The notes below the pieces were generated by a model. It had not been told where the DNA came from. It made no database searches and saw nothing but the letters and a program-made list of their open reading frames with translations. A stretch of 64,000 nt of DNA. Source: Sphingobacteriaceae bacterium. Its GTDB lineage: Bacteria; Bacteroidota; Bacteroidia; B-17B0; Aurantibacillaceae. Numbering within the stretch: the first letter of the stretch is position 1; each line of letters begins with the position of its first letter. Shown here one piece after another: positions 1-64,000 of the stretch. The stretch covers positions 5,022,001-5,086,000 of the forward strand of contig NVQB01000001.1 in NCBI GenBank assembly GCA_002319075.1, in the 5' to 3' direction. The translations under genes were made by a program, and so were the position numbers.

Positions 1-1236
1 AGCTAAGTTACCGTGACCAACTTCGCGGCGACCAACGCCACGGTTAGGTTTTGCTTCACCTGTACTGAACCCGGGGAAGTTGTAATGTAAAATAAAAGTT
101 TCTTCGCCTTGATTAAAGGCTCCGTCAATTCTTAATTTGTCCATTGGAGTTCCTAAAGTCACTGTGGTTAAAGATTGCGTTTCTCCACGTGTAAAAACTG
201 AACTACCGTGTGGTGAAGGGAGGTAACCTACTTCAGCCCAGATAGGACGGATCTGATCGGTTTTACGACCATCTAAGCGTACTTTTTCATCAATCGCTAA
301 ACGACGAACCGCAACGTATTCTACTTCGTGGTAATATTTGTTAATTAACGACTCAATTGGCTTCAATTCCTCAGGAGTGTATTGTTTTTTGAATTCTTCT
401 AAAGGAGCTTTGAAATTTACTTTACGGTTGTTTTTGTTCGGATCTAATTTTTTAGCGGCCGCGTAAACTGCATCGTAAGTTTCTTTCATTACTTTTGCTT
501 TCAAATCGGCATCATTGGTTTCGTGGTTGTATTCACGTTTTGGTTTTAAACCAGCTTTTACAGCAAATTCGTTGATAGCTTTGATTTGAACTTTAATAGC
601 TTCGTGCGCAAATTTAATTGCTTCTAACATTTCTTCTTCACTTACTTCGCTCATTTCACCTTCTACCATCGCTATATCCGTAGCCGAAGCTGCAACGATC
701 ATCTCCAGGGTGTTACCAACCATTTGAGATTTTGTTGGATTGATAACTAATTTGCCATCAATTTTAGCAACACGAACTTCACTAACCGGACCATTGAAGG
801 GAATGTCACTCACTGCAATAGCAGCAGCAGCAGCTAAACCTACAAGAGCGTCAGGCATATTTTCTTTATCAGATGAAATTAATGACAACATTAATTGTGT
901 ATCTGCGTGGTAATCTTCCGGAAATTGTGGACGTAAAGCACGGTCAACGATACGGCTAATCAATACTTCATAGTCAGATAATTTTGCTTCACGTTTAAAG
1001 AAGCCTCCCGGGAAACGGCCTGCCGAAGCATATTTTTCCTGGTAATCAACTGTTAAAGGTAAGAAGTCTACGCCTTCTTTTGCGTCTTTGTTACTTACAA
1101 TGGTAGCAAGGATCATGGTATCTCCTAATCTTACTACTACTGATCCATCAGCTTGTTTGGCCAATTTGCCTGTTTCTAAGCTTACCATGCGGCCATCGCC
1201 GAGGTCAAAGCTGTGGGTGATTCCTGTTTGTGACAT
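1..1236 (-). CDS. pnp: polyribonucleotide nucleotidyltransferase (PNPase), C-terminus cut by window edge
   Basis: Phosphorolytic 3'-5' exoribonuclease of RNA decay in the cytoplasm. The 412 codons present run from the ATG at 1236 to the window edge. They encode the first RNase PH-like domain (starting [17 protein letters not shown]), the all-helical linker and the beginning of the second RNase PH domain, with [15 protein letters not shown] and, at the very edge, [11 protein letters not shown], both typical of PNPase. The KH and S1 domains must lie outside the window. It lies 244 nt downstream of rpsO in the same direction, the classical rpsO-pnp order. The terminator-like hairpin and inverted repeat between them suggest attenuation or processing of the pnp message, which is inference. 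Confidence 0.97.
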
Positions 1237-1304
1237 GTTTTTATTTTTTTGTTTTATGTTCCGACGTTTTCGAAACGGGTTTATATTGTTTTATTTTTCT
1301 TTTC

Positions 1305-1398
1305 AACACAGAGGTACTGAGGCCACTGAGTTTTAGTTTTGTTTTTAACCAAACTAAATGTCTTCTTTGCTACCCGGCGGCTTCCGTACCTCAGTGTT
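1305..1398. repeat. long-spaced inverted repeat between rpsO and pnp
   Basis: Arms AACACAGAGGTAC (1305-1317) and GTACCTCAGTGTT (1386-1398) are reverse complements with one mismatch. The left arm runs into a CTGAG-rich stretch (1317-1330) resembling the dispersed cacagag/ctgag-type intergenic repeats found in many bacteria. It sits in the 5' leader of pnp and could fold into a long RNA hairpin. That it controls pnp is inference. Confidence 0.5.
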
Positions 1399-1418
1399 TA
1401 AGCGTACCACGATTTAAC

Positions 1419-1453
1419 AAAAAAGGCACTTCGAAATTGTTATTCGAAATGCC
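1419..1453 (-). terminator. intrinsic terminator after rpsO
   Basis: On the minus strand an 11-bp stem GGCATTTCGAA / TTCGAAGTGCC (one G-U pair, 7-nt loop) is followed directly by six T. It lies 28 nt after the rpsO stop, so it probably ends part of the rpsO transcripts while the rest read on into pnp. Confidence 0.7.
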
Positions 1454-1480
1454 CCCTTTAAATAAGTCTAATATCTTTAA

Positions 1481-1750
1481 TTATTTACGGATATCTAAAG
1501 TCTTAATGATCGCGCGGTAACGCATCAAATCATTTTTCTTTAAATAATCCAATAATGCACGACGCTTTCCTACTAAATTTAATAGAGCACGTTGTGTACC
1601 AAAATCTTTTTTATTACCTTTTAAGTGACCCGTTAAATGGTCAATACGAAGAGTAAATAATGCTATTTGTGATTCAGAGCTTCCAGTGTTTTTTTCCGTT
1701 CCACCGTGCTTCTTAAAAATGTCTTTTTTAACTTGTGATGATAAATACAT
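1481..1750 (-). CDS. rpsO: 30S ribosomal protein S15
   Basis: Primary 16S rRNA-binding protein that organises the central domain of the 30S subunit. The 89 residues match the usual S15 length. The conserved helix-loop core with GSSESQIALFTLRI, LTGHLKGNKKDF and GKRRALLDYLKK is present. It is the first gene of the rpsO-pnp unit and has a strong Bacteroidota-type promoter 25 nt before the ATG. Confidence 0.98.
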   Translation of the reverse strand: MYLSSQVKKDIFKKHGGTEKNTGSSESQIALFTLRIDHLTGHLKGNKKDFGTQRALLNLVGKRRALLDYLKKNDLMRYRAIIKTLDIRK

Positions 1751-1774
1751 TATTCTTTTTTTTTATTGAGGCGA

Positions 1775-1805
1775 CAAATATAATAAATAATTAATTAACC
1801 GCAAA
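1775..1805 (-). promoter_or_regulatory. rpsO: Bacteroidota-type promoter of rpsO-pnp
   Basis: Read on the minus strand, TTTG (1805-1802) is followed after 19 bp by TATATTTG (1782-1775). This fits the -33 TTTG / -7 TAnnTTTG consensus and spacing of Bacteroidota sigma-ABfr promoters. The ATG follows 24 nt later. Confidence 0.65.
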
Positions 1806-1881
1806 AAATGTAAGCAAAATGCTTCTCTTTTTTAACTAATAAAACGATTCTGCCCAGCCATACAGGGTTGCTATTCAATTT

Positions 1882-4272
1882 CTATTGTTTTACGAGTTTA
1901 GTAACAGCATAAATCCTGTTATTCTGGAACAAGCGCACGCTATAAATGCCCGTTTCCTCATTTTCAATGGAAATTATATGATTGTTTCCTGAAACACTTT
2001 CTGATTTTATCAATTGTCCCAGGGCATTAAAAATTTCTACCGAATAACGGGAAGATAAATCTGCTTCAAAGTTTAGTTTGAACACTCCATAACCGGGATT
2101 TGGAGAAATATTTATTTTTTTTGACCCATTATAACTTTCATTAACACCTACGCAGGCATAAACGGGTATCATTACTGAAGCGGAACAACCTGTAAGGAAA
2201 TTTGTTACTACAACGGTATATGGGCCGGGGTAGTTTGTAGTGAGGTTCGCTCCGCTAATAGATACTGAAGCGTTTGGCGGTGTTGTCCAACTGTAAGTTA
2301 AACCTGAAGTAGAACCAATAATGAGTGGTGATATGGTAACAATACCAGGGCAGGGTAGGAATGAGAAAGTGGCAGGCGTAACAACATTCGGATAAATTCT
2401 GTTGTCCATTACCGTTGTAATAGTCTTAGAGGTACAACCATTATTTAGATCCAAAGCTGTGAGGGTGTAAATTCCAGGAACGAACGCCGTGTACCCAGTG
2501 CTATTTTGTAACGGCAGTTGTGGCGCAGGTCCTTTCCAAAGAGTCGCCATAACAAACATATAGTTTGGAAATCCGGTTTGTGGAGGGATAGTGGATTGAC
2601 TATAATTTAACAGCATAATGGAAGGATTATTACAAGTTAACGCCGTTATAGAGGAGCCAATTATGGCCTTCGGCGGAAATATATTTTGAAACACCGGAAC
2701 TACCTGTTTCGTAATACAGAGATTAGAACTGTCCTGCATAGTGAGCGTATAGTTATTTACCAGGGTGTTTGAAGGAATGGATGAGATCGAGGTAACATTT
2801 ATAGTGTTACTATTAACAACGGAGTTTGGAAATACCCAGCTATATCCCACGTGATTTGTAGAGCTGATCCCTTCGAGTTTAATTTGTGTAATAGAACATG
2901 TAATCGTTCCAGATGGCGAAACAGAATAAACCGAGGGACTTGTTGTATTTTGCAAGATAGTTATGGGCACGCGCGACTCACAAAAGCTTGTATTGTCTCG
3001 TGTTATGAAGGTGTAAGTGCCTGGAATTGTAATAGAAAAAAAGGAAACGGGTCCGAGTGATCCTGAAGGAAGACTTGATGAGCTCGATCCTGGCGGCAGA
3101 ATGGTATAAGAAACTGGTCCCCCGGATGGAGAAGTGATACCATTAATCAGAGAGACTATAGCAAAACTTTTACTCGAACAGCCAAGTGTAAAGTTTTGGG
3201 GACTTGTTGCGGTGAAAGAAGGGAATCCGTTATTGCTAACAACTGTGAAAGTCTTGAAAGTGCTGCAGCCACTGATAGTATTCGTTAGAAAATGTGTATA
3301 AGTGCCCGGAGCTCCGGGCACATAAATAGTGGAGTATGAAGGACTAGAAAATGTTCCAGCCAAAGGAGAAATGAATTGATGTAATACATTTAAAGAAGGA
3401 TTTGCGAATGCGCTAACCGAAGTAACACTTGAAAGATTGCATGTAATGTTTTGAAACAGAGGAGACAATGATGAAGTTGGAGTAGTGGTATTTTGGCTAA
3501 CATTAAAAGTTTGCTGTGCATTACAACCCGTTATCGGATCAGTTGCAATTACAGTCCAATTTCCTATAGATGAAGCGTTAAAAGAAATAACGGACCCAGT
3601 GACTGTTGATGAATTTGTTTTCATCCATGAATAATTATATGTTGAAGGGTTCATGTTAACTGTCAAAGTAGGGGTGTAGCAGTTAATAACAAAATTGGGT
3701 TGGTTGCTTGGGGGAAAGGAAATTATAACGGGCATTATCGGACTCCCTATGCTGAAACTGGCTGTGGTAGAACATCCACCGGCAGCGGTAATAGTTGCCT
3801 GATACAATCCAGCAACAAATGTTCCCGAGGCGTTTGTTTGAGTGGAGGAATAAACATTATTCGGAATAGTTGCCCAGTTAACTGTATAAGTCGGTATAAG
3901 AGTTGACGTGAATGTCAATCCTAAGTGAAATGCTTGCAGTGAATTTGTGCAGGTACTGGAAGTGACAGTTGGGGCAGTTTGTGGCTGTGCCTGGACGCTT
4001 ATTGTGATCACAACCGACGTGGTAGTATTAGTATTTGAAGCGTTTTGACCATTTGTGAAAAGTGTATAGTTTGTGGTTGAGGCTGGGTTAACGGTCCATG
4101 TTCCAGTAGAGCTATTAAGACCTCCGGGATTCATCGAATAAGTTGGAGTGGTTAAATTCTGTGGATTGGGGGCAGTTAATATTACGGCCGTTCCGGCACA
4201 TGTGTTTATTGTAGTTTGACTTTTGATAAATGAGGTGGTAACAAATAAAATTAAAAATAAAAGTTTTTTCAT
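1882..4272 (-). CDS. secreted repeat protein with T9SS type A sorting domain
   Basis: A 796-residue exported protein. It has a signal peptide (residues 1-19, ending FIKSQ), then about 690 residues of Ser/Thr/Asn-rich beta-sandwich-like repeats with recurring CN/GC cysteine motifs (GCSTTASF, GCNAQQTF, GCSTFKTF, GCTSKTITT). From about residue 720 comes a type A T9SS sorting domain (ISPNPGYGVFKLNFE, followed by GIYSVRLFQN and a basic end). The repeats are clearly related to those of the two neighbouring plus-strand proteins (for example the NITCNLSS and PQNF.LGCSSKS blocks), so the three are paralogues. It is probably cell-surface or secreted, in adhesion or gliding; the exact role is unknown. 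A TAnnTTTG-like element lies at 4298-4305. Confidence 0.85.
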   Translation of the reverse strand: MKKLLFLILFVTTSFIKSQTTINTCAGTAVILTAPNPQNLTTPTYSMNPGGLNSSTGTWTVNPASTTNYTLFTNGQNASNTNTTTSVVITISVQAQPQTAPTVTSSTCTNSLQAFHLGLTFTSTLIPTYTVNWATIPNNVYSSTQTNASGTFVAGLYQATITAAGGCSTTASFSIGSPIMPVIISFPPSNQPNFVINCYTPTLTVNMNPSTYNYSWMKTNSSTVTGSVISFNASSIGNWTVIATDPITGCNAQQTFNVSQNTTTPTSSLSPLFQNITCNLSSVTSVSAFANPSLNVLHQFISPLAGTFSSPSYSTIYVPGAPGTYTHFLTNTISGCSTFKTFTVVSNNGFPSFTATSPQNFTLGCSSKSFAIVSLINGITSPSGGPVSYTILPPGSSSSSLPSGSLGPVSFFSITIPGTYTFITRDNTSFCESRVPITILQNTTSPSVYSVSPSGTITCSITQIKLEGISSTNHVGYSWVFPNSVVNSNTINVTSISSIPSNTLVNNYTLTMQDSSNLCITKQVVPVFQNIFPPKAIIGSSITALTCNNPSIMLLNYSQSTIPPQTGFPNYMFVMATLWKGPAPQLPLQNSTGYTAFVPGIYTLTALDLNNGCTSKTITTVMDNRIYPNVVTPATFSFLPCPGIVTISPLIIGSTSGLTYSWTTPPNASVSISGANLTTNYPGPYTVVVTNFLTGCSASVMIPVYACVGVNESYNGSKKINISPNPGYGVFKLNFEADLSSRYSVEIFNALGQLIKSESVSGNNHIISIENEETGIYSVRLFQNNRIYAVTKLVKQ

Positions 4273-4417
4273 ATGTGTTTTGGGTTTGAAATGCCGGCAA
4301 AAGTAGCTAAAAAAATGACTTATTTTTTTGCGTGAAGCTCTTTTTGACGCAAGCTTGTTATCCCTTAAATTAAATCACCCTACAAGATATTTTAACTTCA
4401 TATGATAAATATATTTA

Positions 4418-4425
4418 TAGATTTG
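4418..4425 (+). promoter_or_regulatory. -7 element TAGATTTG before the 1060-residue surface protein
   Basis: TAGATTTG matches the -7 consensus TAnnTTTG and lies 22 nt before the ATG at 4448. There is no convincing -33 TTTG at the expected distance, so this is a weaker call. Confidence 0.35.
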
Positions 4426-4447
4426 TAATTCCAATAAATCCATTTCT

Positions 4448-7400
4448 ATGAAAAAAGTATTTTTATTTTTTTTTCTGACTACTCTCTTTTTAAGTAAAGC
4501 TCAAAATACATGTGCCACTGCATTGCCTTTTTGCGCCGGTGGCGTATCAGGAGTTACTTTTCCGGCATCTACTTTAACAGCAATTGGTGAGACAGGTCCG
4601 AATTACGACTGCTTGCCAGGCTGGCCTGTTGGCAGTAATATCTCTTTTTATGTTCCTAGTCCAGCGTGGTACTATATCCAGGTTGGTCAATCGGGCAGTC
4701 TTGATATTCTTATTCAAGGGCAAATAGGCACAGCTCCGAATACGAGTCCGGGTACCGATGTGGATTTTGTGTGCTGGGGACCATTTAGTTCTCTCACCGG
4801 AATATGTGGAAGTCTTACTGCGAACATGACAGTGGATTGTAGTTACTCTTCAAGCTTCACCGAAACTTTAAACATTGGAAGTGCCGTGTCGGGGCAGTAT
4901 TACATGGTAATGATTACCAATTTTTATAGCACACCTCAAAATATTGTTTTGAGTCAGATCGGTGGAACAGGAAATACCAGTTGTTCCTTAATAAATAATG
5001 CGTCGATTTGTTTCGGCGCCAGCAGAACGCTTACCGTAGCTAATACAACTACGCTTTCAAATATTACTTATTCTATACAACCTGGCGGTACTGTTAATAC
5101 TACAGGATCATTTGTTGTAACACCGACTGTAAGTACAACTTATACAACTTATCTTACCGGAGTAACAAGTTTGAATCAAACGCTTACTGCAACAACCATT
5201 AATAACGTCTCTGTGAATCCCCAGCCCACAGTAGTTCCCACGGTAACGAATACGAGTTGTACGAGTACTCTGAACGCGTTTAATTTAAATTTGAGTTTTT
5301 TCCCGGCCACTCCTGCTCCTGGTTACACGGTTAACTGGGCTTCGGTTCCTAATGGGGTAACATCTAATACAACAACATTTTTGTCGGGCAGTGGTATTCC
5401 TGCTGGTCCTTATACGGCTACGGTAACGGCAGTGGGTGGTTGTTCAGCGGTGGCGAATTTTACGCTTAATCCTGTTCCTGCACCAGCTCTTATTACCATA
5501 CTTCCGGCAGGGCCTGTATATTCGGTTACCTGTTTAACTCCAACTGTAAATTTAATTTCTCAGGTATCTACTAATACTTATACCTGGACGAATGGAACCA
5601 GTACGGTGATTAATGGTTCAGTGGCAGCCATTACCAATTCAACGATAGGCAATTACACGCTCTATGCTCTAAATCCTGTTTCAGGGTGTACCTCTTTTCA
5701 GACCTTTACGGTGGGGCTCAACATATCCACGCCCTCAGCAACATTAAATCCTTTGTTTCAGAACATTACTTGTAATTTAACCTCTATAACAACAATTACA
5801 TCAGTTGCTAGTCCAACGATAAATATTACCCAGCAAATACAGTCTCCCTCTGGAGGAACTTTTGCAACTACCTCTAATACCCTGGTTTATTTACCCGGTG
5901 GGGTAGGTAACTTTACGCATTGTGTTATCAATGATATTAATGGTTGCTCCTCTTGCCGTATTTTTACAGTGAGTTCCAACCAGGGATTTCCTACTTACAA
6001 TGTTTTGAGTCCTGATAATTTCACTCTTGGGTGTAATTCAAAAAGTGTGGCTGTTATTAATATCGTCAACGGAAATACCTCTCCCCAGGGCGGACCGGTG
6101 TCTTACACTTTACTTCCCCCGGGAGCAAGCAGTGTAACGTTAAGTGGAAATCTTAGTGTTTTATCTACGTATTCAGTAAATGTACCGGGTACCTGGACGG
6201 TGATTACAAAAGATAACACGAGTTTTTGTGAAACCCGTACACCGATTTCAATTTTATCAAATACTTTAGGCCCAGACCTTAACACCAGCGTTCCAAGAAC
6301 CATATTGGATTGTTATGTTCCAACTATCACTTTGAGGGGAAGCAGTAGCACTCCCAATGTAAATTACCTATGGTCATTTGCCGGTACTCCGGGTAGTTTG
6401 CAGGGAGATAGCATTACAGTTTATTCCAACTCCATAGCTCCCACCAGTTCAGTGGTTGGTAATTATACCCTGACAATAAGGGATAACAGTAGTACTTGTA
6501 AAACAGATACAGTGGTGATTATGCGCCAGAATTTATATAAACCCATTGCAGCAATCTCTGCAGGTTCACCTTCTCTTACCTGTTTAACCTCTACCATTGT
6601 TTTAACCAATCAAAGCAGCAGCACCATTCCACCCGCTACGGGCTTCTCTCAAGGACTTCCCGCTATAGGCTTTTTATGGCAGGGGCCCTCTCCGCAGGAA
6701 CCAAGACAATTAACCACTACTTACATTGCCGGAACAACGGGTATTTATACGATCACTGCTAAAGATTTAAACAATGGTTGTACCTCTACAGGCACAATTG
6801 TTATTGGCGACTATAGAAAATACCCTGACTTAGAACCAAATTCTACCATCAGTATCGATACCCTGGATTGTGGTTCAAATTTTTTCAACATCACTCCCCC
6901 CTTAATACTTTCGCCCGAAAATAAGAATTATGCATACAGTTGGATCGCTCCTTCCAATGCTTCTATTTCTTCATCCAGCTCAGCTAGTATAAGTATAAAC
7001 AAAGCAGGTAACTACCGTGTGGTAATTACCAATACCGCTAACGGATGTTCTACCCCTGCACAGGTAACGGTTATAAATGGAACACTGGATGCCAGCTTTA
7101 CAGCAGATAACATGAGTGGTTATGCTCCATTGAATGTTACCTTTAGCAATACCTCTTCATCGAGTTTAAACAGCTCTGGAATAAATGCTTATTGGAATTT
7201 TGGAAACAGTACAGCTACCCCAACTCTAAGCACCTTATCAACGGCTAATGCTATCTACACCCAGCCTGGAACTTATACGGTGAGTTTATATGTTACCAAA
7301 GGCAGCTGTTTGGATACAGCGCAGCTTGTTATACAGGTAGATATTCCTTCGGCCATCGAGATTCCAAATATTTTCACCCCAAATGGTGACAATGTAAATG

Positions 7401-7630
7401 ATTTATTCTTCTTAAAAAGTTCAAATCTTGATAAGATCACCATGCAGGTTTTTGACCGTTGGGGCAATCTTGTTTTTGATATCCAAAGCGCCTCTGGCAA
7501 TGTATCATGGGATGGAAAATACGAATCAGGAAAAGAAGCTGCTCCAGGAGTTTACTTCTACATTATCAAAGCAAACGGGAAAGACGGTTCTAAATACGAT
7601 AAAAAGGGTACGATTACGCTGGTTAGGTAG
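4448..7630 (+). CDS. large secreted protein, SprB-like repeats, PKD and T9SS type B (CHU_C) domain
   Basis: A 1060-residue protein with a signal peptide (residues 1-19, ending LSKAQ). The N-terminal domain is Cys-rich (NTCATALPFCAGG...), resembling domains seen at the start of many gliding-motility-associated proteins. Extended Ig/PKD-like repeats follow, then a PKD domain at about residues 881-967 (YAPLNVTFSNTS, YWNFGNS, YTQPGTYTVSLYV). The gliding-motility-associated C-terminal domain (type B T9SS signal) is at 970-1060, with IPNIFTPNGDNVNDLF, VFDRWGNLVF, WDGKYESGKEAAPGVYFY and an ending GTITLVR. Such proteins are exported by the type IX system and anchored on or released from the surface. 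The middle is paralogous to both neighbours. Confidence 0.9.
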   Translation: MKKVFLFFFLTTLFLSKAQNTCATALPFCAGGVSGVTFPASTLTAIGETGPNYDCLPGWPVGSNISFYVPSPAWYYIQVGQSGSLDILIQGQIGTAPNTSPGTDVDFVCWGPFSSLTGICGSLTANMTVDCSYSSSFTETLNIGSAVSGQYYMVMITNFYSTPQNIVLSQIGGTGNTSCSLINNASICFGASRTLTVANTTTLSNITYSIQPGGTVNTTGSFVVTPTVSTTYTTYLTGVTSLNQTLTATTINNVSVNPQPTVVPTVTNTSCTSTLNAFNLNLSFFPATPAPGYTVNWASVPNGVTSNTTTFLSGSGIPAGPYTATVTAVGGCSAVANFTLNPVPAPALITILPAGPVYSVTCLTPTVNLISQVSTNTYTWTNGTSTVINGSVAAITNSTIGNYTLYALNPVSGCTSFQTFTVGLNISTPSATLNPLFQNITCNLTSITTITSVASPTINITQQIQSPSGGTFATTSNTLVYLPGGVGNFTHCVINDINGCSSCRIFTVSSNQGFPTYNVLSPDNFTLGCNSKSVAVINIVNGNTSPQGGPVSYTLLPPGASSVTLSGNLSVLSTYSVNVPGTWTVITKDNTSFCETRTPISILSNTLGPDLNTSVPRTILDCYVPTITLRGSSSTPNVNYLWSFAGTPGSLQGDSITVYSNSIAPTSSVVGNYTLTIRDNSSTCKTDTVVIMRQNLYKPIAAISAGSPSLTCLTSTIVLTNQSSSTIPPATGFSQGLPAIGFLWQGPSPQEPRQLTTTYIAGTTGIYTITAKDLNNGCTSTGTIVIGDYRKYPDLEPNSTISIDTLDCGSNFFNITPPLILSPENKNYAYSWIAPSNASISSSSSASISINKAGNYRVVITNTANGCSTPAQVTVINGTLDASFTADNMSGYAPLNVTFSNTSSSSLNSSGINAYWNFGNSTATPTLSTLSTANAIYTQPGTYTVSLYVTKGSCLDTAQLVIQVDIPSAIEIPNIFTPNGDNVNDLFFLKSSNLDKITMQVFDRWGNLVFDIQSASGNVSWDGKYESGKEAAPGVYFYIIKANGKDGSKYDKKGTITLVR

Positions 7631-7653
7631 TTAATTGCTTTCTACAATTACTC

Positions 7654-7696
7654 ATGCCCTGTTTCTGAATAAAATCAGAAGTGGGGCATTTTCTTT
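7654..7696 (+). terminator. terminator after the 1060-residue surface protein
   Basis: ATGCCCTGTTTCTGA pairs with TCAGAAGTGGGGCAT (G-U pair and mismatch tolerated) around a short loop and is followed by a T-rich tail. It lies 23 nt after the stop and separates this gene from the next large surface-protein gene. Confidence 0.6.
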
Positions 7697-7763
7697 TATA
7701 TTAACATTATTTGGTACTATATTTGAATCGTTAACACACTACTTAACTCTAAAAAACCAATCA

Positions 7764-10700
7764 ATGAGTAAAATTAAAATTTCCATCCCGCTAATAATTT
7801 TGTTATTATTATCTATATGCAAAACGGGCTCTGCTCAATTTGCTATCGATCCACTATTTTATCATGTATTCGATAAAGATTCATTAGTAGGGTTTGACGA
7901 AAATGCTGCACGTGCGTCTGCGATCTCCGAGCGCTTCTTAGGCTCTGAATTCAAGATTAGAATGTTCAGGTTGAAGAGGGAGTTTATTAATAATAAATAT
8001 AATCTGGTTCATACTTCACCTATAATGTATGATATCAATACTTATTTGGATAATAACAGACCAGCAGCGCAACCTGGTTGTGTAAATGAGGATTTTGAAG
8101 CTTCATCTCCCGGAGTTATAACAAGTTCAACGCAAATTACGGGCTGGACAATTACTGGAGGCTTAAATAATCCATATCTATCTACCAGTTCCACTTCCGG
8201 ACCATTTAGTCCGACAAATTCAGCGGGTTACAGCCCTTATTTTCCCAGCGGACTTCCTGGAGTAACATCTTGTAATTTACTTGGTTGTTGCCCAATGCCT
8301 CCAGCACACTCTGAACTCATAGATTGCAGTGCCGCAGGTGGATATTTCGACGCAACAATTGGAACCCAATATTCTATTTACTCTGTATTTGGTACAGGCA
8401 CAGTGAGTGGAGCTGCAGCTGCCAATAGCCAAATAACTCAGGGTTTATTTGGAACCAAAGTACTAAGATTAAATGATGAATTGACTTCAGATTTTAGCTT
8501 GGAAAAGTTATCGAAAACTTTCGCTGTAACAGCTTCCAATGCATTGTTTCAATTTGCTTTTATTTCAGTTTTTGCCCCAGGCCACTCTTGTTGCGACGCG
8601 GGTGGTTTTCAAATCCGTTTAAGTAATGCGAGTGCTAATACAGTTATTCCTTGTCCTAATTTTTCAGTGTCGGCACCCAGCAGTAACTGTACAGGAACGG
8701 TTCCTGTTACATACTACAATTGCGGCGACGGATCGGTTTATGATCCGAACAATAATTTCGGTAACATTTATCATCCATGGAAAATTAACTCCATGGATTT
8801 AACTTCGTACATAGGGCAAAATATAACCATCGACATTATCATTTCTGATTGTAACGCAGGTGGTCACTTTGGCTGTATTTATTTTGACGCGCAGTGTGGA
8901 CCGATGATGGTTTACGGAAACGGGAATGCTTATGATGCCGGGTTAAACGTCACTGTTCCTACTTGTGGCGCTGCTGGTGCAACAATTTGCGCTGCTGATG
9001 GACTAGGGCCATACTCTTGGTCAGGGCCAGGTTTAACTGCAAGTCAAACGTTCCCATCTTATACAAACCAATGCATCACAGCAACAGTTTCTGCTCAATT
9101 TACACTTTCGATGCAACCCGCGGGTTCTTGCGCGCCTATTTCACGTGTTGTTAATAGCACCATTACTCCAGCACCATTACTAAATGCATCAGCTATTCAA
9201 GCCCAATGCGGAAATTCTTTAGCGGTAGTATCAATTACCCCTAGTGGTTCAGCAGCTAACCCATCTTCTATAACATGGTCGCAAGGAAATTTAGTATCTC
9301 TCAATAGTACAACCACACAAGGTACTTATTCTGTTTTGCCCGTTGGTGGACCTCCTGTTGTTGTTGCAATAACGGCGAGTGACCCTTTAGGTTGTAAAAT
9401 AACAACAACGATAAACGTTGATGCCGCTCCCCCAACTCCTACATTCGCCCTTCTTAATAATACAGGTTCACCAAGTATTACGTGTACATATCCAACGATT
9501 GATTTATCGGCAACTACCACCTATTCTTACAATAATGGATCTCTGAATTATTTCTGGGCAAGTGCCAGTGCCACCTTTGTTACTAATACCATTACCGCTA
9601 TTAATCCTGGAACTTATACCGTGACTGGTACAGATCCGGTTACAAATTGTAAGAGTACAAATTTGATTAGTCTTGGAATCAACACTGTAGCTCCGCAATC
9701 AGTTATAAACCCAAATACTCAAAACATTACCTGTAACTTAACAAGTGTAACGCCAGTTACGATTACTGCAAATCCAACTGTAAATGTTACCCAGCAAATT
9801 TTAGCCCCTCAGGGTGGTACTTTTTCTTCTACCTCTTATACTGCGCTATATTTACCAGGCGGTGTAGGAACGTTTACATATGTTGTAGTAAATGATATCA
9901 ATGGATGTACAACATTAAAAAACTTCTCAGTAACATCCAATCAGGGCTTTCCAAGTTTTAATGTTAGTAGTCCTCAAAACTTCAGTTTAGGTTGTAGCTC
10001 TAAAAGTTGCGCCATTGTCAATATAGTAAATGGAAATACAACCCCTCAGGGAGGGCCGGTATCTTATACACTTCTTGCTCCTTCGAGTTCCTCTGCAACA
10101 CAAAGTGGGCCTTTAAGTACAAATTCAACATATACTGTTTGTACTCCAGGAACATATACGGTCATTACAAAAGACAATACCAGTCTTTGTGAGACCCGTG
10201 TGCCAATTTCTATCTTACAAAATACAGTTACTCCAGCAATGGCAACCTCTTTCGATACGCAGGTTTTAGATTGCGATCGTCCGAGGGTAACTTTAAAAGG
10301 ATCGAGTACAACACCAAATGTTGCTTACTCCTGGATGTTTGTCGGCACCCCTAACACACAGCAGGGCGATACTATAACAGCGTATGCACTTAATTCCACC
10401 CCTAATGCTACAACCGTAAACAGTTATACTTTTGTAATCAAAGATCAGAGCAGTGAATGTGTAAGTTATACTACCATTCCAATTTATCAGAATCTGGCAC
10501 TTCCATTACCTTCGATAAGCAGATCAACACCTTCTGTAACCTGCAAGACTCCAACGATCGTTTTGACTAATAACAGCGCTTCGGGTATAACAGCATATCC
10601 GCATCCACAACCTGTTATAGCGTATATTTGGAACGGACCTTCGCCACAACAGCCTTTATCCACATCTACAACGTATACCGGTGCTACTGTTGGTATTTAC

Positions 10701-11567
10701 ACAATGACTGCAAAAGATCTAAATAATGGTTGCACAGCTATTGCTACCACCACTGTTTTTGACGGTAAATTATATCCTGATTTAACAGGCAGTAAGCTCA
10801 TAGACACTCTAGATTGCGGCGCAACATTAGTTAAGCTAAAAGCTGTCCCTATTGATCCGACACAGAAATATGAGTACAAATGGACATCGCCACCTACAGT
10901 AAGCGTGTCAGGATCGGATAAGCAAGAGTTTTCGGTAGGTAGTACCGGTGAGTATGCTGTTATAGTAACTAATACAATTAACGGATGTTTAAGAGGTGCT
11001 AATTTTGCAGTGGTTAATGGATCATTAAATGCTGATTTTGTTGCAAGTACTGAAACCGGTTTCGCCCCACTTACTGTTAATTTCACAAATTTATCTTCAT
11101 CATCAAATGGTTCATCCAATGTAAATTCGGTATGGAATTTCGGTAACAGTTCTTCTCTAACCTATAGCAGCGTAGCAGGTTCAAGTGCTTTATATACGCA
11201 ACCTGGAAGTTACACGGTTACCCTTTATGCTACTAAAGGAACTTGTCTGGCCAGTAAACAAAGGGTAATTAACGTCGATATTCCTTCAGTACTGGAAATT
11301 CCGAATGTTTTTACTCCGAATCAAGATGGTGTAAATGACCTGTTTTATATTAAGGCAAGTAACCTAACGGATATTAAGGCGGTAATTTTTGACCGTTGGG
11401 GTAAAACAGTTTATGAATTGCATTCAAAAAGCGGAAACATTGAGTGGGATGGAAAAAATCTCCAGGGTAAGGAAGCTGCTGAAGGCGTTTACTTCTACAC
11501 TATTAAAGCCACCGGTAAAGATGCATCGACTTATGATAAAAAGGGAACTATAAGTTTATTCCGCTAA
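7764..11567 (+). CDS. large secreted protein, PKD and T9SS type B (CHU_C) domain
   Basis: A 1267-residue protein. The frame is open further upstream, but the ATG at 7764 gives a clean signal peptide (MSKIKISIPLIILLLLS..., cut after GSAQ), and the upstream 43 codons overlap a terminator. After the signal comes a Cys-rich N-terminal region of about 350 residues, possibly a ligand-binding beta-sandwich (ITGWTITGG..., HSCCDAGGFQIRLSN). Long Ser/Thr/Asn-rich repeats shared with the other two paralogues follow, then a PKD domain from about residue 1088 (FAPLTVNFTNLSS, YTQPGSYTVTLY). The type B sorting domain runs from about 1176 to the end (IPNVFTPNQDGVNDLF, IFDRWGKTVYEL, GVYFYTIKA). It is a surface or secreted T9SS cargo of unknown ligand. 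Confidence 0.9.
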   Translation: MSKIKISIPLIILLLLSICKTGSAQFAIDPLFYHVFDKDSLVGFDENAARASAISERFLGSEFKIRMFRLKREFINNKYNLVHTSPIMYDINTYLDNNRPAAQPGCVNEDFEASSPGVITSSTQITGWTITGGLNNPYLSTSSTSGPFSPTNSAGYSPYFPSGLPGVTSCNLLGCCPMPPAHSELIDCSAAGGYFDATIGTQYSIYSVFGTGTVSGAAAANSQITQGLFGTKVLRLNDELTSDFSLEKLSKTFAVTASNALFQFAFISVFAPGHSCCDAGGFQIRLSNASANTVIPCPNFSVSAPSSNCTGTVPVTYYNCGDGSVYDPNNNFGNIYHPWKINSMDLTSYIGQNITIDIIISDCNAGGHFGCIYFDAQCGPMMVYGNGNAYDAGLNVTVPTCGAAGATICAADGLGPYSWSGPGLTASQTFPSYTNQCITATVSAQFTLSMQPAGSCAPISRVVNSTITPAPLLNASAIQAQCGNSLAVVSITPSGSAANPSSITWSQGNLVSLNSTTTQGTYSVLPVGGPPVVVAITASDPLGCKITTTINVDAAPPTPTFALLNNTGSPSITCTYPTIDLSATTTYSYNNGSLNYFWASASATFVTNTITAINPGTYTVTGTDPVTNCKSTNLISLGINTVAPQSVINPNTQNITCNLTSVTPVTITANPTVNVTQQILAPQGGTFSSTSYTALYLPGGVGTFTYVVVNDINGCTTLKNFSVTSNQGFPSFNVSSPQNFSLGCSSKSCAIVNIVNGNTTPQGGPVSYTLLAPSSSSATQSGPLSTNSTYTVCTPGTYTVITKDNTSLCETRVPISILQNTVTPAMATSFDTQVLDCDRPRVTLKGSSTTPNVAYSWMFVGTPNTQQGDTITAYALNSTPNATTVNSYTFVIKDQSSECVSYTTIPIYQNLALPLPSISRSTPSVTCKTPTIVLTNNSASGITAYPHPQPVIAYIWNGPSPQQPLSTSTTYTGATVGIYTMTAKDLNNGCTAIATTTVFDGKLYPDLTGSKLIDTLDCGATLVKLKAVPIDPTQKYEYKWTSPPTVSVSGSDKQEFSVGSTGEYAVIVTNTINGCLRGANFAVVNGSLNADFVASTETGFAPLTVNFTNLSSSSNGSSNVNSVWNFGNSSSLTYSSVAGSSALYTQPGSYTVTLYATKGTCLASKQRVINVDIPSVLEIPNVFTPNQDGVNDLFYIKASNLTDIKAVIFDRWGKTVYELHSKSGNIEWDGKNLQGKEAAEGVYFYTIKATGKDASTYDKKGTISLFR

Positions 11568-11583
11568 AACTAACTTATACTAT

Positions 11584-11617
11584 CAAAAAATCCGGTCAAT
11601 TGACCGGATTTTTTTTT
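11584..11617. terminator. perfectly palindromic bidirectional terminator
   Basis: The stem is ATCCGGTCAA / TTGACCGGAT, flanked by an A-run on the left and a T9 run on the right, so it can terminate in both directions. It ends the plus-strand surface-protein transcript 16 nt after its stop. Confidence 0.8.
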
Positions 11618-11681
11618 GATATGATTTCTGAATAACTTCTTCAGGATCATCAAAATATAATTATGTATAGCCATAAATATA

Positions 11682-11713
11682 AAAGCGGCAGATGTTATTT
11701 CATCTGCCGCTTT
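11682..11713 (-). terminator. terminator of the cytochrome c lipoprotein gene
   Basis: The perfect stem AAAGCGGCAGATG / CATCTGCCGCTTT with a 6-nt loop lies 19 nt after the stop of the minus-strand cytochrome gene. The exit on the minus strand is TTTTATATTT. Confidence 0.7.
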
Positions 11714-11732
11714 CAATTTTAGTAAAATAAAA

Positions 11733-12119
11733 CTAGTTTGGCTTCACAACTGCATTCGCCTCTCTATAAGATAAGATGTGTTTACTCATTTTAAGTTTTT
11801 CATCGTCTGTTAACTTAGCTTTTGGAGACATTTTTTCAATTTCATGAACCCATTTTTTTTCTCCAAATTCCATAATATCGTAAAGCATATGGCAGCTGGC
11901 ACACTTACCAGTATAAATACCCTGACCTTCCTGTATTTCTGCAAGAGTAGTATTTGGCCAACGTTTGTTTGCAACTTCTAACTGTTTGTCAGAAGGTGTG
12001 TAAGAGGGCTTTGCTACTAACGGAGCGGGTGGGGGAGTAGTCTCGGTTTTTTTTGTAGTCTTGCAATAGGCTAAAAAAACAAGGCCAACTGCAATTAAGG
12101 AATATTTAATGTTTTTCAT
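11733..12119 (-). CDS. small c-type cytochrome lipoprotein
   Basis: A 128-residue lipoprotein. The signal ends in FLAYC with the lipidated Cys19. A Pro/Thr-rich linker follows, then a single-haem cytochrome c fold with the haem-binding CASCH at residues 73-77 and a likely axial Met97 (KMSP). It is probably anchored in the cell envelope and carries electrons. The redox partner is not in the window and the gene is monocistronic between terminator and carB. The cytochrome assignment is firm; the pathway is unknown. Confidence 0.88.
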   Translation of the reverse strand: MKNIKYSLIAVGLVFLAYCKTTKKTETTPPPAPLVAKPSYTPSDKQLEVANKRWPNTTLAEIQEGQGIYTGKCASCHMLYDIMEFGEKKWVHEIEKMSPKAKLTDDEKLKMSKHILSYREANAVVKPN

Positions 12120-12220
12120 ATGGTGTTAGTATGGCTAATTTATACTCGTATGTTATAGCGCTTGACACTTATTATCCTTGTTTGCTAGTATTGGGCAAAC
12201 ATGGTTATTTCAAGCACTTA

Positions 12221-15034
12221 CTATTTACTTAAATAAAGGTTTCTTTCGCTATAAACATTTTGAAAAAACTCATCCTGTAAATCATCAATAAAATAAATTG
12301 CTTCACCAGTGCTTTTCATTTCGGGACCTAATTCTTTTTGAATTTCAGGAAACTTCTCATAACTGAAAACTGGGATTTTTATGGCGTACCCTTTTTTCTT
12401 TGGAGCAAATTTAAAATCTTTTACTTTAGCTCCCAGCATCACTTTCGTAGCATAATTTACATAAGGTTCATCGTACGCTTTGGCAATAAATGGCACAGTG
12501 CGTGAAGCTCTTGGATTTGCTTCGATAATATAAACCTTACCATTTTTAACAGCAAACTGGATATTTAGTAAGCCCACGGTTTTAAGAGCAACAGCAATCT
12601 TTTTAGTGTGATCTTCAATTTGTCTAATAACATCGTCACTTAAATCGAAGGGCGGCAGAACAGCATAACTATCACCGCTATGAATACCTGCAGGTTCAAT
12701 GTGTTCCATAATTCCGATGATGTAAACATCCTCTCCATCACATATTGCATCTGCCTCGGCCTCGATGGCACCTTGTAAAAAGTGATCCAGTAAAACTTTA
12801 TTATCTGGAAGATCGTTTAATAATTTTACAACGTGTTGTTCCAGTTCTTCCTCATTGATAACAATCTTCATGCTTTGTCCACCCAATACATAACTTGGAC
12901 GCACTAATAAAGGAAATCCTAATTTTTTGGAAAGTGTAATTGCTTCTTCTGCATCTTCAATTACGCCAAACTCAGGATAAGGAATATTATTTTCTTTTAA
13001 TAAGTTCGAAAAGCTTCCACGGTCTTCGGCAAGATCTAAAGATTTAAAATCTGTACCAATGATTTTAATACCATACCTATCAAGTTTTTCAGCAAGCTTA
13101 AGTGCGGTTTGGCCGCCTAATTGTACTATTACACCTTCAGGTTTTTCATGAAGAATGATATCATAAATATGTTCCCAGAATACAGGTTCAAAATACAGTT
13201 TATCTGCCGTACTAAAATCTGTACTAACAGTTTCGGGATTACAGTTAATCATGATGGTTTCATAACCCATTTCTTTCGCTGCCAGAACTCCATGTACGCA
13301 GCTGTAATCGAACTCAATACCTTGTCCGATACGGTTAGGACCACTTCCCAGGATGACGATTTTCTTTTTGTTGCTACTTACACTTTCATTTTCGTCTTCG
13401 AAAGTAGAGTAGTAGTAAGGCGTTTTCGCTTCAAACTCTGCAGCGCAGGTGTCCACTAATTTATAAACGCGTTTAATTCCTAAATCATTTCTTTTTGCAT
13501 AAACTTCACTTTCCTTGCAACGAAGTAAATGTGCAATCTGACGGTCGGCATAGCCTTTTTGTTTTGCTTCGTATAAAAGATCTTTTGAAAGGCCTTTCAA
13601 ATCAAATTTTTCTATCTCTTTTTCGAGCGCAATCATTTCTTCAATTTGCTGAAGAAACCACATATCGATGCGGGTTAATTTCTGAATAGTTTTGATAGAG
13701 ATACCCATTTTCATGGCATCGTAGATCATAAACAAGCGGTTCCAGCTTGGACGTTCCAATGCTCTGAGAAGTTCAGCCTGATCGGTAATTTCTTTTCCGT
13801 CAGCCCCTAAACCATTACGTTTAATTTCCAAGCTCTGACAGGCTTTTTGTAAAGCTTCCTGAAAACTTCTTCCGATAGCCATCACCTCGCCAACAGATTT
13901 CATCTGGAAACCTAATTCGCGGTTACAGCCTTTGAACTTATCAAAATTCCAACGCGGTATTTTTACAATAACATAATCTAAAGTAGGCTCAAAGTAGGCT
14001 GAAGTAGATTTTGTAATTTGATTTATTAATTCGTCAAGTTGATATCCTATTGCTAATTTGCTTGCAATACGTGCGATCGGATAACCTGTTGCTTTACTGG
14101 CTAATGCTGATGATCGCGAAACGCGAGGATTGATTTCTATTGCGATAATTTCTTCCTTCTCGTCATCACTTACCGCGAATTGTACGTTGCATCCACCCGA
14201 AAAATTACCAATGCTGCGCATCATTTTGATGGCCATGGTACGCATTTTCTGATAAGTGCTGTCGCTAAGAGTTTGTGCAGGAGCAACAGTAATGCTATCT
14301 CCGGTGTGAACTCCCATTGGATCGAAATTTTCGATAGAACAAATAATGGCTACGTTATCATTTTTATCACGCAATAATTCCAATTCATATTCTTTCCAGC
14401 CAAGAACAGCTTTATCAATAAGTACTTCGTGTATCGGGGAAGTTTGAAGCCCACGATTTAATAACGCATCGAAATTTTCCTTTTCATAAACAACCGAACC
14501 GCCGCTTCCACCAAGGGTAAACGAGGGGCGGATAACTAAAGGGAAACCAAATTCCTGTGCAACACTTTTTCCTTCGAGGAAAGATTTTGCTATTTTACTC
14601 GGTGCCATTGCCACACCAATCTCCTCCATACGAGCACGAAAAAGATCGCGATCTTCAGTTACTTTAATCGCCTCAATGTCTACTCCAATCATTTTCACAT
14701 TGTACTTTTCCCAAATGCCCATGTCTTCACATTTAAGAGCCAGGTTTAAAGCGGTTTGTCCCCCCATGGTAGGGAGTACAGCATCTATTTGTTGTTCTTC
14801 AAGAATTTTTATTATGGATTTAACTTCCAATGGCAACAAGTAAATATTATCTGCAGTTACCTTGTCCGTCATAATTGTTGCAGGATTGGAGTTGATCAGC
14901 GTCACTTCAATTCCTTCTTCGCGAAGACTTTTAGCAGATTGTGAACCAGAATAATCGAATTCGCAGGCTTGTCCAATAACGATGGGACCTGAACCTATAA
15001 TTAACACGGATTTTATGGAAGTATCTTTAGGCAT
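12221..15034 (-). CDS. carB: carbamoyl-phosphate synthase large subunit, lacking the C-terminal allosteric domain
   Basis: Makes carbamoyl phosphate from bicarbonate, ammonia (supplied by CarA) and two ATP for arginine and pyrimidine synthesis. At 937 residues it has both ATP-grasp halves: N-terminal IGSGPIVIGQACEFDYSGSQ, NSNPATIMTDKVTADN and SFTLGGSGG; second half GSGPNRIGQGIEFDYSCVH, NCNPETVSTDFSTADKLYFEP and SYVLGGQSMKIV. It stops soon after LGPEMKSTGEA, about 135 residues short of the E. coli-type protein, so the MGS-like regulatory domain that binds UMP/ornithine is missing. The end is a natural stop, and short CarB forms are known in Bacteroidota. carA is not adjacent. A TAnnTTTG-type element (15068-15061) precedes the start by 26 nt. 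Confidence 0.96.
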   Translation of the reverse strand: MPKDTSIKSVLIIGSGPIVIGQACEFDYSGSQSAKSLREEGIEVTLINSNPATIMTDKVTADNIYLLPLEVKSIIKILEEQQIDAVLPTMGGQTALNLALKCEDMGIWEKYNVKMIGVDIEAIKVTEDRDLFRARMEEIGVAMAPSKIAKSFLEGKSVAQEFGFPLVIRPSFTLGGSGGSVVYEKENFDALLNRGLQTSPIHEVLIDKAVLGWKEYELELLRDKNDNVAIICSIENFDPMGVHTGDSITVAPAQTLSDSTYQKMRTMAIKMMRSIGNFSGGCNVQFAVSDDEKEEIIAIEINPRVSRSSALASKATGYPIARIASKLAIGYQLDELINQITKSTSAYFEPTLDYVIVKIPRWNFDKFKGCNRELGFQMKSVGEVMAIGRSFQEALQKACQSLEIKRNGLGADGKEITDQAELLRALERPSWNRLFMIYDAMKMGISIKTIQKLTRIDMWFLQQIEEMIALEKEIEKFDLKGLSKDLLYEAKQKGYADRQIAHLLRCKESEVYAKRNDLGIKRVYKLVDTCAAEFEAKTPYYYSTFEDENESVSSNKKKIVILGSGPNRIGQGIEFDYSCVHGVLAAKEMGYETIMINCNPETVSTDFSTADKLYFEPVFWEHIYDIILHEKPEGVIVQLGGQTALKLAEKLDRYGIKIIGTDFKSLDLAEDRGSFSNLLKENNIPYPEFGVIEDAEEAITLSKKLGFPLLVRPSYVLGGQSMKIVINEEELEQHVVKLLNDLPDNKVLLDHFLQGAIEAEADAICDGEDVYIIGIMEHIEPAGIHSGDSYAVLPPFDLSDDVIRQIEDHTKKIAVALKTVGLLNIQFAVKNGKVYIIEANPRASRTVPFIAKAYDEPYVNYATKVMLGAKVKDFKFAPKKKGYAIKIPVFSYEKFPEIQKELGPEMKSTGEAIYFIDDLQDEFFQNVYSERNLYLSK

Positions 15035-15128
15035 TTGTTTTTTTGAGATTAAAAATCCTGCAAAGATAATAAGAAGATGCGTTTTTTTTAGGAAAGATAT
15101 TGACTAAATATTAAATAAAACACAAATA

Positions 15129-15158
15129 AAAAACCCGGAACTTTTGATTCCGGGTTTT
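15129..15158 (-). terminator. terminator after the RRM protein gene
   Basis: The stem AAACCCGGAA / TTCCGGGTTT with a 7-nt loop lies 18 nt downstream of the RRM gene stop. On the minus strand it exits into TTTTTATTTG. Confidence 0.75.
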
Positions 15159-15176
15159 ATAGAACAAGACCTATAA

Positions 15177-15446
15177 TTATTGTTGTGCTTCCTGCGCAGG
15201 TTCTTTTTTACCTTTTGCTTCTGCCACAACAATGTTGCGTTCGTAATGCTCTGTGCCATTTAAAGCGTTGATGGCAACGTTTGCATCGTTGTCATTAGCC
15301 ATCTCGACAAAACCATAGCCTTTACTTCTTCTGGTTTCCTTGTCTTTAATGATTCGTACACTAGTTACCTCACCATACTGTGAGAAAAGTTCGCTGAGTG
15401 ATTGTTCTCTAACTTTAAAACTGATGTTGCTGATAAAAATGTTCAT
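15177..15446 (-). CDS. RNA-binding protein with one RRM domain
   Basis: A cytoplasmic protein of 89 residues with a single RNA recognition motif. RNP2 is near residues 3-8 (IFISNI) and RNP1 at about 42-49 (KGYGFVEM), with a short Lys/Glu/Gln-rich tail. The frame is open 22 codons further upstream, but RRM proteins of this type begin at MNIFISN (ATG at 15446). Family members are often cold-induced RNA chaperones; that role is inferred here. A 13-bp-arm palindrome lies 69 nt upstream of the start. Confidence 0.92.
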   Translation of the reverse strand: MNIFISNISFKVREQSLSELFSQYGEVTSVRIIKDKETRRSKGYGFVEMANDNDANVAINALNGTEHYERNIVVAEAKGKKEPAQEAQQ

Positions 15447-15514
15447 AGTTGTCTGTTTTTGTGTGTCTAGTAAAGGTAGAGATAAAAAATACAAAAGCAA
15501 ATATTTCAACAAAA

Positions 15515-15544
15515 TTTGTTAAATATTAATCAATATTTAACAAA
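15515..15544. repeat. perfect AT-rich inverted repeat upstream of the RRM gene
   Basis: Arms TTTGTTAAATATT (15515-15527) and AATATTTAACAAA (15532-15544) are perfect 13-bp reverse complements separated by 4 nt. The site lies between the Rid-family stop and the RRM start, both minus strand. It could be an operator or a 5'-leader RNA hairpin. There is no G/C-rich stem or T-tract, so a terminator is less likely. Confidence 0.6.
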
Positions 15545-15560
15545 ATTGACTTTTGTCAAC

Positions 15561-15941
15561 TTAAAACAGAATTGCTTCAACACTAATTTCAACATTTGCA
15601 TCTTTTGGAAGACGCGCTGCCTGGATAGTTGCCCTTGCCGGAAACTCCCCTTTAAAATAGGAAGCATAAACCTCATTAACATGTACGAAGTTGTTCATAT
15701 CATTTAAAAATATAGTGCTCTTAACAACATTGTCAAACGTGCATCCGCCGGCCTTCAGAATTTCTCCAATATAATCCATTACCATTTTAGCTTCTTCTTT
15801 TATACTGGTTTTTACAAGTTGTTTGCTTTGTAAGTCCATAGCTATGGTGCCGCTAACAAACATAATATTATTTACGATAATAGCCTGGTTGTAGGGCCCG
15901 ATAGGAGCAGGTGCGTTAGGGGTATTGATGATTTTTTTCAT
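15561..15941 (-). CDS. Rid family protein (RidA/YjgF-like enamine/imine deaminase)
   Basis: Members hydrolyse reactive 2-aminoacrylate and related imines made by PLP enzymes. The 126 residues match the family length. The key features are present: APAPIGPYNQA at the N-terminus, the catalytic/binding Arg103 in PARATIQ, and the C-terminal VEIS.EAI with Glu118. It is a trimeric cytosolic enzyme in known cases. A -7-like element TATATTTG (15970-15963) lies 21 nt before the ATG. It stands alone with no amino-acid pathway gene beside it. Confidence 0.93.
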   Translation of the reverse strand: MKKIINTPNAPAPIGPYNQAIIVNNIMFVSGTIAMDLQSKQLVKTSIKEEAKMVMDYIGEILKAGGCTFDNVVKSTIFLNDMNNFVHVNEVYASYFKGEFPARATIQAARLPKDANVEISVEAILF

Positions 15942-16006
15942 TGTATTGCTTAGTTAGTGAAACAAATATAAGATTTATACAAAACGGTAATTATTATTTT
16001 TAAGCT

Positions 16007-18055
16007 TTAATCCTGATTCTTCATTTTAACCATTGTTAGAATAGTTGCTATGGCAACTGTTTCGCCGGTTTCGTCGTAAACGTCTACCAGCCATTTAACA
16101 ATCCCTTTTGCAATATCTTCCTCATTCTTTTTTTCCTGCGCTATTTTTTCTTTGCAGGTAAACCGCACGCCAATTGTACTTCCCATATAAACAGGCTTGG
16201 TGAAACGGCATTCATCAATGCCATAATTCAACAAAACCGGACCTTTTTTTGCATTTACGAACAAGCCAGCCGCTTTACTTAAAATATAGTATCCATGGGC
16301 AACACGGCCTGTAAATATTGTACCATCGAGGCTTGTTACATCTGTATGTGCATAAAAATGGTCTCCGCTAACATTGGCGAAATTCACTACGTCGGCTTCA
16401 GTTACTGTGTGCTTAGCCGTTATCAGAGTTTCCCCAATTTCAAGATCTTCGAAGTATTGACGGAAGGGATGGATATCCTTTTCAATTTGTTTTGCGCCTT
16501 GTTGATATTGGTTTAAAATATGCGTAATAGTTGTTGGGGATCCTTGTATTGCAGTACGTTGCAGGTAATGAAAAACCCCGCGTTTACCACCCATTTCTTC
16601 TCCACCACCAGCACGCCCCGGTCCGCCATGCACAAGCAGTGGCATAGGGGATCCATGTCCGGTACTTTCTTTTGCGCATTCGCGATTAAGAACAAGAATT
16701 CTGCCGTGCATGCAAGCTGCGCCAATAGTGTACATACGAGCAATACGATCATCAGCTGTGATTATGCTACTTACAAGACTTCCTTTGCCCATACGGCTCA
16801 ATTCAATAGCTTCATCAATGGTTTTGTAGGGCATTAATGTACTTACCGGACCAAAAGCTTCTACATTGTGGCAATCGGTATTTGAAAAAGGCTTTTCATT
16901 AAGAAAAATAATTGGAGGCATAAAGGCACCTTTCTTTTTATCAGCACCTTTAACTTCAAATTTTTCGAAATCGCCAATAATTATTTTTTGAGATTTACTG
17001 AGAAGTTCTACTTTTTCTTTTACCTCCAGAAGTTGTGCTTGGCCTGCCAATGAGCCCATCTTAACACCTTCAACGTTAGGATCTCCGATAACACTTTGTG
17101 CCAAACGTTTTCCTAAAGCAATTTGAACATCCTCCACCATATTTTCGGGAACAATGATTCTTCTAACAGCTGTACATTTCTGTCCGGCTTTGGTCGTTAT
17201 TTCCCTGGCTACTTCTTTAATAAAAATGTCAAACTCAGGCATCTCAGTGGTAACATCGGTTCCAAGTACACAACAGTTAAGTGAATCAGCTTCCATATTA
17301 AAATGAACGGATTCCTGCAAAAGCCGAGGATGTGCTTTTAACATTTTGCCGGTTGATGCAGATCCGGTAAATGTTACCACATCCTGATTCATCACATGAT
17401 CCAAGATCCCGTTGGCACTTCCACAAATAAGTTGCAGTGCCCCTTCTGGCAGAATTTTACTGGCAATAATTTCCTTTACAACAACCTCGGTAAGGAACGA
17501 AGTAACAGTTGCGGGTTTCACAATTGCGGGAACACCTGCTAACCAATTCACTGCCACTTTTTCAAGCATGCCCCAAACCGGAAAATTAAATGCATTAATA
17601 TGAATAGCAACACCTTCTTTAGGAACACAAATATGATGCCCGATAAAAGTATTGTTCTTTGAAAGTCTTGCTACATCTCCATCATAACAATAGGTTTCGT
17701 TAGGAAATTGACGACGCAAAGAGGCGTATGAAAATAAATTTCCTATTCCTCCTTCAATGTCTACCCAACTGTCTATTCTAGTTGCTCCCGTGGCCCAACT
17801 CACTTTGTAAAATTCTTCTTTTTTACTCATTAAATGCAGGGCAAGGGCTTTCAACATCAGCCCACGTTCCTGGAAGGTCATTTTTCTCAGCTTTGGTCCA
17901 CCCACATTGCGGGCGTAATCACACATCATTCCAAAATCGAGTCCTCTGCTGCTTGTTGTAGCAATGGTTTCACCGGTAATGGCATTAAATAAATCCTGTC
18001 CTTTTTCAGATCCTGCAACCCATTGTCCGCAGGCATAATTATGTAGCTGGTTCAT
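16007..18055 (-). CDS. paaZ: bifunctional PaaZ: oxepin-CoA hydrolase / 3-oxo-5,6-dehydrosuberyl-CoA semialdehyde dehydrogenase
   Basis: A ring-opening enzyme of aerobic phenylacetyl-CoA degradation. The 682 residues match fused PaaZ. The N-terminal aldehyde dehydrogenase domain (about 1-520) has HINAFNFPVWG, Lys180 in IVKPAT, Glu255 and the catalytic Cys294 in GQKCTA. The C-terminal MaoC-type (R)-enoyl-CoA hydratase domain (about 540-680) has SGDHFYAHTD, the Asp/His hydratase motif, and VAHGYY. None of the other paa genes is in the window, so the rest of the pathway must be elsewhere, or this copy may serve another CoA-aldehyde. Confidence 0.93.
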   Translation of the reverse strand: MNQLHNYACGQWVAGSEKGQDLFNAITGETIATTSSRGLDFGMMCDYARNVGGPKLRKMTFQERGLMLKALALHLMSKKEEFYKVSWATGATRIDSWVDIEGGIGNLFSYASLRRQFPNETYCYDGDVARLSKNNTFIGHHICVPKEGVAIHINAFNFPVWGMLEKVAVNWLAGVPAIVKPATVTSFLTEVVVKEIIASKILPEGALQLICGSANGILDHVMNQDVVTFTGSASTGKMLKAHPRLLQESVHFNMEADSLNCCVLGTDVTTEMPEFDIFIKEVAREITTKAGQKCTAVRRIIVPENMVEDVQIALGKRLAQSVIGDPNVEGVKMGSLAGQAQLLEVKEKVELLSKSQKIIIGDFEKFEVKGADKKKGAFMPPIIFLNEKPFSNTDCHNVEAFGPVSTLMPYKTIDEAIELSRMGKGSLVSSIITADDRIARMYTIGAACMHGRILVLNRECAKESTGHGSPMPLLVHGGPGRAGGGEEMGGKRGVFHYLQRTAIQGSPTTITHILNQYQQGAKQIEKDIHPFRQYFEDLEIGETLITAKHTVTEADVVNFANVSGDHFYAHTDVTSLDGTIFTGRVAHGYYILSKAAGLFVNAKKGPVLLNYGIDECRFTKPVYMGSTIGVRFTCKEKIAQEKKNEEDIAKGIVKWLVDVYDETGETVAIATILTMVKMKNQD

Positions 18056-18208
18056 ATTTTAGAGTGCTTTTTAAGCAGGTTAAAAGTAAGAAAGGAATAT
18101 TTAATAAACCATCTTTTATTTCCATCTTGATTTTAAATTTTAAGTAATTTTAGGAACTTCACTCAAAAGATAGCACGCCGTTTGAATTATGAAATGAAAC
18201 ACACATCT

Positions 18209-18910
18209 ATGAAAAATTTATTTATTCAAATCTGCCTTTGTATCGCTTTATTTTCAAGCCTTAGCGCACAGGACCTTGGAAAGGTTATCATTCGCAATGC
18301 AAGCCCAAACTACCCCGGGTTTATAATATCCCTGAACGGGGTTAGAACCAGTAATGAGTACAGTTCAACGATCTGTTTCGACTATCTCGAGGAAAAAAAT
18401 TACCGGGTAAAACTGTTGCAGGCCGGTTCTGCGAACATCCTTTCTTTTATGGTAAGCAGCGCTCCAAATTATGTTTCCAAATATATTTTAAACAAAGACA
18501 ATACAGGAAATTACTCTTTGATTTTGGAAAGCAAAGTCCTTATAACGGAACAAAATCAATCGCCACAGCCTTTACCGGGCGCAGAGAGTTTTAGTCCGGC
18601 TCCTCAGGCTAACGTTGTAACCGCCATGTTGGATGCGGATTATAATGAAATGATCAAATCAGTAAAAAAGGAAAGCCTTGAGGGTACAAAACTCGAAATG
18701 GCAAAAACGTTTTTTGGAAATCAGCATCTTTCTTCAGCGCAGGTAGCGGGTATTTTAAAAGTTTTTTCCCTCGAAAACTCCAAATTAAACTTCGCGAAAT
18801 ATGCTTATTCACGCACCATCGATAAATCTAATTACTTTAAGGTTTACGATGTTTTCAGCTTAAGCGGATCGAAGAAAGAGATGTCTGAATACATTAAGAA
18901 TAATCCGTAA
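18209..18910 (+). CDS. exported DUF4476 protein
   Basis: A 233-residue secreted or periplasmic protein. A signal peptide (MKNLFIQICLCIALFSSLSAQ) is followed by a beta-rich region (about 22-115) and a C-terminal helical DUF4476 domain (about 140-233; ADYNEMIKSVKKESLEGTKLEMAK, then repeated segments ending in a helical SLSGSKKEM). DUF4476 is common in Bacteroidota and its function is unknown. The ATG at 18209 was chosen because it gives the cleanest signal peptide; ATG at 18194 is also possible. Its stop lies 4 nt from the stop of the convergent minus-strand gene. Confidence 0.8.
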   Translation: MKNLFIQICLCIALFSSLSAQDLGKVIIRNASPNYPGFIISLNGVRTSNEYSSTICFDYLEEKNYRVKLLQAGSANILSFMVSSAPNYVSKYILNKDNTGNYSLILESKVLITEQNQSPQPLPGAESFSPAPQANVVTAMLDADYNEMIKSVKKESLEGTKLEMAKTFFGNQHLSSAQVAGILKVFSLENSKLNFAKYAYSRTIDKSNYFKVYDVFSLSGSKKEMSEYIKNNP

Positions 18911-18914
18911 TGGA

Positions 18915-19526
18915 TTATTCAATCTCTATAAGATATGGTGCTACCATAAATTTGTGAATCAACTTCTCTACCTTTTCATTTAATTCGGTTGTAAAAACCA
19001 GGTGTTGACATTTGGGCAGACTGGAAGTAAGGCGATCTACCTGGCCCTGCCATGAATGTTTAATCATCAGTTCAGGATCATCCATAACAAACAATTTCAG
19101 CTTATTAAGGTTAATGCTGCTGGCAAAATAAAGATCGAGAAGCCTTTTTGGAGTACCTATCAAAATATCGGTGCCTTCGTAAATCTCGGCATTTTGAGCA
19201 TCTATTTTGCCATCTTCGAAAGCTGCGTTTACTCTAAGATCTGTACCACGGGTAAATGACTTTAATTGCTCCAACAAGGTTTTTCCAGTCTCGTTACTCC
19301 CGGCCAGAATCAATACTTTAGGCACATCATCGATGGCACGTTGCAATTTATGAATGGAGGCAATGCTCACGAGTGTACTTTTGCCGGAGCCTTCAGGAGC
19401 CACAAAAATAACATCGCCGCCTGAATTAATTTTCGGAAGTCCTTGTTCCTGCAATGGAGTAGGGGTTTCCAATTTATTTTCTACAAGTGTGGTATAGAAT
19501 CTCTTATTTAATTTTTCTTTGAACAT
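18915..19526 (-). CDS. short DEAD-box-like ATPase domain with altered motif II
   Basis: 203 residues that match only the first RecA-like domain of RhlE-type RNA helicases: Q-motif region (PTPLQEQGLPKINSGGDV), Walker A (APEGSGKST) and motif Ib-like GTPKRLLD. Motif II is DDPE rather than DEAD, and the SAT motif is TTE. The second RecA domain is absent, and the protein ends at a normal stop. It may be a helicase relic that binds but does not unwind RNA, or an accessory factor. The ATG at 19526 was taken because it clears the upstream gene by 16 nt; an earlier start would overlap it. Co-directional with the response regulator upstream. Confidence 0.8.
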   Translation of the reverse strand: MFKEKLNKRFYTTLVENKLETPTPLQEQGLPKINSGGDVIFVAPEGSGKSTLVSIASIHKLQRAIDDVPKVLILAGSNETGKTLLEQLKSFTRGTDLRVNAAFEDGKIDAQNAEIYEGTDILIGTPKRLLDLYFASSINLNKLKLFVMDDPELMIKHSWQGQVDRLTSSLPKCQHLVFTTELNEKVEKLIHKFMVAPYLIEIE

Positions 19527-19542
19527 CAGTCGTGCAAAGATA

Positions 19543-20241
19543 TTAACTATTTGCGATAAACTTATACCCAACGCCTCTTATAGAGTGAAAGTGTTTGGGT
19601 TCTTTTGGATTTTCTTCAAAATATTTCCGAAAATTGAGTATGTAATTGTCAATTGTTCTGGAGGATGCATTTTCATTAACGTCCCAAAGCTTTTCTATAA
19701 TTTCATCGCGGGAAATAACTTTGTTAGGCTCGGAAGTAAGAAGCTCAAGAAGTCCTATTTCACGTTTGGACAAATTTTGTTTATCGCCCCTGATATCCAC
19801 AATTTCGTAGGTTTGAAAATTAATACTACAGCTTGCAAAACTAAATACAGTGTCTACTTCCTTCTGAGTTCTTTTTAATAAATTACTTATGCGAAGTAAA
19901 AGTTCCTCAAGATCAAAGGGTTTGGTAATGTAGTCGTCGGCGCCTAATTTCAAGCCTCCAATTTTATCTGCTGTTTGATTTTTTGCTGTTAAAAAAATAA
20001 CCGGAATCCCGGGTTCCATAATTTTAAACTCTTTGCAAAGGTCGAAGCCATTTATATCCGGAAGCATTACATCCAGCAAGACAAGATTTATATACGTTCT
20101 GTTTTTGGTAAAAAGCTTAAGCGCTTCATCTCCGGTTCGGGCCACTGTTACCAGATAATTTTCAAGTTTTAAATTCAATGCAAGGGTGTTTGCAAGATTT
20201 TCTTCGTCCTCTACTAGTAAGATATGATACTGACCTGTCAT
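19543..20241 (-). CDS. OmpR/PhoB-family response regulator
   Basis: A DNA-binding two-component regulator of 232 residues. The receiver domain (1-120) has the acidic pair E11/D12, the phosphoacceptor Asp57 (VLLDVMLPD), and Lys107 (TKPFD). A winged-helix effector domain spans about 135-230 (LSKREIGLLELL, ASSRTIDNYILNFRKYFE, HSIRGVGYKF). No histidine kinase gene is adjacent, so it is an orphan in this window. It is probably co-transcribed with the helicase-like gene 16 nt downstream. Confidence 0.93.
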   Translation of the reverse strand: MTGQYHILLVEDEENLANTLALNLKLENYLVTVARTGDEALKLFTKNRTYINLVLLDVMLPDINGFDLCKEFKIMEPGIPVIFLTAKNQTADKIGGLKLGADDYITKPFDLEELLLRISNLLKRTQKEVDTVFSFASCSINFQTYEIVDIRGDKQNLSKREIGLLELLTSEPNKVISRDEIIEKLWDVNENASSRTIDNYILNFRKYFEENPKEPKHFHSIRGVGYKFIANS

Positions 20242-20320
20242 TAATTTCTAAAAGTAATGGGATAAGGCTTTATTAGTACATATCTTTATAAAATTAAATC
20301 ACCAATTACCTGTTAACTAA

Positions 20321-20789
20321 GTGAACGAGGCACCAATAAAAATATACACAGATGGCAGCTGTCACACACAATTGCTTTGCGGTGCATGGGCAGCCATTGT
20401 TTTTATCGGCAACGAAAAAATTATTTTGAAGGGTGAAGAAGCGCAAACTACGCATAACCGGATGGAATTACTGGCAGTGATAAAAGCTGTAGATTATCTT
20501 GACCAAAGAGCGTTTCAAAATTCAAAGGTGGAAATATGCTCTGATAGCCAATATGTTGTGAATCTTTTAGTTCGCAAAGAAAAATTAAAACAAAAAAAAA
20601 TTTATAACCAATAAAGGTACCCCGATTCAAAACGTAGATCTGGTTACAAGGTTAATTCAACAGATAGAAACACACGATTTAAATTTTTTTAAAATTAAAG
20701 CGCATCAAAAAGATGGCGACGAAATAAACCGCGAAGTAGATCTTATAGTTAGAAAACAAGTTAGAAAATCTGTATTAAATTATGACTAA
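20321..20789 (+). pseudogene. rnhA: ribonuclease HI, reading frame interrupted at an A9 tract
   Basis: RNase HI cleaves RNA in RNA-DNA hybrids. Frame 1 from the GTG at 20321 gives 97 residues containing three of the four catalytic acids: Asp in IYTDGSC, Glu in NRMELLAV and Asp in CSDSQYVV. It then runs into a stop after an A9 run (20593-20601). Reading one base fewer in the run gives a continuous ~155-residue RNase HI with the missing half (FITNKGTPIQNVDLV, KIKAHQKDGDEINREVD), including the fourth catalytic Asp, ending at 20789. This is a +1 insertion in a homopolymer, a sequencing error, or a slippage-corrected gene. The conserved downstream frame argues that decay, if real, is recent. Confidence 0.85.
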
Positions 20790-21000
20790 TCCAGCGTCTA
20801 AAGACCCTTTACATGGAAAAACACTGCAAATGATCTTAGAACATTTGGTAAACTATTACGGTTGGGATCATCTAGGCTTAAAAATAAACATCCGGTGTTT
20901 TAATGAAAATCCAAGTATAAAATCGAGCCTGACTTTTTTACGAAAAACACCCTGGGCGAGGAAAAAAGTGGAAGACTTGTATATAAGTCTTGTCGCTTAA
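20782..21000 (+). CDS. VF530 family (DUF2132) DNA-binding-like protein
   Basis: A 72-residue protein with the family's diagnostic sequence: [40 protein letters not shown] and [16 protein letters not shown]. The family has a small DNA-binding-like helical fold and no firmly established role. Its ATG overlaps the last 8 nt of the RNase HI coding sequence in the restored frame, so the two are translationally coupled. Confidence 0.9.
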
Positions 21001-21007
21001 AATGAAA

Positions 21008-21040
21008 AACCGCCTTCCTCATTTGCAGCTGAAAGCGGTT
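21008..21040 (-). terminator. hairpin, possible minus-strand terminator
   Basis: AACCGCCTTC pairs with GAAAGCGGTT (one G-U pair). On the minus strand the stem is followed by TTTTTC. It could terminate the minus-strand ORF ending at 21192. Its arm sequence reappears in the hairpin at 21532-21555. Confidence 0.4.
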
Positions 21041-21191
21041 AACCAATCTATATCTGAAAAACTGAACTACCAAAACAGCCTTTCAACGTTACAAAATTAC
21101 GCTTCCAGAGAACAATAGAAATTATGCAAATGTTATCAAACTGAAAAGTTTAATCCATTTCATAAAATAAAAAAATAAATTTCAGTTCAAA

Positions 21192-21440
21192 CTATCTGAT
21201 GCGTTTAACGAAATCAGGACAACAGTAGCTCACAATTTCAGCTTTGGGATCGCCATTTAAAACAGCATACATTCTAATCTTATTCGGACTGCTAGGGTGC
21301 TTTCGGCATTTTCTTTTACCGATAAGTTTTTTTAAATGATTACAGGTGAACTGAGCAACTTCGTTGGAATGGGAAATTGCATTTGAATCCGCGGTGTTGT
21401 TACCGTCTTGTTCAAGTAACTTTAGGTCGAATCGTATCAT
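21192..21440 (-). CDS. hypothetical Cys/His-containing small protein
   Basis: An 82-residue unrecognised protein. It carries TCNH and CRKH pairs (around residues 32-47) and a late CC (around 73-74), which could bind a metal; otherwise it is Lys-rich. No signal peptide or membrane segment. It is flanked by hairpins on both sides and lies in a gene-poor stretch, so it may be a small conserved regulator or a chance frame. Confidence 0.5.
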   Translation of the reverse strand: MIRFDLKLLEQDGNNTADSNAISHSNEVAQFTCNHLKKLIGKRKCRKHPSSPNKIRMYAVLNGDPKAEIVSYCCPDFVKRIR

Positions 21441-21531
21441 ATTTCACAATTTTAAGATTATAGTAAATATAGAACTTTTTTCAATTAGTTCACGATTTAA
21501 GCCGGCGGCTTGTAAAGGGAAGGTAAAAGTA

Positions 21532-21555
21532 AACCGCTCCAGTATGAGAGCGGTT
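21532..21555. repeat. hairpin with AACCGCTC arms
   Basis: Perfect stem AACCGCTC / GAGCGGTT with an 8-nt loop. It shares the AACCGC arm with the hairpin at 21008-21040. It lacks a clear T-tract, so its role is uncertain. Confidence 0.45.
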
Positions 21556-21684
21556 CAGATGAATAAATCTAACACACTTTTTAAATTCATCTTTCTAAAA
21601 GTAAAAGATTAAAAATAGAAACAAATCACTCTTTGGGGGGAAATGAGTGAACGGAAATTCAGATCAAAATTAAGTTCCAGAGTT

Positions 21685-21861
21685 TTAATAGTCCCAGGAA
21701 TCGTTTGTCTTTTTTAAAAAGCCAGACTCTTTTTTTAACTGGCTTTCGAAGAGGGGTGATTTTTTAACTGTCGCTAATTTAACAGTCTTACGAACAAAAT
21801 TAGTAGGACTTTTCTTAGCTGAGTTGCTGTCCGATTTCGGAGAATTCCCTTGTTTATTCAT
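21685..21861 (-). CDS. small Lys/Ser-rich hypothetical protein
   Basis: A 58-codon frame with ATG at 21861, encoding MNKQGNSPKSDSNSAKKS..., strongly basic, with no signal peptide or membrane segment and ending TNDSWDY. It is unrecognised. It fills an otherwise empty 740-nt gap between the small Cys/His ORF and the repeat-bounded block. Possibly a small nucleic-acid-binding protein; coding is uncertain. Confidence 0.4.
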   Translation of the reverse strand: MNKQGNSPKSDSNSAKKSPTNFVRKTVKLATVKKSPLFESQLKKESGFLKKTNDSWDY

Positions 21862-22008
21862 TTTATAAAATTAATTCAAATAAGAGGGCAAAGCTAGTTT
21901 TTTAACCTTTAATAGTATGTGTTAAAACTGCTATGTCGCGTTTTACCAATATTGGTATTTCCCGTTAAATCAGGCTATTCAACCCATCTATTTTGAAATA
22001 TAATTTAC

Positions 22009-22023
22009 ATTATGTTAAATAGA
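22009..22023 (+). repeat. direct repeat, left copy
   Basis: ATTATGTTAAATAGA, identical to the copy at 23370-23384. The sequence to the left differs between the copies. Confidence 0.8.
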
Positions 22024-22184
22024 CCCTCACCACGCACCTGTGTTTCGCGCTTCGTATCGTCCTATAATATTAGCAGCACCTGCGGTGCAGACGTTGGAGA
22101 GATCGAGTAAATATAAAGCCTATAATTTTACGTTTGGTATAACAGAATACGTTATACTACTTTTTACTTTACTGTCTCTATATT

Positions 22185-22379
22185 CTATTGGGCTTTGTTT
22201 TTTCTTTGATAAATAAAAACTGATAAACTAAACCAGAAAACCGTAAAGCCAAATAGCGCATCAAAAATATCTATTAAATTCCAGCTTCTAAAATACCCGA
22301 TAATGGTGAAAAAAGATAAAACAAATACCGCGTATAAGTTTGCTAAGATTGGAACTACATTATCTTTATTCTTCTCCAT
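22185..22379 (-). CDS. small two-helix membrane protein
   Basis: 64 residues from ATG 22379 (MEKNKDNVVPILANLYAVF...). The frame is open 22 codons further upstream, to 22445. Two hydrophobic helices (about 10-28 and 38-58) are separated by a short polar turn, with a basic C-terminus (YQRKNKAQ). No known family recognised. It lies inside the repeat-bounded block, which often carries small genes of unknown or defence-like function in this phylum; no such function can be shown here. Confidence 0.5.
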   Translation of the reverse strand: MEKNKDNVVPILANLYAVFVLSFFTIIGYFRSWNLIDIFDALFGFTVFWFSLSVFIYQRKNKAQ

Positions 22380-22599
22380 TTCTCTTCCGTCGGCTTTGTC
22401 TTTTATGCTTATTAAAATTAAATTGAAAAAAGAAATGGATGACACATACGATGCTAAGTACCAACATCAAAACCCTTTTTAAATAAATAAAGGTCTAAAT
22501 ACCAAAATGGAGTTAATAATATAACCCCAACAATTAAAGATTTTATATCTAAATGCAGTTTGCTAAACCCGTCAAATGAAAATCCCATTCAACGAATAT

Positions 22600-22745
22600 A
22601 CACAAAACCTCGGCTACATGGTAGCCTCGCCCACCCACCGCCCAAGTATTTGGGCGCACCCTTCGGGACGGGCTTTACGTTTCAATTCCTCGCTTCGCTG
22701 CGGGATTTTCACTCCAATCCCTTGCGCTACCAAATGAAACGAAGC
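22600..22745. repeat. cluster of GC-rich palindromic repeats
   Basis: The gene-free stretch 22446-22758 contains several perfect hairpins in its second half: GGCTAC-atg-GTAGCC (22612-22626), CGCCCAA-gtat-TTGGGCG (22639-22656), CCC-ttc-GGG (near 22660) and GCTTCGCTGC (near 22690). Composition is markedly richer in G+C than the surroundings. No coding sequence seems credible across it. It resembles dispersed intergenic palindromic repeats of Bacteroidota genomes. The first part, 22446-22599, is AT-rich with nothing recognisable. Confidence 0.6.
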
Positions 22746-22758
22746 TGGCTATTAAAAC

Positions 22759-23220
22759 TTATCGACGCACTTTTTCCAGTGAATCTCGCAACTCAAGAAC
22801 TCGTTGACGCGCGTAAAGTTCAGTTATTTTGGCTTTGGCTTCAAGCAATTCTTTGTCTAATGTTGATGTCTTATAGTATGGGTAAATTGTAGCCAGTACT
22901 GCAAGAATTGAAATAAATATGGGAACTATTTGAAATACTTGCCTTTGAATAACAGTATCTCCACGCATCCAATAAATTCTAAATCGCTGAAAAATATTGA
23001 GCTGTGCGTAAAGAAATCCATGTATCCCTTCCACATCAAAACTGAAATTTGGTTTTTTTTCGCTACTAAGCCTCTTTGCCAGCTTGATATAATTAGGATC
23101 ATAAGTATAGTCATAAAAAGCAAATATTCCATATTCATTGTATATTACTCTTTCTTTCGTTATATCAATTGTAATATCGTATCTATCAGATCCGTTAATC
23201 CTGAAAACCTTTACTAGCAT
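22759..23220 (-). CDS. hypothetical membrane-anchored protein with C-terminal coiled coil
   Basis: 153 residues from ATG 23220. The upstream extension of this frame runs through the hairpin repeat and is unlikely to be coding. The N-terminal soluble part is rich in Tyr/Phe/Lys (YDITIDITKERVIYNEYG). There is one transmembrane helix at about 103-122 (IVPIFISILAVLATIYPYY) and then a charged helical tail likely to form a coiled coil (KELLEAKAKITELYARQR). Unrecognised family. It occupies the right half of the repeat-bounded block. Confidence 0.6.
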   Translation of the reverse strand: MLVKVFRINGSDRYDITIDITKERVIYNEYGIFAFYDYTYDPNYIKLAKRLSSEKKPNFSFDVEGIHGFLYAQLNIFQRFRIYWMRGDTVIQRQVFQIVPIFISILAVLATIYPYYKTSTLDKELLEAKAKITELYARQRVLELRDSLEKVRR

Positions 23221-23317
23221 ATTCCAAATATAACCAATTCCCGTTACCCTAAACCCGTCCCCCAATACGTACCTTCGCCTCTCACGCACAACCAAAGCTA
23301 TTGAGACATAATGTGAT

Positions 23318-23364
23318 ATTATACGTTGCCTGTCGGCTTTCAGCTTCGACAGTCCCCGCATAAT
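23318..23364. repeat. attC-like imperfect hairpin next to right direct repeat
   Basis: The outer arms ATTATACG / CGCATAAT enclose unpaired TTGC / TCCC, then inner arms CTGTCGGCT / AGC-TT-CGACAG with a two-base bulge on one side. This layout of two stem boxes, an internal loop and extrahelical bases resembles integron attC sites. The classical GTTRRRY core is not clearly present. Confidence 0.45.
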
Positions 23365-23369
23365 ACCCG

Positions 23370-23384
23370 ATTATGTTAAATAGA
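23370..23384 (+). repeat. direct repeat, right copy
   Basis: ATTATGTTAAATAGA, identical to the copy at 22009-22023 and 6 nt beyond the attC-like hairpin. Confidence 0.8.
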
Positions 23385-23546
23385 ATTAAGCAATATGCAC
23401 ACTTTTACTATTCGTGACTGAGGCCAAAAGCACTTACACTATGATCTAATTAGAGAGATTTTAGAATAAAAGCTAATAACAATTAAAGCTTTAAACAAAT
23501 AAAGCCGTCTTGGAAGAGACAGCTGGATCAGTAAGGCAAATAATGC

Positions 23547-23672
23547 TTAAAGAGATGTTTTATGGTTCTGCTCTACTTTACCGTATGCAGGACATCTTTC
23601 ATGGCTTTTGCAAGAAGATAAAGAAATGGAAACTACAAAAGCTATAAGGGTGATAGAAATTATTTTTTTCAT
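23547..23672 (-). CDS. 41-residue lipoprotein
   Basis: A short but convincing lipoprotein. ATG 23672 is followed by MKKIISITLIAFVVSISLSSC, an ideal lipoprotein signal with Cys21, then a 20-residue mature part containing CPAYGKV. Tiny lipoproteins ending in a CPAYG motif are recurrent in Bacteroidota and their function is unknown. It lies between the repeat-bounded block and ung, divergent from ung. Confidence 0.65.
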   Translation of the reverse strand: MKKIISITLIAFVVSISLSSCKSHERCPAYGKVEQNHKTSL

Positions 23673-23763
23673 GCTTAGTATATATTTTATAAAGATAACT
23701 ATTTACTTTCGTTTTTGTATATTAAAAACTTAATTTAACCTTAGTTTTATTAACAACATTTTG

Positions 23764-24438
23764 ATGCCACTAAAAACGCTGAATGACGATTGGAGAGAAT
23801 TACTTAAACATGAATTTGAACAACCATATTTTTCCAGCTTAATTGAATCCGTAAGTCGGGCTTATAAAACCTCAGTTGTTTATCCACCCGCTGAATTGGT
23901 TTTTAACGCGTTGCAGCTTTGCTCCTTTCAGCAAACAAAAGCCGTAATCATTGGACAAGATCCTTATCATGGCTATGGTCAGGCAAATGGGTTAAGTTTT
24001 TCGGTGAACGATGGAATGCGCAAGCCCCCCAGCCTCCAAAACATTTTCAAAGAACTTCAATCGGATATTCCTGGATTTCAAATTCCTGAATCAGGGAATC
24101 TGGAAGCATGGTCAAAACAAGGTGTTTTGATGTTAAATGCTGTATTAACGGTTGAAGAAGCGAAACCTGGAAGTCACAAAGCGTTTGGTTGGGTACTCTT
24201 TACCAATGCATTGATAAAATTAATAAGCGATAAAAAAGAAAAGGTTGTTTTCTTATTGTGGGGAAATTATGCCATTACCAAGTCGGAATTAATTGATTCA
24301 ACCAAACATTTGGTTCTAACGGCAGCGCATCCGTCACCGCTGGCAAGAGGTAAGTTTTTTGGAAGTAAACATTTTAGTAAAACAAATACCTACCTGATAG
24401 AGAATCAATTAAAGCCTATCAATTGGTTTTTAACTTAA
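23764..24438 (+). CDS. ung: uracil-DNA glycosylase, family 1
   Basis: Removes uracil from DNA in base-excision repair. 224 residues from ATG 23764 (a TTG codon directly precedes it). It has the catalytic water-activating motif GQDPYHG with Asp66, the PPSLQNIFKEL element, the uracil-binding LLWGNYA segment and the DNA-intercalation loop HPSPLARGKFFG. Length matches the family. Its last 20 nt overlap the convergent YwqK-like gene. Confidence 0.97.
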   Translation: MPLKTLNDDWRELLKHEFEQPYFSSLIESVSRAYKTSVVYPPAELVFNALQLCSFQQTKAVIIGQDPYHGYGQANGLSFSVNDGMRKPPSLQNIFKELQSDIPGFQIPESGNLEAWSKQGVLMLNAVLTVEEAKPGSHKAFGWVLFTNALIKLISDKKEKVVFLLWGNYAITKSELIDSTKHLVLTAAHPSPLARGKFFGSKHFSKTNTYLIENQLKPINWFLT

Positions 24439-25150
24439 GCTTGAATTTTTCACTATGTTTCTTTTTACCGCTGCTTTCGTAGGTAGACCAGGTCCCGGTT
24501 TTTAAGTACTCACGAGTTTTTGGAAGGTAAACCAATTCGCCATCTTCTTTTACCTGGCCGTTGGGATAAAATGTTTTATGAGAATATTTTTTACCTTCTT
24601 TGTCCAGCATCACTAATTCAGACTGAGTTTCAGCATTTAAAAACCAATTACGCTTAGAAAAAACACTTTGTTGTTCTTTATCGTACTCGATGTTATTTTT
24701 GGGAAGGCCGTTGGGAAAAAAGTCAGTTAATTTTTTAGGCATTCCGCTGTAAAAAGCTATTTGATTTTTAATGCTACCGTTATCAAAATAGACATCGATG
24801 TTGCAATTTAAGGAATCGGTGTAAGCTACATTGTGTTCGCATTGGCCGTTCTCATAAAAGTTTTTGAAAAGTACAAGGCGCCCATCCCGGTAATAACTTA
24901 TATGAAGTAATTGTCCGCTATCATAATATTCTTCGTTCCAGCCTTTTACTTCATAGCCATTCTTTTTTATAAGCGCGTAATCCTCTTTAAGGATCTTCAT
25001 CATTTTATTATAAATAAGAATGCCTTCAGTGCTATCTAGTACATGGGTTTGCGTGCTCCATAGCACATTTTCATTCGACCCGCTATCCTGCGCCTTTGAC
25101 ACATAGCTAATAATAAAAACTGAAAATAATATGAAACAGATCTTTTTCAA
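24419..25150 (-). CDS. exported YwqK/MORN-variant repeat protein
   Basis: 243 residues. The likely start is TTG (25150), which immediately gives a signal peptide (KKICFILFSVFIISYVSKAQ). The mature part has several MORN-variant repeats of the form YY-sGql-.-YY.dGrl (EEYYDSGQLLHISYYRDGR, FYENGQCEHNVAY, FFPNGLPKNNIEY, FYPNGQVKEDGEL). Such repeats are common in Bacteroidota exported proteins and in YwqK-like proteins; no specific function is known. Convergent with ung, with a 20-nt overlap of 3' ends. Confidence 0.8.
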   Translation of the reverse strand: MKKICFILFSVFIISYVSKAQDSGSNENVLWSTQTHVLDSTEGILIYNKMMKILKEDYALIKKNGYEVKGWNEEYYDSGQLLHISYYRDGRLVLFKNFYENGQCEHNVAYTDSLNCNIDVYFDNGSIKNQIAFYSGMPKKLTDFFPNGLPKNNIEYDKEQQSVFSKRNWFLNAETQSELVMLDKEGKKYSHKTFYPNGQVKEDGELVYLPKTREYLKTGTWSTYESSGKKKHSEKFKLKLKTN

Positions 25151-25183
25151 AAGGATAAGAAGTGATAAATATACTGAATTATT

Positions 25184-25630
25184 TTAATGCACTTTATACC
25201 TCATTTTTATATGAGGAATATCGTCTTCAAGATATTCTTCGCCTTCTTTAGTGAAGCCTAAATCGGTATAAAATTTAAGAAGATAAGCTTGTGCGGAAAT
25301 TACAATAGCTTGATTATTATATAATTCCAGTGTTTGTTTAATGCTATGCTTCATTAGTGATTTTCCAAGCCCTTGAGTTCTGAACTCTCTTTTCACGGCT
25401 ACTCTTCCAATGGAGGGTTCCTGATAAGAGGTTCCTGGAGGTAAAAGACGACTGTATCCGGCCAGCTGGTGATCACTAAAAAGCATTACATGAAACGAAG
25501 AAAGATCTTTGTCGTCTACATCCTGATAAGCGCAATTTTGTTCAACCACAAAAATATCACTTCGCAGTTTATAGATCTCAAAAAGCTCTTGAGTGGATAA
25601 CGATGTAAAGTCTTTTAGAATATAACGCAT
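25184..25630 (-). CDS. GNAT N-acetyltransferase, ElaA-like
   Basis: 148 residues from ATG 25630, which overlaps the preceding stop by one base (TAATG). It has the ElaA-type N-terminus (LYEIYKLRSDIFVVEQNCAYQDVDDKD-like, with RS.IFVVEQ.C.Y.DVD) and the acetyl-CoA-binding GNAT motif A (IGRVAVKREFRTQGLGKSLM). The substrate is unknown. Third gene of a coupled operon with the CoA-binding protein and the MFS transporter. Confidence 0.88.
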   Translation of the reverse strand: MRYILKDFTSLSTQELFEIYKLRSDIFVVEQNCAYQDVDDKDLSSFHVMLFSDHQLAGYSRLLPPGTSYQEPSIGRVAVKREFRTQGLGKSLMKHSIKQTLELYNNQAIVISAQAYLLKFYTDLGFTKEGEEYLEDDIPHIKMRYKVH

Positions 25631-25992
25631 TAGTATTGTCCTGTACTTAACATCACTAAAGTACAAGCTTCAATACATTCAATGCCTTTTTCAGTTGCTT
25701 GTTTTTCAAAATCAGAATTTTCAGTTCCTGGATTAAAGATAATTCTTTTCGGTTTAAGGCTTAAGATATAATCTATCCAAGCTCCTTGATTTTGAGGTCC
25801 CACGTATAGCGTAACTGTATCAATATCTTTTAGTTGAGGCTTGTCAGTTGAAATTGTTTCACCTTCAATATTCCCTTGGTGAATTCCTATTGGGTAAACG
25901 GGATGTCCGTATTTTTTTAAACGGCTGGTGGCCATGTATGCATAGCGCTCAGGTTTTGGAGAGGCTCCTATGATGGCGGTTGCTTTGCTCAT
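25630..25992 (-). CDS. CoA-binding domain protein (YccU-like)
   Basis: 120 residues forming a single Rossmann-type CoA_binding_2 domain: AIIGASPKPERYAYMA (nucleotide-binding loop), HPVYPIGIHQGNIEGE, DTVTLYVGP, IIFNPGTENSDFEKQA and IECIEACTLVMLSTGQY. Families of this size bind CoA; their cellular role is not settled. Both neighbours are joined by 1-nt TAATG overlaps, so the three genes are translated together. Confidence 0.9.
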   Translation of the reverse strand: MSKATAIIGASPKPERYAYMATSRLKKYGHPVYPIGIHQGNIEGETISTDKPQLKDIDTVTLYVGPQNQGAWIDYILSLKPKRIIFNPGTENSDFEKQATEKGIECIEACTLVMLSTGQY

Positions 25993-27251
25993 TATTCTGT
26001 ATAATTAAGGTCTTTGTGGAAAGTTTCTTTAAGATTTATCCACGCTATTAAAGCAAGAATTGCAACTACTATGCCAACCACGATGGCAGCTTTTTGCAGA
26101 TCTGATGTTCCATCTGAATTTCGAAACTGAGTCTCAAAAAAACGAAATAAGAAGCTGAGAAAAATAACTGAGCCCCTAACAAAATTAGGAGCAGTTGTAG
26201 TGGCGGTGGCCCTGATATTTGTGCCAAAAAGTTCAGCTGCTGTGCTCATAAAAACAGCCCAGTATCCGGTTGCGAAACCTATTATAGTTACAACACTGTA
26301 GTAATATACTTCTGAAATAATGGCACATTTAAAATAAAGAATAATGGACAAAAATGTCATAATCATAAAAACGGCAAGAGCTTTTTTCCTGCTTTTTAAA
26401 TAGTGGCTTAACAGACCGCTTGCAATGTCGCCCAAGGTAATTCCCAGGTAGGCGTACATAATTGATTTTCCCGCATCTGGTTTAAAACTTGTAACTTTCA
26501 TCGACACAAAAATTTCAGGGGCGAAAGTGATAAGAATACCCATCACATACCAAACCGGTACAGCGATCATAATTACACTGAGGTACTGCCCTGCTCTTTT
26601 ACGATTTTTAAAAAGATCAAGAAAATTTCCTTTGCTGACTTCGGTTTTACGAAGGCTCTCAAACATACCAGACTCTAAAATACCAATACGGAGTATGAGT
26701 AGAACCAGACCCATGGCGCCTCCCAAATAAAAACTCCATCGCCAGTTTGTTATCACATCGCCCATAAACCCTGCTACAACCGCTCCAAATACACCCACGG
26801 TGGCAACAATCATAGTGCCAATACTTCGCCGCTCTTTACTCATGGTCTCGCTTACCAGAGTAATTCCTGCCCCTAACTCTCCCGCTAGTCCAAATCCGGA
26901 AATAAAACGAAGCGCCGAATACATGGGGATGCTTGTAACAAATCCATTGGCGATATTTGCGAGTGAATACATTAAAATAGAACCGAACAAGACCGAAAGT
27001 CTTCCTTTTTTGTCTCCGAGTATTCCCCAGAATATTCCTCCTAAAAGCATTCCTCCCATTTGCCAATTGAGCAACGACATGCCAATAGACTTAAGGTTTT
27101 CAGAAGTTGCAGCCCTGCCCAAAAGCTCTGTAAGACTATCTTTCCGCTCGACGCTGAAAAGGACAAGATCATAAATATCAACAAAATAGCCTAGGGCAGC
27201 TACAATGATTATTTTATTCAAAGAAGAAGAACCAGAAACTATTTTACTCAT
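25992..27251 (-). CDS. MFS transporter of the metabolite:H+ symporter type
   Basis: 419 residues with 12 predicted transmembrane segments. It carries the family-typical GDKKGRLSVLFGS loop between TM2 and TM3 (the MFS GxxxD(R/K)xGR(R/K) motif region) and a charged ERRSIGTMIV stretch between TM4 and TM5. Closest in look to the sugar/carboxylate symporters of the major facilitator superfamily; the substrate cannot be read. First gene of the MFS - CoA-binding - GNAT operon. Confidence 0.88.
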   Translation of the reverse strand: MSKIVSGSSSLNKIIIVAALGYFVDIYDLVLFSVERKDSLTELLGRAATSENLKSIGMSLLNWQMGGMLLGGIFWGILGDKKGRLSVLFGSILMYSLANIANGFVTSIPMYSALRFISGFGLAGELGAGITLVSETMSKERRSIGTMIVATVGVFGAVVAGFMGDVITNWRWSFYLGGAMGLVLLILRIGILESGMFESLRKTEVSKGNFLDLFKNRKRAGQYLSVIMIAVPVWYVMGILITFAPEIFVSMKVTSFKPDAGKSIMYAYLGITLGDIASGLLSHYLKSRKKALAVFMIMTFLSIILYFKCAIISEVYYYSVVTIIGFATGYWAVFMSTAAELFGTNIRATATTTAPNFVRGSVIFLSFLFRFFETQFRNSDGTSDLQKAAIVVGIVVAILALIAWINLKETFHKDLNYTE

Positions 27252-27289
27252 AGTTGTAGTGGGATATTTTTTCTATACAGGTGAAAGAA

Positions 27290-29200
27290 CTATTTTCTTT
27301 TTAAAACCTTAATGGTTTTTGTGCCCAAAGAAGTTTTTACTTTAAGAAGGTAAATTTCACTTGCGAGTCCGGAAATGTCAAAGCTAATTTTTGTAAGAGT
27401 AGGTTCAGTAGTTGTAGAAAATAGAGTTTTGCCGGCAAGATCAATGAGTTCTACTTTAACATACTCGTAACCTGCATCTGTTAGCAAGATTGTCATGGTT
27501 GTATTCGCCTCGTTAGTATAAGCTGTAAAATCAAATGCCGGAACAGGTATGGCAGTCAAAGTCACAGAACTTAATCCTGGACAAATATCGATAAGAGTTG
27601 CTGCGCCTGAATTAAAGTTCTTAGTATTATAATTGCGTTTGGAAAAAATGACGCGGTACATACCGTTGTTTAAAAGAGCGGAATACGAACCGTCAGCTAG
27701 TGTATAAGTAGAGTCAGTAACCGCACCCGAGGATACTGCTGCAAATTTAATTTTAATGCCGGCATGGTTTGTGTTCCCATCGAGCAATGCTGATGACTTT
27801 ACAAGTGTTTTTGTGGCCGGGCACATTTTCGGAATTCCCCAGCCTATGGAATTGTTTGGTGCACAGTAGTTTGTAGATGTTTTCTTCAAGGTATCAATTA
27901 CCTTCATGTTGTTGAAATTTTTATGAGCCTGCCAAAAGCAGGTCATGGCTCCGGCGAGAACTGGTGTTGCAAAAGAAGTTCCGCTACCAGGATATCCATC
28001 GTTACCAATTTCTCCCCCGGTAATCCAGGTATTTACTCCTGTGGCAACAAAATCTGGTTTAATTCTTTTGTCGGAGGTGGGTCCAACTGAACTGAAACCA
28101 CCAATTATTCCAGCAGTATCCACAGCACCGACAGTGCAAATACTATCTGCGTCGCCCGGAACACTAATATATTTCCAACTGTTCGCTCCTTCATTTCCAG
28201 CGGCATTTAAAACGAGCATACCTTTTCTTGCGGCCATATTTGCAGCAATACTCATAGGGGCAGTTCTACCATTTAACGAAGCGTAAGTGTGATTTTGATT
28301 AGGGTCATCAAACTGCGTGTAACCCAACGATGTTGTAAGCACATCGATACCTACACTGTCGGCAAACTCAGCTGCCCGAATCCAATTATATTCTTCGCTC
28401 AGAGTTTCCTGCGCCTCTTCGGTTCTGAATAACCAGATATCAGCAAGCGGTGCTGAACCCAACATGCGTCCCGGAATGTTTCCGGCAATTGTTGACAGAA
28501 CTGCTGTTCCGTGAGTGCTACCCATGTATACATTTGTGCCACCATCGGCAAAATTTCTTGTTCCAATAATCCCTCCCCTATTTCTTAAACTATCAAACCC
28601 ATGGTAAGTGTCTACATTTGAAAAACCTGCATCCATAATACCTATTGTCATTCCCTGGCCGCGATAACCTTGTTCGTGCAAGCAGACAACATTAAGTTGT
28701 TGATTTTGCCAGAATGATCCGCCGTAATTATAACTTGTGGATGAAGTTTCTTTCGCTTCGCGTCCCTGGGCAAAGTTGGTTTCAGGATTGGTGTTTACTG
28801 GTTCGTTTATGGAAATATGGTATTTTTTTACTTTAGACGTATCTAAAACAAAACTAAAAGTGCTGATTGTTGCAAGGGCTGTAACAGCTTGAGATCGGCT
28901 TGGTACAGAAATAACTACACCATTGAGCCACTTGGAGGAAAACAACACAGTAACATCTGTAACACTATCAATTTGTGAAACATAACTTGGATTTACGGGC
29001 AAGTCTGTGACATTGTAATTAATAGAATAAGCCAATCGCCTGGAAATGGATTTTTGAGTCAGAAAGGCAGAAGGGTTGGTAAGTGTATAAGGGGTTCCTG
29101 TTTTATCTTTCAGCTTGATCCAGTACTTAAATTGTGAAAAGGATGTGAATCCTGAAAAAATAAAACAAATTAAAATTAAAGCAGAGAGTTTTTTATTCAT
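27290..29200 (-). CDS. secreted subtilisin-like S8 peptidase with T9SS type A sorting domain
   Basis: 636 residues from ATG 29200 (ATG at 29206 is also possible, but 29200 makes the usual 8-nt ATGAATAA overlap with the upstream gene). Signal peptide ending TSFSQ, a propeptide-like region (about 25-150) and an S8 catalytic domain with Asp190 (GIMDAGFSN), His230 (STHGTAVLST), oxyanion Asn near 336 (NAAGNEG) and Ser409 (GTSFATPVLAGAM). A type A T9SS domain ends the protein (ISGLASEIYLLKVKTSLG, then KVLKRK). It is exported by the type IX system and degrades proteins outside the cell or processes surface proteins. Confidence 0.93.
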   Translation of the reverse strand: MNKKLSALILICFIFSGFTSFSQFKYWIKLKDKTGTPYTLTNPSAFLTQKSISRRLAYSINYNVTDLPVNPSYVSQIDSVTDVTVLFSSKWLNGVVISVPSRSQAVTALATISTFSFVLDTSKVKKYHISINEPVNTNPETNFAQGREAKETSSTSYNYGGSFWQNQQLNVVCLHEQGYRGQGMTIGIMDAGFSNVDTYHGFDSLRNRGGIIGTRNFADGGTNVYMGSTHGTAVLSTIAGNIPGRMLGSAPLADIWLFRTEEAQETLSEEYNWIRAAEFADSVGIDVLTTSLGYTQFDDPNQNHTYASLNGRTAPMSIAANMAARKGMLVLNAAGNEGANSWKYISVPGDADSICTVGAVDTAGIIGGFSSVGPTSDKRIKPDFVATGVNTWITGGEIGNDGYPGSGTSFATPVLAGAMTCFWQAHKNFNNMKVIDTLKKTSTNYCAPNNSIGWGIPKMCPATKTLVKSSALLDGNTNHAGIKIKFAAVSSGAVTDSTYTLADGSYSALLNNGMYRVIFSKRNYNTKNFNSGAATLIDICPGLSSVTLTAIPVPAFDFTAYTNEANTTMTILLTDAGYEYVKVELIDLAGKTLFSTTTEPTLTKISFDISGLASEIYLLKVKTSLGTKTIKVLKRK

Positions 29201-29912
29201 AACCATAAGTAACCAAAGTTTGTTTATAAATTATACCACTTTCAATTCTGCTTTCCACAGGCATGTTAGCGACAATAGTATTTGACAGAAGGTCTTTAAT
29301 TTCGCGGGATACCAGTCCTACTCCCTTTGCATATTTTTCAATATAATATTCGTACGAGATTAAAGTTCGGTAATCTTTTTGTTTTACAAGTAATACACTT
29401 GGGAAACTTGTGCTTGCAATAGTTTCTGTTCTATCTATATAGTCGTAGGTAAATTCTTGTATTCCCAAAGTATTATTTGCATTTCCATCCCAACTGATTT
29501 TTTCCTGAACCGGAAAAATAAGCTTGGTGATACGTTGATTTGATTCCACAACCTGGATACTACTTTTATTTGCATTAATCATCCATGCTTCTTTAATGGT
29601 CCAGGGAATACTGTCGTAGGATTTTAATGGATCAAATCTTTTAACAGAACGTTCTATTCGAATAGCGGGTTGACCAGTATTATCTGTAAAATTCTCTACC
29701 AATTTTTCTTTGATACGGTATTTGTAAACAAGGGTATCTTTAGGTAACTGCGTATAAACGGTACTATCAATATCATAAATAACAAATTTGCCAAGATCAG
29801 TTGGATAATACTCGAGCCCTAAAAGGGATGAATCTTGAGCAATCTCTTTTTTAGAGCAGGATACCAGCAAGAATAAAATGAGACCAGCAACTATAAATAC
29901 ATGATTTTTCAA
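29193..29912 (-). CDS. lipoprotein coupled to the S8 peptidase
   Basis: About 239 residues if started at TTG 29912, which yields a perfect lipoprotein signal (KNHVFIVAGLILFLLVSC, Cys19). The frame is open to another TTG at 29975, but that would put 21 extra residues before the signal. The mature part is beta-rich and unrecognised, with YYP.D.GKFVIYDIDS typical of Bacteroidota envelope lipoproteins. The stop overlaps the subtilase start by 8 nt, so the two act in one unit; a chaperone, inhibitor or anchoring role is inference. Confidence 0.75.
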   Translation of the reverse strand: MKNHVFIVAGLILFLLVSCSKKEIAQDSSLLGLEYYPTDLGKFVIYDIDSTVYTQLPKDTLVYKYRIKEKLVENFTDNTGQPAIRIERSVKRFDPLKSYDSIPWTIKEAWMINANKSSIQVVESNQRITKLIFPVQEKISWDGNANNTLGIQEFTYDYIDRTETIASTSFPSVLLVKQKDYRTLISYEYYIEKYAKGVGLVSREIKDLLSNTIVANMPVESRIESGIIYKQTLVTYGYE

Positions 29913-30104
29913 GTATTTAAATATAGTGAAAAGAAACAGAAACTTGAGAGAATGTAGGGTTGTAAAAAAACGCAATTTGTTAACACTTCAATTTTTGAAA
30001 AATAAAGTCTGAAATACCCTGGTTAAAGCTGGTGTAACCCTGGCATCCCTTATATGACACTTTCTAAGGCAAAGATGGAAACTATGAGCGTAAAAACAAG
30101 AGGG

Positions 30105-30956
30105 TTAAAATCCGTAATCTTTGTAGGTTTTTGTAAATTCGCCTTCTTCAAACTTGGGATTCACTTGCAGGAAGTGATAATTGTATTCTTCAAAGATTCC
30201 CTTTTCATCATTAACTTTCATACTGATTGGTAAAAAGTAAAGTTGATCAATATACATGGTAACTGTTCTGGCATACCAATTTGGAATTTTAATAACCTGA
30301 CCTTTTTTAAGAATATCAAAATAATCCTTGAATTTTGGATTTTTTTCGAGGATCATATATTCAGCAATGTGAAATTTACGTGCTATAGATGTTATACTTT
30401 CATTCTCACCAATGGTATAATCGATGTACTTAAAATCTTTATTATCAATTAAAATTTTATAACAAGGTCGGTTATTAACCCGTTCTTCACCAGCGTAAGA
30501 AAATACATCATCAAACTTCTCACCCAGTTTGTCTATAGTATTTTGAATAATACTGGCGAAATAGTCATAACCCATCTCATTCAGCGTATGATGCTGATCC
30601 TGGCGCATTAAATTCCCCATGGGATCCAGATTCAGATTAAAATAGGGGAAAGAATTAGGTTTAACGAGCGCTTTTCCTTCGTTTTGCCCTTGCAACCAAA
30701 GCACTTCAATTCCTTTGATGTAAAGATATATAAGACGAGGGTTGCGGCTGAATTTTACGGCACTTTCATAATAATTGTACCCTTTTTTTCCGCGCTCGGT
30801 TATCTTAAGGTGGTATTTAAGCCCTTTTACTTCTTTAATTGACTTTAGACTCTTGATAACAATGTCTTTACAGTTAAGATCTGATTTTTGGGAATAGCCA
30901 AAACCCAGTTGAGTAAAAAAAAGTACAACAAATAGTAGAGATATATTTATTTTCAT
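30105..30956 (-). CDS. exported DUF1571 protein with LysM domain
   Basis: 283 residues with a signal peptide (1-22, LLFVVLFFTQLGFGYSQ). The central DUF1571-like beta domain resembles outer-membrane lipoprotein-sorting folds (YYESAVKFSRNPRLIYLYIKG). A LysM module is inserted at about 175-222 (YTIGENESITSIARKF, then a KIPNWYA close), which should bind peptidoglycan. The domain resumes after LysM (YIDQLYFLPISMKV). A periplasmic lipid- or glycan-related role is possible. A TATTTTTG element (30972-30965) lies 8 nt before the ATG. Confidence 0.8.
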   Translation of the reverse strand: MKINISLLFVVLFFTQLGFGYSQKSDLNCKDIVIKSLKSIKEVKGLKYHLKITERGKKGYNYYESAVKFSRNPRLIYLYIKGIEVLWLQGQNEGKALVKPNSFPYFNLNLDPMGNLMRQDQHHTLNEMGYDYFASIIQNTIDKLGEKFDDVFSYAGEERVNNRPCYKILIDNKDFKYIDYTIGENESITSIARKFHIAEYMILEKNPKFKDYFDILKKGQVIKIPNWYARTVTMYIDQLYFLPISMKVNDEKGIFEEYNYHFLQVNPKFEEGEFTKTYKDYGF

Positions 30957-31022
30957 ACGAAGCGCAAAAATACTATAATCGTTATAATCATTACGGTTTA
31001 TTAAAAATTATTTAATAAAAAA

Positions 31023-31055
31023 TTGTTTCTGCATAAAATTCATTCTATATATTTG
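31023..31055 (+). promoter_or_regulatory. promoter of the HU-SPOR gene
   Basis: TTG (31023-31025) is followed after 22 bp by TATATTTG (31048-31055), matching -33/-7 Bacteroidota elements. The ATG is 32 nt further on. It lies in the divergent region with the DUF1571 gene. Confidence 0.5.
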
Positions 31056-31087
31056 AAATAGAAGGTTACATTTGTGGTCCATAATCA

Positions 31088-32176
31088 ATGAGCGTTCAGC
31101 AAACCATAATTAAAGGAATTAAAGAGCAACTCTTCTTTAATAACTATCTTGTTTTGCCAAATTTTGGAGGTTTCGTTCTTAAATCGACCCCCTCACACTT
31201 TTCCGCTTCCGGCGGATTACTTGTACCTCCTTCAAAAACAGTTAGTTTCAATGCTCAGTTAAAGCAAAATGATGGTATTCTTGCAGTCTGGCTTCAAAAT
31301 GCTTTAAAATGCCGTGCCAACGAGGCGCTAAATCATTTAACTGACTTTTCAGAATTTTGTACTGGCATTTTAAATGCTAAAAGGCGTTTGGCTCTTGAAG
31401 GAATAGGTTTCTTTTATCTTGACTTTGAAAATAATATTTGTTTTGAACCACAACAGGATTCTAACTTTTTAACAAAAAGTTTTGGTTTAGGTTCTGTTTC
31501 TATAAAAGAACTAGAGATTACTTTAACAGAGCCTAAAAAAGAAACTGTCTTTGTTGACCGTACTTTACATACATCAGAACATATTTCAGAGCCAGTAAAT
31601 GGTCCGGTAAAAAGCAGAAGAAATTATTCGAAGATAGCGATTCCTGTTTCGCTTGTTGCGGTGTTAATTGCTCTTCTTGGATTGCTTGTAAACAACACGC
31701 AATTTAAAGGAGATTTGAGAGCTTCGTTATACGGAGAAACTACAAAAGGTATTTATACGCCACTTAATTACGCTGATCTAAGTATTCTTGGTAGCGATAT
31801 AAAACAACCCACCTATGTTGCAGATGCCAATGGAATTGCAACGCTTGAACTGGATGCTAAAAAACATATCGCAGTTAAAGCCCTTGAAAACAGCTTTAAT
31901 ACGCCCGATTTAAAACACTCAGGATCAACTCATATAACCAACCTTGGGTCTGGAAAATTCGAAATTGTTTTAGGTTGTTTTACGGTACTTGAGAATGCTG
32001 AACGTATGGTAAGCAAGCTGTCTTCTAAACACATTCGCGCCACGGTAAGTGGTAAAAATAACAAAGGAATGTATGTTGTAAGCAATGGCAATTACGCCAC
32101 AAAAGAAGAGGCTATCACAAAACTTATTGAAGTGAAGGATTTCTTTCCTCACGCCTGGATTAAAAAAGATCAGTAA
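31088..32176 (+). CDS. membrane protein with HU-CCDC81-type and SPOR domains
   Basis: 362 residues. The N-terminal ~135 residues match the prokaryotic HU/CCDC81-like tandem domains (PNFGGFVLKSTPSHF, then EGIGFFYLDFENNICF), related to the HU DNA-binding fold. A transmembrane helix is at about 183-204, then a long linker, then a C-terminal SPOR domain at about 286-360 (FEIVLGCFTVLENAERMVSKL, YVVSNGNYATKEEAI), which binds denuded peptidoglycan at the division septum. The fusion suggests a link between cytoplasmic HU-like part and the septal wall. Convergent with hemJ, gap 3 nt. Confidence 0.88.
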   Translation: MSVQQTIIKGIKEQLFFNNYLVLPNFGGFVLKSTPSHFSASGGLLVPPSKTVSFNAQLKQNDGILAVWLQNALKCRANEALNHLTDFSEFCTGILNAKRRLALEGIGFFYLDFENNICFEPQQDSNFLTKSFGLGSVSIKELEITLTEPKKETVFVDRTLHTSEHISEPVNGPVKSRRNYSKIAIPVSLVAVLIALLGLLVNNTQFKGDLRASLYGETTKGIYTPLNYADLSILGSDIKQPTYVADANGIATLELDAKKHIAVKALENSFNTPDLKHSGSTHITNLGSGKFEIVLGCFTVLENAERMVSKLSSKHIRATVSGKNNKGMYVVSNGNYATKEEAITKLIEVKDFFPHAWIKKDQ

Positions 32177-32179
32177 GAT

Positions 32180-32755
32180 CTACTTTTTTTCTTCTAAATT
32201 TTCACTACTTTCTTTCTTACGACTTTTTCTATAAATCAAGACCCCAATCATCAACGTGGCTGCAAAGCCAAAGAGTCCTAGTATTCCAACTAATAAGCCT
32301 GAAGTGGATTTTACTACCACAAGAAAAACAATTGCTACAAGTAATACTGTAGCCAATTCGTTTAAGAGTCTGAGTTTTAATGATGAAAGATTGAATAATC
32401 CTTTTTTCTGTTGCGATAAAATGCGTTGACAGCCGATATGATAAATGGTGAGAACGCCAACAGAAATTAATTTTAACCACATCCATGGTTGACTTAAATA
32501 GAATTCCCAATTCAGATACAACATCCATCCACCAAAAACAAAAGTCCCTATCATGGACGGCCACCCGATAATATACCAGAGCTTGCGTTGCATTAAAGTT
32601 AACTGATCGGTTAAAATCTTTTTTGCTACGTCATCTTTTTTTTGAGCTTCTGCAGCGTAAATAAAAAGTCTAACAATATAGAAGAGCGCCGCAAACCAGC
32701 ATACTACGAAGATTATGTGTAGCGAAAGAATATATTTAATTTGTGTAGAATCCAT
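32180..32755 (-). CDS. hemJ: protoporphyrinogen IX oxidase HemJ
   Basis: An integral membrane enzyme of haem synthesis that oxidises protoporphyrinogen to protoporphyrin. 191 residues. It has the family signature at TM1 with His13 (LHIIFVVCWFAALFYIVRLF), MQRKLWYIIGWPSMIGTF at TM2, and WLKLISVGVLTIYHIGCQ with the conserved Lys/His region. The C-terminal extension is charged (KKESSENLEEKK). TACTTTTG (32767-32760) lies only 4 nt before the ATG, suggesting a leaderless or nearly leaderless message. Confidence 0.9.
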   Translation of the reverse strand: MDSTQIKYILSLHIIFVVCWFAALFYIVRLFIYAAEAQKKDDVAKKILTDQLTLMQRKLWYIIGWPSMIGTFVFGGWMLYLNWEFYLSQPWMWLKLISVGVLTIYHIGCQRILSQQKKGLFNLSSLKLRLLNELATVLLVAIVFLVVVKSTSGLLVGILGLFGFAATLMIGVLIYRKSRKKESSENLEEKK

Positions 32756-32804
32756 GTCGCAAAAGTAAGGTATAATTACCTAAATTTGTAACCTTACAAA
32801 AATT

Positions 32805-33314
32805 ATGAAATCCAAGACGCCATCGCAATCCGCAACAATAAACACCGAAATGATTCTTCCCACAGATACCAATCACGTTGGAAATCTATTTGGAGGAACT
32901 TTAATGAAGTGGGTTGACATTACAGGTGCGATTGCCGCCCAACGTCATTGCGGCCGAGTGGTTGTCACAGCTGCTATTAATCACGTATCGTTCGATAATC
33001 CCATCCGCCAAAACAGTATCGTAACACTTGATGCGAAAGTAAGCCGTGCATTTTCAAGCAGTATGGAGGTTTTTGTGGATGTTTTTGTAGAAAATCCAAC
33101 TACCGGGGCAAAAACCAAATGCAACGAAGCAATATTAACGTTTGTGGCCATTGATCAGAATGGCTCTCCCCTGCCCGTTCCACCTTTGAGTCCTGAAACC
33201 GAAACGGAAATTAAGCGTTATGAAGGAGCTTTAAGAAGAAGGCAATTATCTTTAGTTATAGCAGGAAGAATGAAGGCCGAGGACGCTACCGAATTAAAAG
33301 CATTATTTACTTAG
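32805..33314 (+). CDS. acyl-CoA thioesterase, YciA/hotdog family
   Basis: 169 residues, one hotdog domain. The N-terminus TNHVGNLFGGTLMKWVDITGAIAA contains the conserved active-site Asp and the glycine-rich turn; VVTAAINHVSFDNPIRQNSIV and VFVDVFVENP.TG follow. Typical of cytosolic acyl-CoA hydrolases that trim medium-chain CoA esters. TAAATTTG (32781-32788) lies 16 nt before the ATG. Its 3' end overlaps the convergent OstA-like gene by 12 nt. Confidence 0.92.
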   Translation: MKSKTPSQSATINTEMILPTDTNHVGNLFGGTLMKWVDITGAIAAQRHCGRVVVTAAINHVSFDNPIRQNSIVTLDAKVSRAFSSSMEVFVDVFVENPTTGAKTKCNEAILTFVAIDQNGSPLPVPPLSPETETEIKRYEGALRRRQLSLVIAGRMKAEDATELKALFT

Positions 33315-34892
33315 TCTTTTCTTTTTAGAATTTTCGGGCATTTTATTTTCTTCTGGTAACTGTTTTGGGAGTGTATGAAGTTCAAATCTCGAACGGGGAC
33401 GTTTAGCATACTGCCAGTTAAACCCTTTGATCTTTGCATTTTCAACATCCACAAGTTTAATCGGATCAATGTCTCCATTCGTCAATGGTTTCATAGTTAC
33501 TTTTTCAATATCCCCTTTTTTAAACCACATGTAGATTTCGGAGCAATTTGTTTTGTTGAGACCTATTAATTTCTCTTTGTTTTTTGGATAATAAAGAACA
33601 TCTGCATTGCCTGTTACAATTACACGCCTTATAGTATCGTTCGAAATGAGTCCGTCTATAGCTCTGCCAGACAGCTGGTTAAATTTATTTTTATTGTTTA
33701 GCGTATCGACCTGTTGAATAAGAAAAGCTTTGCCTTCGAGATGAAAGCCTTTGACCGAACTTTTTCCTATATCTACTTTTATAATTTTAGAAGTTGCCTG
33801 TGAATTTGTGCTCCAGAGTACCGGAGTATTAAATAGTTTCATTAAAGAATCTTGTGTGTTCATGGTTGCCGAATCACACATGGCCTGAAGATCTGTTTTA
33901 TAAATCTTAACATGATGATAAGCATTTAGAAAATTATTTACAGAATCAAGATCTCTGTGGTAAAGTGTATCGGCGGCAATGAATAAAGTATCCTTTTCCA
34001 TGATGCGTGCGTAGATGGCTTTTTTCGTTACTAGTGCTTCTGACTTTAATTCATGATATTCAACGTAATCGCCATATATAATAGATTTTTGGGAAGTATC
34101 TACCAGAGTGACATTTCTAAAAGCTCTCCCATATTTTAGAAGTCTGTCATACACCAAACTGTCGCCCCTCAGTTTTTGTTGGGATGTAACAAGTAAAGCG
34201 TTTTTACTGAAAGCTGCTTTCTCTTTATTGGTATCGTACCAGCCATTTTCGCAATAAATATAATCTGTTTTACTTAAAATGATGCTTGGCCCTAGAAAAT
34301 ACGAAGTTCTTGTTGGGATTTTATACTTAAGTGTGTCGGAGTTCATTTTGTAATCCGGATTGGTGAGAACCACATCATAATGAAAGGTGGCTTCTTTGGT
34401 AGCAGAATAATAATGTCCGTTTTTACTTACCAGTGTGTTTTCTTTGTTTACAATAGTTCCGCCGTTGTAATAATTAGCAATAGAATTTCCTACGTCAAAA
34501 GTCAGGTAATTTGTTGTGAGAGTCATGTCTTTTTCCACACACTTTACATTGTTTTTAAGTGTTGCAATTCGGGTTTTACCTTCGTATAAGAGGCTGTCTC
34601 CCGTTACCCTGATACTGTCTCCCTTAGTAATTAGAATATGCCCGTAAGCTTTCATCCTGTTTGTTTCAGAATAGATATACGCTGTATCGCAATACAATAA
34701 AGCACCTTCGTGTTCACAAATTACATTTCCACTTAAAATTTTTGCTTCATTCTTTTCACCGTCGTATTCAAGATTATCCGCATTTCTGATCTCAATTTGT
34801 TTTTTTGAGGGCGGCAATAGAGGCGATTTTTGTGCTACAATTTGAAAATAGCTCACCAGACTAAAATATATAAAAAAAACTTTTTTAAACAT
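33303..34892 (-). CDS. OstA-like organic-solvent-tolerance protein (LptA/LptD N-terminal relatives)
   Basis: 529 residues from ATG 34892, which makes the 8-nt ATGTTTAA overlap with the GT2 stop and gives a signal peptide (MFKKVFFIYFSLVSYFQIVAQ). Many short OstA-like beta segments follow (AKILSGNVICEHEGALLYCDTA, TLKNNVKCVEKDMTL, SGRAIDGLISNDTIRRVIVTGNADVLYYP), which form the periplasmic beta-jellyroll bridge in Lpt systems. Lys/Ser-rich tail. In this phylum such proteins stand in for parts of LptA/LptD. Last gene of the LptG/GT4/GT2 operon, implying a role in LPS transport or assembly. Confidence 0.88.
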   Translation of the reverse strand: MFKKVFFIYFSLVSYFQIVAQKSPLLPPSKKQIEIRNADNLEYDGEKNEAKILSGNVICEHEGALLYCDTAYIYSETNRMKAYGHILITKGDSIRVTGDSLLYEGKTRIATLKNNVKCVEKDMTLTTNYLTFDVGNSIANYYNGGTIVNKENTLVSKNGHYYSATKEATFHYDVVLTNPDYKMNSDTLKYKIPTRTSYFLGPSIILSKTDYIYCENGWYDTNKEKAAFSKNALLVTSQQKLRGDSLVYDRLLKYGRAFRNVTLVDTSQKSIIYGDYVEYHELKSEALVTKKAIYARIMEKDTLFIAADTLYHRDLDSVNNFLNAYHHVKIYKTDLQAMCDSATMNTQDSLMKLFNTPVLWSTNSQATSKIIKVDIGKSSVKGFHLEGKAFLIQQVDTLNNKNKFNQLSGRAIDGLISNDTIRRVIVTGNADVLYYPKNKEKLIGLNKTNCSEIYMWFKKGDIEKVTMKPLTNGDIDPIKLVDVENAKIKGFNWQYAKRPRSRFELHTLPKQLPEENKMPENSKKKRLSK

Positions 34893-36051
34893 CTCTTTTA
34901 ATCGGTTGCCAGACACTTGTTTTAATGCCTTGTGTAAATTTTATAAACCCATCGAGTAATGCCAGGTTCATGAGGTAAAAATGACTAATGAATTTCAAAA
35001 AAGAGTTTTGAAATTTAAAAAAATGGTCAAGAATGGGAAATGAAAGTCCGAAGAGTTGCATAAAAAATAATACGCTAAAAATAGGCTGGAATGAACAAAG
35101 AAAGAGTGATGAAAAAAGGCTCAGGATGAGAAAAAAAGGTGTGAGCCAGCGTAAAACCTTGTGTGACCAGAAGGTATAACTAATTGGCTTCCAGAAAGTA
35201 ATAAGCAGTTTCTTAAAGAAAAAAAGATTCTGAAAATTTCCGGAAGAGATTCTGACCTTTCGTTTATATTCGCCGGCAGTATCAGAGGGCACATCCTCAA
35301 TGCAAATTGCTTCTGAATTAAAAAGTGTATATTTTCCACGGTTTAAAACCTGCATGGTAATAAAAAAATCGTCTACTATAAATTTTAGTGGCACTTTGCT
35401 AAAAAGGTTATCACGAATAGCATAACAGCCTCCTTCAGCCCCCATAATTAAATTAAATGCATTGCTTTCGCAGGACTTAATTTTATTTTCCATTGAGAGG
35501 TATTTTTTCTCTTGAATTGCTATTCCCTCATCGTTCAATGACTCTTTTACAATGTTACCAGCCACAATTCCAACCCGGTGATCTTTAAATTTTTTCACCA
35601 GTTCAAAAAGTGTTGTTGGTTTAAAAATTACATTGGCATCGGTCATGATCAAAATTTCTTCATCTCCCATAGATTGCAGATGGTTAATGATACTGATTTT
35701 ACCAACCCTTCCCGTAAATTTTACGAGTTCAAGATTTTGATATTTTTTCTTGAGAGATTCCACGATGGCGTCTGTATTATCGGCAGAAGCATCGGATCCC
35801 ACATAAACTTTTATTTTAGCTGGCGGATAGGTAGTGTTAAAAATAGAGTCGATTTTTTCTTTAATTACTTTTTCTTCATTGTAGGCAGCCACTAGAACTG
35901 CGACATTTGGAAGAAGTTCGTCAGCTTGATATTCAAGGATTTTATTTTTTGATTTTGAAAAAAAAATCATCATAACTGCGGGATAAAGCAGGTAGGTATG
36001 CACTATCAAAGCCACTGACGCTGTAAAAACTATCAGCAGAAAGCTATGCAT
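34885..36051 (-). CDS. membrane glycosyltransferase family 2
   Basis: 388 residues. One N-terminal TM, GT-A fold with VLVAAYNEEKVIKEKI, GSDASADNTDAIV, ILIMTDANVIFKPTTL (the DXD-like D.N site) and a later VDDFFITMQVLNRG, then TMs at about 280-350. Processive or lipid-linked sugar transfer in the envelope is likely; the sugar is unknown. Joined at both ends by 8-nt overlaps (ATGCATAG with GT4; ATGTTTAA with the OstA-like gene). Confidence 0.9.
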   Translation of the reverse strand: MHSFLLIVFTASVALIVHTYLLYPAVMMIFFSKSKNKILEYQADELLPNVAVLVAAYNEEKVIKEKIDSIFNTTYPPAKIKVYVGSDASADNTDAIVESLKKKYQNLELVKFTGRVGKISIINHLQSMGDEEILIMTDANVIFKPTTLFELVKKFKDHRVGIVAGNIVKESLNDEGIAIQEKKYLSMENKIKSCESNAFNLIMGAEGGCYAIRDNLFSKVPLKFIVDDFFITMQVLNRGKYTLFNSEAICIEDVPSDTAGEYKRKVRISSGNFQNLFFFKKLLITFWKPISYTFWSHKVLRWLTPFFLILSLFSSLFLCSFQPIFSVLFFMQLFGLSFPILDHFFKFQNSFLKFISHFYLMNLALLDGFIKFTQGIKTSVWQPIKRDV

Positions 36052-37252
36052 TTAATAATTTGTTGTAAAATTCAACAAGGCGGGCCGCTACTTTGAAGTT
36101 ATCAAATTCAGCACGGGCAAATTCAGCAGCATTTTTTTCCAGGTCTGTTCTTATCGAATTGTCTTTTAGAAGTTTTATAACTGCATTTGAAAACTCTTTG
36201 GCATTATCAGCTATAAGAATATTTTTACCATCCGTGTAATTTATACCCTCTGCGCCAATGCTGGTGCTAACTATTGCTTTGCCATAAGCCATACCTTCAA
36301 TAATCTTTATCCTTAAACCACTACCCGACCAAAGTGGAACTATCATTACCTGGTGTTGTTGAAAAAATGCTTTTCCATTTTCAACATTTTCAACGATTAC
36401 TACGTTAGGTCTGGTTATATGAAAAAATTCAAGAGGCATGCCCCTGCCCGCTACTATTAATTTTGCTTCTGGTACCTCCTTGTGAATTGTATCCCAACAG
36501 TTAGTCAAAAACCAATTCGCCGCTTCCTGGTTGGGAAGCCAATCCATCGATCCGAAATAAAAAATAGTTTTGGCTTTCTCGTTCAGATTGAGTTTGGTCT
36601 GGTAACTCTTAACGTCGACACCAGTTATGCAACTAAAAATCGGTTTAGTAAACCCTAATTTTTTAAACTCATCCTCATCTGTTTTCGTGATAGGTACAAT
36701 TGCATCCACCTTCGCCATAACTTCCATCTCAAACTTTTTAAGACGCTTGTTCTGGAGGGTTAAATAGATTTTTTTAGCACTCATTTTTTCGTGAGCAATA
36801 TGCCTTCTCCAGATAAAATGTTCAATATTGTGTGCTCTCAAAACTACCCTGGCTTTTGAATATTTTTTTATGGTGTCGATATAAACACCCATAAACAAGC
36901 CCTCTACCTGCACTATGTCAAAGGTTTCTGACTTTAATGTTTCGATCAATTTTCGTTCAAACGCTTTAAAATAAAACCTTGAAACAAAGTAGGAACTACC
37001 TGTAAATAGATTAAAAAACGCTCCAAGGGCGGATGTATTGGTGTTATTATATACAGAAGCGTAGTGTGATTTGATTTTAAATTCTTGAGGAACTTCAGAA
37101 TCAGCCTTAAAATGTTTTTTTGTATTAATGGTTAGTAAATGTAAAGGAATGTTGTTTTCAATGAAGCCCTTGGCCATATTAAAGATAGCAATACTACTCC
37201 CGTCATTTGTAGGGTAAGGCGCTTTATTAGATATCTGTAAAACTTTAAACAC
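36044..37252 (-). CDS. glycosyltransferase family 4 (group 1)
   Basis: 402 residues. A GTG at 37252 gives MFKVLQISNKAPYPTNDGSSIAI, the normal GT4 N-terminus, and the usual 8-nt overlap GTGTTTAA with the LptF/G stop; the longer upstream frame would overlap the permease further. The GT-B C-terminal half has FYFGSMDWLPNQEA, IVAGRGMPLEF and the E-x7-E region LRIKIIEGMAYGKAIVSTSIGAEGI. Cytoplasmic transfer of a sugar to LPS or exopolysaccharide is inferred. Confidence 0.88.
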   Translation of the reverse strand: MFKVLQISNKAPYPTNDGSSIAIFNMAKGFIENNIPLHLLTINTKKHFKADSEVPQEFKIKSHYASVYNNTNTSALGAFFNLFTGSSYFVSRFYFKAFERKLIETLKSETFDIVQVEGLFMGVYIDTIKKYSKARVVLRAHNIEHFIWRRHIAHEKMSAKKIYLTLQNKRLKKFEMEVMAKVDAIVPITKTDEDEFKKLGFTKPIFSCITGVDVKSYQTKLNLNEKAKTIFYFGSMDWLPNQEAANWFLTNCWDTIHKEVPEAKLIVAGRGMPLEFFHITRPNVVIVENVENGKAFFQQHQVMIVPLWSGSGLRIKIIEGMAYGKAIVSTSIGAEGINYTDGKNILIADNAKEFSNAVIKLLKDNSIRTDLEKNAAEFARAEFDNFKVAARLVEFYNKLLNA

Positions 37253-38675
37253 GTGTTTTTTTCTTGAACAATTTACCAATCCATGTATAATAGACCGTGG
37301 CATCAAATATAGCAGAATCGTTGGCTGCTTTAACTGTTAAAAAAATACTTATCGGCATAAAAATTACCAGAGGCGCCCACAGAGCTTGCCATGGAGGCAT
37401 AAGGCCATCTATCGCCAACGAATTAAACATTTCCGTTAAGATATAAAAAGTAAGAAAGAAAAATACAGAAACTATTACCGGAAGCCCCAAACCACCTTTT
37501 TTAATAATTGCACCAAGCGGTGCGCCTACAAAAAATAAAATAATGCAGGCAAAACACACTACAATTTTTTTATGCCATTCCATCAGAAATTGATTAATCT
37601 GCATGTCTTCCCCCTCTCTGCCGATGCTGTAACTATCCACATTGCCTGCCGCCGTGCGGGCAATATTTAATGCATTTTGAATAGCCATATTAAACTGATC
37701 GGTCTTTAAACTATCATAAAAAATTTGAACATTGCTAGTAGGAAAAGCATTTTTAGAACCTATGAGCGCAGAAGTTCTGCTGTAAAAGGAAGTTTTGGAT
37801 TGATGAATTAGATTATCTACACGCCTCCTTAAAACCCTCCTGGTGGAATCTACTACCGAATCTATTTGCCAGACATTCAGCATTTCACCATGATTTTTAA
37901 AAAGTTCTTCATTTGTACGTTTCATTTTAAAATCCTCAAGCGGAATTTTAACCTGGAGTTGTTTGTAGATAAGATGAGAAAGCGCTTTTTGAGAGCCTGA
38001 TTTATTTTGATCATCTTCCATATAACGGTTACCATCTCTTAAAATTAGCACTAATGCAGACGTATCGGCGGTTGTGGTGATCTTTCCAGTTTTAGAATAC
38101 ATCTGAATGGTATTGCCCTGGTGAGAACTATGATCATAAATATAAACATCATAAAGTACGTCTTTTTTTGGAGATTTTTTTCCAACGCGTAAACTGTAAT
38201 TATCGATCTGATTGTAGAATATCCCTTCTTTAATATTTACTGCGGGTTTTTTTTGCCGTATATCGTACAAGAGTGCGGTAGAATTTAACTGCACTACAGG
38301 TAAAATAAAATTATTGAAAAGAAAAGTGAGTCCGGCAAGAAATAAGATCAGAATAAAAACAGCCTTCATAATTCTGAAAAGCGAAAGTCCGGAAGATTTC
38401 ATGGCGGCCAGTTCGTAAGCTTCGGCCATGTTACCAAAACTCATAATAGACGCCAGTAAAACTGCTAATGGAATACATTGGGGAATTATGGCGATCCAGG
38501 CGTAGGCAAACAGTTGTAATAAATCTGTGGTTTTAAGTCCTTTACCTATAAAATCGTCGAGGTAAGTAATAACAATTTGCACCAAAAACAATAGAAAAAC
38601 ACTTATGAAAAGTGTCGCAAAAAAAGGAGGTAAAAACGACTTGAGCGTTAGTGTATGTAATTTTTTCAGAAACAC
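37245..38675 (-). CDS. LptF/LptG-family permease (YjgP/YjgQ)
   Basis: An inner-membrane component of the LPS export ABC transporter that hands LPS to the periplasmic bridge. 476 residues with start GTG at 38675. N-terminal TM1-3 with LPPFFATLFISVFLLFLVQI, SMAEAYELAAMKSSGLSLFRIM (the coupling region), a long periplasmic beta-jellyroll domain of about 300 residues, and three C-terminal TMs (FVGAPLGAIIKKGGLGLPVIV). First gene of a four-gene operon with GT4, GT2 and OstA-like proteins. Whether it is the LptF or LptG paralogue cannot be told from sequence alone. Confidence 0.92.
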   Translation of the reverse strand: MFLKKLHTLTLKSFLPPFFATLFISVFLLFLVQIVITYLDDFIGKGLKTTDLLQLFAYAWIAIIPQCIPLAVLLASIMSFGNMAEAYELAAMKSSGLSLFRIMKAVFILILFLAGLTFLFNNFILPVVQLNSTALLYDIRQKKPAVNIKEGIFYNQIDNYSLRVGKKSPKKDVLYDVYIYDHSSHQGNTIQMYSKTGKITTTADTSALVLILRDGNRYMEDDQNKSGSQKALSHLIYKQLQVKIPLEDFKMKRTNEELFKNHGEMLNVWQIDSVVDSTRRVLRRRVDNLIHQSKTSFYSRTSALIGSKNAFPTSNVQIFYDSLKTDQFNMAIQNALNIARTAAGNVDSYSIGREGEDMQINQFLMEWHKKIVVCFACIILFFVGAPLGAIIKKGGLGLPVIVSVFFFLTFYILTEMFNSLAIDGLMPPWQALWAPLVIFMPISIFLTVKAANDSAIFDATVYYTWIGKLFKKKTRV

Positions 38676-38753
38676 AATTTCGTGTATAAAAATACAGTTA
38701 TTTGCTTACTTTTAATTTATAAATTAAACAAACTTTGTTATTTTTGTTGACTT

Positions 38754-39503
38754 ATGATAAACGGAAAAAAAATAATTGCGGTTCTTCCCGCTTACAATGC
38801 GGCACTCACATTAAAGAAGACTTACGACGAAATTCCATTTGATATTGTAGACGATGTTGTGCTGGTAGATGATCACAGTAAAGATAACACTTCGGAAGTT
38901 GCAAAAGGAATTGGAATAAAGCACGTGATCCGTCACGAAAAAAATAAAGGATACGGCGGAAACCAAAAAACATGTTATGATACTGCTATGAATCTGGGAG
39001 CTGATATTGTAATTATGCTTCATCCCGATTATCAATACACTCCTAAACTAATTCAAAGCTTGAGCTATTTGATCGCAAATGACCTTTACCCTGTAGCCTT
39101 TGGTTCAAGAATTTTAGGAAAAGGCGCGTTAAAAGGTGGTATGCCATTGTATAAATACATTTTTAACCGTATGCTTACCTTCACTCAAAATGTTTTAATA
39201 AATCAAAAATTATCTGAATACCATACGGGTTACCGTGCCTTTTCTAAAGAAGTAATTCAAAAAATTAATTATCACGCAAACTCAGATGATTTTGTGTTTG
39301 ATAACCAGATGATCTCACAAATATTTTACGCCGGCTTTGATATAGCTGAAGTTACTTGTCCTACAAAATATTTTCCAGAGGCCAGTTCTATAAATTTTAG
39401 AAGAAGTGCAAAATACGGAATGGGAGTTTTAGGAGTTTCGTTCACACACTTCTTCAACCGTATAGGATTGTTAAAATCAGAAATTTATAAAACCAAAAAC
39501 TAA
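38754..39503 (+). CDS. glycosyltransferase family 2, polyprenyl-phosphate sugar synthase type
   Basis: 249 residues, GT-A fold without transmembrane helices. ITAVLPAYNA-like N-terminus (IIAVLPAYNAALTLKKTYDEI), VDDHSKDNTSEVA, IVIMLHPDYQYTPKLI (the acidic metal site) and SSINFRRSAKYGMGVLG. Resembles dolichol/undecaprenyl-phosphate sugar transferases of the DPM1 group. TATTTTTG lies at 38739-38746, 7 nt before the ATG. The next gene follows after 5 nt. Confidence 0.88.
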   Translation: MINGKKIIAVLPAYNAALTLKKTYDEIPFDIVDDVVLVDDHSKDNTSEVAKGIGIKHVIRHEKNKGYGGNQKTCYDTAMNLGADIVIMLHPDYQYTPKLIQSLSYLIANDLYPVAFGSRILGKGALKGGMPLYKYIFNRMLTFTQNVLINQKLSEYHTGYRAFSKEVIQKINYHANSDDFVFDNQMISQIFYAGFDIAEVTCPTKYFPEASSINFRRSAKYGMGVLGVSFTHFFNRIGLLKSEIYKTKN

Positions 39504-39508
39504 ATAAG

Positions 39509-40183
39509 ATGGCGGTTTATCGTTTTAAAGTTTTCCTGGAAGATAATGAAGATGTTTTTAGAGACATTGACATTAAAGCTGCACAGACCTTTGAGCAGTT
39601 CCATACCATTATACAAGAGGCTTTCAAATTTGATGCAAAGCATGCCTCCGCGTTTTTTGTAAGTGATGATTACTGGCGCAAAGGTCAGGAAATTACTCTT
39701 CGAAAAGAGGATCTTCCTCTAGAAGAAGAAGAAATTCGCAAAAATGTAGATCCAAAGAAGTTAATGTCTGAGACGAAAATTGCAAAGTTTATCGAGCAGC
39801 CGCACCAGCGTTTTGTTTACGTTTTTGATCCTGTTGTTCAATGGACTTTTCTTATTGAGATGATTAAGATTGTGGAAGAAAACTCTAAATTAAACTACCC
39901 TGCAATTATAAAAAGTTACGGTACTGCCCCAAAACAATATAAACAAGTTAATCTTGCTAAAGAAGAACTTAGTCCAGATATGGCGATGGCCGGTTTGCTT
40001 GCCGATCCTGAAGAAGATGAGGATGACGCCGCTTACAAAACACTTGACACAGGTGAAGAAGGGGTTGAGGAGGATGATATAAATAGTCTTGAAGGTGAGG
40101 AAGGTGAAGAAGTAGAAAACGAAGAAGGACACGACGAAGAAGGCGCTGAGGATTTAGGGTTTGATAGCGAAGAAGAACATTAA
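39509..40183 (+). CDS. pRiA4b ORF-3-like protein with long acidic tail
   Basis: 224 residues. The N-terminal ~120 residues match the plasmid pRiA4b ORF-3 (TnpR-like) fold: YRFKVFLEDNEDVFRDIDIKA, TFEQFHTIIQEAFKFD and FIEQPHQRFVYVFDP. From about 160 the chain is almost entirely Glu/Asp/Gly. The family is annotated with plasmid and IS origin but is widespread in chromosomes; its role is unknown. The acidic tail may bind basic proteins or mimic DNA. Probably co-transcribed with the GT2 gene 5 nt upstream. Convergent with the next gene, gap 3 nt. Confidence 0.8.
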   Translation: MAVYRFKVFLEDNEDVFRDIDIKAAQTFEQFHTIIQEAFKFDAKHASAFFVSDDYWRKGQEITLRKEDLPLEEEEIRKNVDPKKLMSETKIAKFIEQPHQRFVYVFDPVVQWTFLIEMIKIVEENSKLNYPAIIKSYGTAPKQYKQVNLAKEELSPDMAMAGLLADPEEDEDDAAYKTLDTGEEGVEEDDINSLEGEEGEEVENEEGHDEEGAEDLGFDSEEEH

Positions 40184-40186
40184 CCT

Positions 40187-40729
40187 TTACTTGGAAGAAG
40201 TTGTTGTGGTATCACTATTCAGGTGTTGAAAATCTATATTTATTATTTTTATATTCTTGTTTTTAGTCATCTTAACCCGCACAATTCCAATTTCTCTTAT
40301 TAAAAAACCTGTAGCTAACAAAGCGGCCGAAATGTAGGCCGCTTTTTCATTGAAAACAGGCGAAGTATCGGTAATAACATTATTAACAGTATTGAGTGTG
40401 ACAAATCCCACTCCAACCATAAAAAAGATTGTCTGAAAAGTAGTTATCAGCGGATTGTGTTTTCTCAAACGTAAAGCCTTTATCTGGTCCAACTTCACTT
40501 CTGTATAGTTTTCAAAAAGAATGGTACTGTCTTGTAACTTGATAATCTTGTCTTTATTAAAATGATGCTCACCTTTTAACTTAAACTCCAGCATTTCAGT
40601 GTTTAATACGTCAATAATTTTAGGGCTTCCAAAGCGCATATAAGTCACGCGTAAAAGAGATTGTGATTGGGCTTTTGCTAAACCCGCAGATAAAACAATT
40701 AATAAGAGAATATATTTTAAATATTTCAT
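40187..40729 (-). CDS. exported membrane-associated hypothetical protein
   Basis: About 180 residues (two adjacent ATGs, 40732 and 40729). Signal peptide (YILLLIVLSAGLAKAQSQ), a soluble region (about 24-95) and two hydrophobic helices (about 100-118 and 132-150), then a basic tail ending in Thr/Ser residues. No recognised family; a Bacteroidota envelope protein of unknown function. Confidence 0.7.
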   Translation of the reverse strand: MKYLKYILLLIVLSAGLAKAQSQSLLRVTYMRFGSPKIIDVLNTEMLEFKLKGEHHFNKDKIIKLQDSTILFENYTEVKLDQIKALRLRKHNPLITTFQTIFFMVGVGFVTLNTVNNVITDTSPVFNEKAAYISAALLATGFLIREIGIVRVKMTKNKNIKIINIDFQHLNSDTTTTSSK

Positions 40730-40813
40730 CATGAAGGGCGTAATTAAAAGTACGTTATTAAATTGAATCTTTCAATTTATATGCCAACCACTTATATCCC
40801 AACCAGGCAGTAT

Positions 40814-42280
40814 CTATTTTATGAGTTTAAACCTTTTGAAGACCTTGTTGACTTCTTCAATGGTTTTAAATTTAAGATTCATAAGGGAGAAGATGATGAC
40901 TGTAAACGCGCTACCAAGAGATGCTTTTACAAGCGGATGCCAGGATGCTGGAATAAGCAGAATAAAAGCTACAGAGGTTATAATGCAGATCAAAATAAAA
41001 AAAGTGTGTTTTGAAAAAGGCTGCATTTTAAAGCGCAGAATGATATAGAAATATTTCAAAATATTGAAAACGCCAATCGCTAGAAGTGTAGCTGTAGCGG
41101 CACCAGAAATCCCGAAACGGGCAATCAGTATATTGTTAGCAAACAAAGAAACTACTATAAGTATAAATAAGAAAAAGGAAGCTGCGAAATACTTGTGAGA
41201 ATAAAGAATGACGGAAGAATTAACTCCCGTAAGCAGATTAAATAAGGACGAAAATGAAACGATAAAAAAAGCTGTTTTACCCTGGTGGTACTCAGCAGGT
41301 AGATTCATAAAAATTAAATCAATACCAGACCATAACAAACAAAAAAGAACTCCGCCTGCAAAAAACATGTAGCGACTGCTCATTTCGTAAATTTTTGCCA
41401 CCTCTGCCCTGTCATTAATATTCCATGCGTAGGCTATTTTCGGGCTGGCAATTCTATCAAGACTGTTAAATGGAATCTCCATAACCGCGCACATCATCAC
41501 GCAGGTTGCATAAACTCCCACCAATTTTTCATTTAAAAAATGTCCGATAAGCAATTGATCTATAAACTTAATACCAAGCGATGCGAAGGCGGTTAACATC
41601 ATTAAAAAACCAAAAAAGAAAATTTCTCTCAGATTTAAAGTTTTAAAAAATGCCAGGTTTATCCTAAAAGAAATGGAATTGTTTTTAAGAAGGTAAATAA
41701 GAAGTAAGATGAGTTGCACTAAAAAAACACCTATGAAGCACAATACAAAAAAGTGTTTATCTATAACGTTATAACTATAAAGCAGAACCACAATAAGTTG
41801 TCCAACCCTTGTAAAAATATCGGTTAAAAATACAGTAAAAGTTGTTTTAAGTAAGGCAGTGGAATAAATGGTGTAAACAGAGATTAAAGATAATATGTAG
41901 GCAAAAACAAGTGATTCGTTAAAATATTTGGGGAACTCCGGCGAATTGTGGTAGTAGCCGACAAAAAAAGATTTACCCAGGTATATGAGAAAACCAATAA
42001 TACAGGCTCCAAATGAGCTTACTAATAAAATTAAGGTAAACAGCCCATGATGCCGATTGTCGTCGTTTCTAATTTTAGGAAAAAAACGAAGTGTAATACT
42101 CCCTATTCCAAGCGGCATTAAAACTGCGGCCATCCAAGAAAAAGAAAAAAGTAAACGTACTAACCCAATGTCTGACGATGAAATTAAATTTGGTTGAATG
42201 TAAATTATTAAGAAGCCAAGAGCAGCACCAATGTAGCTTAATAAAGTGTTGTTTATACTTTGTTTTTTTATTTCCCCCAC
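40814..42280 (-). CDS. polysaccharide flippase (Wzx/MATE-like)
   Basis: 488 residues with about 12-14 TMs. GTG start at 42280. Shows the Wzx/RfbX pattern: N-terminal NNTLLSYIGAALGFLI, SITLRFFPKIRND, TAFASLGIKFIDQLLIGHF and FNSLDRIASPKIAYAW. Moves lipid-linked glycan across the inner membrane. Lies in the glycosyltransferase cluster, upstream of another GT4, which fits an exopolysaccharide or O-antigen role. Confidence 0.88.
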   Translation of the reverse strand: MGEIKKQSINNTLLSYIGAALGFLIIYIQPNLISSSDIGLVRLLFSFSWMAAVLMPLGIGSITLRFFPKIRNDDNRHHGLFTLILLVSSFGACIIGFLIYLGKSFFVGYYHNSPEFPKYFNESLVFAYILSLISVYTIYSTALLKTTFTVFLTDIFTRVGQLIVVLLYSYNVIDKHFFVLCFIGVFLVQLILLLIYLLKNNSISFRINLAFFKTLNLREIFFFGFLMMLTAFASLGIKFIDQLLIGHFLNEKLVGVYATCVMMCAVMEIPFNSLDRIASPKIAYAWNINDRAEVAKIYEMSSRYMFFAGGVLFCLLWSGIDLIFMNLPAEYHQGKTAFFIVSFSSLFNLLTGVNSSVILYSHKYFAASFFLFILIVVSLFANNILIARFGISGAATATLLAIGVFNILKYFYIILRFKMQPFSKHTFFILICIITSVAFILLIPASWHPLVKASLGSAFTVIIFSLMNLKFKTIEEVNKVFKRFKLIK

Positions 42281-42488
42281 TTATATAGACTTAAAATTGC
42301 ATTTGATATTGTTTATGGCACATTTGTCGCAATGAAGATAACATTCCAATACCTTTAATTTCAGAGCAAAAATAATATTATTTCGGGGTAAATTTAGTCA
42401 AAGCTTGTTAATCATTTGAAGCATAAATTTATGATTATCAGTACTGAAAAAGAAATACACCACATATCGCCGTGTGCGAATTGCTTTA

Positions 42489-43577
42489 CTACTTCGAAGA
42501 TAACACTTTATTATACAAGCTAATTTGAGTATCAATGTTGGAAGTAAGCTGATAGTTTTCATAAGCTTGCTTATAAGCCCTATCGATCATGGAATAATAT
42601 TTTTCAGGGTGTAAAACCAGGTCCGTGATCGCCTCCGCCGTTTGTTGTGCATTATTAAAATCGACAAATACAGCATTATTCGCGTCAGCAACAACTTCTA
42701 AAAAACCAGGTGTGGGTGTAACAACCAAAGGTATCTTGCATGCCATTGCTTCAATTAACGAGACTCCAAAACTTTCTTGTTTCGATAAATAAACGCAAAT
42801 GTCGATCTTCTCTAACCGATCTGGAATTTGTTCAGAATTAATCCAGCCTGAAAATTCAACTTTATCTTCAATTTTTAAATCTTTTACCAGTTGCCTCATC
42901 TTGTGCAACTTACTGCCATCGCCCGCCATTAGAAGCTGTAACTTATATTCCGGAATTTTTTTTGTTACCAGAGAAAATGCTTCAAGGAGTATTTCTGGTG
43001 CGTATATATTTTCGATTTTTTTAAAACATCCAATATAAATTATCTTGTCTTTGCAAAGCGGTGTATGCTCTCTTTTTCTAAAAAGGCTAAAATCTATTCC
43101 AAAAGGAATAACACAAATAGGCCGATTTGAATATAAACTCATCTCTTTGGCCATAGCATGACTTGTAGAAATTATACTGTAAGCCCTGCTTAGGTTGTAT
43201 TTAATGATCTGTTTATTTATAAAACCCTGTGTGGGGAAAAGAAAAACATCGCTTCCCCATGCCGTTACAAGATGTCTTTTAAAGCCTGTAAGGTTTGCAA
43301 GAAGTGAATAATTTGTAATGAAATGAGAATGCAAAATATCTGGCTTAAATTGCCTTATCATAGTCCTTAATTTTAAATAAAGTTCAATATATTTTGATAC
43401 TAAATTTCTATAAGGCTTTTTAGGGTAATACACGTCTTTAAGCACTTCATACCACTTATCTTCTGATGTTGGGGCGTTTATACTAAACAAAGCTACCGTT
43501 ACCTGTTTGTGTTTAAGAGCCAGGGCCCATTTTTTTGTATGAGACGAATTAATATTTGCTACTAAAAGAACTCTCAT
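42489..43577 (-). CDS. glycosyltransferase family 4 (group 1)
   Basis: 362 residues. GT-B fold with VLLVANINSSHTKKWA at the N-terminus, DILHSHFITNYSLLANLTG, GSDVFLFP and, in the C-terminal half, IIYIGCFKKIENIYAPEIL, LLMAGDGSKLHKM and QESFGVSLIEAMACKIPLVVTPTPGFLE (the E-x7-E nucleotide-sugar site). Cytosolic. A TAAATTTG element (43623-43616) is 38 nt before the ATG. Sugar unknown. Confidence 0.9.
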   Translation of the reverse strand: MRVLLVANINSSHTKKWALALKHKQVTVALFSINAPTSEDKWYEVLKDVYYPKKPYRNLVSKYIELYLKLRTMIRQFKPDILHSHFITNYSLLANLTGFKRHLVTAWGSDVFLFPTQGFINKQIIKYNLSRAYSIISTSHAMAKEMSLYSNRPICVIPFGIDFSLFRKREHTPLCKDKIIYIGCFKKIENIYAPEILLEAFSLVTKKIPEYKLQLLMAGDGSKLHKMRQLVKDLKIEDKVEFSGWINSEQIPDRLEKIDICVYLSKQESFGVSLIEAMACKIPLVVTPTPGFLEVVADANNAVFVDFNNAQQTAEAITDLVLHPEKYYSMIDRAYKQAYENYQLTSNIDTQISLYNKVLSSK

Positions 43578-43647
43578 AAAATACAGAATACTACTCCCTA
43601 ATCTTTTTTATTAGTCAAATTTAGCAAAAAGATCTGTCGGGAGTAAC

Positions 43648-44403
43648 CTATTGCCCTAGCAATGCGATTATTTCTTTTTTCTTTAGTTCTGAAATATAAA
43701 ATACCGTAGAATTTTTCATAGTTATATAGTGTTTTAAACCGGTAGAACATTTCTCAATAAAATTTACGTTCACATAACTAGTTTCATTTATTTTCAGGTA
43801 ATTAGAGAAATTTTTGAGGATGAATTCAAATTCGGATAAAGGCTTCGCAGAGGTATGCTTTTCGGAATAGTACTTTGTGAATAGCGTTTCGCTACTACCT
43901 TGTTCTATATACATAATCTCTTCAATATCCAGTAGTACCGCAGTGTTGTTGATGTTCAGCAATAATTTATTTAAAACCTTTTCAGAATTATATAAGCTGA
44001 CAATTTGTTTAAGATTATCCGACTTGTTTTGTTTACTCTTTATGCTTTGTTCCACTTTTTCTAAAGTGATTTTAAACTTATCAAGATCAATTGGTTTCAA
44101 AACATAATCTAAAGCATTAAAGTCAAAGGCTTGTAGAGTATATTCGTCGAAGCCAGTTATAAAAACAACATCAAAATCTATTTCCAAGAAGTGGCTTAAA
44201 AGATCAAAACCACTACCATCCGGCATTTTGATATCCAAAAAAACCACATTCGGCTTAAACTGCTTTATAACACTAATTCCATCGCGAACGTTTTCTGCTT
44301 CGCCTACGATCTCAAACCCGGGGTTTATTTTTACGACCAAAAGCTCAATCAGTTTCCTGTTTAAATATTCGTCGTCAATTATAACTGCTTTTATTTTACT
44401 CAT
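43648..44403 (-). CDS. LytTR-family response regulator
   Basis: 251 residues. Receiver domain with the D10/D11 acidic pair and Asp57 (VVFLDIKMPDGSGF), then a LytTR DNA-binding domain (about 150-250; LDIEEIMYIEQGSSETLFTKYY, FLKINETSYVNVNFIE). The ATG overlaps the kinase stop by 8 nt (ATGAGTAA), so it is the cognate partner of the propeller kinase. Target genes unknown; the glycan genes downstream are possible targets. Confidence 0.93.
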   Translation of the reverse strand: MSKIKAVIIDDEYLNRKLIELLVVKINPGFEIVGEAENVRDGISVIKQFKPNVVFLDIKMPDGSGFDLLSHFLEIDFDVVFITGFDEYTLQAFDFNALDYVLKPIDLDKFKITLEKVEQSIKSKQNKSDNLKQIVSLYNSEKVLNKLLLNINNTAVLLDIEEIMYIEQGSSETLFTKYYSEKHTSAKPLSEFEFILKNFSNYLKINETSYVNVNFIEKCSTGLKHYITMKNSTVFYISELKKKEIIALLGQ

Positions 44404-47400
44404 AAACTAGGGGAGACAAATTTAAAGGTAATTGTATAGTGACTCTTGTTCCGCACGGTGCATTTTTTTCATCTACGAGATCAGTATAAAGAATATCAGC
44501 CGTGTTAATTGCAAAAAGATAATTGATATTGCTTAATCGCTGCTCTGTTAGTTGTAAACCTTTTGATTGCCTGATATTTCCAATATTCTTCTTTTTGGTT
44601 TGACGGCCAACGCCATTATCTTCTATAATAATTTTTAAAATATCCGAATCTTTAACAATACTAATAATTAGCTTCCCCTTCCTTAAATTTTTCAGTGGTA
44701 ATAACCCATGCCAGATTGTGTTTTCGATAAGAGGATTTAATATCAGAGCCGGCACATATATTTTTTCCTGATCAATATCTTCACCCACATGGATCTCATA
44801 ATTAAATTTATTCTCAAATCGCAATTGTTCAAGATCCATATTTAAAACAGCTATTTCAAGTTCTTCGCGCACAGTAGCCAACGAACGTGTTGAAAAATTT
44901 AAGATTTGTCTAACCAGTAAGCCGAACTTAGCAATGTACTTTGTTGCGGCTTCTACCCTATTGTTCACAATCAAGAGTTGAATGGCAGATAAACAATTTG
45001 ACATAAAGTGTGGATTTATTTGCGCTTTCAGCGCAATAAGCTTATACTCCATAATAAGTCTTTCAGCGTTCTCTTTGCGGGTTCTTCTATTTTTTAAGTT
45101 TTTAAAAACCAACGAAAGGCTCAAAATTATTGTAAGAATTATTATTACCGCTACAACTACTACAAAGTAAGGTGTCTGCCAGAACGCAGGTACAATGGAA
45201 AATGGGACAACGAGTTTGAAATTTTCTCCCTGAATTATTGCAGGGTATGTGTTTAATGTATAATTTCCTGGAGGTAATTTTTGAAATTTAATACTTGTTC
45301 CATATGTTAGGCCACTTTCGATAGCCGGCCCGCTAAGAATATATTTTATTTCAGTTTTGCTATTAGAAAAATGAATCAGATCAAAGTCAAATTCAATATT
45401 ATTTTCATAATAACTCAGTGATTTTAAAACAGTCGTAGGTTGTTCAACAGAATTAACATAGATCTTGTTTAAATTAAAATTGATATTTTCCTCTGTAGCA
45501 ATTTTATCATAGTCAACAATTACAAGTCCGTTTTTTGTAGCCATATAGATCTTTTTTTCAAAATACACCGCATTCTGAACATCACCTGTGTAAATACGAA
45601 CCCATTTTAGAAGCATAGGGTTATTTCGGTTTGATTGGGCATAAAACAACCCTTTATTTGTAGATAATAAAATAGCATCTTGTTCGGTAAAATTAACAGC
45701 GTTCACAATATCACTTGGAAGCCCTTCTTTTGTAGAAATGTTAATCAGATTATCGTGTTTGTCGAGAAAAAAAATGCCGTATCCCGTTGAGCTAAACCAA
45801 AAATTATCGTACTTGTCTTTTGTGATTTTGCGGATAATCTTGTGTTCAGTTGATTTTAGATAAACTGGCCGATCTAATTCAACTTTCACAACGCGCCAAG
45901 CATCTTTAAAAGTTTCGGGCGATCTAAATATTCCCAGGTCGCACAGGTAAAGTCCATTTTCAGTAGCTACGATCAAATCTCCTTTTCTGTACTCACAGTC
46001 TAAAGTTTTAGAATTTACGTCAAAACGCTTAATAAGCTCTTCTTTTACAATAGCGCCAAACCCCCTTCTTTGAAGATAAACGATTGTATCAGATTTTTTA
46101 TAAATAAACTTCTGAATATTCTGCATTTTTTTGAGATTCCAGGAGTTAGTGGATTTGCCAGCGCCTATTTTCTTTTTCTTTAGGCTGTACATGAATGAAA
46201 GAAAATAATTCCCATCAAACTTTGCGATATCTAAAGTACTCTCTGATTTATAAAACGGATCTGCGGTTTCGTTATGCTGATAAATAGCTTCTATTTGGTT
46301 GTTGCGGATTTTAAAAACATCATCGTTAGAGGTGGCAACATAAAGCTCATTATCAATTATTTTTAAATAATTGATTGAGTGAGACAATAAACTATTACCG
46401 CTAAAATGCGAGTTATTTATATTTTCGTAATGAAACAGTCCTAGACCTGGAGTTGAGGCCCACAAGCCATTCTGCGAATCAATCAGTACGTCGTTTACGG
46501 TTGTATTTTTTAAGTAATGGTTTATGATAGAATCTTTTTCATTCAACTCATAAATCCCATTATTTAAGCATGCTACCCATTTATGATCATTTTTATCTAT
46601 CGCAAAATTTGTTATAAATGAGCTAAAACCATTATATGCCATGGGTTTTTTTTGCGAAAATCTGACCAAGCGATTGTAAAAAGAGAAATAGATACCATTG
46701 CTACTCTTTTTGAAAAGTCTGGGTGCGCCATTCGCTTTGCGATCAACTTCCCCATAAATCAAATTCCCGTTACTTTCTAATACCATACCTAGTTTATCAT
46801 TTGGCCTGTAAAAATTGTAAATCTCCTTGTCAAAATATTTACTTACAGCAAACAGGGTGTTTCCTCGTTCAAAAACCCTTATCGAAATTGTATCACCTTT
46901 AATCTGGTCAGCCAGATCGATGGGAATGTAGGAATTTCCCTGCCGTAAAAACTTGTAATTATATTGCTTCGTAATAGCATAAATATTCAAGCTATCGTCT
47001 ACATATAGCTGGTAAATTTCACACACATTCTGTTTAAGTTTTTCTGAAATGGCGCTCGGAACATTTACGAGGAATGCGCTATCATTGATGATTTTGTAAA
47101 ATTTAGCATTGGAATTTGCTACCCATTTCTCGCCATTTTTATTTTCGTATATGGAATAAATAAATGACTCGCTGAACGGCAAGTTCTTAAGAACGGGTTT
47201 AAATTCTACACTATTGTATTTTAAAACGCCATAATTGGTAAAAAGCCAAATGTAGCCTGACTTATCTTGATGTAAATTATAAACCTCGTCAGATAACAAG
47301 CCTTCTCTGGTGGTGTAACGCGTAAAACCCTCTCTCTGTGCGTTTGTAATGAGATTTTGTAGTATAAAAAGAAAAATAAAGATTTTAATTTTCTGGAAGT

Positions 47401-47404
47401 TCAT
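44396..47404 (-). CDS. LytS-type sensor histidine kinase with propeller sensor domain
   Basis: 1002 residues. Signal peptide (FIFLFILQNLITNAQ), a beta-propeller of two-component regulator repeats (DKSGYIWLFTNYG, DNFWFSSTGYGIFFLDKHDN, NGIYELNEKDS), a Y_Y_Y domain (about 640-740), one TM (about 745-770) and a His_kinase/HATPase domain with the phospho-His near 797 (LKAQINPHFMSN) and the N/G boxes (ILNPLIENTIWHG, DNGVGRQTK). The periplasmic propeller senses a carbohydrate or surface signal; which is unknown. Coupled to the LytTR regulator by an 8-nt overlap. Confidence 0.93.
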   Translation of the reverse strand: MNFQKIKIFIFLFILQNLITNAQREGFTRYTTREGLLSDEVYNLHQDKSGYIWLFTNYGVLKYNSVEFKPVLKNLPFSESFIYSIYENKNGEKWVANSNAKFYKIINDSAFLVNVPSAISEKLKQNVCEIYQLYVDDSLNIYAITKQYNYKFLRQGNSYIPIDLADQIKGDTISIRVFERGNTLFAVSKYFDKEIYNFYRPNDKLGMVLESNGNLIYGEVDRKANGAPRLFKKSSNGIYFSFYNRLVRFSQKKPMAYNGFSSFITNFAIDKNDHKWVACLNNGIYELNEKDSIINHYLKNTTVNDVLIDSQNGLWASTPGLGLFHYENINNSHFSGNSLLSHSINYLKIIDNELYVATSNDDVFKIRNNQIEAIYQHNETADPFYKSESTLDIAKFDGNYFLSFMYSLKKKKIGAGKSTNSWNLKKMQNIQKFIYKKSDTIVYLQRRGFGAIVKEELIKRFDVNSKTLDCEYRKGDLIVATENGLYLCDLGIFRSPETFKDAWRVVKVELDRPVYLKSTEHKIIRKITKDKYDNFWFSSTGYGIFFLDKHDNLINISTKEGLPSDIVNAVNFTEQDAILLSTNKGLFYAQSNRNNPMLLKWVRIYTGDVQNAVYFEKKIYMATKNGLVIVDYDKIATEENINFNLNKIYVNSVEQPTTVLKSLSYYENNIEFDFDLIHFSNSKTEIKYILSGPAIESGLTYGTSIKFQKLPPGNYTLNTYPAIIQGENFKLVVPFSIVPAFWQTPYFVVVVAVIIILTIILSLSLVFKNLKNRRTRKENAERLIMEYKLIALKAQINPHFMSNCLSAIQLLIVNNRVEAATKYIAKFGLLVRQILNFSTRSLATVREELEIAVLNMDLEQLRFENKFNYEIHVGEDIDQEKIYVPALILNPLIENTIWHGLLPLKNLRKGKLIISIVKDSDILKIIIEDNGVGRQTKKKNIGNIRQSKGLQLTEQRLSNINYLFAINTADILYTDLVDEKNAPCGTRVTIQLPLNLSPLVYE

Positions 47405-47517
47405 AACGAATTAACCAATCTTATGGCTATTTAAGAGGTCTTTTATCGAGAACAAGATATAAAATTAGAACAATAAAAAGAGAAAACCCGATAATCATTT
47501 ATTGTATTGAAAGTCGC

Positions 47518-47814
47518 TTAATTCATTATTAAATCGGGTAAAGCTTTATGGGAAGAGTCGTGAAAAGCAAGTTCGTGGATAGAAAGTGTTACGTGTTTAA
47601 TTATCGGAAAGTTACTTAGCAGGTCCATCACGTCCTTTTCCGATTCCGTTTGAATAAATATCCATAGATTTTTTCTCTCCATATCGAGAGAGTAGCTTAA
47701 AATGAGCTGTTGTTCAAGCAGTTTATTGATATGTTCGCGCTGCTTGGGAATGATTTCGTAGAGTTTCTTTGAAAAAACATCAGGTAAAGTAATATGTACC
47801 AGAAATGTATCCAT
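47518..47814 (-). CDS. small YCII/dimeric alpha-beta-barrel-like protein
   Basis: 98 residues with an FLVHITLP beta strand, KKLYEIIPKQREHINKLLEQ helix and EKDVMDLLSNFPIIKHVTLSIHELAF, resembling the small conserved muconolactone-isomerase/YCII-like fold of Bacteroidota. Function unknown; these folds bind small molecules. TACATTTG (47827-47820) is 5 nt before the ATG. Confidence 0.7.
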   Translation of the reverse strand: MDTFLVHITLPDVFSKKLYEIIPKQREHINKLLEQQLILSYSLDMERKNLWIFIQTESEKDVMDLLSNFPIIKHVTLSIHELAFHDSSHKALPDLIMN

Positions 47815-47877
47815 TGAAACAAATGTAGACTAAATACTAAATCCTCTAACATAGTGCCCGATTTTTTTTTAAGCATT

Positions 47878-47904
47878 AAAAAGGCGAAAGTATCTACCTT
47901 CGCC
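47878..47904 (-). terminator. terminator after the head-GIN/barrel gene
   Basis: On the minus strand GGCGAAGGTA pairs with TACTTTCGCC (one G-U pair, small loop) and exits into TTTTT. It lies about 25 nt after the stop of the GIN/barrel gene. Confidence 0.65.
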
Positions 47905-47928
47905 CTATTATTTTGGTTCTGCTTATTT

Positions 47929-49365
47929 TTAGCCAAATGGACACACCCTGATTCCTGCCGTAAAAGCATAAAGTTCAGGACCTTTACCCGATTGAAACAG
48001 CGGCGTCAAGTTGTATTCCCCGAAAAAGGTCCAACTTCTGTATCCCAAATTTATATGTGCTTTAGCGGCAAAAGGACTAAGATAGTAACCGTCTTTTCTA
48101 ACATTTGTTGACTTATCTTTGCCTTCAAAGAGTACTTGTTTAGTTCTCGAAGCAATCAAGAACTGGCCAATAACACCAAAGGCAATGTGAAATGATTTTT
48201 CAGAATCCTTACTAGTATTAAATTCTAACAGCAAGGGAACCTGCAAATAGGTCGCGCGAAGTTTGTTACGTTTGTATGAATAAGTGTTGCTACTATCAAT
48301 CACACCCCAGGTATAATTAGTGTCTGCATTTAAAGTCGTTTTATTGGCAAACTCGTAAAGATGATAATCAAATCCAAATCCGGTAATAATTTTTACATTA
48401 TCGCTCGCAAGATTTATTTGGCGTTCAATAATATTAAACTGGAAGTTTAGACTTTTTCTGTATTCAAGATCCAGGAAGTTGTATTTCTCATTAAGATTTA
48501 CTCCCCCGCCCGGATTCATGTAACCATTGATTCCCATTGAAAAACCTCTCCAATGTTTAAAACGCTCATCTTTTACATTAGCCGTTTTCTCCTGAGATTC
48601 GTTACTGCCACCTATAATTAGTATTTTTTTATTTTTCCAATTGAGAAAAGTAGTATCACTTTCGGATTTTAAATCAGCTGAAGACATGTCTTTTATTCGC
48701 GTAACGCTCGCTGCGGTGCTTGATTCGGTTACCACATCTTTTGGGTCACCCATTATTTTTATTTCACTAGCACTGCTGGCAGTGGCTCGCAATTTTTCGG
48801 TAACATGTACCTTTGCGCTGGAAGCCCCAGACGTTAAAAGAGCCGCATCCTTAGCCAAGAGATTATAACTTTTTAAACTGGATGCTCCCGAAATTTCTAC
48901 GTTAAGTTTATCGGTGCTGCCTTCCAAAACAAGGGAAGCGGCACCATCTTCCTGGCATCTCAGGCTTTTCGCATTCACTTTAGCAAAAACATCGGCAGCA
49001 CCGGTTAAATTAAATGTCAGAGAATCGCCTGTTAAGCCATTTATAGTTTTAAAGCTGGAAGCGCCCGATGCAACCAGGTTTTTTAATTGGTTGTTTTTTA
49101 CATACACCAGAAGATCTGAGCGAGTTGTTCCTTTACTCGAAATAATAAGTGTCGAGTTTTCAATCTTTGTTTCAATGTTATCCAGATCATTTTCTTTAGC
49201 CTTCACGCTAAGAGAGAGAGTATCGGAATTTGTATAGATAACAGATACAGCTCCTGATATTTTAATTTTATTGAAAGCAGAAATTGTTCTATCCTGAGTT
49301 TTCTGAGCATTGCAACTAAGAAAGGTGGAAACGAGAGTAATTGCTAAAAGTGAGATCCTATTCAT
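47929..49365 (-). CDS. head-GIN domain fused to an outer-membrane beta-barrel
   Basis: 478 residues. Lipoprotein-like signal (LVSTFLSC, Cys18), then a head-GIN (DUF2807) right-handed beta-helix at about 26-235 with repeated GASS/GAAD motifs (VASGASSFKTI, LTGAADVFAKV, EISGASSLKSY), and from about 265 a C-terminal barrel with alternating aromatic strands (FGFDYHLYEFANKT, LQVPLLLEFNTS, FHIAFGVIGQFLI) and a Phe-Gly end. The two are usually separate proteins; here one chain. Downstream of the ECF sigma/anti-sigma pair, so probably an outer-membrane output or sensor of that system. Confidence 0.85.
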   Translation of the reverse strand: MNRISLLAITLVSTFLSCNAQKTQDRTISAFNKIKISGAVSVIYTNSDTLSLSVKAKENDLDNIETKIENSTLIISSKGTTRSDLLVYVKNNQLKNLVASGASSFKTINGLTGDSLTFNLTGAADVFAKVNAKSLRCQEDGAASLVLEGSTDKLNVEISGASSLKSYNLLAKDAALLTSGASSAKVHVTEKLRATASSASEIKIMGDPKDVVTESSTAASVTRIKDMSSADLKSESDTTFLNWKNKKILIIGGSNESQEKTANVKDERFKHWRGFSMGINGYMNPGGGVNLNEKYNFLDLEYRKSLNFQFNIIERQINLASDNVKIITGFGFDYHLYEFANKTTLNADTNYTWGVIDSSNTYSYKRNKLRATYLQVPLLLEFNTSKDSEKSFHIAFGVIGQFLIASRTKQVLFEGKDKSTNVRKDGYYLSPFAAKAHINLGYRSWTFFGEYNLTPLFQSGKGPELYAFTAGIRVCPFG

Positions 49366-49461
49366 GATTTTATAATTTTAGATTTAATTTTTTATTCTTT
49401 TACAACGTTGTTGGTTTTAAGAATAAGACGCTTATTCATTTTAAATTGTTACAGGTAAAAG

Positions 49462-50709
49462 TTATTTTTTTTCTACACTGAAAGAATTAAAAGATAAACG
49501 GTAATTGTTTTTTGAATTTTCCTGACCATCAATAGATTTAACGCCAAGTTTATTTGCCTGCTGAGCCAGTTGCACAGCGCGCCTCCATAATCCTTTTTTT
49601 CCGTTAAGAGAAGATTCTTTTACTTCTATCAACTCATCTTCATAAGCAATGTCTTCTGCCAGTGGCAAATAATTCTTTTTATCTGTACTATCCAGTATTT
49701 CGGTGTTTAGAATACTCGCAATTTCGGTTTTATCTTCTTTTTCGCTTGAAGTTTCCTTATTAACGGCTTCTTCTTTGTTTGCAATTTCCTTAACGTCTTT
49801 CTCTATCCCTGTTTGTAACGCTTCTTCAGGCTCTACTAAGGCAAACATCTGTTTTGTCGCTGAAAAAACAGCCTTCTTATTTGAAGAATCGTTTTTACCC
49901 TTGTTTCCTCCACTATTTACTTCAGTTCTCAAAGTTGCAGTTGGTGCAGTTGGTGCAGTTAAAGTGTCGATGTCTTTTTTTGAAGAGGTATTAGCAGATA
50001 ACGCAGAAGACTCAGTTCTTTTATAACTGTAGTAGTTATAAACAACGGCAAGTCCGACTACTAAGAGCAGAGCTGCAGCTATAGAACCAGCTATTCTTAA
50101 ATTAAAGAAAATGATTTTGGCTTCTTTTTTAAGCGCTTCTTTATCCGGATGCAAAATGCTTTTATCTGCAACTAAAACTGTTTTAGTATAAAGATCTAAT
50201 TCTTTCTGAAGCGATACATGAGTGCGGATTTCTTTTTCAAATTCTGATTTTTCTGAATCAGTTAATTGATTTTCGAAATAAGCCAGTAAACGGTCGTTCA
50301 CCACCAGGTCGTTTTCAGATTTATGAAGGCTGGTTTTAGAACTAAAAGTAATTTCTGTATCGGTAACAAGGATAGTTTTTTTGTACTTTTCAAAAGATGC
50401 TGATAGCTCTTTGTCATGCTCAAGCTTTAACTCCAAACGGATAGTTTCTTCTAAAGACAAATTGCCTTCGAGGTAATTGAGAAGTTCTTCATCCGGAACC
50501 TGCTCTTCGGTTTTCTTCAATTCTTGTTTGAACTCAAATCTATGATTCTCTTCATTAAGATAAACAAGACTAAAATCTTCAAGATCAATTTCAAGTTCGG
50601 GATGTTCCAATAAAAAGGAACTTAACTCAGCAACTTCCGCAGCATTTAAGTTTCCTTCACTGTAATCCAGTAAAAAGCCTTCATAATTATGTAAACCAAT
50701 AGCGCTCAT
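49462..50709 (-). CDS. putative anti-sigma factor
   Basis: 415 residues. Cytosolic N-terminal zinc-free helical repeats (LLDYSEGNLNAAEVAELSSFLLEHPEL, LLNYLEGNLSLEETIRLE, LLAYFENQLTDSEKSEFEKEI) of the kind seen in Bacteroidota anti-sigma proteins, one TM at about 205-227 (RIAGSIAAALLLVVGLAVVY), and a long Ser/Thr/Lys/Glu-rich periplasmic tail. The ATG overlaps the sigma-factor stop by one base (TAATG). Probably holds the upstream ECF sigma factor at the membrane. Confidence 0.8.
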   Translation of the reverse strand: MSAIGLHNYEGFLLDYSEGNLNAAEVAELSSFLLEHPELEIDLEDFSLVYLNEENHRFEFKQELKKTEEQVPDEELLNYLEGNLSLEETIRLELKLEHDKELSASFEKYKKTILVTDTEITFSSKTSLHKSENDLVVNDRLLAYFENQLTDSEKSEFEKEIRTHVSLQKELDLYTKTVLVADKSILHPDKEALKKEAKIIFFNLRIAGSIAAALLLVVGLAVVYNYYSYKRTESSALSANTSSKKDIDTLTAPTAPTATLRTEVNSGGNKGKNDSSNKKAVFSATKQMFALVEPEEALQTGIEKDVKEIANKEEAVNKETSSEKEDKTEIASILNTEILDSTDKKNYLPLAEDIAYEDELIEVKESSLNGKKGLWRRAVQLAQQANKLGVKSIDGQENSKNNYRLSFNSFSVEKK

Positions 50710-51194
50710 TAAATAACGGCTTCAACTTTCCCGATATAGTTTTTTAAAAAAGTCCTGGCTCTGAAAATATAAACCTTGACCTGGCTTTCGGTTAATTGGG
50801 TAATATTTCCTATTTCCGCATAATCGTAACCTTCATAATCTCTCAACAATAAAACAGTCTTCTGAATTTCAGGTAATTGCTCGAGGCCTTTATTCAAAAC
50901 TTCTTTGAGGTCGGAGTATTGTTTGTTATGGCTGTGTTGATTAAAATCTACTTCATTAAAACTGGCCTGCTTTGCTCCCCTTCTGGTGTAATCTACCAGG
51001 GTATGATAAGCTGTTGTAAAGAGATAGGTCTTTGATTTTGAAGCATCAATTGTTTCAATCTTACGCCACATTTTTTCAAAAGCATCCTGAACAATGTCCT
51101 TAGCCACATCTTTATCTTTAATTTGCTTCAATATAAATCTATACACGCCATCGGCATGCAGATCTACACAGCTATTATAATCAGATAAAGTCAA
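50709..51194 (-). CDS. ECF-type RNA polymerase sigma factor
   Basis: 161 residues, TTG start at 51194. Region 2 (FEKMWRKIETIDASKSKTYLFTTAYHTLVDYTRR) and region 4 (LEQLPEIQKTVLLLRDYEGYDYAEIGNITQLTESQVKVYIFRAR) are typical of sigma-70 family group 4. Stop and the anti-sigma start overlap by one base. Likely to direct the downstream surface gene; regulon unknown. Confidence 0.93.
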   Translation of the reverse strand: MTLSDYNSCVDLHADGVYRFILKQIKDKDVAKDIVQDAFEKMWRKIETIDASKSKTYLFTTAYHTLVDYTRRGAKQASFNEVDFNQHSHNKQYSDLKEVLNKGLEQLPEIQKTVLLLRDYEGYDYAEIGNITQLTESQVKVYIFRARTFLKNYIGKVEAVI

Positions 51195-51274
51195 TTTCTA
51201 AGTGTAAGACGAAGTTAGCCAGGATTTGTTACAGACTAAAATAGATTTTAACCGACTGGTTATTAGTATTTTAG

Positions 51275-51922
51275 CTAAACGCTGAAATTTTTAATCTTCT
51301 CCGAAGTCGTTAAGAAACGAATTAACGTGTCGTGATTTTTTTCGCCACCGCTTACTTCGTAGGTGATGATGAGATCGCTTTCTACTTTAGTATAATTTAG
51401 CCACACGAATTTTAGTTTGTATGATTTTATAGCGGCTTCAATTTCAAGTTTTAATTCCAGATCGTTAGAAATAGTGATTCGATAAACCATTTCTTTATTG
51501 TATTTATCTATGAATTGCTGCACCCAGGCAAACCCCAAAAGAATTAACAATACGGTTACCGTTACCATTACAGCAAGTTCGTACTGACCAATACCACAGG
51601 CCATTCCAATCGCAGCGCTGATCCAAATAATAGACGCGGTTGTAACGCCCCTCACACTCACGCCGTCTCTGAAGATGGCGCCGGCACCCAAAAAACCTAT
51701 TCCTGTTACTATGTTAGAAGCAACTCGTGCAGGATCATTTTTCTCTCCTATAATAAAAGAAATTATTGTAAAAAAAGTAGAACCTAAAGTAATCAGTATA
51801 ATAGTTCTAAAGCCAATGTTTCTGCCCTTGTACTCCCGTTCTGCTCCGATTGAAGCTCCCAGAATTAAGGATACAAGAAGTTTTATAGATGTGTCATAAA
51901 AAAAGTGGTAATCAAAATGCAT
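51275..51922 (-). CDS. MgtC/SapB family membrane protein
   Basis: 215 residues from ATG 51922 (an in-frame TTG lies 6 nt further up). Hydrophobic N-terminal MgtC domain with LVSLILGASIGAEREYKG, FRTIILITLGSTFFTIIS, PARVASNIVTGIGFLGAGAIF and GVTTASIIWISAAIGMACG, followed by a cytosolic C-terminal domain (about 140-215). MgtC proteins are linked to low-Mg2+ survival and membrane ATPase control. Starts 7 nt after the kynurenine monooxygenase stop, so may be co-transcribed. Confidence 0.9.
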   Translation of the reverse strand: MHFDYHFFYDTSIKLLVSLILGASIGAEREYKGRNIGFRTIILITLGSTFFTIISFIIGEKNDPARVASNIVTGIGFLGAGAIFRDGVSVRGVTTASIIWISAAIGMACGIGQYELAVMVTVTVLLILLGFAWVQQFIDKYNKEMVYRITISNDLELKLEIEAAIKSYKLKFVWLNYTKVESDLIITYEVSGGEKNHDTLIRFLTTSEKIKNFSV

Positions 51923-51929
51923 AAGCAAA

Positions 51930-53276
51930 CTAGTTTAGCTGACTCAAAATTGCCTTTTCAATGTCAGGAGATTCCCAATTTGTTTCAATGTCAGGGCGCT
52001 CCATTATTTTATCCATGATAGCCTGTTGCTTGTTACCCTGATTGTATGCAGTGCTGTATCGTATCTCAGGACTAAATGTCACCATACTGTAAAGTGGCAT
52101 CCATTTATCTGGATGTTTTTGAGAGAATTTTGCTTCAATTTTTTTCTGCAATATAAATTTGGGGTCTGCAGTTTTATCACGCATTTCTATAAAATTATCT
52201 ACAGCCAAACTTGCAATAGCGTCCGCATCGGGCTTGCGCAGTAGTTCATACTCTTTTAAAATGGCAGGCCAGTTCTCTTTATGTTTTTCAATGAGATCAT
52301 TTAGTACAACACAGTCTTCAAAGCCGCAATTCATACCCTGTCCGTAAAATGGCACAATTGCATGAGCTGCGTCGCCTATTAAAGCGATTTTATCATCAAA
52401 TGTCCATGGAAAACATTTTACTGTTACTAACGACGACACTGGATTGGTTTTAAAATCTTCGAGGTAGGTTGGCATTAAAGGCAGAGCATCATAAAACTCT
52501 TCTTCAAAAAAACGTTTAATTTGTTCATCTGTTTTTAAGGCGGCAAAAGATTTTTCGCCTTCAAAAGGTATAAACAAGGTACATGTAAAATTTCCATCGG
52601 GGTTAGGCAGGGCAATCATCATGAAGGTACCTCGAGGCCAGATATGCAGAGCATTTTTCTCCATCATAAACTTGCCATTTTCGCCTGGAGGAATAATGAG
52701 TTCTTTATAACCGCAATTGATGTAATGTTGATTGTATTCAAAACGATCACTTTGCAACTGCATATTTAAGCGTGATGCGGCAAAAGCTCCATCAGCTCCA
52801 AAGAGAAGATCTGATTTTACTTCTGTGATTGCTTTTGTAACATTGTCCTCAAATGTGGCTTTTAAATCCACACGATTGATATTGGCACATCTTTTATCAA
52901 AATGGATGTTTACACCGGGTTGTTCCTCTGCAAGATCCATTAATTTCATATTGATGTCGGCGCGTGATACTGAATAAATGGCCTGGTTGTCTTTACCATA
53001 GGGAATGTAAACCTGTGTGCCATCTTTATGGTGAATTTGCCTTCCGTACATTGGAATTCCGATCTTTTTAATTTCTTCGGCAATACCAACAGCCTCCAAA
53101 CCTTTCCAGCCTCTATCGCTCAATGCAAGGTTAATAGACCGCCCTGCCAGCAAATTGTTTTTGCGCATATCAGGGCGACGCTCATAAATATTGATTTTAT
53201 ATCCCTTTTTCGCTAGATAAAGAGATAACAGAGATCCTACTAAACCGGCTCCTACTATAGTAACACTTTTACTCAT
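51930..53276 (-). CDS. kmo: kynurenine 3-monooxygenase
   Basis: FAD enzyme that hydroxylates L-kynurenine at position 3 with NADPH and O2, in tryptophan breakdown. 448 residues. Rossmann FAD motif VTIVGAGLVGSLLSLYLAKKG, the family GRSINLALSDRGWKGLEAVG, YSVSRADIN, and the second FAD motif IALIGDAAHAIVPFYGQGMNCGFEDC. Has the eukaryotic/Bacteroidota KMO length but no membrane tail evident. TAAATTTG (53288-53281) lies 4 nt before the ATG. No other kynurenine-pathway gene in the window. Confidence 0.95.
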   Translation of the reverse strand: MSKSVTIVGAGLVGSLLSLYLAKKGYKINIYERRPDMRKNNLLAGRSINLALSDRGWKGLEAVGIAEEIKKIGIPMYGRQIHHKDGTQVYIPYGKDNQAIYSVSRADINMKLMDLAEEQPGVNIHFDKRCANINRVDLKATFEDNVTKAITEVKSDLLFGADGAFAASRLNMQLQSDRFEYNQHYINCGYKELIIPPGENGKFMMEKNALHIWPRGTFMMIALPNPDGNFTCTLFIPFEGEKSFAALKTDEQIKRFFEEEFYDALPLMPTYLEDFKTNPVSSLVTVKCFPWTFDDKIALIGDAAHAIVPFYGQGMNCGFEDCVVLNDLIEKHKENWPAILKEYELLRKPDADAIASLAVDNFIEMRDKTADPKFILQKKIEAKFSQKHPDKWMPLYSMVTFSPEIRYSTAYNQGNKQQAIMDKIMERPDIETNWESPDIEKAILSQLN

Positions 53277-53371
53277 GCGTCAAATTTACTTAAAATTAAG
53301 TGCTGGAATTCAGTTTATGATAAATTTCATACCCCTAATTTTGCCACACAGCTAATTTCTTTTTTTCTTTT

Positions 53372-53554
53372 TTAAAAGAGCCTGCTAAAAGCGGATATAG
53401 CTTTTAAATCAAGCGCTTTGTTGCCTTTTAAAACAAAATGCACCTCCTTTTGTTCAGTAGTTTTCCAGTATTTTACAGCTTGTGCTTTATAGCGAGCTAA
53501 TGGTCGTTGCAAAGTCTGATTCTCTAACAAGCCCCCCTTATCATCGCTTGTTTT
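53372..53554 (-). pseudogene. remnant of a DUF4143 AAA ATPase C-terminus
   Basis: The 339-nt gap between kmo and the YdeI-like gene holds a 60-codon open stretch without a proper start. Its translation contains GGLLENQTLQRPLARYK, YWKTTEQKEVHFVLKGNK and AISAFSRLF, matching the C-terminal DUF4143 segment (G.LLEN..., YW...EVDFVL...K) of AAA ATPases linked to nucleases. The rest of the gene is gone and EVDFV has become EVHFV. A decayed fragment. The remaining gap is AT-rich with nothing else seen. Confidence 0.55.
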
Positions 53555-53615
53555 TTATTGTAAATAGCGAAATAAGGTTGTAAATAAATCACCTTCCCGA
53601 TGTTTTGTTAATCTG

Positions 53616-54212
53616 CTATTTAGCTTTTCGCTTCAGTTTATCAGCAGACATTGCCCGTAGTTTCAAAACAGCCTGGGATATACGCCTGATACGGGTCTCT
53701 TCTTTTTTGGCCAATTCTATCCATTGCGTGTGAAACTTTTTTTGGGAAGGACTAAGAGCTTCAAATTGTTTCAGAACGCCTGCTGCTTTAAATTCTCTTT
53801 TTATATTTCCACTTAAAGCTAGGTCTGGTGCAATTACTTTCTTACCAGCCTTATTGTTGTCAATGGCCTCAAAAACATACTCAAGAATAATGTCCTCATG
53901 AATATCCTTAGCGCTCTTTATGTGAAAATGGCGTGTGTTAATACTTCCTGTATTTTCCAGTAGTTTACGCTTGTCTTTGAGCAAAGAGCCTTTAAAGAAA
54001 ACAAAATTCACATGTTTTTGAAAGGCCGCGTAGCCACAAACCATTCCGTTCAGGTAATAATTCGGACCCCATTTCCAATCTTCAATTATCTTAGGATCAC
54101 TCTTTAAAACGATCTCCCGTAAGCGCTGACATATTTTTTTACTGAAGTCGGGTAAACCATTTATATAGTCATTTACGCGTTCATCTGCGTTGCTTACGTG
54201 TTTTGCTGCCAT
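53616..54212 (-). CDS. YdeI/OmpD-associated family protein with DUF1801 domain
   Basis: 198 residues from ATG 54212 (MAAKHVSNADERVNDYI); the longer frame would cross the divergent tilS start. Contains the DUF1801 fold (VNDYINGLPDFSKKICQRLREIVLKSDPKIIEDWKWG, MVCGYAAFQKHVNFVFFKG) and a YdeI-type bacteriocin-protection C-terminal motif (FEALSPSQKKFHTQWIELAKKEETRIRRI). Function unsettled. Divergent from tilS with 17 nt between starts. Confidence 0.85.
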   Translation of the reverse strand: MAAKHVSNADERVNDYINGLPDFSKKICQRLREIVLKSDPKIIEDWKWGPNYYLNGMVCGYAAFQKHVNFVFFKGSLLKDKRKLLENTGSINTRHFHIKSAKDIHEDIILEYVFEAIDNNKAGKKVIAPDLALSGNIKREFKAAGVLKQFEALSPSQKKFHTQWIELAKKEETRIRRISQAVLKLRAMSADKLKRKAK

Positions 54213-54229
54213 TTTACTACCTTTATAGG

Positions 54230-55549
54230 GTGTTAAAAGAATTTGAGTCAAACATAGTTAAAAAGGAACTTTTTCACAAAAAGGAGAAGTTGCTTTTGGC
54301 AATCAGTGGTGGCAGTGACTCTGTTGTTTTGGCTCATCTCTTAAAAGCAGCGGGGTATAAATTTTCTTTAGCGCATTGTAATTTTCAGTTGCGCGGAAAA
54401 GATAGTGACACTGATGAGAATTTTTGCAAAGCGCTTTCTAAAAAACTCGGTGTTAAACTTTACACAAAACACTTCGACACTCAGGCCTATTGCATAGCAA
54501 ACAAGGCAACAATTCAGGTGGCTGCCAGAAATTTACGTTACCAATGGTTCAACGAACTCCTGAAAGAACATGACTATGCTTATCTGTTAACCGCTCATAA
54601 CGCCAACGACGTTGTAGAAACAATTTTTATTAACTTATTGCGTGGAACGGGCATAAAGGGTATAAAGGGTATCTCAGAAAAAGCAGAGCAGCTGATTCGT
54701 CCCCTGTTAAACTTCACCAAAGAGGAAATAGAATCTTATGCTAAAAAAAAGGAGATTCAATTTCGTCTGGATCAAAGTAATCTGGAAGATAAATATGAAC
54801 GTAATTTTTTACGATTAAATGTTATTCCGCTTCTAAAAAAAATAAATCCAAACCTGGAAGAAACTTTTACAAAGAATGCAGGCAATTTTAAAGAAGAATC
54901 AGAAATAGTAAAAGATTACCTTGAGCAGCGCTCTATGGACTTATTGACACAAACTCCCGGTCTTATATTTATAAATAAGAAAAAATTAAAGCGTGAAAAA
55001 TATATAAAAAGTGTACTTCATTATATAGTATGCGGTTATGGCTTTAACGAGACCCAGGAAAAAAATATCCTAAAAAACATAATAACTGACGCTTTGCCGG
55101 GAAAGACCTTTACATCCGGCACACATCAGTTAACTATTGATAGAAATGACCTGATTATTAAGCCGCTTTTAAAGGAAGTTTTCAGCGATGAGATTTATTC
55201 TACATTTGAGGATCTTGAAAATCAGAAAACCTTTATTGTTCAAACACTTAAGAAATTTGTAATACCTGAAAAAAATGAACTTATTCTTCAAAAGGATCAC
55301 TTAGTTTTTCCTTTAATTTTAAGAAAAAAACAAACCGGCGATCGCTTTAAACCCTTCGGTATGAAAGGCTTTAAACTTCTGAGTGATTTTTTAAAAGATG
55401 AAAAGGCGAATTCTGTGGAAAAAGAAAACTGTCTGGTACTGGTGAATGGCAACGCGGAAATTATTTGGGTTATCGGTCGAAGAAGTGATGATCGCTATAA
55501 AGTAGATCAAAATAAAAAAGTATTTTTAAAACTCAGTTTAATTGAATAG
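54230..55549 (+). CDS. tilS: tRNA(Ile)-lysidine synthase
   Basis: Modifies C34 of tRNA-Ile(CAU) to lysidine with ATP, essential for decoding AUA. 439 residues from GTG 54230 (a TTG upstream is less likely because of the divergent gene). ATP pyrophosphatase P-loop AISGGSDSVVL (SGGSDS at about 26-31), LLTAHNANDVVETIFINLLRGTG and IRPLLNFTKEEIESYA, RNFLRLNVIPLLKKINPN, then the C-terminal domain with FPLILRKKQTGDRFKPFGM and KKVFLKLSLIE. Coupled by an 8-nt overlap to the next gene. Confidence 0.95.
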   Translation: MLKEFESNIVKKELFHKKEKLLLAISGGSDSVVLAHLLKAAGYKFSLAHCNFQLRGKDSDTDENFCKALSKKLGVKLYTKHFDTQAYCIANKATIQVAARNLRYQWFNELLKEHDYAYLLTAHNANDVVETIFINLLRGTGIKGIKGISEKAEQLIRPLLNFTKEEIESYAKKKEIQFRLDQSNLEDKYERNFLRLNVIPLLKKINPNLEETFTKNAGNFKEESEIVKDYLEQRSMDLLTQTPGLIFINKKKLKREKYIKSVLHYIVCGYGFNETQEKNILKNIITDALPGKTFTSGTHQLTIDRNDLIIKPLLKEVFSDEIYSTFEDLENQKTFIVQTLKKFVIPEKNELILQKDHLVFPLILRKKQTGDRFKPFGMKGFKLLSDFLKDEKANSVEKENCLVLVNGNAEIIWVIGRRSDDRYKVDQNKKVFLKLSLIE

Positions 55550-56087
55550 CGACGAAATACTCTTCGAAGAAAAACAATACCTCGGACACAATCGTCTAAG
55601 CATGGTGATCCGTACCATGTTTGCATTATTTTGCTTTATGGGCTATTATTGGAGCGAAAATCCGAAACCAGTGCAGGTATCTTTTTTTAAAATAGGCTCC
55701 TACCCTATTCAAAATATCAGTAATTCTGGTTTAATATTTTTTATTGTAGGTACCAGTATTCTTGTTTTGAGCGCTGGACTTACCTATGTTTTACACATAC
55801 AAACAAAGGTCTATCACGGCTATATGATTCTTGATGGATTCTGGACTTCCCGCAAAATAAAAATAGACCTGAGTAACATTACTTCGATCAGAAAGAGCCG
55901 TTATAAAAAAAATATTTTCAGAAGAGCGGTCTACAATTTGCACAATATGGGCGTTATCAGGTTTTACACGAGTGGCGATGATTTTATTGAACTTATTGAT
56001 AATACAGGGTTTACCTATAAAATTGGAAGTCAAAAACCCCAGGAGTTTTACACTATTCTTAAAGCAGAACTCGAACAAAAATCCTGA
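55542..56087 (+). CDS. two-helix membrane protein, PH-like
   Basis: 181 residues with TTG start at 55542, giving the 8-nt TTGAATAG overlap with tilS. Two TMs (about 20-37 and 66-85), then a soluble C-terminal domain with beta-rich LDGFWTSRKIKIDLSNITSIRK and FIELIDNTGFTYKIGSQKPQEFYTIL, similar to bacterial PH (YdbS/YdbT-like) domains. Function unknown. Confidence 0.7.
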   Translation: MNSDEILFEEKQYLGHNRLSMVIRTMFALFCFMGYYWSENPKPVQVSFFKIGSYPIQNISNSGLIFFIVGTSILVLSAGLTYVLHIQTKVYHGYMILDGFWTSRKIKIDLSNITSIRKSRYKKNIFRRAVYNLHNMGVIRFYTSGDDFIELIDNTGFTYKIGSQKPQEFYTILKAELEQKS

Positions 56088-56093
56088 TTTTAC

Positions 56094-56124
56094 TTGTTTT
56101 TGTAGCCTCTATTTTTTAAATTTG
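56094..56124 (+). promoter_or_regulatory. promoter of the 95-residue hypothetical gene
   Basis: TTG (56094-56096) followed after 20 bp by TAAATTTG (56117-56124), fitting -33/-7 Bacteroidota elements. The ATG is 42 nt downstream, at 56167. Confidence 0.45.
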
Positions 56125-56166
56125 ATATTGAGTAAATAAACCAAAATTAATTTAACCCCCCGATCT

Positions 56167-56454
56167 ATGGTTGCTACAGATTTTGAAAACATTGAAAAAG
56201 AAATGATTGAGAACCTAAAATTCCCATCATCGGAAGTATTAAATGATCCAGCAAAAATTACACAAAGAACTGCAGATCTCGAACGCGCTCTGTCTTTAGG
56301 GAACCTGGAACATTCGAAGATTAAGATTTATTTTGAGGATGAAAATTCCTGCAAGCTTGTTGAAACTACAGTTTGGGCGGTTACTGACAAACGCGTTATC
56401 TTAAAACAAGGCGTTGGTATTCCGATAAACAGGATACATTCTTTAAGCGTTTAA
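56167..56454 (+). CDS. conserved small hypothetical protein
   Basis: 95 residues, cytosolic. N-terminal helical part (VATDFENIEKEMIENLKF, NDPAKITQRTADLERA) and a beta-rich end (KIKIYFEDENSCKLVETTVWAVTDKRVILKQGVGIPINRIHSL). Resembles small Bacteroidota proteins without named function. The 3' end overlaps the convergent cdsA by 12 nt. Confidence 0.7.
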   Translation: MVATDFENIEKEMIENLKFPSSEVLNDPAKITQRTADLERALSLGNLEHSKIKIYFEDENSCKLVETTVWAVTDKRVILKQGVGIPINRIHSLSV

Positions 56455-57297
56455 TAGCTTAACCACTACATAAACAAAAGGAGCAACAAATATCAGACTG
56501 TCAAAACGGTCTAAAATACCTCCGTGTCCCGGCATCAAATTACCTGTATCTTTTATTCCGGCCTGACGTTTGATCATACTTTCTACCAGGTCGCCAATGG
56601 TTGCCATTACTGGCACTACAGTTCCTAAAATTAACCACATGAAAGTGTCTCCATGAATGAAAAATCGCGCTACAATGTAGCCTGATCCTATCGTCATTAA
56701 GAAGCCAAAGAGTGTTCCTTCCCAGGTCTTTCCTGGAGAAATACGTTCAATCATTTTGTTTTTTCCGAAAAGACTACCTCCCAGGTAAGCAAAAGTATCG
56801 TTACTCCAGATCAATAAAATAATCCCAAACAAGATCGACGGATCAAAATAAGGAAGTACCTTCTCGCCTTCCTGGCTTATAACTATGCCATGTAAGAGAG
56901 CAAACGGTACTACTGAATAAATAAGTCCCGCAATAGTAAAAAGTGAATTTTGAATAGGTTTATCGCGTTTTGAAAAAAGTGCTACTGTAAAAATGATAAA
57001 GGGAATTAGGATCAGAAGAAGCCTGAAATCAGGAAAAGGATTGCTGTAGTCATTTAAATAATTGAAATCAATGAAGCTTGCGTAAAGTACTATTGAGCAA
57101 ATAAACCCTGTGACTCTATAGGGTTGCGAATTTAAATTAACTGACAGTTTGTAAAACTCATTTAAACCCATTAAGGATACAACAAAAAAGAAAATACTGA
57201 ACGAATAGTAATTCCAGAGCAAACAGCCCAATAGAACAACTACGAATACCAGTGCTGTTAGTGCTCTTGTTCCTAATGTTTTTAAGTTTAATGCCAT
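56443..57297 (-). CDS. cdsA: phosphatidate cytidylyltransferase
   Basis: An integral membrane enzyme making CDP-diacylglycerol from CTP and phosphatidic acid, the branch point of phospholipid synthesis. 284 residues from ATG 57297, chosen since the upstream extension begins with hydrophilic residues. About eight TMs and the full signature (SMIKRQAGIKDTGNLMPGHG, then GILDRFDSL), plus NDTFAYLGGSLFGKNKM and SPGKTWEGTLFG. A TATTTTTG element (57324-57317) is 19 nt upstream. Confidence 0.95.
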   Translation of the reverse strand: MALNLKTLGTRALTALVFVVVLLGCLLWNYYSFSIFFFVVSLMGLNEFYKLSVNLNSQPYRVTGFICSIVLYASFIDFNYLNDYSNPFPDFRLLLILIPFIIFTVALFSKRDKPIQNSLFTIAGLIYSVVPFALLHGIVISQEGEKVLPYFDPSILFGIILLIWSNDTFAYLGGSLFGKNKMIERISPGKTWEGTLFGFLMTIGSGYIVARFFIHGDTFMWLILGTVVPVMATIGDLVESMIKRQAGIKDTGNLMPGHGGILDRFDSLIFVAPFVYVVVKLLNA

Positions 57298-57375
57298 CTG
57301 GTCGAATTTGTGCACGCAAAAATAGTACAATTTTGTTTGTATTTTATTAACGAAAAAGATAAATAAGCGAGTATA

Positions 57376-57402
57376 TTGACTTGCTTTAAAAACTTATTTT
57401 TG
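57376..57402 (+). promoter_or_regulatory. promoter of the MarC-family gene
   Basis: TTG (57376-57378) followed after 16 bp by TATTTTTG (57395-57402). The ATG of the MarC gene is only 5 nt beyond, so the transcript would start near or at the start codon. Confidence 0.45.
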
Positions 57403-57407
57403 CGCGC

Positions 57408-58067
57408 ATGTTTGACCCGGCATTATTTATAACCATTCTTATCGGTTTGTTTTCTTTAATAAATCCATTAAGCGCTTTGCCGATCTACTTGGGTTTAACG
57501 CAGGATGATTCGGAAGAGAATAAATTAAGAACGCTTAAAAAAGCCTGCCTGTATGTTTTTGTCATTTGCTTAGTATCGTATTACCTGGGCGTTTATCTGC
57601 TTCATTTCTTTGGCATTACTATTCCAGCCCTGCGTGTGGCCGGCGGACTTATTATCTTTAGATCAGGTTGGCAGTTATTAAATGTTCAGCACAAAAAAGA
57701 ATTGCGTGGCAATATTAAAGAAGAAGTTGGAAGCCGTGATGACATTTCTTTTTCGCCACTTGCCATGCCTCTTTTGGCAGGTCCCGGCTCAATGTCTTTT
57801 TTAATTACCTTATTTTCGAACAGAAGCAATAATGTTAACGAGGCCATTTACCAGGATGTTTTCGCAATCATCGCAATTCTTCTTGTTATCCTGTCCATTT
57901 ATTTTGTGTTTAAATTTGCCCCAAGGCTTATGAAATACGCAGGACAATCAGGCTTGACAGCGCTTTCAAAAATAATGGGCTTTATTGTAACTGGTATTGG
58001 TGTTCAAATGATTCTCTCGAGTTTATCCACCGTAATAAAAACAATTTACCTCGATTTACACAGTTAG
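57408..58067 (+). CDS. MarC family integral membrane protein
   Basis: 219 residues with six TMs. FINPLSALPIYLGLTQD, GGLIIFRSGWQLL, PLAMPLLAGPGSMSFLITL and GLTALSKIMGFIVTGIGVQMIL are the conserved MarC/UPF0056 segments. Once thought to be a drug-resistance factor; transport substrate unknown. The stop overlaps the convergent deacetylase gene by 4 nt. Confidence 0.92.
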   Translation: MFDPALFITILIGLFSLINPLSALPIYLGLTQDDSEENKLRTLKKACLYVFVICLVSYYLGVYLLHFFGITIPALRVAGGLIIFRSGWQLLNVQHKKELRGNIKEEVGSRDDISFSPLAMPLLAGPGSMSFLITLFSNRSNNVNEAIYQDVFAIIAILLVILSIYFVFKFAPRLMKYAGQSGLTALSKIMGFIVTGIGVQMILSSLSTVIKTIYLDLHS

Positions 58068-59350
58068 TTCTTTTTCACCAGGTTTAAGAACTCAATGTAA
58101 AACAACTTCATTTTAGTAGTGAAGACATCGTTATGGAAAATGGAAATGAGTTCTCCATTGTATTTTTTTACTTCATTCACTAATGGATTAGCAAGATCTA
58201 CAAGACTTTTCCCTTCTTTTTCCTGCGCCAGAAGATTATTTTCGGTAATGGCAAAAGAATGAATGGTTAAAGAACTTACCGATTCAATATCAAGACTGTA
58301 CCATTTGTAGGGATAACAGTACGAAGACCTAAAACCATTAGCATTCTTGTATCCCATAGAATAGTCAGCCGTTAAACCAGCCTGCAGTAGATCCTTATAG
58401 GTAAGAGGAAAAGTTAACATGGAAAAATGCTGGCGCGTTTTTGTAATGAGTTTATGTGTGATGTTACCAAGTCGGCTTGTTTCAACTTTGAGCTGACGCA
58501 AATTGTTGTTGGACCCAAATGAAGGATGCACTCCTACCATGGAGTAATCGGCCAGGTGTTTTATCAAGGATTGAAACCGGAGGTCTGACGAAGAGTGATT
58601 TTTATCGTTCGGACCGTAATCGCCTAAAAGAAAAAAGTAAATAGCCTTTGTTTCCGTTTGTTTGTGGGCATCAATTAAAAATTCATAACAATCGAAGGGA
58701 TCTTTTTCTTTACCAAGAATGATGCGCATGCGTTGTTTAATTTTTGCGAAGTTGCGATCAGAAATTAATCCCGCCAGTGTTCTCACGAAGCCCTTATTTT
58801 TGTATTTATAAACGTTATCAATATCTATGGTAGAAATAAAATTGTAGGTCCTTTTCTTAAATTCAAGATCCGGGAAGTTTTCAGCGAGCAGTTTTTGAAA
58901 TTCGCTCAGCCAGACGTTTACCAGCGGATAATGCAGGAACTCGTATTGATAGGCCAAACTCGATTTAAAATTGAATCGATTATATTGATCTCCTTTGTGT
59001 GGGAGATATTCCTCGTAACGTGATAATAACCAAAAGGCAGCGCCAAACAAATCGAAAGGAACAGGATGTGTTGAATTCTTAAAAAATATTTTTTCAAACT
59101 GAGCATTCGTATTCACCTGTAAATGGTAGTCGCGGATGCCATGATCAAAAAGAATAGTATGTGGCTTTATGGCAAAGGCATCTTCAAATGGAAGTTCTGA
59201 ATAATTTATCTTTGGTTCAGCACTCTCTGTAAATTCTTCAGGGGCGGTAGTAATTCGGAAATCAAGACCTAGTCCTTCGCTGAGCAATGTCTTTAAAATA
59301 TAAGTAAGACGATTACTGTTTTTTTCTGAATATACAAGTATAAAATTAAT
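58064..59350 (-). CDS. DUF7033 polysaccharide deacetylase-like protein
   Basis: About 428 residues if started at ATT 59350. The first standard start in frame is TTG 59287, but the frame is open upstream and encodes INFILVYSEKNSNRLTYIL, which matches the usual N-terminus of this Bacteroidota family (ILVYTEK..PRL.YI). Then DUF7033 (about 20-150; LFDHGIRDY, PFDLFGAAFWLLSRYEEYL) and a NodB-like deacetylase region (FISTIDIDNVYKYKNKG, VGVHPSFGSN, HFSMLTFPLTYKDLLQAG). Likely acts on an envelope polysaccharide. Confidence 0.8.
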   Translation of the reverse strand: MNFILVYSEKNSNRLTYILKTLLSEGLGLDFRITTAPEEFTESAEPKINYSELPFEDAFAIKPHTILFDHGIRDYHLQVNTNAQFEKIFFKNSTHPVPFDLFGAAFWLLSRYEEYLPHKGDQYNRFNFKSSLAYQYEFLHYPLVNVWLSEFQKLLAENFPDLEFKKRTYNFISTIDIDNVYKYKNKGFVRTLAGLISDRNFAKIKQRMRIILGKEKDPFDCYEFLIDAHKQTETKAIYFFLLGDYGPNDKNHSSSDLRFQSLIKHLADYSMVGVHPSFGSNNNLRQLKVETSRLGNITHKLITKTRQHFSMLTFPLTYKDLLQAGLTADYSMGYKNANGFRSSYCYPYKWYSLDIESVSSLTIHSFAITENNLLAQEKEGKSLVDLANPLVNEVKKYNGELISIFHNDVFTTKMKLFYIEFLNLVKKN

Positions 59351-59431
59351 AGCCCTAAGTTAAAAAAGCTCGGTGGATTTGAAAAACAAACCGTGGAAAG
59401 TTATGGGGAAAAGAATGTTAATTCTCCCTGC

Positions 59432-59713
59432 TCATATACTGCAATACAGATCCCGTGTTAAATAGTTGAGAAACTGATATATTGAGAAAGCGAGTAATGC
59501 AATGGCTAAAAGAGAATAGGTAAAGGCTTGAAAAAAAACAATAAAGCGATCCTTTAAATTTAAACGCGGGTGTAGTAGTTTTTTTCTTTTCAAAAATTCT
59601 TTATTCAAGGCAATCAGAATAATTGGAAAAACGATAAAGATTATTACGGCGGCTATTGCACACATTAGCAGCCCCAGAGCTATCGCGGCTTGCAGATGAA
59701 TCAGTACAAACAT
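59432..59713 (-). CDS. small two-helix membrane protein
   Basis: 93 residues from ATG 59713, which clears the upstream DgkA-like stop by 5 nt. Two long hydrophobic helices (about 5-38 and 56-80) with a basic RKKLLHPRLNLKDRF loop. No family recognised. Last gene of the minus-strand operon that runs back to the winged-helix regulator. Confidence 0.65.
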   Translation of the reverse strand: MFVLIHLQAAIALGLLMCAIAAVIIFIVFPIILIALNKEFLKRKKLLHPRLNLKDRFIVFFQAFTYSLLAIALLAFSIYQFLNYLTRDLYCSI

Positions 59714-59718
59714 AAAAA

Positions 59719-60072
59719 TCAAAAATAATGTGAAAAAACAATTATTCCGGCAGCAACAGCAAACAAACAAACTATAAGAACCGCGCCGGCAGAAACGTCT
59801 TTAATATATTTAATTCTTGGATCAAGTTCAGGCTTAATAATATTGCAGAGCTTCTCAACGGCTGAATTTAGCATCTCTAGGGCAATCACCAATGTGATAG
59901 CTAAAAGTAGTAGGATCCAATGTTCGTTACAGACTTCAAAAAAAGCAGCGAGTCCGATCACTAAAAGGGCAATTACGGCATGTATCTTAAGATGCGTTTC
60001 CTGCCGAAAAGCTTGGTAAATGCCTGAAAATGCGTAGCCAAAAGCATTTATTCTATTCTTAAAGTAGCCCAT
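59719..60072 (-). CDS. DgkA-family kinase (diacylglycerol/undecaprenol kinase)
   Basis: 117 residues with three TMs. NAFGYAFSGIYQAFRQETHLKIHAVIA, the catalytic EMLNSAVEKLCNIIKPE helix (Glu in EMLNSAVE) and IKDVSAGAVLIVCLFAV are diagnostic. Phosphorylates diacylglycerol or undecaprenol at the inner membrane, recycling lipid carriers. Its ATG overlaps the end of the DUF1361 gene by 14 nt. Confidence 0.9.
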   Translation of the reverse strand: MGYFKNRINAFGYAFSGIYQAFRQETHLKIHAVIALLVIGLAAFFEVCNEHWILLLLAITLVIALEMLNSAVEKLCNIIKPELDPRIKYIKDVSAGAVLIVCLFAVAAGIIVFSHYF

Positions 60073-60703
60073 TTGTTTTTCCCCCCTCTCTCGTTTTAAA
60101 CGAGTCGTAAATTTCGTAAACTAAATATAGAAAAATAGTGAATGTAAACGTTACTCCCAAAGTCTCTTTGCAATTCTTACTATCAAAAACGGAGTAAAAC
60201 ATTTGCAAAACCAAATCATCGGGATTTGAGAGAACATCCCAGCTATTAAATCTTAAATACCTTCCCAGGTAAATGCCATAGCCGTTTGACAAGAGAATCA
60301 AAAATTTAAAGAGGTTAAGTTGTACCCTTGATTTTATCTGATCAGAGAGAATATCTAAAATACGTGCGATTGTCATAACAAAAAGGGAGAGACCCAATAG
60401 GGAAAAACTGAGGATCAGAATCAGATCAAACCACATAGGGGCTATTAAATTTTTTGTGAGGTGAAAAAGATCGGTCAGGATATAGGGTGCGTTTGGTAAA
60501 AAGAGTAATGTCAGCACTAAAATTAAATTTCTCTGAATGGCTTTAGCGAAGGGATTATACTTTTTGATGAGTGCATAAGGGATACAGGCCAAAAAAAGAT
60601 TCCATAAAAGGAAGAAAAAACTCAGGTTACCAGTTTGTAAAGCCCTTAAAATTAATAAGAGAATACAGAAAGCAAATAGCTTAAGAAAATAAGTCGTCTT
60701 CAT
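60059..60703 (-). CDS. DUF1361 membrane protein
   Basis: 214 residues with six or seven hydrophobic segments. Conserved LFLPNAPYILTDLFHL and NGYGIYLGRYLRFNSWD, then NPDDLV. The family has no established function. Next to the DgkA-like gene and 3 nt from the DUF4173 gene. Confidence 0.85.
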   Translation of the reverse strand: MKTTYFLKLFAFCILLLILRALQTGNLSFFFLLWNLFLACIPYALIKKYNPFAKAIQRNLILVLTLLFLPNAPYILTDLFHLTKNLIAPMWFDLILILSFSLLGLSLFVMTIARILDILSDQIKSRVQLNLFKFLILLSNGYGIYLGRYLRFNSWDVLSNPDDLVLQMFYSVFDSKNCKETLGVTFTFTIFLYLVYEIYDSFKTREGGKTNGLL

Positions 60704-60706
60704 ACT

Positions 60707-62182
60707 TTAATAGTTTATGCTGTTTAGAATATCCCGATCTCTAAGATCCCAACTCTGCCACTCTTTTTTATAATCTTTGAGATAATATTTGATTTTCATT
60801 TTCATAAGTGCCTTAAAAGTTCTTCCTGTATGGTTCTGTGTTTGGTAAACTCGCAAATCTTTAAAGTTTTTTAAAGGACCATTTATAAGTTTAAAGTTTT
60901 TATCCTGCGAAACCTTAAGAAGCTCGGGGATGTTAGCATCTGATAACGAAAACAGGTAGTTAAAATCTACTTCGGTTAAAGGTTTATTTTTTAAATTATA
61001 CCGGGTAATTAGAACGTCCCAATTAAAAACGCTGCTTATAGCGAGGAAAGCGAACCATACCGTAAAATTGCTGCTAATAAGAAACCAGTTAGATCGCTCT
61101 TTCAAGATTTTGTAAAAGGTAATACTCAAGCCAACAGTCGCTAGAATCAACCAGACATACACTCCTACTCTTTTGTAGGTAAAATTGTAATCGTGAATGT
61201 AGAGCTGATTGCGTGTTGCCGTTGAAAATAACATGATGAGATTTTGGAAAATCCATGCATAAACCATAAATCTCAACAGTTTAGAGTTCCTGATTGCCTG
61301 GAAATTTTTCCGAAACAAAAACATAATCAGAGCTGTGGCGATAAGTATTGAAAGAACAATCATGTTAACGCCATCATGTACAAAATCAGAATGCGAAATT
61401 CCTTTTGGAAGTGCTTTATGAAACCAGATTGTATTTACATCTCCACTATTTAAAATCACGAGCATAAAATTTAAAAAGAGAAACAATAGAATTCCTGCGG
61501 AAATTTCTGTTTTAAAATTGGATTCCTTTTGAAGGTCTGCCGCTTCGTTTAAAGACTTTAACCCTTGTTCAAAATCTAAAACCGTTTTAATTTTTCTGCT
61601 ATAGAATAGGCCGTAAACAGTGAAGAAAGCAAAGGTTGTAAATAAGAGCCAGGAGAAACTGATAAAGTTAAAATTGATCCATTCTGTATTTGCTGCGAAT
61701 AAGGGATTCGCCTGTTTGTAGAGAACGAAAAATAGAATGCAGAGTAAGCTCACTATAAAAACGCTTAAGAAACCATAGCTGGAGAAAACATGTTTTTCTT
61801 TCTCTTTATTTTTTTCAGAGCGGATGGCTGCGTCCGTCACCGCAAAAATAACCGAACTTACGAGTGAATAGCAACCAAACAGAAAGGCAAGAATTGAAGA
61901 ATTTGTTCGGTTCATAGAATAGGCAGATAACAATAAGAGTCCGCAACAATTCGTAATAATAGCCAGTGCACTCGAGTTAAGTACTATGCCTGTTGCTGAA
62001 ATCAGGCACATTGTAGCAGAAAGTATCCATGGCTTTTGACGGAGGAGACTTTTGTCCCGGTAAACTAATACAGAAGTAAACACGAGGTTAAACAACAAAA
62101 AATTGATACCGGCATTTTGCTGGTAAAATAAATAGGTAAAAGCTGCCGTAGCAATTATTATTAAACGATCATTCGATTTCAT
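60707..62182 (-). CDS. DUF4173 membrane protein
   Basis: 491 residues, about 12 TMs in two blocks. NSGDVNTIWFHKALPKGISHSDFVHDGVN and NQLYIHDYNFTYKRVGVYVWLIL match the DUF4173 pattern; the soluble C-terminal 100 residues (DANIPELLKVSQD, RDRDILNSINY) are cytosolic or periplasmic. Function unknown. 1 nt from the Coq4-like gene and 3 nt from DUF1361, so translated as part of the same operon. Confidence 0.8.
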   Translation of the reverse strand: MKSNDRLIIIATAAFTYLFYQQNAGINFLLFNLVFTSVLVYRDKSLLRQKPWILSATMCLISATGIVLNSSALAIITNCCGLLLLSAYSMNRTNSSILAFLFGCYSLVSSVIFAVTDAAIRSEKNKEKEKHVFSSYGFLSVFIVSLLCILFFVLYKQANPLFAANTEWINFNFISFSWLLFTTFAFFTVYGLFYSRKIKTVLDFEQGLKSLNEAADLQKESNFKTEISAGILLFLFLNFMLVILNSGDVNTIWFHKALPKGISHSDFVHDGVNMIVLSILIATALIMFLFRKNFQAIRNSKLLRFMVYAWIFQNLIMLFSTATRNQLYIHDYNFTYKRVGVYVWLILATVGLSITFYKILKERSNWFLISSNFTVWFAFLAISSVFNWDVLITRYNLKNKPLTEVDFNYLFSLSDANIPELLKVSQDKNFKLINGPLKNFKDLRVYQTQNHTGRTFKALMKMKIKYYLKDYKKEWQSWDLRDRDILNSINY

Positions 62183-62183
62183 A

Positions 62184-62705
62184 TCACAGAGTTTTAATTT
62201 TAGTAGTAAATAATTGACTTCTTATTTGTTGTAAATCCTCGGAAAGAATACTTTTTAAATTCAGTTGAGAAATATCTATGCAGCTTTTTCCGCGGGCGAA
62301 AGATGTACGTAGGTAAGACCAATGAAAAGGAAGAAGGCACCAGGCGCCGATCGCAGTGCTGAAAGAAGCTATAGAATTTTTACCATTACCTCTCAGAAAG
62401 AACTGAAGTGCTACTTCATCTTTAAAAGAAGAAGTAAAATCAAACAGCACATGATAGACATCGTGTGATTCAGCTCCGGCAATGGGTTCAAGTTTGTTTA
62501 GTTTTAAAAACTCACCAAGTTTTCTACCGACAGTTTCCTCGGGAAAATTCAAAAACTCGTTCGTTTTCATGTTCCAGGGAGTTTCCTTTGTTCCGAAATT
62601 GAAAACAACAGGACCTATGAGATGTGCGGTATAGGAAGAAACTTTTTCGTGTATTCTCCATAAAAATGCGATGAGCTTTGGACTCTGTTTAACGGGTGTA
62701 TTCAT
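62184..62705 (-). CDS. Coq4-like protein A
   Basis: 173 residues from ATG 62705, overlapping the upstream membrane-protein gene by 17 nt (a longer start at 62744 is possible). Carries HDVYHVLFDFTSSFKDE, an exact HDxxH-x11-E motif as in COQ4 proteins, followed by ALQFFLRGNGK. Upstream VGRKLGEFLKLNKLEPI and the C-terminal LNLKSILSEDLQQI helix also match its paralogue in the next-but-one gene. COQ4 acts in ubiquinone synthesis in other phyla, but Bacteroidota use menaquinone, so the substrate is open. Confidence 0.75.
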   Translation of the reverse strand: MNTPVKQSPKLIAFLWRIHEKVSSYTAHLIGPVVFNFGTKETPWNMKTNEFLNFPEETVGRKLGEFLKLNKLEPIAGAESHDVYHVLFDFTSSFKDEVALQFFLRGNGKNSIASFSTAIGAWCLLPFHWSYLRTSFARGKSCIDISQLNLKSILSEDLQQIRSQLFTTKIKTL

Positions 62706-63162
62706 GAGTTGTAGTATTAAGGTGTTTAACTTTTTTGTAGACATAGAAAAGGGGTATAAAACCAAAGAATCCGAAAGAACAGTCTATGAGTTGGTGAAAA
62801 AATGGAATACCTCTAACTGGTCCACAAATAAAGGCCAATGGAAATACCGCAAAACAGGCGGCCATAGCAATGATGAGATTTGCTTTGTACCTTTTAGGAT
62901 CGATAAAGACAGGAATGAAAAATAAAGCTATGATAATATGTGCAAAGGCCAACCAATCTGTTCCGTAAAGAACAAGATCGGGTGTTTGTGAAATGGCCAA
63001 ATAAATAGCTTCAATCCATAAAGTGATAAAGTCTGGAAACGCATTTTTGTGTTTGATTAAAAAGTCCATTTCTGTTCTTAGTGGAAAAGCGGTGACACCG
63101 CTTATTACGAGTAATACAATAAAAATGACTAAGGCTGCTCTGATTTTAGTTAGTGGTTTCAT
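62689..63162 (-). CDS. four-helix membrane protein between the Coq4-like genes
   Basis: 157 residues with about four TMs (8-26, 66-84, 93-111, 122-140). Periplasmic loop PLRTEMDFLIKHKNAFPD and LYGTDWLAFAHIIIALFFIPVFIDPKRYK are notable. No family name recognised. Sandwiched between two Coq4-like genes (3 nt upstream, 17-nt overlap downstream), so it probably works with them. Confidence 0.75.
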   Translation of the reverse strand: MKPLTKIRAALVIFIVLLVISGVTAFPLRTEMDFLIKHKNAFPDFITLWIEAIYLAISQTPDLVLYGTDWLAFAHIIIALFFIPVFIDPKRYKANLIIAMAACFAVFPLAFICGPVRGIPFFHQLIDCSFGFFGFIPLFYVYKKVKHLNTTTHEYTR

Positions 63163-63165
63163 GTG

Positions 63166-63660
63166 TTAAATGTTAGGGTTAAATATTTTGTTTTGTAATA
63201 GACCTAGATCTTCATTCAGCAACTGTTTGAAATCCCAGTGCCTTATAGAAGTAGATTGTAGTCCTTTTTTAAAAGACAGAGTGAAATAGCCTATTTTGTC
63301 GGGAAATAATAGAGCCGTGAAGATACAGGTACCTGTAGTGAAAAAAGAAGGCTTACCATTTCCGAGTAGGAAAAATTGCATCGCTGCTTCGTCTATAACA
63401 TTTGTTGAGTAGTTTAATAAAATATGAAAGATATCGTGTCGTTCTGCTTTAGGAATGGGTTCAAATTTTTCCTTTTTATAAAATTTACCTAAACATTTTC
63501 CTAGTGTTCCATCCGGGTAATTTAAAAAGTCTTCAGGCGTTAAATCCCAGGCAACCCTACTCTTGTTTAATCCGGCATGAATAGGAACACCTTTTTCAAG
63601 TAGCCATAAAACTGTCTTGGCTCTCCATGATTTCTCGGTTTGATAATTAATTTCAATCAT
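63166..63660 (-). CDS. Coq4-like protein B
   Basis: 164 residues. HDIFHILLNYSTNVIDE again gives HDxxH-x11-E, then AMQFFLLGNGK, LGKCLGKFYKKEKFEPI and the closing FKQLLNEDLGLLQNKIF, all aligned with protein A. First gene of the structural operon after the regulator. Paralogue pair retained in tandem. Confidence 0.78.
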   Translation of the reverse strand: MIEINYQTEKSWRAKTVLWLLEKGVPIHAGLNKSRVAWDLTPEDFLNYPDGTLGKCLGKFYKKEKFEPIPKAERHDIFHILLNYSTNVIDEAAMQFFLLGNGKPSFFTTGTCIFTALLFPDKIGYFTLSFKKGLQSTSIRHWDFKQLLNEDLGLLQNKIFNPNI

Positions 63661-63680
63661 TTTACATTATATTAAAAAGC

Positions 63681-63697
63681 ACTTTGTATTTCAAAGT
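63681..63697. promoter_or_regulatory. candidate operator ACTTTG-N5-CAAAGT
   Basis: Perfect 6-bp inverted repeat with a 5-nt spacer in the 54-nt gap between the winged-helix regulator and Coq4-like B. Placed where a regulator of the operon would bind. Inference only. Confidence 0.4.
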
Positions 63698-63714
63698 AAT
63701 TGGACAAAAAAATA

Positions 63715-64000
63715 TTAATCTAATTTTCTCAATAATTTTTCAAGAGCATCGAGGTGTTCTTCAAATGCCTTCACCCCGGTTTTAGTCGCGCTATAGGTAG
63801 TTAAAGTCTTTTTTCCAACAAACTCTTTTTTTATGTGTACGAATCCTTCTTTCTCCAATGCAGAAGAATGGCTCGCGAGATTCCCATCTGTTACCTGCAG
63901 TAAATCCTTTAAAGTATTAAAATCAACACTATCGTTCACCATAAGTACACTCATAATGCCAAGTCTAACCCTGCTTTCGAAGGCCTTGTGGAGTTTATGA
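63715..64000 (-). CDS. winged-helix transcriptional regulator, N-terminus cut by window edge
   Basis: The last 95 residues are seen. HKLHKAFESRVRLGIMSVL, then FNTLKDLLQVTDGNLASHSSALEKEGFV (recognition helix region) and KKTLTTYSATKTGVKAFEEHLDALEKLL fit the HTH_34/ArsR-MarR-like regulators. Start lies just outside. It leads the Coq4-like/DUF4173 operon and probably controls it. Confidence 0.88.
   Translation of the reverse strand, partial: HKLHKAFESRVRLGIMSVLMVNDSVDFNTLKDLLQVTDGNLASHSSALEKEGFVHIKKEFVGKKTLTTYSATKTGVKAFEEHLDALEKLLRKLD

Follow-up and report, generated by a model that had tools for sequence, protein, structure and literature searches.

Why would a bacterium that looks like a menaquinone maker carry two genes for Coq4-like proteins among genes for membrane proteins and a lipid kinase? 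COQ4 is a human disease gene, the chemistry of which was settled only recently. The question is raised by an operon in a 64-kb window (the whole stretch of DNA that was analysed, 64,000 nt), which the first-pass annotation described as unusual. We reject this description because the arrangement recurs across many Bacteroidia families; the operon represents one of the combinations in which a widespread modular locus occurs.

Gene content and the Coq4-like proteins

All genes of the first-pass annotation were found, all on the minus strand (Table 1), and gaps and overlaps were measured junction by junction. The genes for Coq4A and the four-helix protein TM4 are separated by 3 nt, TM4 and Coq4B overlap by 17 nt, Coq4B lies 1 nt from the gene for the 491-aa protein, and the latter lies 3 nt from the DUF1361 gene, which overlaps the DgkA gene by 14 nt; the 93-aa gene follows after 5 nt with an ATG start, while a longer TTG start would create an overlap. 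The 491-aa protein had been labelled DUF4173; it gave no match to DUF4173, and DUF4153 alone was significant (PF13687, 138.9 bits). Above their cut-offs, the regulator and the kinase match whole Pfam models (HTH_34, PF13601, positions 1-80 of 80; DAGK_prokar, PF01219, 1-102 of 102). By contrast, Pfam searches gave no match for TM4 and no significant match for the 93-aa protein, which also has no homologue in the other loci. The operon had been placed behind a winged-helix regulator, and an HTH_34 regulator is indeed there; however, the operon starts with the gene for the membrane protein mem235, which lies beyond base 64000 and is followed by the regulator gene. Based on Pfam, mem235 belongs to no family above cut-off, and its predicted structure was too weak for a structure search. 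The DUF7033/VimE-like gene downstream reaches 137.8 bits with the VimE model, far under the cut-off of 440, has counterparts in two congeneric genomes (G007 and G022), and is probably a unit separate from the operon.

Table 1. Features at the end of the window (positions are those of the window)
Feature	Position	Strand	Length and location	Match or remark
HTH_34 winged-helix regulator	63715..63999	-	100 aa in genome; first 6 codons past window end	PF13601, 99.1 bits; full ORF L002 5716-6018
Palindromic operator-like site ACTTTG-N5-CAAAGT	63681..63697	.	20 nt before Coq4A start codon	
Coq4-like protein A	63166..63660	-	164 aa	PF05019, 23.3 bits (cut-off 22.9); HDIFH-x11-E
TM4 (four-helix), small helical membrane protein	62689..63162	-	157 aa	Without Pfam family; 25 homologues in loci examined
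Coq4-like protein B	62184..62705	-	173 aa counted from ATG overlapping TM4 by 17 nt	PF05019, 29.7 bits
DUF4153 multi-pass membrane protein	60707..62182	-	491 aa	PF13687, 138.9 bits
DUF1361 membrane protein	60059..60703	-	214 aa	PF07099, 123 bits
DgkA-type lipid kinase	59719..60072	-	117 aa	PF01219 (DAGK_prokar), 108.1 bits
Small hydrophobic protein	59432..59713	-	93 aa from ATG	ORF list; possible last operon gene
DUF7033/VimE-like gene	58064..59287	-	Downstream of operon, distance 144 nt	PF23019, 119.7 bits

By sequence, Coq4A and Coq4B are Coq4-like, as had been proposed; both scores are only modestly over the PF05019 (Coq4) gathering cut-off of 22.9 bits. The match is restricted to the C-terminal part of the model (about positions 124-215 of 221) rather than its full length, and we use the name Coq4-like for this reason. 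The exact HDxxH-x11-E motif reported for both proteins is there and is kept in 27 of the 27 relatives first collected. A PDB search with the single Coq4B sequence gave no match, and therefore a family profile was needed, which matched the Nostoc Coq4 chains 3msq (E 1e-9) and 6e12 (E 2e-7). Coq4B is Coq4-like also by predicted fold: Foldseek with its AlphaFold model, which is of moderate quality (pLDDT 67) with the first 43 residues unreliable, returned 6e12/3msq entries as the top three matches (E 1e-4), 6e12 and 3msq being alone below E 0.001 and the next, unrelated, match having an E of 5.7. The first model of Nostoc Coq4, the now obsolete entry 3KB4, contained geranylgeranyl monophosphate; in 6E12, which replaced this entry, oleate and Mg are found at the motif (PMC9774615). 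By analogy with Nostoc Coq4, lipid binding by the Coq4-like proteins is plausible.

A widespread modular locus and its palindromic site

mem235 is present in 93 of 291 Bacteroidia genomes, and HTH_34 comes after it in the gene run at 67 of 68 loci. The genes that follow as cargo differ between loci and include those for CreD or DUF4153, TM4, Coq4, DUF6688, and DUF1361-DgkA; the arrangement seen here is kept in related genomes. Of the 68 loci, 17 have CreD among their cargo; the gene is not found in the home genome, and it never occurs together with DUF4153 at a locus. Because a profile comparison detected no homology between the two (hhalign E 0.15), this mutual exclusivity is functional at most and does not reflect one split family. 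DUF1361 and DgkA co-occur in 18 loci, while one is present alone in 12. Among ~295 genomes, 11 of 15 Pfam-detected Coq4 genes lie in a mem235-HTH_34 locus. Most loci lack Coq4, which was found in 3 of 40 loci selected by mem235, and the system therefore does not depend on it. A scan of genome contigs with a single protein returned two named loci only.

In most loci across the class, a conserved palindrome, ACTTTG-N5-CAAAGT(ACTTT), precedes the first cargo gene and also lies at the mem235 promoter region; genome-wide, it is found almost only there. First noticed in 9 loci of the genus, it has near-invariant arms, a mostly free spacer, and a conserved ACTTT extension. We counted 113 exact copies versus 0.15 expected from base composition; both sites are present in 61 of 68 loci, and 7 other matches occur in 859 kb besides the locus sites. 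At least two sites are present in 69 of 93 genomes with mem235 versus 8 of 198 without it, a link between operator and regulator that is statistical and for which p-values overstate independence because the loci are related by descent. The home genome (5.65 Mb) contains exactly two exact copies, both at this locus (reversed control, 0): the copy before Coq4A is the sole exact match in the window, and the second lies before mem235, outside the window (G000:C1:5086694-5086710). The copy in the window was absent from the first-pass annotation. Away from the locus, the same site is found at 10 of 14 unlinked Coq4 loci, at unlinked DUF4153 and DUF1361-DgkA genes, and 93 nt from an unlinked gene for an MpaB/Lcp-type oxygenase; it is also found at the Coq4 gene on a named plasmid of Aureibacter, a gene that was not used in finding the motif. 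At mem235, the palindrome overlaps a Bacteroidota-type -7 box (TAACTTTG), and this overlap suits a repressor.

Quinone synthesis and other explanations

The gene content points to an organism that makes menaquinone by the futalosine route, in agreement with the earlier expectation of menaquinone: MqnA/MqnD-type genes are present, MenD is absent, and the ubiquinone pathway was not detected in the home genome. The observation that no quinone gene is nearby extends to the conserved locus neighbours, among which no ubi/coq partner gene was recognised. Coq4 was also considered as a core menaquinone enzyme, which we judge unlikely because only a minority of genomes have it, most genomes of the class being without a detectable copy.

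A different possibility is that Coq4A and Coq4B are quinone-synthesis enzymes that act on menaquinone or a ubiquinone-like quinone, by a COQ4-like oxidative decarboxylation or by some other change to the ring. They share family and metal motif with human COQ4, for which oxidative decarboxylation at C1 of CoQ precursors has been reported (PMC11495197), and the home genome encodes seven UbiA-type prenyltransferases, six of them above cut-off. However, UbiG is under cut-off in this genome, which looks futalosine-type, none of the loci contained a recognised quinone gene, Coq4 is carried by a minority of genomes, and its control site is common to envelope genes, all of which leaves such an enzyme distinctly unlikely. 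Coq4 has long been suggested to play a structural part in the CoQ complex (PMC11495197), and the Coq4 junctions with TM4 and DUF4153 are very tight here and in several other loci. Both points would fit Coq4-like proteins without catalytic activity that bind lipid or act as a scaffold and so stabilise a complex formed by TM4, DUF4153/CreD, and the lipid kinase. Nevertheless, several genomes have an unlinked Coq4 with neither TM4 nor DUF4153, and all 27 proteins of the divergent first set retain the metal ligands H, D, H, and E, which suggests metal chemistry; we regard a purely non-catalytic role as unlikely.

Similar arguments apply to the site. Because the palindrome could form a short hairpin and lies near start codons, it might act as an RNA hairpin or be the site of another regulator instead of the HTH_34 operator; however, its genome-wide tie to mem235-HTH_34, the contrast between its arms and spacer together with the conserved extension, and the overlap with the -7 box make this very unlikely. 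Finally, gene content varies widely among loci, as it would if unrelated membrane genes had come to lie together by chance, but the same few protein families recur in many families of the class, and the head of the locus and the two sites recur with them. Locus conservation and the shared site refute chance clustering, to which we assign a negligible probability.

A proposed envelope regulon and known systems

The existence of a regulon is well supported, and it probably serves a stress or homeostasis response. We consider it fairly probable that the whole is explained by an HTH_34-controlled envelope regulon, the cargo of which is devoted to upkeep or remodelling of the envelope, with Coq4 acting on a polyisoprenoid. 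According to this model, HTH_34 would bind the palindrome and repress its own operon and the cargo; mem235 would sense the state of the envelope or membrane and relieve repression; and the cargo would then be made and the cell envelope maintained or remodelled. CreD or DUF4153 would be the central membrane protein, beside DUF1361 and the DgkA-type lipid kinase, TM4, and DUF6688. For the biochemistry of Coq4, we infer by analogy that it is most likely a regulated module handling a membrane polyisoprenoid (menaquinone or an undecaprenyl carrier): the Coq4-like proteins would be metal dependent and membrane associated, would bind this lipid, and would modify or present it under stress, while ubiquinone would not be their product. 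Of the lipid- or quinone-linked membrane function suggested earlier, the envelope and lipid setting holds up, without ubiquinone synthesis, while the function itself remains plausible. The shared genes and site suggest a COQ4-type role outside coenzyme Q synthesis. More tentatively, membrane polyisoprenoids (menaquinone or undecaprenyl carriers, for example) may be remodelled by Coq4-family proteins, joined in some members by MpaB/Lcp-type oxygenases, as part of an undescribed Bacteroidota envelope-stress regulon; we hold this to be possible but doubtful. If true, Coq4 would have a general isoprenoid-lipid function, and ubiquinone synthesis would be one specialised use.

We found no description of the regulon in the searched literature and no paper in a search for "Coq4 family protein"; apparent leads to CreD in Bacteroidota turned out to be the word CRediT. 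Two papers name DUF4153. A Coq4-like family in bacteria apparently without ubiquinone, sharing one sharp control site with CreD-type envelope genes, offers a tractable test of the Coq4 fold outside coenzyme Q. Moreover, the regulon ties together families of unknown function that are common in Bacteroidota (DUF4153, DUF1361, DUF6688, TM4, and mem235), a link that is testable.

Pairs of genes for a regulator and a membrane protein that control their own operon are a general type. The locus resembles them in that a small winged-helix regulator adjoins a polytopic membrane protein, with a site at its own promoter; it differs in that mem235 reaches the cut-off of no Pfam family. The CreBC-CreD system (Cre regulon) of gamma-proteobacteria is similar in that CreD is cargo in a subset of these loci, and CreD is required for envelope integrity in Stenotrophomonas (PMC4689548); here, however, a one-component HTH_34 regulator and a membrane protein head the locus, and the home genome has DUF4153 in place of CreD. 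The DgkA-type kinase is a full-length match to the prokaryotic diacylglycerol/undecaprenol kinases (PF01219) but is paired with DUF1361 in the regulon. With COQ4/PF05019 (human and yeast Coq4; Nostoc Alr8543, 6E12 and 3MSQ), the Bacteroidota proteins share the HDxxH-x11-E metal motif, the fold of the C-terminal helical domain and, by analogy, probably a lipid pocket; in contrast to these proteins, they are shorter (150-180 aa versus 221 Pfam positions), occur without a detected ubiquinone pathway, and have a control site in common with envelope membrane proteins.

The mem235-HTH_34 locus and its cargo

All genes of the operon reported in the first-pass annotation were found at the coordinates it gave, on the minus strand throughout, and the junctions from Coq4A on have gaps of 1-5 nt or overlaps of 14-17 nt. 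Pfam places the regulator in HTH_34 and the two genes after that for the 491-aa protein in DUF1361 and DAGK_prokar (DgkA); the 491-aa protein itself had been mislabeled DUF4173 and is assigned to DUF4153. The four-helix protein (TM4) has no Pfam family, and NCBIfam named no core operon protein above its cut-offs. Two congeneric species likewise carry the DUF7033/VimE-like gene at its position after the operon.

Directly past the window end lies mem235, whose product is a polytopic membrane protein that Pfam assigns to no family; HTH_34 comes next. Relatives were gathered by Coq4 and, separately, by mem235, with mechanical ORF calling. Comparison of gene neighborhoods bore out that the locus is conserved: the mem235-HTH_34 head recurs in many families of the class, with changing sets of cargo genes behind it. 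mem235 is present in 93 of 291 Bacteroidia genomes, and HTH_34 follows it in 67 of the 68 mem235 loci, which share descent; those gathered by mem235 are its best matches. Pfam detects Coq4 in 15 of 295 genomes, and 11 of these 15 genes lie in the mem235 locus. The cargo of the 68 loci includes DUF4153 (38), DUF1361 (29), TM4 (25), an unnamed 236-aa membrane family (23), DgkA (19), CreD (17), an unnamed ~100-aa family (c24; 13), DUF6688 (7), and Coq4 (31), the last count being inflated because part of the locus set was picked for Coq4; among loci picked by mem235 alone, Coq4 is found in 3 of 40. CreD and DUF4153 never occur together: DUF4153 is absent from all 17 CreD loci, whereas 38 of the 51 others have it (Fisher 3e-8, ignoring kinship of the loci by descent), and both types exist within the taxonomic families f34, f41, and f54. 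As read from coordinates, CreD adjoins mem235 in 23 of 27 genomes having both. DUF1361 and DgkA form a pair, occurring jointly in 18 loci and singly in 12.

A palindromic site shared by mem235, its cargo, and unlinked genes

A conserved element before mem235, first seen in nine loci of the genus, is the palindrome ACTTTG-N5-CAAAGT, usually with an ACTTT extension. Our main evidence is that the 5.65-Mb home genome holds exactly two exact copies; the reversed control pattern has zero copies there.

Coordinates of the palindromic site and of neighboring features
Feature	Coordinates	Strand	Position
Site, window copy	63681-63697 (window)		Between HTH_34 and Coq4A; sole exact copy in 64 kb
Site, second copy	G000:C1:5086694-5086710 (home genome)		Before mem235
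Run of ~seven T	63698-63712 (window)	minus	Precedes cargo-side site
DUF7033/VimE-like gene	58064-59287 (window)		After operon
MpaB/rubber-oxygenase (Lcp) family genes	L015 10441-11445; L220 3376-4170		Within locus or near unlinked site copy

With 0-1 mismatch, the site stands both before mem235 and after HTH_34 in 61 of 68 loci, with 7 further matches in 859 kb. Across all 82 loci, 113 exact copies were observed versus 0.15 expected under a first-order model, and at least two exact copies occur in 69 of 93 genomes with mem235 but in only 8 of 198 without it. Ahead of the cargo-side sites there is a conserved stretch of T, which is weak at mem235 sites. In genome G273 (loci L099 and L232), DUF1361 and DgkA lie upstream of mem235 with a site before DUF1361, and the genome holds seven exact copies.

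Coq4 is among the genes that bear the site. At Coq4 loci away from mem235, the site (0-2 mismatches) lies 15-57 nt before the gene in 10 of 14; the four without it include both long (235-242 aa) Coq4-like proteins. On the Aureibacter tunicatorum plasmid pAT2 (NZ_AP025307.1), outside the motif-discovery set, an exact site directly precedes the start of an unlinked "Coq4 family protein" gene. Other genes with extra copies close by are those of a separate DUF4153 operon and of a DUF1361-DgkA-mem235 operon, an MpaB/Lcp-type oxygenase gene whose start is 93 nt from the site, and genes for a VIT-domain protein, a large membrane protein related to it, c23-family members, and a weak DoxX-like protein. 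A YiiX/C92 amidase gene adjoins several unlinked Coq4 genes and in locus L048 is preceded by a site. In f54 genomes (L048, L178-L182), this permuted papain-like protein (Pfam-tested in L048) and a c24 membrane protein flank the unlinked site-bearing Coq4. A protein-sorting system may also be part of the regulon, since at L117, L118, L177, L219, and L231 the neighbors of the locus or of extra sites are an exosortase (EpsH family, shown for L117) and large membrane proteins of VIT-domain or related type.

Identity and possible ligand of the Coq4-like proteins

The Pfam profile supports the earlier identification of two Coq4-like proteins, which score 23.3 and 29.7 bits, slightly over the cut-off of 22.9 bits; because both matches are limited to profile positions 124-215, we retain "Coq4-like." In a sequence search, a profile of 20 Bacteroidia relatives retrieved two solved structures, both Nostoc Coq4 (3msq, E 1e-9; 6e12, E 2e-7). 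The same two were the sole Foldseek matches below E 0.001 (next, E 5.7) for a moderate AlphaFold model of Coq4B (four sequences; mean pLDDT 66.8; residues 1-43 unreliable). All 27 relatives in the first set carry HDxxH-x11-E; in the later set of 46, it is missing from one short or diverged sequence. Both window proteins have the motif, and the Coq4-like fold is predicted for Coq4B. In a tree, Coq4A and Coq4B fall into separate sister groups with strong support (99/90 and 100/99), and other species of the genus have members of each; the two are therefore an old duplication rather than a recent one. The Coq4A group includes a member from another family.

The home genome has no MenD match, two MqnA/MqnD-type proteins, and no UbiG above cut-off; of its seven UbiA-type proteins, six pass the cut-off. 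It therefore looks like that of a futalosine-route menaquinone maker. The first Nostoc structure, 3KB4 (now obsolete), was modeled with geranylgeranyl monophosphate, and in its replacement, 6E12, oleate and magnesium ions sit at the motif (PMC9774615). For the human COQ4 protein, oxidative decarboxylase activity has been reported (PMC11495197). Based on these data, the most economical guess is that the ligand is a polyisoprenoid, menaquinone or an undecaprenyl carrier. The MpaB/Lcp oxygenase and the DgkA-type kinase, as members of the gene set, lend this loose support.

Proposed regulation and envelope role

At mem235, TAACTTTG overlaps the site; this sequence matches the Bacteroidota -7 box (TAnnTTTG), and such an overlap would be expected of a repressor. 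We found no description of this regulon in a search of open-access papers. We suggest that HTH_34 binds the palindrome, that mem235 may supply the signal, and that the response would concern the cell envelope. The last suggestion is made because, apart from a lipid kinase, the cargo encodes almost only integral membrane proteins and because, in Stenotrophomonas, deletion of CreD impairs the integrity of the envelope and sets off the sigma-E response (PMC4689548).
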